From a virus, in IMG/VR virus record IMGVR_UViG_3300032326_000067, positions 1-26,317 of that record: a DNA stretch of 26,317 nt. One strand, given 5' to 3'. The notes under the pieces were generated by a model that ran no database searches, was not told the origin of the DNA, and saw nothing but the letters and a program-made list of their open reading frames with translations. A program made the translations under genes and the position numbers. Positions 1 to 26,317 of this stretch are shown here, in pieces (positions within the stretch are counted from its first letter, which is position 1; the number at the start of each line of letters is the position of its first letter).

Positions 1-34
1 ACGGCGACCCGGCATAGGGTGACTCAGCATACAT
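1..34 (-). CDS. Start of a partial phage protein (cut by left edge)
   Basis: An ATG at 34 directly follows the TAA stop of the tail-fibre gene (TAAATG), suggesting translational coupling. Only eleven residues are visible (MYAESPYAGSP). The reading frame is open to the window edge. Short proteins that begin with Ser/Pro/Tyr/Gly-rich sequence are common in phage virion operons, but no function can be given. No Shine-Dalgarno is obvious, so coupling from the stop codon is the main argument for the start. Confidence 0.45.
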   Translation of the reverse strand, partial: MYAESPYAGSP

Positions 35-2371
35 TTAGAGCACCACCCACTTGCCCCCTGACGGCACAGTAACGCTAACTCCATTGGCTAAAGTAACAGG
101 CCCAGTTGACACGGCTGAATAACCAGAAGGAATTGAATAACTTGTACCGACAGTTCTGTTGTTAGCAAATATACCGTTGCTTGCCTGCATGTTTGGTGCA
201 GTCAGGACATTTGTGCCAGGGTTAAAAGTCAACTCTGTAGACGATACGTTTGCCGCACTAATAGTTCCACTAGTTGCAGTCGTAAATACTGGGTAATACG
301 TAGCATTTGTGCTGGTATCGTTGGTAATTGTTACCCCAGTAGATACAGCTTGAGATACCCAACTAGTTCCGTTGGAAGTAAGAACATTATTTGCTGTTCC
401 AGGTGCAACCACTTTTACTGAATTTGTGCCGTTACCAAGAATGACATTATCAGCAGTTAAGCTAGTTAATCCAGTACCACCATAAGCAGCCCCTACCGCA
501 TTACCTTGCCAAGTACCTGCAGTAACCGTGCCAACTCCAGTAATACCTGTATAAGAACCAGAAACACGAGCTGCCGGAACAGTACCAGCGGAGAGGTTAG
601 ATGCGTTTATAGAAGTGATAGATGTACCACCACCGCTAAGGTTTGTAGCATTTACAACGTTGGCATCAAAAGACCCGTTAGTATCACGAAGCACAATAGT
701 GGAAGAACCATTGGCAGAAGAAGCAGTAGTCCTGGCATTTGATAGAGTTCCCGAAGTAATGTTTGAGGCATTAATATCTGTGATCGCAGAACCATTACCA
801 GCAATATTTGCAGTAATCGTATTGGCAGAGAAGTTACCACCAGAATCACGAGAAACAATCGTAGAAGCACCATTAGCAGAAGCTGCGGTCGTACGGGCAT
901 TAGAAATCGTACCAGACGAGATATTAGACGCATTGATTGCGTTAATGCCCGAACCATCGCCGCTAAACAAAGAGGCTGTGATTACGTTAGAGCCAAAGTT
1001 TCCAGAAGAATCACGGAGTACGATCGTGCTTGCGCTGTTAGCCGTATTACCGGTAGTGCGGGCATTTGAAATCGTACCTGACGAAATATTCGAGGCGTTG
1101 ATGTCTGTTAGACCCGCCGCATTAGCGGTGATATTAGTAAAGTTACCAGACGTAGCATTGACCGTTGTAGCCGTAACCACGTTAGCGTTGAACGAGCCAT
1201 TAGAATCACGGGCAACAATCGTAGAAGCGCCGTTAGCAGAAGCCGCCGTAGTTCTAGCGTTGTCTAGGGTGCCTACAGAAATACTAGAAGCATTGATAGA
1301 TACGTTAGATGCGTTGGTTAACTGCCCTTGGGCATTCACCGTGAACTGTGCAACAGCCCCGTCATTACCATAAGTAGCAGCGGTTACGGCTGTATTAGCA
1401 ATACTAAACGTTAAGTTAGCAAGGTTTAAACCTGTACCAGCCGCATAAATTTGAGCGGAACTAATCTGCACAAAGTTAATAGCAGTAGTACCAAAAGTAA
1501 TCGTACCTGTTGTATTACATACGTATGTTTCTCCAGCGCCCGTATTACCAGAGGTAACAAAGAAAGCGTCGCCGTTACCCAAAGCATCGGGGTCTTTTAG
1601 ACCATAAGAGTCAGCGTCAGTAGCACGGGTAAGCACCCAGTTTGTTGAACCTGAACCTACAGTAGTAACCGTGTAAACGCCATTCTCAAAAGCATTTGTC
1701 TGGTTATAAACAAGAATTCGATCCCCTGCTTGAGCAACAACTCCATCAGGAGTAAAGGCTACTTGTGTACCTGCATTAGTAAGCGTAGCCCCCACACCAC
1801 CCGTACCGTTATTGTACGTGGCTGTTAAGTTACCCGTTGTATTTGGAACTTCATATTTAACTGGGGTGTGATATGTAATACCTGTAGTAACTAAGTTATC
1901 TACATAAGTTTTGTTGGTAATATCCGTCGCATTAGAAGCGTTAGCAGTAATAGTACCAGCGGTCAACGTGGCTGTAGAGGCAACTAAATTTGTTGTGTTA
2001 ACTTGGGTAAAAGTAACTACGTTTGCACCATTGCCAGAAGTATTGACGATGTTTGTTGCGTCTGTATATACAGACTTCTCAGCAGGCTGAGTTATAAATA
2101 CGTCTTTTGTTCCAGCAGAAAAGTTAACAAGCGACCCACTATTACTAGAATCTAAAACAGTATCTCGACTTAACTGATCGGGCGAAGTGAACGTGCCAAT
2201 ACCTACTTCCCACTGATTACCAGTCTGGGCAGCAATAGTGTAATAGCACGTGTTTCCAGTACCAATAACCGAAAAGGCTTGGTATCCTGCTACAGCACCC
2301 AAAAGGGTAGCCGTACCCGTACTGGTAACAGTAGTGGTTTCTTTAACCCTATCCTTTAAGATGAGAGCCAT
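35..2371 (-). CDS. Tail fibre-like protein with tandem repeats
   Basis: This 778-residue protein is probably the fibre or appendage that contacts the host surface. Residues 1-105 look like a virion-attachment domain of the kind shared by many phage fibres (MALILKDRVKETT at the start). Residues 359-587 hold four tandem repeats of 54-65 residues, each opening INASxxSxGTxxNARTT and carrying a STIVxRDSxGxF segment, with a shortened fifth copy after them. Residues 620-675 have the GGTGLTS...GxxxxVLTSNGTSW pattern common in fibre shafts. Composition is Thr/Asn/Ser/Ala/Gly-rich with almost no Cys. The C-terminus (VPSGGKWVVL) resembles fibre ends, and no C-terminal chaperone domain is visible. It is the longest gene of the distal late operon, 10 bases after the upstream gene. 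Receptor and fold are unknown. Confidence 0.75.
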   Translation of the reverse strand: MALILKDRVKETTTVTSTGTATLLGAVAGYQAFSVIGTGNTCYYTIAAQTGNQWEVGIGTFTSPDQLSRDTVLDSSNSGSLVNFSAGTKDVFITQPAEKSVYTDATNIVNTSGNGANVVTFTQVNTTNLVASTATLTAGTITANASNATDITNKTYVDNLVTTGITYHTPVKYEVPNTTGNLTATYNNGTGGVGATLTNAGTQVAFTPDGVVAQAGDRILVYNQTNAFENGVYTVTTVGSGSTNWVLTRATDADSYGLKDPDALGNGDAFFVTSGNTGAGETYVCNTTGTITFGTTAINFVQISSAQIYAAGTGLNLANLTFSIANTAVTAATYGNDGAVAQFTVNAQGQLTNASNVSINASSISVGTLDNARTTAASANGASTIVARDSNGSFNANVVTATTVNATSGNFTNITANAAGLTDINASNISSGTISNARTTGNTANSASTIVLRDSSGNFGSNVITASLFSGDGSGINAINASNISSGTISNARTTAASANGASTIVSRDSGGNFSANTITANIAGNGSAITDINASNITSGTLSNARTTASSANGSSTIVLRDTNGSFDANVVNATNLSGGGTSITSINASNLSAGTVPAARVSGSYTGITGVGTVTAGTWQGNAVGAAYGGTGLTSLTADNVILGNGTNSVKVVAPGTANNVLTSNGTSWVSQAVSTGVTITNDTSTNATYYPVFTTATSGTISAANVSSTELTFNPGTNVLTAPNMQASNGIFANNRTVGTSYSIPSGYSAVSTGPVTLANGVSVTVPSGGKWVVL
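611..1297 (-). repeat. Tandem repeats inside the tail fibre gene
   Basis: Four consecutive coding repeats of about 160-195 bases encode the units starting INASSIS, INASNIS, INASNIS and INASNIT; a partial fifth follows (INASNLS). They vary at synonymous and non-synonymous positions, so this is an old, diverged repeat rather than a recent duplication. Such arrays usually form a periodic shaft. Confidence 0.85.
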
Positions 2372-2381
2372 TTAAAGCTCC

Positions 2382-2813
2382 TTAACTAGCGGTCAAACGA
2401 ATAATAGCGTTACTTGCATCAGCGGTCGGGAAGTTCACTGCAAATGTACCGTTGGTAGAAGTCTTATCACCACCAAAAGATAGTACGCACACAGCAGCAT
2501 TAGACTGGCTGTTGTTATAAATTAACGCACCAGCAGCAGTAATCGTCGCATTCGCCCAAGAAGTATTAGCAAACGAAATATAAGCCACGTTGCCAGAGTT
2601 TGTTGGGGTTACGCTAACAGTCAAAGTATTGCCACCAGCAGTGTAGTTGCCAGCAGAAGCTACTTCGTTAGTTGCTGTGTATGCAGTTGTGTTCTCGTCC
2701 AAACTAGCAGAGCTTGTATACAAGGCTAATTTAAACGTGTTTGCAGAAAAATTTTGTTGACCATTCAAGAGTTGTACCTTGAATGAAGTCGCCATTGCTT
2801 GAGTAATTGCCAT
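2382..2813 (-). CDS. Phage virion protein of unknown role (MAITQAM family)
   Basis: This 143-residue protein is predicted to be almost all beta strand, rich in Thr/Ala/Ser/Asn. It has the opening MAITQAM.TSFK..LL and later FKLALYTSSA, GALIYN and FGGDKTSTNGTF segments that I recognise from many phage genomes, where it is annotated only as a structural or hypothetical protein next to tail fibre genes. It lies between the adaptor-like gene and the fibre. It may be a small tail, neck or fibre-base component, which is inference. The start ATG at 2813 is preceded by GGAGCAACAA. Confidence 0.7.
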   Translation of the reverse strand: MAITQAMATSFKVQLLNGQQNFSANTFKLALYTSSASLDENTTAYTATNEVASAGNYTAGGNTLTVSVTPTNSGNVAYISFANTSWANATITAAGALIYNNSQSNAAVCVLSFGGDKTSTNGTFAVNFPTADASNAIIRLTAS

Positions 2814-2830
2814 TTGTTGCTCCTAAAAAA

Positions 2831-3736
2831 TTATCTAACAGGTCCAGGTATAGGCAACCTGAGTTGTCCGTCACGGTATGCACTACGTCTATCTTTACCA
2901 TCACCCAAATCTCTAAGTAACGCTAAGGATTCTTGGTATTTTTGTTCGTAGTAATTTACCATGTCTTGCTCACCTTTTTGGTAAATAACAGCTTCTCTCA
3001 ACGAACCATATAACAAAACTGTTTCAAAGTTGTCACCCAACCATGATGAGCCAGTTGGATTATTGATGTTAGTAACAGGCACTGAGAAGCCAGAACCTGA
3101 GTTACCTAAGTTGGCAGTAGAGGCACTCAATACATCACCAACAATATAGAACGATCCGCCATCACGGATTGATACTGAAGTAACTACACCACCTGCCACA
3201 ACGATATCGGCAGAGGCATACTGACCCTTACCACCAGTCAAAGGAACCTTTTGGTATGTGCCATTGATATAACCAGAACCACCTGTGATGGTGCCTAAAC
3301 CAGATAACACACCCTGCACAATCGATACAGGGTAATAGTAGTAATGCAATTCAGTCTGGTAGCTTGCATCTGGAGAAGGTCCGATTAAATATGTGTACGG
3401 ACTAAACTGGGCGTAGTACTTTGGCAATCCTTCATCGTTAGGGTTTGTATACGATTGACGGATAAAGTTAACGTCTTTATCAATCAAATACTCGTAGTTA
3501 CCGCTAGCGTCAATAACTGCAAGGGAGAACGAAGCTAAGTAGTCGCTAGGTAGCGCTAAATAGTGGTCGCCTTGTGTGAAGTTACCAATAACGTTCTTAC
3601 GGATAGCAGGGATTTGAACAGCGTTATAAACACGCTCTTCGCAGTTATAAACGAACGTAGGAATACTCTGAACAAACGATGCCTCGTCAGATTCTGCGTA
3701 GTTTTGAATAGCTGCGTAAAGCTGTTCGTAATTCAT
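2831..3736 (-). CDS. Head-tail connector/adaptor-like protein with a beta-rich insertion
   Basis: This 301-residue protein opens MNYEQLYAAIQNY and continues with a helical segment (FVYNCEERVYNAVQIPAIRKN), a pattern seen in phage adaptor/neck proteins encoded near the portal and tail fibre. The C-terminal part (SSWLGDNFETVLLYGSLREA, then a helical tail) completes that domain. Between them, residues about 147-226 form an extra Gly/Val/Ser-rich module (GGSGY.NGTY..VPLTGG, VAGGVVTSVSI, GGSFYIVGD) that resembles a beta-repeat domain inserted in many unrelated virion proteins. The last residues are Pro/Arg-rich (LRLPIPGPVR). Assignment as a connector rests on pattern recognition and context. It could instead be a tail or nozzle protein. 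Confidence 0.6.
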   Translation of the reverse strand: MNYEQLYAAIQNYAESDEASFVQSIPTFVYNCEERVYNAVQIPAIRKNVIGNFTQGDHYLALPSDYLASFSLAVIDASGNYEYLIDKDVNFIRQSYTNPNDEGLPKYYAQFSPYTYLIGPSPDASYQTELHYYYYPVSIVQGVLSGLGTITGGSGYINGTYQKVPLTGGKGQYASADIVVAGGVVTSVSIRDGGSFYIVGDVLSASTANLGNSGSGFSVPVTNINNPTGSSWLGDNFETVLLYGSLREAVIYQKGEQDMVNYYEQKYQESLALLRDLGDGKDRRSAYRDGQLRLPIPGPVR

Positions 3737-3738
3737 GA

Positions 3739-4005
3739 TTAGCCCATTTTTCCGCTAGACATTTTGCCTTTAGTGGCTGCACCTGTGCCACGCATCATGA
3801 TCTTACCGTACTTATTGTCTGGTGGATAGTTGCCTTTGCTGATACCAGCAACAGACATGTTCATCTTATCCATGCACTCAGCGCCAGTTTCCTGGTTGCT
3901 GTATGTTTTGACGTTAGTAGGCTTGCCCTTCATGGTATGTGGTTGAGCATACACTTCGGCTGGACCAACTTCTTTGCCGCCTTTTTTCATAGAAAACTTA
4001 GCCAT
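3739..4005 (-). CDS. Small basic protein with an RGTGAATKG motif
   Basis: This 88-residue protein is rich in Lys, Gly and Met. It starts MAKFSMKKGGKEVGPAEVY and ends with KIMMRGTGAATKGKMSSGKMG. The RGTGAATKG string near the C-terminus is one I recognise from small uncharacterised proteins of aquatic phages. It has no membrane segment or signal peptide. A KKGG element near the start is shared with several neighbours (the 6917-7378, 6072-6617 and 5795-6070 genes carry KKGG or EGGK). The gene sits 2 bases after the preceding gene, so it is probably co-translated with virion proteins. Function unknown; a nucleic-acid or capsid-associated role would fit the charge. Confidence 0.7.
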   Translation of the reverse strand: MAKFSMKKGGKEVGPAEVYAQPHTMKGKPTNVKTYSNQETGAECMDKMNMSVAGISKGNYPPDNKYGKIMMRGTGAATKGKMSSGKMG

Positions 4006-4007
4006 GA

Positions 4008-4196
4008 TTAACCTCTCTTTTGAGCAGCAATCTTTGCAAGACCGCGACCCATTTTCTTCATATCAGCATTAGTCTTACCGCCAGAGCCTTTAACACCCTT
4101 TTGGATAGCTACTGTAGGACCTGAATCACCCAAGTTTTTACCTTCGGTTTTGCCTTTTTTAGTGATACCGTCTGCGCCTTTTTTGTACATTTTCAA
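4008..4196 (-). CDS. Very small basic protein with an ADGxxxKGKTxGK motif
   Basis: This 62-residue protein is Lys/Gly-rich. Residues 8-20 read ADGITKKGKTEGK, the same motif found at the C-termini of four genes between 6072 and 7873, here at the N-terminus and with Ile in place of Cys. The rest is low-complexity basic sequence (MKKMGRGLAKIAAQKRG at the end). It is flanked by gaps of 2-3 bases, in a polycistronic run. I do not know its function. The shared motif suggests a common partner or processing signal, which is inference. Confidence 0.65.
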   Translation of the reverse strand: MKMYKKGADGITKKGKTEGKNLGDSGPTVAIQKGVKGSGGKTNADMKKMGRGLAKIAAQKRG

Positions 4197-4199
4197 CTC

Positions 4200-4625
4200 C
4201 TATGTTGTCGTTACCGTAACTGTACCAACAATTACTTGTTGTACCAAGTCATTTGGTGTTAAACCTGCATCAGGACCTCTACTTCCCCCTACAGGATTCC
4301 ACCCCCATTGAAACACCCTACTACCTAATTCTGGACTACCAAAGCCGTCCGGACCTACACCTGTTATGTTTATCTGCAAGCCACTATTACCTGACTGCAA
4401 ATACGATACGTCCGGTCTAGGCTCACGAACTGCCTGCGGGTCGTCTACTGGGTATAAACCTAATGACAACTGCGGCTGGTCAGGGTCCCAACAACTAGGA
4501 CAAACCTTAATCTTAAACGGGCGTTGCTTTACTATCTGTGTCTTAAGCTCTTTCAGCTTATATCGTTGCGCACAACGATCACATTCAGCAATCGCAAACT
4601 TGCCCGAGGCAAAACGATTAGGCAT
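4200..4625 (-). CDS. Zinc-ribbon phage protein of the virion region
   Basis: This 141-residue protein opens MPNRFASGKFAIAECDRC. Two CxxC pairs at C15/C18 and C42/C45 form a probable zinc ribbon. Next comes a conserved-looking PQLSLGLYPVDDPQAVREPRPD segment, and the tail is Gly/Thr-rich ending VTVTTT. I have seen this architecture in many phage late operons next to connector genes, without a defined function. It overlaps the end of the P22 gp4-like gene by 8 bases, implying coupled translation. A role in head completion or DNA retention is possible but not shown. Confidence 0.7.
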   Translation of the reverse strand: MPNRFASGKFAIAECDRCAQRYKLKELKTQIVKQRPFKIKVCPSCWDPDQPQLSLGLYPVDDPQAVREPRPDVSYLQSGNSGLQINITGVGPDGFGSPELGSRVFQWGWNPVGGSRGPDAGLTPNDLVQQVIVGTVTVTTT

Positions 4626-5547
4626 AGAACAAAGTCCTTGGCACGAATCTTACTGGTGCTTTATCACGGTCTTCATCCGCTGCTAACTGGAACTGCTGCT
4701 CATAATCGGCTTTAAGCATCGGAATTCGGTTAGGGTCAACTCCAGGAATCTTCTGAGATAGATAGAAAGCCAAACCTGCAACCATGCAAGGTATAAAGCG
4801 GAATGGGATATCTTGTTCACGAATACCACCACCTGCATCCTGAATACGGCGCATTCTGTAGTAAACGAACGTATATTGGTTTCCAGGAGCGTTAGGGGTG
4901 GGCCATACGTTTACGCAGGGTAGGTTCTGGATAGTCACGCCAGCGCCCGTTAAATGAGCCGTAGCGGTAGTTCCTGCCTGTCCACGATAGCAGTTTGTAA
5001 GCTGGTTTCCTACGATGTTCGCATAACCAATAGTTTCGGCACCAATCTTAACGAAGCCTGCCGTTGGCAATCCAAGGATAGAACTCACTGTGATAGTTGT
5101 ATCGTCCGCATCAATACCACCATTTAATGTGGTTGTGGCACTAACGTTTGTCATGCCTGACTGTCTATTGATCCAAACCTGAATAGGGCGTCCCTGTGTT
5201 AACTTGTTAGGGATTGACATGTAAGTTGGTTCAGCAATACGGCTGATATTGATATCGATCTGGTTTGCATAGTTGCCGTTATATTGACGGATAACTTGGT
5301 CTAGCAAGTCAATCGTATCTACTGGAAGAGGGTAAATAGCCTGACCAGTAACCATAGGAATCTGCCCCTGTTCTACTGTCCAGAGGTTGATACCACGATT
5401 AGCCCACTCAATAGTGAGCAAATTTAGACTGCGTCGTGCAGTTCTAAAGTCATATCCTGACCGCAACTCCATGCCACAACGCTCAAACGCCTCTTCAATG
5501 AGGTCATTCATGTCTAGGTTAAATGCGGTAGTTCCAGTAGTAGTCAT
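4618..5547 (-). CDS. P22 gp4-like head-tail adaptor/tail accessory protein with inserted domain
   Basis: The protein has 309 residues. The N-terminal part (LIEEAFERCGMELRSGYDFRTARRSLN, read in pieces) and the C-terminal helical part (QDIPFRFIPCMVAGLAFYLSQKIP) match the pattern of podovirus head-tail adaptors that bind under the portal. Residues about 136-206 look like an inserted beta domain (DDTTITVSSILGLPTAGFVKIG, ETIGYANI, CYRGQAGTTATAH in order) of a type often found in virion proteins. The insertion separates two halves of the expected fold. The gene overlaps its upstream neighbour by 4 bases (ATGA) and the zinc-ribbon gene by 8. Connector assignment is likely; its exact equivalence to gp4 is inference. 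Confidence 0.7.
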   Translation of the reverse strand: MTTTGTTAFNLDMNDLIEEAFERCGMELRSGYDFRTARRSLNLLTIEWANRGINLWTVEQGQIPMVTGQAIYPLPVDTIDLLDQVIRQYNGNYANQIDINISRIAEPTYMSIPNKLTQGRPIQVWINRQSGMTNVSATTTLNGGIDADDTTITVSSILGLPTAGFVKIGAETIGYANIVGNQLTNCYRGQAGTTATAHLTGAGVTIQNLPCVNVWPTPNAPGNQYTFVYYRMRRIQDAGGGIREQDIPFRFIPCMVAGLAFYLSQKIPGVDPNRIPMLKADYEQQFQLAADEDRDKAPVRFVPRTLFYA

Positions 5548-5795
5548 TTGACTCTCCTATAAGGCGCTACTTTAGCCTTTATTTTCTTAGGCTGGGCTAC
5601 AAATTGTTTGCCCGCCGCTTTGCCAGCACGTTTAGCTTTCGTCGTTGCTGCGTATTCTTGTGGGCTTAAAGCCTTGATTGCTTTCTCAGGCAAGTATCTC
5701 TCACCTGTTTCAGAAGACTTTTTGCCAGACTTGGTAGTCCATTTCTGGTCTCCCCAAGCTTTTAGCGAACGTTGGCTCTTGGCTAATGCGCTCAT
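5544..5795 (-). CDS. Small basic conserved phage protein (RYLP.../KQFVAQPKKI type)
   Basis: This 83-residue, strongly basic protein has the order KSQRSLKAWGDQKW, TKSGKKSSETGERYLPEKA, ALSPQEYAATTKAKRAG and GKQFVAQPKKI. I recognise this as a widespread small uncharacterised family in phages and some bacteria (I believe DUF5872). The start codon overlaps the previous gene's stop (TAATG), and the gene's own end overlaps the adaptor by ATGA. No catalytic motif is seen. Presence in the virion is unproven. Confidence 0.7.
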   Translation of the reverse strand: MSALAKSQRSLKAWGDQKWTTKSGKKSSETGERYLPEKAIKALSPQEYAATTKAKRAGKAAGKQFVAQPKKIKAKVAPYRRVK

Positions 5796-6070
5796 TACTT
5801 ATATCCACCACCAGCGGCTTTGTATTTCTTGGCTACTAACTGTGCTTTACGGGCTGACCATTGACCTGCAGCAGTACCGTGTGTTGCAGCAGCTTTAACT
5901 TGAGAAACAATGCGTTTACGCAGACTGGGCTTGGTATAGTTACCAGCGGCGTTTACCTTGCCACCTTCTTTATACATATCAACTTGGTCAGGATTATCCT
6001 TACGGGTAATAACTTTACCTTTAGGCATCTTGCTTGGGTTGATCGCACCCATACCACGGCTGGCTCTCAT
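5795..6070 (-). CDS. Small basic protein with EGGK and QWSARKAQL motifs
   Basis: An open frame extends back to 6280, but the likely start is the ATG at 6070, one base after the TAA of the upstream gene (TAATATG). The upstream extension is Gln/Leu-rich shadow sequence from the overlapping gene. The 91-residue product contains NPSKMPKGKVITRKDNPDQVD, MYKEGGKVNAAGNYTKP, and a C-terminal QWSARKAQLVAKKYKAAGGG. The last segment is familiar from conserved hypothetical proteins of phage late operons. The protein is basic with no membrane segment. Function unknown. The EGGK element links it to neighbouring small genes. Confidence 0.7.
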   Translation of the reverse strand: MRASRGMGAINPSKMPKGKVITRKDNPDQVDMYKEGGKVNAAGNYTKPSLRKRIVSQVKAAATHGTAAGQWSARKAQLVAKKYKAAGGGYK

Positions 6071-6071
6071 A

Positions 6072-6617
6072 TTAGGCTCTAGTCTTTCCACGGATTGCGC
6101 ATCCGTCTGCACGTTTAGAAGCTGAAGAAACTTTACCACCTGACTTAAATTCTGAAGAACCCATTTTTTTGGCTGCAGCCATTGCCCCACCTGCTGGACC
6201 TGAAGTTGCTGTACCAAGTAATACGTCTCTAACCCCTTCATTAAAGGATTTAGCACGTTTATTTTCTTTAATAGTTTCACTAGGTAAAGGTTTACGAGCG
6301 CTACCTAAACCACTAGCCGAAGCCCCTTTAACAAATGGGTTCATGTCGTCTTCAGCTTTACCGCCTTCTGCATATTTTTTCACTTTGCCGCCCTTTTTAT
6401 AGCCAGCAAGGTCATATGCCTCACCCTCACGGGCACGGGCAGGGACAGACTCACGTAGTGAGCGAGCCATTCTCATATCATCACGGGCAGCCTTAGCAGC
6501 CGTTGTAGAAAGTTTGGAAAGGAAGTCTTTCTCGCCTTCAATACCTTGGACCATTAGGTCACGAGATTTATCAAGCTTTTCGCTTTCTTTCGCTGTAGGT
6601 TTACGATAATCAGGCAT
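6072..6617 (-). CDS. Small basic protein with C-terminal ADGCxxRGKT motif
   Basis: The product has 181 residues. The N-terminal half is charged and helical (MPDYRKPTAKESEKLDKSRD onward), followed by GYKKGGKVKKYAEGGK and later a small Ala/Gly-rich segment around residues 135-150. The C-terminus, residues 170-181, is ADGCAIRGKTRA, preceded by a KSGGK. Three adjacent upstream genes encode the same C-terminal motif. Its start ATG overlaps the stop of the previous gene by one base. Function unknown. The C-terminal position of the motif suggests a sorting or binding tag (inference). Confidence 0.7.
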   Translation of the reverse strand: MPDYRKPTAKESEKLDKSRDLMVQGIEGEKDFLSKLSTTAAKAARDDMRMARSLRESVPARAREGEAYDLAGYKKGGKVKKYAEGGKAEDDMNPFVKGASASGLGSARKPLPSETIKENKRAKSFNEGVRDVLLGTATSGPAGGAMAAAKKMGSSEFKSGGKVSSASKRADGCAIRGKTRA

Positions 6618-6916
6618 TACACAATCCTTCCTTTAGTTTTCCCTCTAACAGCACAACCATCTCCACGAGATGACGCTGTCCCACCTTTTGCGAACTTTAA
6701 CGGTTCATGCTTTGAAGACTTCGGCATACCGCCGCCACCGCCACCACGATTTACAGGTTCACCAAGACGCTTGTATGTATTCTCGTCAATACGACGGGCA
6801 CGAGCCTCTTCAGCAATCCGACCTACTTCCGCCTTAGCATTGTCATTACGCATCTTGCGTAGGACTCGCTGGGCTTCCTTTTCAGTCTGTAGTGGATCAG
6901 CAGTGTATTCGTCCAT
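6617..6916 (-). CDS. Small protein with C-terminal GDGCAVRGKTKG motif
   Basis: The 99-residue product has a helical, highly charged N-terminal segment (residues 1-52, Glu/Lys/Arg-rich), then a six-glycine linker (NRGGGGGGMPKSSK), then KFAKGGTASSRG and the C-terminal motif GDGCAVRGKTKGRIV (residues 85-99). This looks like a two-part protein: a helical module tethered to the shared tail motif. The start is immediately adjacent to the stop of the upstream gene. Function unknown. Confidence 0.7.
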   Translation of the reverse strand: MDEYTADPLQTEKEAQRVLRKMRNDNAKAEVGRIAEEARARRIDENTYKRLGEPVNRGGGGGGMPKSSKHEPLKFAKGGTASSRGDGCAVRGKTKGRIV

Positions 6917-7378
6917 TTAGCACATGCCGCCTTTTTTCATAGCAACCATCTTGCCTTTTGTATGACCTTTAGTAACACAGCCATCAGCACGGGTTACACC
7001 ACCCTTAGCCATTTTTCTAGCAGGTCCACAAGTCATGCCGCCTTTTTTCATGCCGTGCATTGATTTCTCATGTGCTTTAACTTCTTCTTTAGCAACCTTC
7101 TTCATCATTGGCTTGTCTTTAGCCATATCTGAATGCGCCATGCCGCCTTTTTTCATGTATCCCATTTTGTTCCTCACTTCGGTTGGTAGTTTAGCCAAGC
7201 CTGGATTACTCTCAGCATCAGTTTCTTTAAGGGCGCCGCCCTCTCTAAATTTACGACCTTTGTCTGCTTTCATGAACTCTTCCCCTACAGATTTAGGTAC
7301 GCCAACTTTCTTGGCGAACTTAGGGTTGTTAGCCACAGCAGCCATAAACCCATGTTGTTTTTTACTAGTACTAGGCAT
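6917..7378 (-). CDS. DUF3008-like small basic protein with MKKGGM repeats and the ADGC motif
   Basis: The product has 153 residues. The N-terminus (MPSTSKKQHGFMAAVANNPK, then FAKKVGVPKSVGEEFMKADKG) resembles DUF3008-type small proteins common in phages. The second half is Met/Lys/Gly-rich with three MKKGGM copies (about residues 74, 109 and 147), and ADGCVTKGHTKGKMV at 131-145. Unusually for this group, six residues plus a terminal Cys follow the motif. It overlaps the holin-like gene by 8 bases. The repeated MKKGGM and the Cys residues could mediate binding or cross-linking in the virion, but this is speculation. Confidence 0.7.
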   Translation of the reverse strand: MPSTSKKQHGFMAAVANNPKFAKKVGVPKSVGEEFMKADKGRKFREGGALKETDAESNPGLAKLPTEVRNKMGYMKKGGMAHSDMAKDKPMMKKVAKEEVKAHEKSMHGMKKGGMTCGPARKMAKGGVTRADGCVTKGHTKGKMVAMKKGGMC

Positions 7379-7556
7379 CTTTCTTCTTCCCCAATAGCTT
7401 CTGTATTGTGTCGGTTTCGTAGATGCGAATACCTGTCCATATGATAGTAAATAAAGCCGCTACGGCAGGTAATACATCCACAAGTGCCCCCAACACGGTT
7501 ATCACAGATAAGCCATCTAAAATATGCTTTGTACCATCGTTTAGATGATCTTTCAT
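7371..7556 (-). CDS. Holin-like small membrane protein
   Basis: This 61-residue protein has a hydrophobic stretch from about residue 16 to 47 (SVITVLGALVDVLPAVAALF then TIIWTGIRIY) that could form one or two membrane helices, and a basic C-terminus (KLLGKKKDA). Size, topology and late-operon position fit a holin, which would open the inner membrane for lysis. No endolysin gene is visible in this window, so the assignment is tentative. It overlaps the upstream gene by ATGA and the downstream gene by 8 bases, so all three are probably translated as a coupled set. Confidence 0.5.
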   Translation of the reverse strand: MKDHLNDGTKHILDGLSVITVLGALVDVLPAVAALFTIIWTGIRIYETDTIQKLLGKKKDA

Positions 7557-7873
7557 ACCATCTTCCCTTTGGTCTTACCACGTACTTCACAGCCACCACC
7601 ACGAACAGCCCCACCTTCTTTGCAGTTCCAAGCACGTAATGACTTGTTAATGCGTGAGTTAGGGTCGTTAGCAGTCTTAGCGGAAGTGAGTTTCTTTTTC
7701 ATGCCTTTCATACGGGCACAGAAAGAATCCCGACGTGGACCGCCCTCTGGTTGAGGCGCCTTTAGCCCTGGTTTCCCAGGGTTAGCAGCGTTATAAGAGG
7801 CACGCCCCTTAGCGTTTAGACCGCCTTCGGGGTTTTTGCCTTCCTTACGAGTCCAAGCAGGGGACTTAGCCAT
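7553..7873 (-). CDS. Conserved small phage protein (DUF6321-like) with C-terminal GCxxRGKTKGK motif
   Basis: This 106-residue basic protein starts MAKSPAWTRKEGKNPEGGLN and continues AKGRASYNAANPGKPGLKAP, then RRDSFCARMKGMKKKLTSAK. I recognise this core as a well-conserved phage family (I believe DUF6321). After the conserved core ends near WNC, this copy has an extra tail EGGAVRGGGCEVRGKTKGKMV, read as EGGA then GGGCEVRGKTKGKMV, carrying the motif shared with its neighbours. That suggests the tail was added to an older domain. It overlaps the upstream gene by 8 bases. Function unknown. Confidence 0.75.
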   Translation of the reverse strand: MAKSPAWTRKEGKNPEGGLNAKGRASYNAANPGKPGLKAPQPEGGPRRDSFCARMKGMKKKLTSAKTANDPNSRINKSLRAWNCKEGGAVRGGGCEVRGKTKGKMV

Positions 7874-8150
7874 AAATCACCGTTACTGCGGCTACGTTAG
7901 TCAAATTAGCATATAAATTAGTGCTAAATCGAATGCCTTCACCAGGAATCAGCATATATGTTGGTGCAGTTGCATTAGCGATGGACTGAAGTGTAAGCTT
8001 TACACCCCCACTAGCCCCACCGTCTCTAAATGTAACAGAGCCAGCATTAGCCGTACCAGTAAAATAGACGGCTTTTAGGCGTGCTGGTCCTGCAACAAAC
8101 GTTGCACTTGCAGTATTAGATGCCGAACTTACGTCATATTGCATGCCCAT
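7866..8150 (-). CDS. Small beta-rich virion-region protein
   Basis: This 94-residue protein has short alternating hydrophobic segments typical of a beta sandwich (ARLKAVYFTG, GSVTFRDGG, GVKLTLQSI, TYMLIPGEGIRFSTNLYANL, VAAVTVIYG). There is no Cys and little charge. I recall similar proteins in phage structural clusters, annotated as hypothetical. The position right after the other beta-rich gene and before the small-protein run suggests a head or neck accessory protein. Function not known. Confidence 0.65.
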   Translation of the reverse strand: MGMQYDVSSASNTASATFVAGPARLKAVYFTGTANAGSVTFRDGGASGGVKLTLQSIANATAPTYMLIPGEGIRFSTNLYANLTNVAAVTVIYG

Positions 8151-8162
8151 AAGAGCCTCCTA

Positions 8163-8663
8163 TTAGGCGCTTTGTTGACCAGCGTCAGCTACGTGATAAA
8201 TGATTCTTCCAGATATCGCAGCAGCGACTGCGTTAGCAGCACCTTGGGCGCTAGTAACAACAACCAAATTAGTTGCGTTAGCCACGTTACCCAAAGAAGC
8301 ACCGCCGCCTGTACCGCCAGTAGTGATAGTTACACGAGCAGATACGTTACCAGCAGAAACAAAACCAGCAGGAACGTTTGTGCCTAGAGTAGTAGTTTGA
8401 CCAGGACCTGTACCAATAATTGGGGTGAATCCGATGTTAGAAGTAGCATTACCACCGCCACCGCTAGAAACAACAACTTCAGTTACAACTGCGCCAGCAG
8501 GGAGAATTAAAGCTGAACCGCCAGAAACGTTAAGTACGTTTGCAGTTGCTGCAGTGTTTGCGATATAGAAGGGGACTGCCATAACCATGGAGCCTGCTTC
8601 TGCAGTGCGTGTTTGATCTCCACCAGTGGAGCGCCATACGCTTGAGGTAGTTGATGTTGCCAT
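8163..8663 (-). CDS. Beta-rich head/decoration-like protein
   Basis: The product has 166 residues, rich in Ala/Gly/Thr/Val and almost free of charge. It starts MATSTTSSVWRSTGGDQTRT and ends in an isomorphic beta-strand pattern (GRIIYHVADAGQQSA). This is the first gene after the capsid-gene terminator and probably starts a new transcription unit. Composition and position fit a decoration or spike protein. I cannot assign a family. Confidence 0.6.
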   Translation of the reverse strand: MATSTTSSVWRSTGGDQTRTAEAGSMVMAVPFYIANTAATANVLNVSGGSALILPAGAVVTEVVVSSGGGGNATSNIGFTPIIGTGPGQTTTLGTNVPAGFVSAGNVSARVTITTGGTGGGASLGNVANATNLVVVTSAQGAANAVAAAISGRIIYHVADAGQQSA

Positions 8664-8837
8664 ATAAATTGTCCTTCGTACAAAGATCAGCTTGTCAGTT
8701 ATGTACGTATCTGCCGGATCAGTCTGACAAACCGGTTCACTCCGGTTTATTGAATATTACTCTATTTTTAGCTTTGTGCAAGTATTTTTAAAAATAAAAA
8801 AGGGGGCCGAAGCCCCCCTTAATTCTACTAGTGCTGA
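8664..8837 (-). promoter_or_regulatory. Intergenic region after the capsid gene with inverted repeat and weak promoter
   Basis: This 174-base gap is the largest inside the late block. In minus orientation it holds the capsid terminator, then an AT-rich stretch with a weak TTGCAC - 16 bases - TAATAT promoter-like pair (about 8755-8782), then a 7-bp inverted repeat (AAACCGG/CCGGTTT, 8729-8735 and 8742-8748). A GAAGGACA Shine-Dalgarno-like element precedes the next start. A fresh promoter for the distal late genes is plausible because the terminator lies upstream. The promoter boxes themselves are weak. Confidence 0.4.
8789..8820 (-). terminator. Rho-independent terminator after the major capsid gene
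   Basis: In minus orientation the sequence is AAGGGGGC-type stem, TTCG tetraloop, GCCCCC stem, then TTTTTT and an AT-rich tail. It starts about 18 bases after the capsid stop. A GC-only stem with a UUCG loop and U-tract is a textbook intrinsic terminator. It would isolate head genes from the distal genes or attenuate the distal ones. Confidence 0.9.
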
Positions 8838-9743
8838 TTAGGCACCTGAAGAACCGAACATACCCAATGGATCTGAGAATCCAAATGAGTAACGCTCACG
8901 AGCCTTGTAACGTACGTTACCAGTATCGAAGTCGCCGTCCATTGAGTTCTGCAATGGAGTACGGATGAAGTGCTTCATGCCGTTAGGTACATCAGTTGTC
9001 AAGAACCAAGCATTGGTGTCAGTCAAATAGTGGTTAATTGTGTAACCTTCTGGGATTGAACCGTTGTTCTTGATTGCGTTGATGTCGTTGTCAGTTGTAC
9101 CAACACGAAGTTCAGTTTCCAACAAACGAGTTGCAACGAATTGCAATGATGGTGGAACGATCAACTTCTTAGGTCTAGCAGCGATCAACAAGCCACGCTC
9201 GTCAGTCCACAAAGAGATTTGAATAACGGCGGCTTCCAAAGAAGTCTCGTTCAAGTCAGCTTGTGTAGCTGGAGTGTTGCTGTTAGTGCCACCAGAAACT
9301 AGTGGGTGAGCTGTAGAGAACAAAGGTTGACCGTCACCACCAACAGAGGTAGTAAAGCCGTTGTTCAACACAGAAGCTGCACGTACTTGCTTTGTGTAAG
9401 CCATTGAACGAGCCAATGCCTTAGTGTAGCGAGCTGACAATGAGTCATACAAGTTATCTTCAATAGCTTCTTCAGTTAAGCTGAAGCCTTGAGCGATTGT
9501 AACGTGTGTGTAGCGAGCTGTGAAAGCTTCTTGTGCATTGTCATAAGCGATGGCAGAGCCTTCGTTCTTAACAGGAGCAGCAGAGAAACCAGACAACTTT
9601 GTCTCTTCTTCGAATGAACGCTCAGAGGTCTCTGTATCGTAGATCTCTTTGTGTTCTTCACCATAACGAGCATACTCAAGTCCGAACAATGCGTTCAAAC
9701 CAGGTAGGAGCTCTTTTAATAACTGTGCGCGTGAAATAGCCAT
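8838..9743 (-). CDS. Major capsid protein (Mu gpT-like, HK97 fold expected)
   Basis: This 301-residue protein forms the icosahedral shell. Matching features are the opening MAISRAQLLKELLPGLNALF, a Glu-rich N-arm-like segment (ERSFEEETKLSGF), the middle segment RPKKLIVPPSLQFVATRLLE (about residues 191-210), then NDINAIKNNG, TINHYLTDTNAWFL and GNVRYKARERYSFGFSDP near the end. These follow the order of the Mu gpT-like major head subunit family. It lies downstream of a scaffold-like gene, and a strong terminator follows. No N-terminal prohead protease cleavage motif is evident. The start ATG has AAGGAGCAC upstream. Confidence 0.85.
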   Translation of the reverse strand: MAISRAQLLKELLPGLNALFGLEYARYGEEHKEIYDTETSERSFEEETKLSGFSAAPVKNEGSAIAYDNAQEAFTARYTHVTIAQGFSLTEEAIEDNLYDSLSARYTKALARSMAYTKQVRAASVLNNGFTTSVGGDGQPLFSTAHPLVSGGTNSNTPATQADLNETSLEAAVIQISLWTDERGLLIAARPKKLIVPPSLQFVATRLLETELRVGTTDNDINAIKNNGSIPEGYTINHYLTDTNAWFLTTDVPNGMKHFIRTPLQNSMDGDFDTGNVRYKARERYSFGFSDPLGMFGSSGA

Positions 9744-9754
9744 TTAAGTGCTCC

Positions 9755-10381
9755 TTAAGCTGCGTAGTCAATCCCCGTTGCACGGAGGATTTGTGGGTTG
9801 TTTAACTTCACTACTACTTCGGTGAAGGCATTTGTACCAGTAGCAGTTTCTGGAACCACTGAAACAGCACGAACTGGAAGAGTCGCTGCATTACCTGCGT
9901 TGTTAGTTGCAACAAGAACGCCTGCACCAGAGTTACCAGTAGTTGTATTACCAGTACCTTGATCGATCGCCATGTTAACACCAACAATACTTTGGTTAAC
10001 GGTAGTTACAACGCTGTTTGCGTATACAACAGCAACTTTAAAAGCAGCCATTGGATCGTCAACAACATAAGCAATAGCAGAAGAAGCAGCGGCATTACCT
10101 GGGTAATACTGAGCTTGAACTGTTTGACCTTGACTATTTACGTACTGAACACCAACCAATACACCATAAGTGTAGTTAGCTGCTGAAGTTGTAGAGTCGT
10201 CTGTAACGCCTGATTTTTCGATAGTGCCACCATCGACTACAGTAACGATATCACCGTTAAAAATTGCAGTGTTATAAGTGCTTGCAATAGGTAACTGACG
10301 TGTTGCACCAGCGTAAGGTTTTCCGTCTACGCTGTTAATCGGTACTAGGCCGTATGGAGCTGTAACGCTTGGATAAGCCAT
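9755..10381 (-). CDS. Capsid-associated beta-rich protein
   Basis: This 208-residue, beta-rich and weakly charged protein starts MAYPSVTAPYGLVPINSVDG and has GDIVTVVDGGTI, TYGVLVGVQYV and FKVAVVYANSVV strands. It resembles proteins seen immediately upstream of capsid genes in related phages, where they are often called head or decoration proteins. It lies 11 bases before the capsid gene, so it is probably made at comparable levels. Decoration function is inferred from context only. Confidence 0.65.
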   Translation of the reverse strand: MAYPSVTAPYGLVPINSVDGKPYAGATRQLPIASTYNTAIFNGDIVTVVDGGTIEKSGVTDDSTTSAANYTYGVLVGVQYVNSQGQTVQAQYYPGNAAASSAIAYVVDDPMAAFKVAVVYANSVVTTVNQSIVGVNMAIDQGTGNTTTGNSGAGVLVATNNAGNAATLPVRAVSVVPETATGTNAFTEVVVKLNNPQILRATGIDYAA

Positions 10382-10406
10382 TTGATACTCCTAAATTATT
10401 AAAAAA

Positions 10407-10853
10407 TTAACCTTTACCAAAGGTATTCGTCGTCTTTCTCTCATTAAAGAGAGGCATACGAGGATCGCTCTGGCGCATAAGAGTGTTGTCTACAGCTTCC
10501 ATTTGAGCATCTGCTTGGTCAGTGTAATATTTATTACGCTGCTGAACAAACTCATCTGGAGTTTTGCATAACAACAAACCGCCAATCTCAATGTTGTCTT
10601 TATAACGACTATTGGGATCAACTAACAGTTGGAATTTTGGTTGTTCTTCAATTCGAACAGGCTCCCAGCCTTCTCTCAGCTTGGCTGAAAGATTCCTTGG
10701 GTCCGCACTATTCAAAGTTGAAACACGAATCCATCGATATGAGTAACCAGCCTGTTTGTCAGGCTCAGGGAGAAGCTCCGCCGGCGCCCACTGCTTAGGA
10801 CGTTCTGCGAATTCACGATTATCTGCACTACGATCAAGTCTATTTGTAGCCAT
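10407..10853 (-). CDS. Conserved phage protein between scaffold and head genes
   Basis: This 148-residue charged protein includes YSYRWIRVSTLNSADPRNLS, REGWEPVR and IEIGGLLLCKTPDEFVQQRN. The pattern is familiar from late operons of uncultured phages. It starts one base after the scaffold-like gene's stop, and the two are probably coupled. There is no membrane segment and no catalytic motif. It may help in capsid assembly, as its position suggests, but I do not recognise a function. Confidence 0.65.
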   Translation of the reverse strand: MATNRLDRSADNREFAERPKQWAPAELLPEPDKQAGYSYRWIRVSTLNSADPRNLSAKLREGWEPVRIEEQPKFQLLVDPNSRYKDNIEIGGLLLCKTPDEFVQQRNKYYTDQADAQMEAVDNTLMRQSDPRMPLFNERKTTNTFGKG

Positions 10854-10854
10854 G

Positions 10855-11847
10855 TCAGGCCTCCAATTTCATAAGTTCACGGACATATTGCTCAGGTGTA
10901 AGACCAAGTTTCTTAGCGATCGCTACTTGCGACTGCTTTAGCCTAATCTTTTTCGGTGCCGTCGACCGAGATACCGGCGCTACTACCGTTGCTGGTTTTG
11001 CTTTCGGCGCGTCTGCTTTCGGCGTTACCACTTCTACTTCTACATCTGGCGGTTCAATGTCGTCATTGAAGCTTTCAGGGAACCGTCTGCGCATCGTTTC
11101 GTCCAACGTTGCATAATATTTATCAGACCCAATCTGCATCCCTTGGCGTTTGAGCTTCTCATGGAGACCCAGAGCTGCTGCAGTCATTTCCTCGTCCTGT
11201 CCGAACCAAGTATTACGACCTTGCCATTCCGCTAACTTCTCGTCTGTAGCTTGCGGCTGTGCATTTTGGTACTGTTGCTGACTTTGTACATCAAATTTAT
11301 CTTCCTGTAAAGGGGGCATCTTAAAATTCTTTGCAGTTTCTAACTGCATCTGAGCTTTTGTCAATGCTTCCTGCGCTTCGATAATCTTATCTGTATCACC
11401 TGCATCATAAGCTTCCTTGTATGCTCTCTTAGCCATCTCAAGCTTAACTTCTGATGTAGTTGTTACCGCAGCCTTGTATTCCTCTTCACCTTTTGTCAGA
11501 ACCTCTCTAATCCTACGGTTCTCTTCCATTAGACGTTGGGTAGCTTCAATAGCAGCTTGGCGCTCACGTTCAGCAGCTTCGGCACGACGACGTTCATCGT
11601 TCCAAACACGCTTCATCTTGATAATCTTATCTTTAGCGTCTTTGCTGTACTTGTCTAAATCGTCAACTTCAACCTCTAACTTCTTGACCACTTCTGGGTC
11701 AGCAGGCTTTCTACCTTGATCCTCTTCAGGGGTATCGTCTTCAATTTCGATCTCGAGCTGAATTTCATCTTGCCCTTCATCTACGGGTTTACCCTGATTT
11801 TCTTGCTCATCAGGGAACTTATATTCTTCCTTTTCCATTTCTGGCAT
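10855..11847 (-). CDS. Scaffold-like capsid assembly protein
   Basis: The product has 330 residues. The first 60 are very acidic. Residues about 60-180 are long charged helices (DERRRAEAAERERQAAIEAT and similar), a probable coiled coil. A Gln-rich linker follows, then a conserved-looking block (TWFGQDEEMTAAALGLHEKL, YYATLDETMRRRFPESF), and a basic C-terminus with KKIRLKQSQVAIAKKLGLTP, which could bind capsid protein. Acidic helical proteins with a basic C-terminal hook just upstream of the capsid gene are typical scaffolds. No protease domain is seen. Confidence 0.75.
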   Translation of the reverse strand: MPEMEKEEYKFPDEQENQGKPVDEGQDEIQLEIEIEDDTPEEDQGRKPADPEVVKKLEVEVDDLDKYSKDAKDKIIKMKRVWNDERRRAEAAERERQAAIEATQRLMEENRRIREVLTKGEEEYKAAVTTTSEVKLEMAKRAYKEAYDAGDTDKIIEAQEALTKAQMQLETAKNFKMPPLQEDKFDVQSQQQYQNAQPQATDEKLAEWQGRNTWFGQDEEMTAAALGLHEKLKRQGMQIGSDKYYATLDETMRRRFPESFNDDIEPPDVEVEVVTPKADAPKAKPATVVAPVSRSTAPKKIRLKQSQVAIAKKLGLTPEQYVRELMKLEA

Positions 11848-11858
11848 AGTCCGCCTCC

Positions 11859-12269
11859 TTAAATAAACTTACGTTTGATGCCACGTGGATCTTCTACTAC
11901 AGCTTCCACAGAGTCATCGTTGATGATTCGGAACTCACGGTCGTGAATTACCAAACGGGTTCCAGCATTGGGTCGTACTAGGACAAAATCGCCTTTCTTA
12001 CACCAAGGTCCGTTAGGGAAACGTACGTTATCCGCATAACAGTCTGGTCCTAAAGCTACTACAAAGAGCACTGTTGTTAACAGTTCATCATGCCGACGTG
12101 TTTCGTCAGACTTGATGATGCCACTTTCAAATGCTTCCTCTGATTCAGGGATTGCACATAAAATCCTATAGCCTTGCGGCTTAGGCAACTGCGACGCCTT
12201 TTCAAGCGTTTCTTTGTTTAAAACTGCGGATAAGTCTACCGCTCGTCCTAAATCAAGTTTCTCATTCAT
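11859..12269 (-). CDS. GroES-like co-chaperonin
   Basis: The protein has 136 residues, longer than the roughly 95 of bacterial GroES. From residue 30 the sequence follows the Cpn10 order: PQGYRILCAIPE (first strand), SGIIKSDETRRHDELLT (mobile-loop position), TVLFVVALGPDCY (strand before the roof loop), WCKKGDFVLVRPNAGTRLVI, then EFRIINDDSVEAVVED (last strands). It would cap the host GroEL to fold a phage protein, probably capsid or scaffold, as T4 gp31 does. It lies between portal and scaffold genes and overlaps the upstream small gene by 8 bases. Residues 1-29 are an extra N-terminal extension. No GroEL gene is in the window. Confidence 0.75.
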   Translation of the reverse strand: MNEKLDLGRAVDLSAVLNKETLEKASQLPKPQGYRILCAIPESEEAFESGIIKSDETRRHDELLTTVLFVVALGPDCYADNVRFPNGPWCKKGDFVLVRPNAGTRLVIHDREFRIINDDSVEAVVEDPRGIKRKFI

Positions 12270-12453
12270 CGTCCGAATGCTCCATTTTACGTTTAAGGTC
12301 TAGTGCTTCTTGCCTTGCAGAGAGAAGACCTTTTATCTCCCCACAAATCTTTTGGTATTCTGAGTAGTCTTGAGCTTGTCCACTTGCTACCCAGTCCCGT
12401 TTAGCCGTTACATCTTTCTCTAGTATGTCCACTAGAGCATCGATTGCATCCAT
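12262..12453 (-). CDS. Small coiled-coil protein next to the portal gene
   Basis: This 63-residue protein is mostly charged helix (MDAIDALVDILEKDVTAKRD at the start, LKRKMEHSDDE at the end). Its start overlaps the portal stop codon by one base (TAATG), and its end overlaps the co-chaperonin start by 8. Tiny helical proteins directly after portal genes recur in similar phages. They may serve head assembly, but I cannot assign a function. Confidence 0.65.
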   Translation of the reverse strand: MDAIDALVDILEKDVTAKRDWVASGQAQDYSEYQKICGEIKGLLSARQEALDLKRKMEHSDDE

Positions 12454-14921
12454 TAGTCACCTTTCTTTGTCTTGTAAGTGTCTTTCAGCATATCAACTCC
12501 AGCGTCTAGGAGTGCCTTTTCCTTCGCATCACGCATATTTGCTGCGGCTTTTAGGGCTTCAAACTTCTGCTTGTCGCCAGCAGTCTTAGCATTTAGGGCA
12601 ATCTTCTGTGCATCAAGGGCAAGTTTCTGCTTGTCAAGCTCAACATCTGCCATATCTTTAGCGGCTTTGCGTTGCTGCTCTGCCTGCTTGATAGCAACTT
12701 CTTGCTGCTGCAACTGTAAGAGTGGGTCTTGAGCCTGCTGAAGTGCCTGTTGCTGAGCTGCCTGCTGCTGGTTCTGCATGAGAACTGCTTGTGCTGCGTC
12801 TGCAAGTAACGGTGCCAACATAGCTTCGACTTGTGGGTCCATATTGATATCGTCGCCAGACTCGTCTTTCTGTGGGGGCAATGACATACCAAGCTTCTGC
12901 TCGATCTGGATACGGTACTGGAAGCCCAAGTGCTCGTTGATGTGAGCCTGCATAGCCTGCTGCATTGCTGGTGCCATCGGATTGTTCTGCAACAACTGCA
13001 TAATCTTCGGGTCCTGCATAGCAGACATGTGCACCTTGATGTGTGCTTCGTGGTCTTGGTACTGGAACGCCTTGACAGGCTTCATCATGAGAACGTTCTG
13101 GTTCTCTGACACTGGGTCTGTCGGCTTCTGGTCCTCGTCCATCGGGACAAGTTTCTGTGCGTTCTTAATACCTAGTACGTCTAGCATCTGACGATATAGG
13201 AGTGGCATGTTAAATAGCGTTGGTGACGCTTGTGCCAACTGCATTACTGCTTGGTACTGAACAATCTTCTGTGCCATCGTTGAAGCGTTAGGATCACTAA
13301 CAGGGATGACGTCCACGTTATCGTAGTCAGATTTCTTAGCCATTCTTGAACCTTCGTCTGGTTCATAGCTGTACTCTTCTGGTGTGTACTCAGCAATAAT
13401 CTTCTTCAAGAGTTTTAACTCTTGCTTCAAACTGTAGTGAATACGTGCTTGAACCGCACTCATCACCTTCAGCGTACGCTCTAGAATCGCCAATGTAGTA
13501 CCCACTGGAGCGTTAGCGCTCATATCACTGATCTGTAAATCAGCAGTATTGGCAAAGCGACGACCTTCTTCGATGATGCCGTTTAACAATGTCATCAATG
13601 TCTGGCTCGGCTCCTTGTATGGGAGCGTCATGATGTTATCTTTCATCGTACCGCTAGGCACGTCTACATCACGGAACTCTCCTGGGCTAATCGGTGTATC
13701 GTCACCCTTAACACGCAAACCACGTGTCTTAAAGCCACCTGGCAAGTTAGATAGCGTACCTGCATCAACTAACTGACGGAGGATTGACGTACCTGACTTA
13801 GCATATGCGCCAATCAAGTGGATGAGACCAAAGTAATAGAAGCCAAAGCCTGGGATGTAACCGTAGTGCACAAAGTGCTGACGCTTCTGTTTAGTCTCGT
13901 CGTTCGGGTCCCAGTTTCTGCGAATAGACAGAATGTTGTTAGTGCCCTTCTCTATTGTTACCACGTATGGCAACGCAATACCTGTCGGCTCACCGTCTTC
14001 ATCCTTGTCTTCGTAACCTGGCAAGTCCAAGTTCACGTGCATCTCAAGAATCTTATAGCGGTCGTCTGTGCTTGCTTTGAAGCCTAGCTTCTCTGCAATC
14101 TTTTTCTCAACTTCATCAAGTGCGTTGTTCGGCTCACCTAAGTCAATGTCGCGATAGAAGCCTGCAACTTGTAGCTTGCGCAACTCGTTCTCGGTCTTAC
14201 GCATGACGTGGGTCACACGTGGTGATGACTGCAAATCAGACGCGCCATAAGGAACTACGATGTCCTCTGCAGGAACAAACATAGCCACTTGACGCTCTAA
14301 ACTCGGATCGTAGTACACCTTCTTGAACGCATTACCTGATAAACCAAGACCCCACAACATACGCTCGGTTTCAGGGCGATACTCAGGCATCATTTCGGTT
14401 AACTGATAGTTCATGTCCTCTTGAACACGATCGGCAGCAGCCTTCTTATCTGGTGTGTCTTTACCGATGACCAATGTCTTCACTGGACCAGCGGCAGGGA
14501 ATATTGACATCATTGTTTCTGCTTGGAACTTCACAAGTGCTTCTGATAGAAGTGGGTGATACACACCGCATGCGCCTTCCCATGGTTCTGTGCGCTCTTC
14601 AATCTTCAAACCTAATAGTTCTAGACCGTCGACGTATGTCTGTATCCAGTCTTTACGTGAACTGATATCGTCATCAAAGTCGCCAGTCAAATCACCAACT
14701 AACTCCGTGAGTTCGCCTTCGCTTATAGACTCGGCAAGGTTGGCGTTGAAGTCATCTTCGTCTTCTTCACCTTCTTCATAGCGCATGATGGTCTCACCAT
14801 CAATGCTAAGCTCAACCGCTTCAGGGTCATCGATCTCTATTTCAATATCTAGAGGCTCTTCTTGCTCTGCAAGTTGCTCAATTCCCATCGGGGCTTGGTA
14901 CAGCGCTTTATCTATTGCCAT
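12453..14921 (-). CDS. Portal protein (P22-like size)
   Basis: The 822-residue product would form the dodecameric vertex through which DNA is packaged. Residues 18-75 are very acidic. From about residue 88 comes SSRKDWIQTYVDGLELLG, then EPWEGACGVYHPLLSEALVK and FQAETMMSIFP, a pattern typical of portals of this group. The middle has PAEDIVVPYGASDL and GFYYFGLIHLIGAYAKSGTS segments. The C-terminal 150 residues are Gln/Ala/Lys-rich helix (QQQAAQQQALQQAQDPLLQL and following), comparable in position to the P22 barrel. It sits directly after the terminase large subunit, 9 bases away, as expected. It is larger than most portals (about 450-750 residues). Confidence 0.85.
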   Translation of the reverse strand: MAIDKALYQAPMGIEQLAEQEEPLDIEIEIDDPEAVELSIDGETIMRYEEGEEDEDDFNANLAESISEGELTELVGDLTGDFDDDISSRKDWIQTYVDGLELLGLKIEERTEPWEGACGVYHPLLSEALVKFQAETMMSIFPAAGPVKTLVIGKDTPDKKAAADRVQEDMNYQLTEMMPEYRPETERMLWGLGLSGNAFKKVYYDPSLERQVAMFVPAEDIVVPYGASDLQSSPRVTHVMRKTENELRKLQVAGFYRDIDLGEPNNALDEVEKKIAEKLGFKASTDDRYKILEMHVNLDLPGYEDKDEDGEPTGIALPYVVTIEKGTNNILSIRRNWDPNDETKQKRQHFVHYGYIPGFGFYYFGLIHLIGAYAKSGTSILRQLVDAGTLSNLPGGFKTRGLRVKGDDTPISPGEFRDVDVPSGTMKDNIMTLPYKEPSQTLMTLLNGIIEEGRRFANTADLQISDMSANAPVGTTLAILERTLKVMSAVQARIHYSLKQELKLLKKIIAEYTPEEYSYEPDEGSRMAKKSDYDNVDVIPVSDPNASTMAQKIVQYQAVMQLAQASPTLFNMPLLYRQMLDVLGIKNAQKLVPMDEDQKPTDPVSENQNVLMMKPVKAFQYQDHEAHIKVHMSAMQDPKIMQLLQNNPMAPAMQQAMQAHINEHLGFQYRIQIEQKLGMSLPPQKDESGDDINMDPQVEAMLAPLLADAAQAVLMQNQQQAAQQQALQQAQDPLLQLQQQEVAIKQAEQQRKAAKDMADVELDKQKLALDAQKIALNAKTAGDKQKFEALKAAANMRDAKEKALLDAGVDMLKDTYKTKKGD

Positions 14922-14930
14922 AATTTATCC

Positions 14931-16487
14931 TTAATAGTATCCCTTGTGTCTTTTTGACTTGAAGAATCTAATATCTTCAGGTTCATCATTAGGCAATCGG
15001 ATAAACCCGCCTTGTCTAAAGCGCATTAGCGCCATCACCGTTGAGTCAACGAGGTCATCATGACTCATAAACGGAAATCCTGCAATCTCTTCTACAACTT
15101 CTTCTGCCCAACGTATCTCAGGCACCCATACTAAACCAGACTTAACAATATCAGCCACGCTATTGAGGCGAGCAAGCTTATCACCGCTTCCACGGTGAGG
15201 CGTGTACTCCGTGACGGGCATTCCCGTTCGTCTAAGCTCTTGATATAGCGCAGTACCTGCTGACTTTTTCTCAACAATGAACGCATCTGGTGTCCATTCA
15301 TTCCATTCTGTGAAGGCTAAGTCTTTTAATTCTGGAAATTCTAAACGTTTCTTGATGGAATTCAACAAAATAATGTTATACGCTTCAGTTTCTTCGTTCA
15401 TAAACACGCCCCACGTGGTTAACGCAGTAAAGTCAGCGCGATTATGTGTTTCTGCAGCGGCGTCGAGGCTCATGATTACGTATTCACACTCAGGTGGTGT
15501 CTCTCTTTTCCACCAATTCCACCATTCACGCTTAACAACGCTCGCTTCCTCGGCTGTGGGGTTCTGTTGGTACTGTGCGTTCCACTGGAACACAGGCATT
15601 GAGGCTTTTGTACGGCGTAATGCTTCTAAACTGTACTGTTCAGGCCAAAGTGCAGCCTCTTCAGCGCTGTTTTCGTTGAAAATCGCAGGAAATTCCACCC
15701 GTTCGTACTGATCTGCCTCGTCATTCTGGACCATATCCCTGATAACTCGACCTGTTAGGTCATCTTGGTGCCATCTGGTCTGAATAATCGCCACTCTACC
15801 GCCTGGCATTAGACGTGTTCGCGCTCCGTAAGTGAACCATTCGTACGCTTTTTCAAAAACATCGAAGTTCCCGTTGATGATGTCCTGTTCGTTGTGCGGG
15901 TCGTCCACCAAAAGTAAGTCTGCACCACGACCAGCAAGGGCAGAACCAACACCGCAAGCGAAATACTCACCACCAACGTTAGTATTCCAACGACCAGCAG
16001 ATTTATTATCTGCCGCCAGAGTGACAGTTGGGAATATTTGTTTATATATGGGCGTATCAATCAAGTTCCTCACTTTCCGTCCGAAGTCCACAGCGAGGTC
16101 GGTCGTGTGGGAGACCATCAAAACCTTCTTATCAGGGCACTTACCCAAGAACCATGCAGGGAAGTAGATAGATACAAGCTGGGATTTACCATGGCGGGGT
16201 GGGATATTCACACAAACTCGGTCTTTTTCGCCATTAGCGATTGCCATTAACTCGTCTGCCAAGATGCGGTGATGCTTACCAACCTTATAGTCCGGCTGCA
16301 TTTTCTTACAAAAGGCTATCAAGTCTAGTCTACAAGCCTTCGCATCCTTGCGTTTCTGCAATTCATCGATCGCCAAGTCCAATTCTTCAGCGTCCGCATC
16401 ATCAAACTTATCCAGGTTATTCACCAGGAACTCCAGTTCGGCGTCGGTCAAGTCCGACAGATCGTCACTTTGGCTCTGAACTATCAT
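14931..16487 (-). CDS. terL: Terminase large subunit (packaging ATPase and nuclease)
   Basis: This 518-residue motor pumps DNA into the prohead and cuts the concatemer. Walker A PPRHGKS lies at about residues 96-102, Walker B LLLVDD at 191-196, and a coupling-motif-like TRWH at 237-240. The RNase H-like nuclease has SLDAAAETHNRADF (Asp342), FIVEKKSAG (Glu406) and SHDDLVDSTV (Asp477/478, Asp481). All expected acidic residues are present. The start ATG lies 23 bases inside the small-subunit gene, giving overlapping translation. The acidic N-terminal 45 residues precede the ATPase domain and could bind the small subunit. Confidence 0.92.
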   Translation of the reverse strand: MIVQSQSDDLSDLTDAELEFLVNNLDKFDDADAEELDLAIDELQKRKDAKACRLDLIAFCKKMQPDYKVGKHHRILADELMAIANGEKDRVCVNIPPRHGKSQLVSIYFPAWFLGKCPDKKVLMVSHTTDLAVDFGRKVRNLIDTPIYKQIFPTVTLAADNKSAGRWNTNVGGEYFACGVGSALAGRGADLLLVDDPHNEQDIINGNFDVFEKAYEWFTYGARTRLMPGGRVAIIQTRWHQDDLTGRVIRDMVQNDEADQYERVEFPAIFNENSAEEAALWPEQYSLEALRRTKASMPVFQWNAQYQQNPTAEEASVVKREWWNWWKRETPPECEYVIMSLDAAAETHNRADFTALTTWGVFMNEETEAYNIILLNSIKKRLEFPELKDLAFTEWNEWTPDAFIVEKKSAGTALYQELRRTGMPVTEYTPHRGSGDKLARLNSVADIVKSGLVWVPEIRWAEEVVEEIAGFPFMSHDDLVDSTVMALMRFRQGGFIRLPNDEPEDIRFFKSKRHKGYY

Positions 16488-17100
16488 CTTTTACTTCGGT
16501 CACTTCGCCTTCAACTGTATTCTCATCAAACACGTCGCCTAGATCGACGGTCTGCCCATTGACTTTCACTTCCTTGACGTCTTCTACGTTCTCGGGGGTC
16601 ATCAACTTGTGGATCTTAGAACGCAATGACTCCACCAACTCCTTGTTAGAACGGTGGTTGATGGTCACTTCAGACTTCTCGGTGAATAAACCCACGTCGG
16701 TAATCTTACCGAGCAGCTCTAGTGCACGGATTCTGATCTTCGGGTCTTCGTTGGCAGTCTCAAGGATGAGGTTATTCGTTACCAACAGGCGTATCTGGGT
16801 GGCATTCTCTACAACTTTTACTGAGAATTCCTTAAGAATATCGTTCACTGCATAGTATGTCGCAGGCTTTTTGACGGGGCTGGACTTATTGGTGAGCTTC
16901 TTGTTAGCATGCTCTTCATCTTCTGCCAAGGCATACACAGCCTTTTCCGCAAGGGCGAGGTCTTCCTCTGACGGGGTGACGTCAATACCTAGCAGCTCTG
17001 CAGTCTTGCAGGCGGCTTCCGCTTTCTCTCTGAAATTCGCCAGTACCGGATTGTCCTCCGGAAAGGGAATCGTAAGATCAGGTTCTACTTGAAGTTGCAT
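16465..17100 (-). CDS. Probable terminase small subunit
   Basis: This 211-residue protein lies directly upstream of, and overlaps, the large subunit gene. The core has NDILKEFSVKVVENATQIRL, then LVTNNLILETANEDPKIRIR and ALELLGKITDVGLFTEKSEV, followed by TINHRSN. I recognise this block from small terminase proteins of uncultured aquatic phages. The last 45 residues are very acidic. It should recognise viral DNA and regulate packaging. It is the first gene of the leftward late operon. A helix-turn-helix is not obvious by eye, so the role rests on position and family resemblance. Confidence 0.75.
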   Translation of the reverse strand: MQLQVEPDLTIPFPEDNPVLANFREKAEAACKTAELLGIDVTPSEEDLALAEKAVYALAEDEEHANKKLTNKSSPVKKPATYYAVNDILKEFSVKVVENATQIRLLVTNNLILETANEDPKIRIRALELLGKITDVGLFTEKSEVTINHRSNKELVESLRSKIHKLMTPENVEDVKEVKVNGQTVDLGDVFDENTVEGEVTEVKDDSSEPK

Positions 17101-17198
17101 CTTGGTCCATGTCCAGACTTAGGATGATTAATGAGCGAAGTATATATGCTCTTTTTGTTTTTGTGTAGTTTCTTTTAGAGGGTGGGGTACTTGTGCAG

Positions 17199-17204
17199 AT
17201 TATA
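17199..17204 (-). promoter_or_regulatory. Possible late promoter -10 box (TATAAT)
   Basis: A perfect TATAAT is read leftwards about 100 bases before the small terminase start. No good -35 box lies at 16-18 bases; the nearest candidates are poor. It may be an activated promoter needing a phage or host activator, or chance in AT-rich DNA. Confidence 0.3.
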
Positions 17205-17275
17205 AAAATGCAAGAGTTTTAACGTTTACAGGATATTTAGCGTCGCCGAGCCGACGTTCGCACTTTCCCCCAGAG

Positions 17276-17343
17276 TGTAGTGTTTGGATTCGAACCGTGT
17301 CCGGGTATTGTCTACCTGTACGTCCCACCGTACTGACACTACA
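17276..17343 (-). ncRNA. tRNA-like structured element (not a standard tRNA)
   Basis: On the minus strand a perfect 8-bp terminal stem (TGTAGTGT/ACACTACA) encloses 68 bases. Inside are a GTAC/GTAC arm with a GG-containing loop, a GGTA/TACC hairpin, and GGTTCGAATCC, the hallmark T-loop string. However, the T-stem has only two pairs, the anticodon-like loop lacks T33, and no CCA is encoded. It could be a decayed tRNA, a tRNA mimic in the late leader, or coincidence. Confidence 0.3.
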
Positions 17344-17350
17344 TAAAGGT

Positions 17351-17394
17351 GGGGGCAGTAAGCCTTGAAAGGATGAAACTCACCTACCGCCCCC
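17351..17394 (-). ncRNA. Long hairpin in the late leader
   Basis: Read on the minus strand, GGGGGCGGTAGG pairs with CTTACTGCCCCC over 12 positions including two G-U wobbles, with a 20-base loop. On the plus strand those wobbles become A-C mismatches, so the structure favours a leftward RNA. A short GTCC/GGAC hairpin (17398-17412) lies next to it. Confidence 0.4.
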
Positions 17395-17576
17395 GAAGTC
17401 CACGTGAAGGACAAAATGAAAAAACCACCAATCGCTTGGTACCCAAATTTTTACACATAAAAATTTTTTTCGCTAGGTACTTAAAAAAGATGACGGGGGG
17501 GTGTTCCTATAAATGACGTTACAGCCGGCTAGCGCAAATCGCAAATTAACATATCTTGTCTTAACATGTTTTTTCT

Positions 17577-17660
17577 ATGTCTATTGATCGTGAGCTTGAT
17601 GAGCTAGTGGACAAGATGCACTTGGGGCCGAATTTGAAAACTTGGACTATGAGCGTCTGA
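17577..17660 (+). CDS. Doubtful 27-residue open frame
   Basis: The frame MSIDRELDELVDKMHLGPNL and seven more residues ends at TGA. Its composition is protein-like (amphipathic, acidic), but no Shine-Dalgarno precedes it and no promoter is obvious. It may be a gene remnant. Confidence 0.2.
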   Translation: MSIDRELDELVDKMHLGPNLKTWTMSV

Positions 17661-17735
17661 AATAGCAAACCTATAGACGCGTATGGAACCAGTCAAAAAT
17701 TTGGGGGGTGGGGTGCGTCAAAATCGGCTGAATTT

Positions 17736-17753
17736 GTTAGTAATATTACTAAC
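17736..17753. promoter_or_regulatory. Palindromic site 1: GTTAGTAATATTACTAAC
   Basis: A perfect 18-base palindrome, extendable by two bases each side, 26 bases upstream of the -35 box of the first rightward promoter. It is the only strong copy located upstream of a promoter. Confidence 0.85.
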
Positions 17754-17779
17754 AAGATGCTATCAAATAATATTATCCA

Positions 17780-17809
17780 TTGACATACTATAGCTTATTG
17801 AGGTAAACT
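17780..17809 (+). promoter_or_regulatory. Promoter P0 for the first rightward gene
   Basis: A consensus TTGACA at 17780-17785, an 18-base spacer and TAAACT at 17804-17809. The gene starts at 17870, leaving a leader of about 55 bases. The perfect -35 box suggests host sigma70-type recognition. Confidence 0.6.
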
Positions 17810-17869
17810 TTAGTTATCGGTTCAGGGGACATTTTGATTCTCTGCCGATATATCTTGAAAGGATATTGT

Positions 17870-18442
17870 ATGAACCAAGTAAACGAAACTACTGCTTTGA
17901 ATAACCCAATGGCTAAGGCTAACAAGGCTCTAAAGGCTAAGGCTATTAACATCTCAAGCAAAACAATCGGCTTGATTACTAAGGCAACAAAGGAAACTGT
18001 AGGCGTAAAGCAGACTAAGGCAATGACTTTAGATAGCTTGCAAGCCGACGGAATCAAGTCTTATATGCTTGAGGTGCCAAAGCAGAAAAAGGCTAACCCT
18101 TATCCTGAATTGCATGATTCAGTTAAGCAAGCGATTGTTTCGGCTCTTGATGATGACATTCAGTCATTACTCAAAAAAGAGCCTAAGACATTAAGCGACA
18201 TGGAAAAAGGTGTTAAGCGTTTTTGGCAACAACAAGTAGGCTCTGAGTTCGCTTACTATCGTCGTGAATTGAAAAAACGTGAGGAACGTTCAACACGTGA
18301 GAATAACGACAAGGCAACACCTGAAGAGATGTATTTCAAAGATTTGGAATCGGCTCTTGCTAGATTGCTCAAGTTAGAGGAAATTGATTTTGACTTGGTG
18401 CAACATACTACTGCCCTTAAGAAATTATTGGCAGATAAGTAA
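17870..18442 (+). CDS. Unknown basic helical protein, monocistronic early gene
   Basis: The frame is open from 17834, but the ATG at 17870 has an AAAGGATAT Shine-Dalgarno-like sequence and gives a 190-residue product starting MNQVNETTALNN. The N-terminal 70 residues are Lys/Ala/Thr-rich. From about residue 75 (NPYPELHDSVKQAIVSALDD) it becomes charged helices, including FAYYRRELKKREERSTREN, and ends LKKLLADK. No recognised DNA-binding or catalytic motif is visible. It has its own promoter and terminator, and palindromic site 1 lies upstream, so it is independently controlled. A regulatory or DNA-binding role is possible but unproven. Confidence 0.75.
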   Translation: MNQVNETTALNNPMAKANKALKAKAINISSKTIGLITKATKETVGVKQTKAMTLDSLQADGIKSYMLEVPKQKKANPYPELHDSVKQAIVSALDDDIQSLLKKEPKTLSDMEKGVKRFWQQQVGSEFAYYRRELKKREERSTRENNDKATPEEMYFKDLESALARLLKLEEIDFDLVQHTTALKKLLADK

Positions 18443-18458
18443 GCTAGTCTTGCTTTAC

Positions 18459-18486
18459 AAAACCCCACCGAAGTGGGGTTTTTTTT
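18459..18486 (+). terminator. Rho-independent terminator after the first rightward gene
   Basis: AAAACCCCAC, loop CGAA, GTGGGGTTTT, continuing in T residues. It starts 17 bases after the stop codon. The complementary arms are perfect over ten base pairs. Confidence 0.9.
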
Positions 18487-18513
18487 CGTCCATTTTTTCC
18501 CTTAATTTGTTTT

Positions 18514-18531
18514 GTTCAAAACATTACTAAC
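18514..18531. promoter_or_regulatory. Degraded palindromic site (right arm intact)
   Basis: GTTCAAAACATTACTAAC keeps the right arm TTACTAAC and the outer GTT but has three changes in the left arm. It precedes the first copy of the 26-base direct repeat. Confidence 0.45.
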
Positions 18532-18552
18532 AAAATCTTAAACCAAATGATG

Positions 18553-18578
18553 CCAGTGACTAAGAGAAGAGTGTTGCA
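18553..18578 (+). repeat. 26-base direct repeat, copy 1
   Basis: Begins CCAGTGACTAAG and ends GTGTTGCA. It is identical to the copy at 18652-18677, 99 bases away. Confidence 0.9.
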
Positions 18579-18624
18579 TTGGGTCGGTCAGTTTCGGCTT
18601 TTTGGGATTTCCCTACAGGAAGTT

Positions 18625-18642
18625 GTTAGTAACCTTACTAAC
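18625..18642. promoter_or_regulatory. Palindromic site 2: GTTAGTAACCTTACTAAC
   Basis: Perfect 8-base arms around CC. It lies 9 bases before the second 26-base direct repeat. Confidence 0.8.
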
Positions 18643-18651
18643 AAAGTGAAA

Positions 18652-18677
18652 CCAGTGACTAAGAGAAGAGTGTTGCA
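18652..18677 (+). repeat. 26-base direct repeat, copy 2
   Basis: Identical to 18553-18578. Each copy follows a palindromic site, so site plus repeat may have been duplicated as a unit, the spacing then changing from 21 to 9 bases. Confidence 0.9.
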
Positions 18678-18691
18678 CTTAGTTGTTTGGA

Positions 18692-18714
18692 CTTAACATA
18701 CGTAGTATGTTAAG
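18692..18714. repeat. Perfect 10-bp inverted repeat CTTAACATAC-GTA-GTATGTTAAG
   Basis: Ten perfect pairs around GTA, without a T-tract after it, so not a usual terminator. It is unrelated in sequence to the TAGTAA-NN-TTACTA family and could be a separate operator. Confidence 0.75.
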
Positions 18715-18763
18715 GTTTGGTTTTGCATTTGTCAAGGGATATTTTACTAGGTGTTTACCCTGC

Positions 18764-18978
18764 TATTGTTCGGAACGCTTTGTATTGTTCGCTGGTATTG
18801 TTCGGACGTAAGTCCTTGATTATTAAGTTTTGTTCGTAATGTTCGGAATGTTCGGGCAGTTTTGGTGTATAGGTATATCCAAAAGCAAATCTGCAAGAAC
18901 TTTTCTCTCTTAAGCAGGGGACAAAAAAATGTCGCTAGCCAATTTTTTATAAGAACAATACGAACATTCCGAACAATA
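18764..18978. repeat. GTTCG iteron-like cluster
   Basis: TATTGTTCG occurs three times directly (18764, 18783, 18796) and once inverted (18970-18978). GTTCG also occurs at 18832, 18841 and 18850. The 15-base TGTTCGGAATGTTCG at 18840-18854 has an exact inverted partner at 18961-18975. Such arrays are seen in replication origins and multi-site operators. Confidence 0.7.
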
Positions 18979-19050
18979 CTGATATATCAATAACTTACAC
19001 AACTACAATATAAGAACAAATAAGAACTTTTATTCTTTACCACCATTTAC

Positions 19051-19079
19051 TAGACTTTACAAGGCTCATGGGGTATAAT
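19051..19079 (+). promoter_or_regulatory. Promoter P1 (TAGACT-17-TATAAT)
   Basis: TAGACT at 19051, a 17-base spacer and TATAAT at 19074 followed by ATATATA. The same boxes and spacing recur in P2 at 20898. It should drive the cluster of small genes from 19174. Confidence 0.75.
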
Positions 19080-19125
19080 ATATATAGTGGGAAAGCAACC
19101 TTGGTTCGCAGACTCACGACCACGT

Positions 19126-19143
19126 GTTAGTAACATTACTAAC
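19126..19143. promoter_or_regulatory. Palindromic site 3: GTTAGTAACATTACTAAC
   Basis: In the P1 leader, between the -10 box and the first gene, 30 bases before its ATG. The centre CA is the same as in the copy just after P2. Confidence 0.8.
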
Positions 19144-19173
19144 ACACCTTAACAACTTAACAGGAGAAGTAAT

Positions 19174-19338
19174 ATGGAACAAGTAAATTTGGTAGCTTTG
19201 CAGTTACGCACATGTTGGGTAGTTCGCCCTGCCGATTGCGTAGGCATGATGGGGTGGGGTAACAAACCATGGGAAGCCAAGTTCTTCAAAACCCATGCTC
19301 AGGCACAACGCTATATCAAAGCACAGGCACAGGCATGA
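19174..19338 (+). CDS. Small early protein of unknown function
   Basis: The 54-residue product begins MEQVNLVALQLRTCWVVRP, contains GMMGWGNKPWEAKFFKTHAQ and ends in AQAQA. A strong AACAGGAGAAGTAAT ribosome site precedes it. It is the first gene after P1, and its stop overlaps the next start (ATGA). The Trp-rich middle suggests a folded mini-protein, perhaps acting on a host target. No family is recognised. Confidence 0.65.
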   Translation: MEQVNLVALQLRTCWVVRPADCVGMMGWGNKPWEAKFFKTHAQAQRYIKAQAQA

Positions 19339-19544
19339 CCAAGTTCAAACCACAGTGCAAGTTATGTGGCGATGAGTTTCAGCCCGAGAGGTTCGCCCTC
19401 GGGTTCGCAGTATGCCTTGTATGTGGGGACGAATTAGCCAAAGAACGCAAGTTCACGATCGCACCCCTCAACAAGTCAAACTATATCGCCATAACCGATA
19501 TGACACTGCTAAAGCAGTTAAACCCCAAACGCATTGGAGATTAA
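19335..19544 (+). CDS. Small zinc-ribbon protein
   Basis: The open frame reaches back to 19269, but the ATG at 19335 overlaps the previous stop as ATGA and is the probable start. The 69-residue product has CKLCGDEF (C8, C11) and CLVCGDEL (C27, C30), a two-CxxC zinc ribbon, then a basic C-terminus (LLKQLNPKRIGD). It could bind nucleic acid or a protein partner. Function is not known. Confidence 0.65.
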   Translation: MTKFKPQCKLCGDEFQPERFALGFAVCLVCGDELAKERKFTIAPLNKSNYIAITDMTLLKQLNPKRIGD

Positions 19545-19547
19545 ACA

Positions 19548-19724
19548 ATGACAAAAGGAAAGCGAAAGCCATGCAATTTAACAAAGGCAGAGTGGGCATT
19601 GTTCACGGAGATATTCCAGTATTTCCACGACGAGCATGACTTATCTGATAAAGAAGTTAAGCAGATGCAGTCAATCCACGAGAAGTTATTTTTTATGGAT
19701 TACTTAATCAAGGAGCAAGAATGA
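19548..19724 (+). CDS. Small charged helical protein
   Basis: The 58-residue product starts MTKGKRKPCNLTKAEWALFT and ends DYLIKEQE, with acidic/basic helix throughout. It begins 3 bases after the previous stop and its own stop overlaps the next ATG (ATGA), which supports it as a real gene despite its length. Function unknown. Confidence 0.6.
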   Translation: MTKGKRKPCNLTKAEWALFTEIFQYFHDEHDLSDKEVKQMQSIHEKLFFMDYLIKEQE

Positions 19725-19966
19725 CACAGCAGAAAACACCGATAAAACTATCAGGCGAGGACTTGATGTTCTTGACCGAAGCAGTGTTCGCTATGAGTTC
19801 AGGACTAGGCACAAACGAAACACGTGCTAAGTTCTTATCCAACAAGGAGAAAGTCATGCGATTGGTGGAATTGCACGACAAGTATCCGAACGATGTAGTA
19901 GAGGAAGCCATGAACAGGCTTAAAGATGTTGTATTTTCACAAGGAGAAGATGATGGACAAGAGTAA
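19721..19966 (+). CDS. Small helical early protein
   Basis: The 81-residue product is predicted helical: LSGEDLMFLTEAVFAMSSGL, then a charged segment with KEKVMRLVELHDKYPNDVVE, and an acidic end. The start is coupled to the previous gene by ATGA, and the end overlaps the next gene. An ATG-proximal MTQQK resembles the MxQV opening of other early genes only weakly. Function unknown. Confidence 0.65.
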   Translation: MTQQKTPIKLSGEDLMFLTEAVFAMSSGLGTNETRAKFLSNKEKVMRLVELHDKYPNDVVEEAMNRLKDVVFSQGEDDGQE

Positions 19967-20297
19967 TGGAATCACAAAGCAAAAACCTGTTAGTAAGGTT
20001 ACTAACAAATCTACTGGCGTAGCGACACAAAAAGTGCGTAGCGTTAGCAGACTGCCTACCCCATACAAGGGTGGTGACGTGCTGATGGATTGGCACAGGG
20101 CAAAAGCCAAAAGTTCTTTGTCAGAAACATACAAGGACGCAGACTATGCCACACCGATATGGAAGTTCAATAGCGAGTGGGACGACTTTGTTCAGTTCGT
20201 GAAGGACACCTTAATAACTTTGCCATTCTTGGCAATCGCTTGCTACATTGTTTACGAAGTATTCGTGGCAATGGGAATCTTGGTGGTGCGACTATGA
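19953..20297 (+). CDS. Small membrane protein with an embedded palindromic site
   Basis: Two adjacent ATGs (19950, 19953) follow AAGGAG; the second has the better spacing. The 114-residue product has a basic soluble part and one hydrophobic segment at about 87-112 (LITLPFLAIACYIVYEVFVA and following), ending close to the C-terminus, so it is probably C-terminally anchored. Residues 12-17 (PVSKVT...) are encoded by a palindromic site. Its start lies within the previous gene and its stop overlaps the next start (ATGA). Function unknown; it could act on the host envelope. Confidence 0.6.
   Translation: MDKSNGITKQKPVSKVTNKSTGVATQKVRSVSRLPTPYKGGDVLMDWHRAKAKSSLSETYKDADYATPIWKFNSEWDDFVQFVKDTLITLPFLAIACYIVYEVFVAMGILVVRL
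19989..20006. promoter_or_regulatory. Palindromic site 4 inside a gene: GTTAGTAAGGTTACTAAC
   Basis: Perfect arms with centre GG. It is read in frame as Val-Ser-Lys-Val-Thr-Asn near the N-terminus of the membrane protein. Confidence 0.75.
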
Positions 20298-20446
20298 ACA
20301 CAGGGCAGATTAAACGCATCGGCAAAAGAACCTATTGCGTGATTGGGTGGACAGATTACGACGTTACCTTGCAGAGCATGGACGAGGAACGATTGATCGT
20401 AGTGATGCCACGTAAATACATGGGCGGACTAAGGAAAGGAACATAA
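20294..20446 (+). CDS. Small early protein
   Basis: The ATG at 20294 overlaps the previous stop (ATGA), preferred to an earlier in-frame ATG at 20177 lying inside the preceding gene. The product is 50 residues, starting MNTGQIKRIGKRTYCVIGWT, then DYDVTLQSMD and a basic end. It may be a small beta-barrel-like fold by strand pattern. Function unknown. Confidence 0.55.
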   Translation: MNTGQIKRIGKRTYCVIGWTDYDVTLQSMDEERLIVVMPRKYMGGLRKGT

Positions 20447-20447
20447 C

Positions 20448-20885
20448 ATGGGATACAGGTCAGAAGTAGCCTACTCAATACACTTTGAGGACAAGGCAAC
20501 CCTTAACGAGTTTATTGCATTGGTGATGATGAAGGGCGGACACGAGAAGGAAGCCCTAGCCGAATGTGAAATTCAGCGTATGCAGTATGGGGAAAGTGCT
20601 GAGTTTTGGGCGGTCAACTACTACTGTTTAGGTGTTAAGTGGTATGAGGATTACCCCGAAGTCAAGGCACACACGTGGCTCTATCAGTATGCAGTAGAAC
20701 GATGGGGCGACAAGACTGCGTATCACTTTATCCGTATTGGTGAGGAGTATGGCGACATCGAAGATGAAAGCGATGGCGAGTTTGATAACTTTATCCAAGA
20801 TGACTTTTATCCAACACAGGGTATGGAGATTCCATTCAGCCACAACTACGAACCACTTGGCGATAAGCTAAGTATGATAGAGTAA
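20448..20885 (+). CDS. Conserved hypothetical phage protein (MGYRS type)
   Basis: This 145-residue acidic protein starts MGYRSEVAYSIHFEDKATLN, an opening seen in a family of phage and bacterial hypothetical proteins (MGYRSxV). The middle has YYCLGVKWYEDYPEVKA and the end is acidic. It begins one base after the preceding stop, with AAGGAACATAAC upstream. It is the last gene before P2. No catalytic motif is visible. Confidence 0.7.
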   Translation: MGYRSEVAYSIHFEDKATLNEFIALVMMKGGHEKEALAECEIQRMQYGESAEFWAVNYYCLGVKWYEDYPEVKAHTWLYQYAVERWGDKTAYHFIRIGEEYGDIEDESDGEFDNFIQDDFYPTQGMEIPFSHNYEPLGDKLSMIE

Positions 20886-20897
20886 GGTATCGTTTGG

Positions 20898-20926
20898 TAG
20901 ACTTTATCAGTGTTTAACAGTATAAT
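20898..20926 (+). promoter_or_regulatory. Promoter P2 (TAGACT-17-TATAAT)
   Basis: TAGACT at 20898, 17 bases, TATAAT at 20921 followed by ATATATG. It matches P1 in both boxes, in the bases after TAGACT (TTA) and in the ATATAT extension. It should drive the ATPase/VWA cassette. Confidence 0.75.
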
Positions 20927-20978
20927 ATATATGTAGGTCGGAAATGTTTTATCTTAATTTATTAACAGGAGAATTACC

Positions 20979-26317: not shown

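Follow-up and report, generated by a model that had tools for sequence, protein, structure and literature searches.

The closest described parallels to the locus analysed here come from phage T4 and from encapsulins. The T4 internal proteins (IPI-III) are small, basic head-region proteins with a short terminal peptide, the capsid targeting sequence (CTS), which is N-terminal and is cut off by the protease gp21; little of their bodies is conserved from one related phage to another. As described in PMC7355545, encapsulin cargo consists of enzymes or iron-storage-type proteins encoded beside the HK97-fold shell gene, and a short C-terminal cargo loading peptide on these proteins binds the shell. 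A further point of reference is DUF6321 (PF19846), a domain of cyanophages and pelagiphages whose gene sits between the terminase and neck genes in T4-like cyanophages.

The window, the whole stretch of 26,317 nucleotides from IMG/VR virus record IMGVR_UViG_3300032326_000067, resembles the podoviruses named HTVC023P-type in PMC10149686. It shares their TerL, portal, GroES, scaffold and capsid families and their order, and for TerL, portal and capsid the homologues in these phages are the best matches among isolates. All features given below lie on the minus strand. The block of tagged genes is bordered upstream by the major capsid protein gene (gpT-like, phrog_371; 8838-9743), whose product is 63-72% identical to those of HTVC023P, HTVC027P, DSL-LC04 and Pag-Yong1, and downstream by an adaptor homologue (4618-5547) that aligns with the genes annotated as adaptor in Pag-Yong1, DSL-LC04 and CRP-902. 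Sequence searches of solved structures with the capsid, adaptor and DUF6321 proteins gave no match.

A first-pass annotation of this DNA had proposed that five genes share a motif, mostly C-terminal but N-terminal in the gene at 4008, and all five copies are present at the named genes and placed as it said. Its pattern had no match in 300 dinucleotide shuffles of the window, the shorter pattern G[CI]...G[KH]T averaged 0.037 matches per shuffle, and a six-frame search of the whole window found no sixth copy. The first tagged protein (7553-7873) consists of a DUF6321 domain (residues 12-82, E 1.9e-19) followed by the tag; it scores 70.5 bits, and is the only protein above the Pfam gathering score of 28.5. 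Its tag, GGGCEVRGKTKGKMV (7556-7600; motif GGGCEVRGKT, 7571-7600), is exactly C-terminal and is predicted to be unfolded (pLDDT < 50 for residues 87-106 of a structure model). Within it lies a Shine-Dalgarno-like AAAGGGAAG (7562-7570), ahead of the overlapping start codon of 7371-7556. The second protein (6917-7378) has an N-terminal domain, MKKGGM repeats, the tag and a short tail ending in Cys. Residues 1-57 are 63% identical to phiKZ PHIKZ165.1 and represent a domain common to jumbo phages; the protein matches PHROG 16759, 22033 and 25121, and in jumbo phages GAP32 and CBB the domain occurs within records whose annotation is virion structural protein. Here the copy, ADGCVTKGHTKGKMV (6944-6988; motif ADGCVTKGHT, 6959-6988), is not at the very end: the eight residues AMKKGGMC come after it.

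The next two tagged proteins are basic orphans with no PHROG or Pfam match and with cysteine in the tag only. That at 6617-6916 ends exactly in GDGCAVRGKTKGRIV (6620-6664; motif GDGCAVRGKT, 6635-6664), which contains a second Shine-Dalgarno-like stretch, AAAGGAAGG (6626-6634), ahead of the 6072-6617 start codon, an ATG sharing bases with the TAA; that at 6072-6617 ends in a shortened copy, ADGCAIRGKTRA (6075-6110; motif ADGCAIRGKT, 6081-6110). In the protein at 4008-4190, which likely starts at the ATG at 4190 rather than the TTG at 4196, the copy is N-terminal and Cys-free (ADGITKKGKTEGK, 4137-4175; motif ADGITKKGKT, 4146-4175), with I replacing C and E replacing K; an N-terminal copy is also found in sampled relatives.

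Two neighbours missed by the first-pass annotation carry related motifs. The protein at 3739-4005 has a C-terminal RGTGAATKG (3742-3792), and among sampled relatives whose end is complete, most show RGxG[AC]ATKGx(2)ARGPMA or something near it; against 50,697 phage records it gave three weak, unrelated-looking matches at E 5. The protein at 5795-6070 (PHROG 17747) has an N-terminal RGMG module (RGMGAI, 6041-6058) on what we take to be a GQWSARK-type (DUF5872-like) domain, and none of 165 frames of this type in relatives also carries the C-terminal tag. DUF5872 is reportedly named in a paper on an algal virus. Besides these RGxG motifs, the cysteine rule, the embedded Shine-Dalgarno and the restriction to one group described below were absent from that annotation.

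Its authors had suggested looking for the motif in other aquatic phages, and it does recur there: 278 related loci yielded 374 strict copies, 302 of them distinct, although these counts share ancestry and are not independent of one another. The tag is normally the last 14 residues of the protein, with 304 of 374 copies stopping exactly three residues past GKT[KR]G and all 374 lying no more than 20 residues from the stop. Genomes carry several copies, commonly 2-3, and some proteins have them in tandem. Among the distinct copies Gly and Thr are invariant, and 24 of the 302 have H in place of K. This last substitution bears on whether the motif is a nucleotide-binding Walker A (P-loop), as GCAVRGKT fits Gx4GK[ST] and the pattern fits four of the five window copies. 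We rejected that reading, which has almost no chance of being right: GK[ST] is not invariant, and the motif stands at the end of a tail that is unfolded in the model, with no room for the following helix and no folded NTPase domain.

The earlier proposal that protein-level selection, not recent duplication, maintains the motif held up as well. Codons differ between copies, with only 5 of 38 four-fold codons for the same residue identical in the window. Across 163 within-locus pairs, 287 of 769 such codons were identical (0.373), where local codon usage predicts 0.36 and comparisons between loci give 0.368; in none of the 163 was the core DNA identical. Silent positions are thus randomised among the copies of one genome, implying that the peptide itself is selected and ruling out recent duplication or gene conversion as the source of the copies.

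The tag is, by our searches, confined to freshwater relatives of the HTVC023P-type podoviruses. Searches of 50,697 phage records with the tag or tagged proteins returned only Pag-Yong1, MinM2 and Pra-JY27, at E 8; the first of these is real on inspection of the sequence, as the Planktothrix phage Pag-Yong1 protein UMO75986.1 ends RDGCAKRGRTKGRFI. The open-access literature, which is no proof of absence, held no mention of DUF6321 or Pag-Yong1 and nothing relevant on the motif strings or MinM2. Marine HTVC027P-like members differ from the window in lacking both the tag and the small basic gene block, which were found in 0 of 24 such loci with the same capsid family. Given that close relatives with this capsid family do without the tag, we regard it as accessory, and the capsid protein need not be its receptor.

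The bodies that carry the tag are diverse, as the first-pass annotation had claimed: upstream parts of the 302 distinct tagged frames fall into 87 BLASTP clusters, and 40 of 197 DUF6321 proteins have the strict tag while 157 do not. On a capsid tree with 148 labelled rows, DUF6321 proteins changed tag state at least 10 times. Most DUF6321 matches in phage records end with the domain, and only 16 of 538 records reach 80% coverage of the query; the freshwater group has added the tag. Bodies also turn over very fast. At 90-93% capsid identity a tagged body has a counterpart in only 50 of 561 comparisons, against 18 of 23 at 99% or more, a turnover that may be partly overstated because BLAST can fail on disordered, low-complexity sequence. 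The bodies are small and basic, in most cases orphans, and probably unfolded. A confident domain match is absent from 86 of the 87 cluster representatives, and the idea that these proteins are delivered into the host therefore gains no support from cargo function. For DUF6321 itself, a fold search of the PDB with a model of pLDDT only 64.7 gave nothing better than E 2.8.

In 240 of 262 cases, sense-strand matches lie between the capsid and adaptor genes, an interval that makes up 46% of the length of the 96 non-redundant loci concerned. This position, the commonly 2-3 copies per genome and the tandem copies would also suit minor neck or head-vertex parts held by a tethering or assembly motif that loads no cargo. 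We consider this quite unlikely, given that such parts should be conserved, yet the bodies change so quickly, and relatives that share the capsid and adaptor lack the block altogether.

As with the T4 CTS, then, a terminal peptide is common to otherwise different small basic proteins near head genes, and the bodies are poorly conserved. The comparison of the two is by description. The tag differs in bearing a cysteine and in being mostly C-terminal, with only the 4008 type N-terminal. Moreover, the CTS is cleaved by gp21, whereas PHROGs named no separate protease among ten head/tail-module proteins scanned; the window capsid protein matches capsid-protease fusion families, via its capsid part. 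With this, and with the motif usually forming the last 14 residues, the processing tag that the first-pass annotation had offered beside capsid targeting and DNA binding is not supported. Of its three suggestions capsid targeting appears the best, by gene position, turnover and analogy. The encapsulin peptide is likewise short, C-terminal and encoded next to a shell gene, but here the bodies are orphans that look unfolded, and this capsid family also exists without the tag, which argues against an HK97-fold shell as the sole receptor.

We put the chance at about even that the peptide serves as a portable tag by which capsid cargo is sorted or tethered, CTS-like but at the other end. Fast-changing small basic proteins, made together with the capsid, carry it, normally as their last 14 residues; most likely it would bind a part of the assembling head (scaffold, portal or inner shell), so enclosing the proteins, which may later enter the host with the DNA as T4 internal proteins do. 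If the tag loads cargo, its sequence rule flags dozens of unannotated phage proteins as delivery candidates, a second phage protein-delivery signal besides that of T4 becomes testable, and phage heads could be filled by way of a small C-terminal handle.

Tagged proteins also follow a strict cysteine rule. Bodies are almost Cys-free (47 of 57,960 residues, against 576 of 9,376 in tag plus tail), and 479 of 559 proteins have a cysteine in the tag, the other 80 having none there; in a sample selected on the capsid alone, the corresponding figures were 9 of 9,812, 80 of 1,507 and 70 of 86 proteins. The cysteine alternates between the tag core and the last residue, the two being mutually exclusive (6/270 versus 56/132). 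Under the sorting-tag reading it would probably hold the cargo, through a thiol cross-link or a metal site. A bolder version, which we think rather unlikely, is a thiol address, one common C-terminal peptide by which freshwater podoviruses load small, fast-evolving host-directed proteins into their heads, the lone cysteine locking cargo covalently under the oxidising conditions outside the cell and freeing it in the reducing cytoplasm of the next host. Portal Cys118 is not supported as the thiol partner. Pooled, position 118 is C in 67 of 75 tagged and 11 of 27 untagged loci (p 2e-6), and Cys96 of g10407 points the same way (130/131 versus 24/44). The association failed, however, within the informative Pag-Yong1-like set, where the tag varies (C in 8 of the 12 loci without the tag and in 1 of the 6 with it), and six phylogenetically independent pairs, too few to reach 0.05, gave no portal-118 signal.

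The same thiols could instead serve internal DNA-condensing proteins, small, basic and Gly/Lys-rich, which would coat the packaged DNA and be cross-linked to one another in protamine fashion, with the tag as a DNA- or self-binding element and not an address. pI exceeds 9 in 301 of 302 tagged proteins and still does in 96% of 269 once the tag is removed, compared to 4.3 to 8.4 for 14 of 15 window packaging, head and tail proteins outside the small-protein block (the exception being 7866-8150), so DNA binding is possible. There is about one thiol per protein, at its tail, and as shell and scaffold proteins are nearly Cys-free, these thiols would mostly meet one another. Even so, the tag is exact, its Gly and Thr invariant beyond what charge or thiol requires, and relatives with 57-61 kb genomes do without it. 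We therefore see DNA condensation as possible but unlikely; titles and abstracts in the open-access literature revealed no comparable disulfide/protamine phage system.

Finally, terminal tag copies contain the next gene's Shine-Dalgarno. The column 10 Gly codon is purine-ending in 175 of 234 terminal copies, against 1 of 53 non-terminal ones, whereas among terminal copies columns 1 and 6 have such codons in only 43 and 17 of 234; an ATG lies between -3 and +20 relative to the stop in 227 of 234. One could argue that the C-terminal end acts chiefly at the nucleic-acid level, its Shine-Dalgarno and stop-start overlap coupling translation of the next gene. This is very unlikely, because it accounts for the last codons only: columns further upstream keep their residues while silent sites vary freely, and the peptide persists in non-terminal, internal and N-terminal copies that have neither the codon bias nor the terminal position, which refutes a ribosome binding site as sole cause. 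The codon bias does indicate that ribosome binding is a real second function of terminal copies. A peptide tag overlapping a ribosome binding site and a strict cysteine rule are each unusual on their own.

The five copies of a cysteine-bearing peptide resembling ADGCxxxGKTKGK, which a first-pass annotation had placed in genes at 7553, 6917, 6617, 6072 and 4008, were all found at those places on the minus strand, with no further copy in the six frames of the window and no match in 300 dinucleotide shuffles of it. Two genes absent from that list carry a related motif, at the C-terminus of 3739-4005 and at the N-terminus of 5795-6070 (the RGMG module). The window, a 26,317-base IMG/VR virus record, is probably a genome fragment. 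On its minus strand lies a head module of terminase, portal, GroES-like, scaffold, capsid, a block of small basic genes, adaptor and tail genes, named from matches except for the terminase small subunit and scaffold, which are named from position alone. The isolate matches of terminase, portal and capsid are HTVC023P-type podoviruses (HTVC023P, HTVC027P, DSL-LC04 and MinM2/Pag-Yong1), a group name taken from PMC10149686. The GroES-like co-chaperonin gene lies within the head module at 11859-12269 (-), and a GroES gene, annotated or alignable, occupies the equivalent place in seven of eight isolate regions.

Viral contigs were scanned twice by protein (best 80 of 598 and best 80 of 371) and once by DNA pattern (at least 120 stretches), which together with eight isolate regions gave 278 loci besides the window. 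Among the loci listed, 219 held 374 strict copies of the tag, a count that includes same-contig duplicates and corresponds to 302 distinct contexts. The protein ended exactly three residues past the core (GKT[KR]G) in 304 copies and within 20 residues in all 374. All but three of these tagged loci (216 of 219) also contained marker genes of the HTVC023P-type group, and the exceptions were short stretches of 1.1 to 3.2 kb carrying only small-protein homologues. Across 96 non-redundant loci spanning both capsid and adaptor genes, the sense strand of the interval between them, 46% of the length, held 240 of 262 looser motif matches; 89 loci had at least one, most commonly two or three. In the Planktothrix phage Pag-Yong1 isolate, the 308-residue protein UMO75986.1, whose gene follows the capsid gene, has RDGCAKRGRTKGRFI as its C-terminus. 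Some proteins (in L058, L109, L076, L152 and other loci) contain two copies, in tandem or internal, for example GGGIESRGKTKG, with I or V replacing Cys. A pattern scan of one genome per species across 84,980 bacterial and archaeal species returned 25 hits, six of them tag-like. Five of these (L280, L283, L288, L293 and L298) lay on contigs that also carry capsid or adaptor genes of this phage, and the sixth (L295) had tag-like similarity only; the other 19 hits had neither phage genes nor tag surroundings.

So that the choice of loci would be independent of the tag, we also fetched three sets by capsid protein, keeping for each the best 80 from about 600 candidates, and counted only loci whose sequence continued for at least 4 kb beyond the capsid gene. 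Of the window-like loci in these best-80 lists, 15 of 31 had the strict tag and 27 the loose motif; the corresponding numbers were 0 of 24 and 0 for HTVC027P-like loci, and 2 of 29 and 8 for Pag-Yong1-like loci. The median capsid-adaptor distances were, in that order, 4.2, 1.5 and 2.8 kb, and none of the window's small basic genes stood between capsid and adaptor in HTVC027P-like loci. Because tag presence differs among the capsid sets and HTVC027P-like loci do not have the small-gene block, the tag is a feature of an added gene block, not of capsid type. The adaptor homologue itself (4618-5547 (-)) has an insert at about residues 130 to 209 with matches to tail-fibre and baseplate PHROGs; the five isolate adaptors aligned with it lack this insert.

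Codon usage bore out the earlier proposal that protein-level selection, rather than recent duplication, maintains the peptide. When two copies from one locus with dissimilar upstream parts were compared (163 pairs), same-residue four-fold codons agreed in 287 of 769 cases (0.373), compared to 0.36 expected from local codon usage and 0.368 for between-locus pairs, and no pair had identical core DNA; the copies are therefore old and the peptide has been kept. An embedded Shine-Dalgarno sequence accounts for part of the fixed C-terminal end, not for the peptide. The glycine before the last three residues is GGA or GGG in 175 of 234 terminal copies, compared to 43 and 17 for the other two glycines and 1 of 53 in copies at least 11 residues from the stop (p 1e-24). 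An ATG lies between -3 and +20 relative to the stop in 227 of the 234, and in the window Shine-Dalgarno-like AAAGGGAAG and AAAGGAAGG precede overlapping start codons.

The attachment to different upstream domains, also proposed at first pass, was evident in the 87 single-linkage BLASTP clusters (largest 76, 62 and 35) formed by the upstream parts, or bodies, a rough number built from frames rather than curated genes. Among the cluster representatives, one matched DUF6321 (PF19846, the body of 7553-7873 (-)) and up to three matched Pfam weakly (E about 0.001-0.002), and the remainder matched nothing in Pfam or PHROGs. The strict tag is borne by 40 of 197 DUF6321 frames, and its state changed at least 10 times on a capsid tree with 148 labelled rows. 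Two untagged DUF6321 versions carry the RGMG module in its place, and none of 165 RGMG frames combined that module with a C-terminal tag. Turnover was measured over 88 genomes and, with DUF6321 and the MPSxSK family excluded, 155 tagged bodies, as the fraction that had a homologue among a partner genome's tagged proteins, binned by capsid identity. Counterparts were found in 18 of 23 comparisons at ≥99% identity, 30 of 79 at 96-99%, 50 of 561 at 90-93% and 228 of 5,918 at 84-87%, where pairs are non-independent and BLAST copes poorly with disordered sequence. Fast body turnover contrasts strongly with a near-invariant tag; PMC9026906 describes T4 internal proteins similarly.

Cysteine is concentrated at the tagged end. 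In 559 tagged proteins without DUF6321, a set Cys-enriched by the searches, it made up 47 of 57,960 body residues and 576 of 9,376 residues of tag plus tail, with at least one in the tag plus tail of 479 proteins. The capsid-chosen sample (86 proteins, 41 loci) served as a check and gave 9 of 9,812 versus 80 of 1,507 (present in 70 of 86); the Pag-Yong1-like sample gave 6 of 2,167 versus 20 of 318 (16 of 22 proteins). Among 402 terminal copies, a tail cysteine occurred in 6 of 270 with a core cysteine and 56 of 132 without, although 73 of the 402, against such a rule, had no cysteine from the core onward. The last residue was cysteine for 134 of 172 non-terminal copies; of the 60 copies lying over 25 residues from the end, one had a cysteine. 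The DUF6321 proteins comprised 35 with a core cysteine and no tail cysteine, three with a core isoleucine and a tail cysteine, and one with neither. No cysteine was present in any of the five scaffold homologues compared, nor in 89% of 302 distinct capsid homologues. Judged from sequence, the pattern points to a thiol that would be wanted close to the chain end. A portal cysteine as its partner was tested and not supported. Portal Cys118 (12453-14921 (-)) and Cys96 of g10407 (10407-10853 (-)) are conserved in the freshwater group; the aligned isolates mostly have Ala or Ser there, and the difference is clade-linked. Separately, the protein at 4200-4625 (-) has four cysteines (positions 15, 18, 42 and 45), whose spacing we take to be zinc-ribbon-like and which are present in 150 of 150 distinct relatives compared; its HTVC027P homologue, with SDRSG in the place of the first pair, has apparently lost these residues.

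A model of the DUF6321 protein was helical at moderate confidence (mean pLDDT 64.7), with the tag predicted to be unfolded (residues 87-106 below 50), and a fold search of it against the PDB gave no match. The tag sits in the head operon at the end of basic, fast-changing bodies, is predicted to be unfolded, and is portable yet kept as a terminal peptide; taken together, these features best fit a putative tag that would load or tether internal virion proteins. In GAP32 and CBB the N-domain of the 6917 protein is part of records annotated as virion structural protein, and in phiKZ it lies near genes annotated as structural or structural head protein; these annotations lend modest support to a virion location. 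This domain (residues 1-57 of 6917-7378 (-)) is 63% identical to phiKZ PHIKZ165.1 and is found in many jumbo phages, stand-alone in phiKZ and, in other phages, at the N-terminus of virion protein families. Elsewhere in the window, a Walker A ATPase adjoins a partner that looks VWA-type by sequence (21932-23047 and 23080-24279 (+)).
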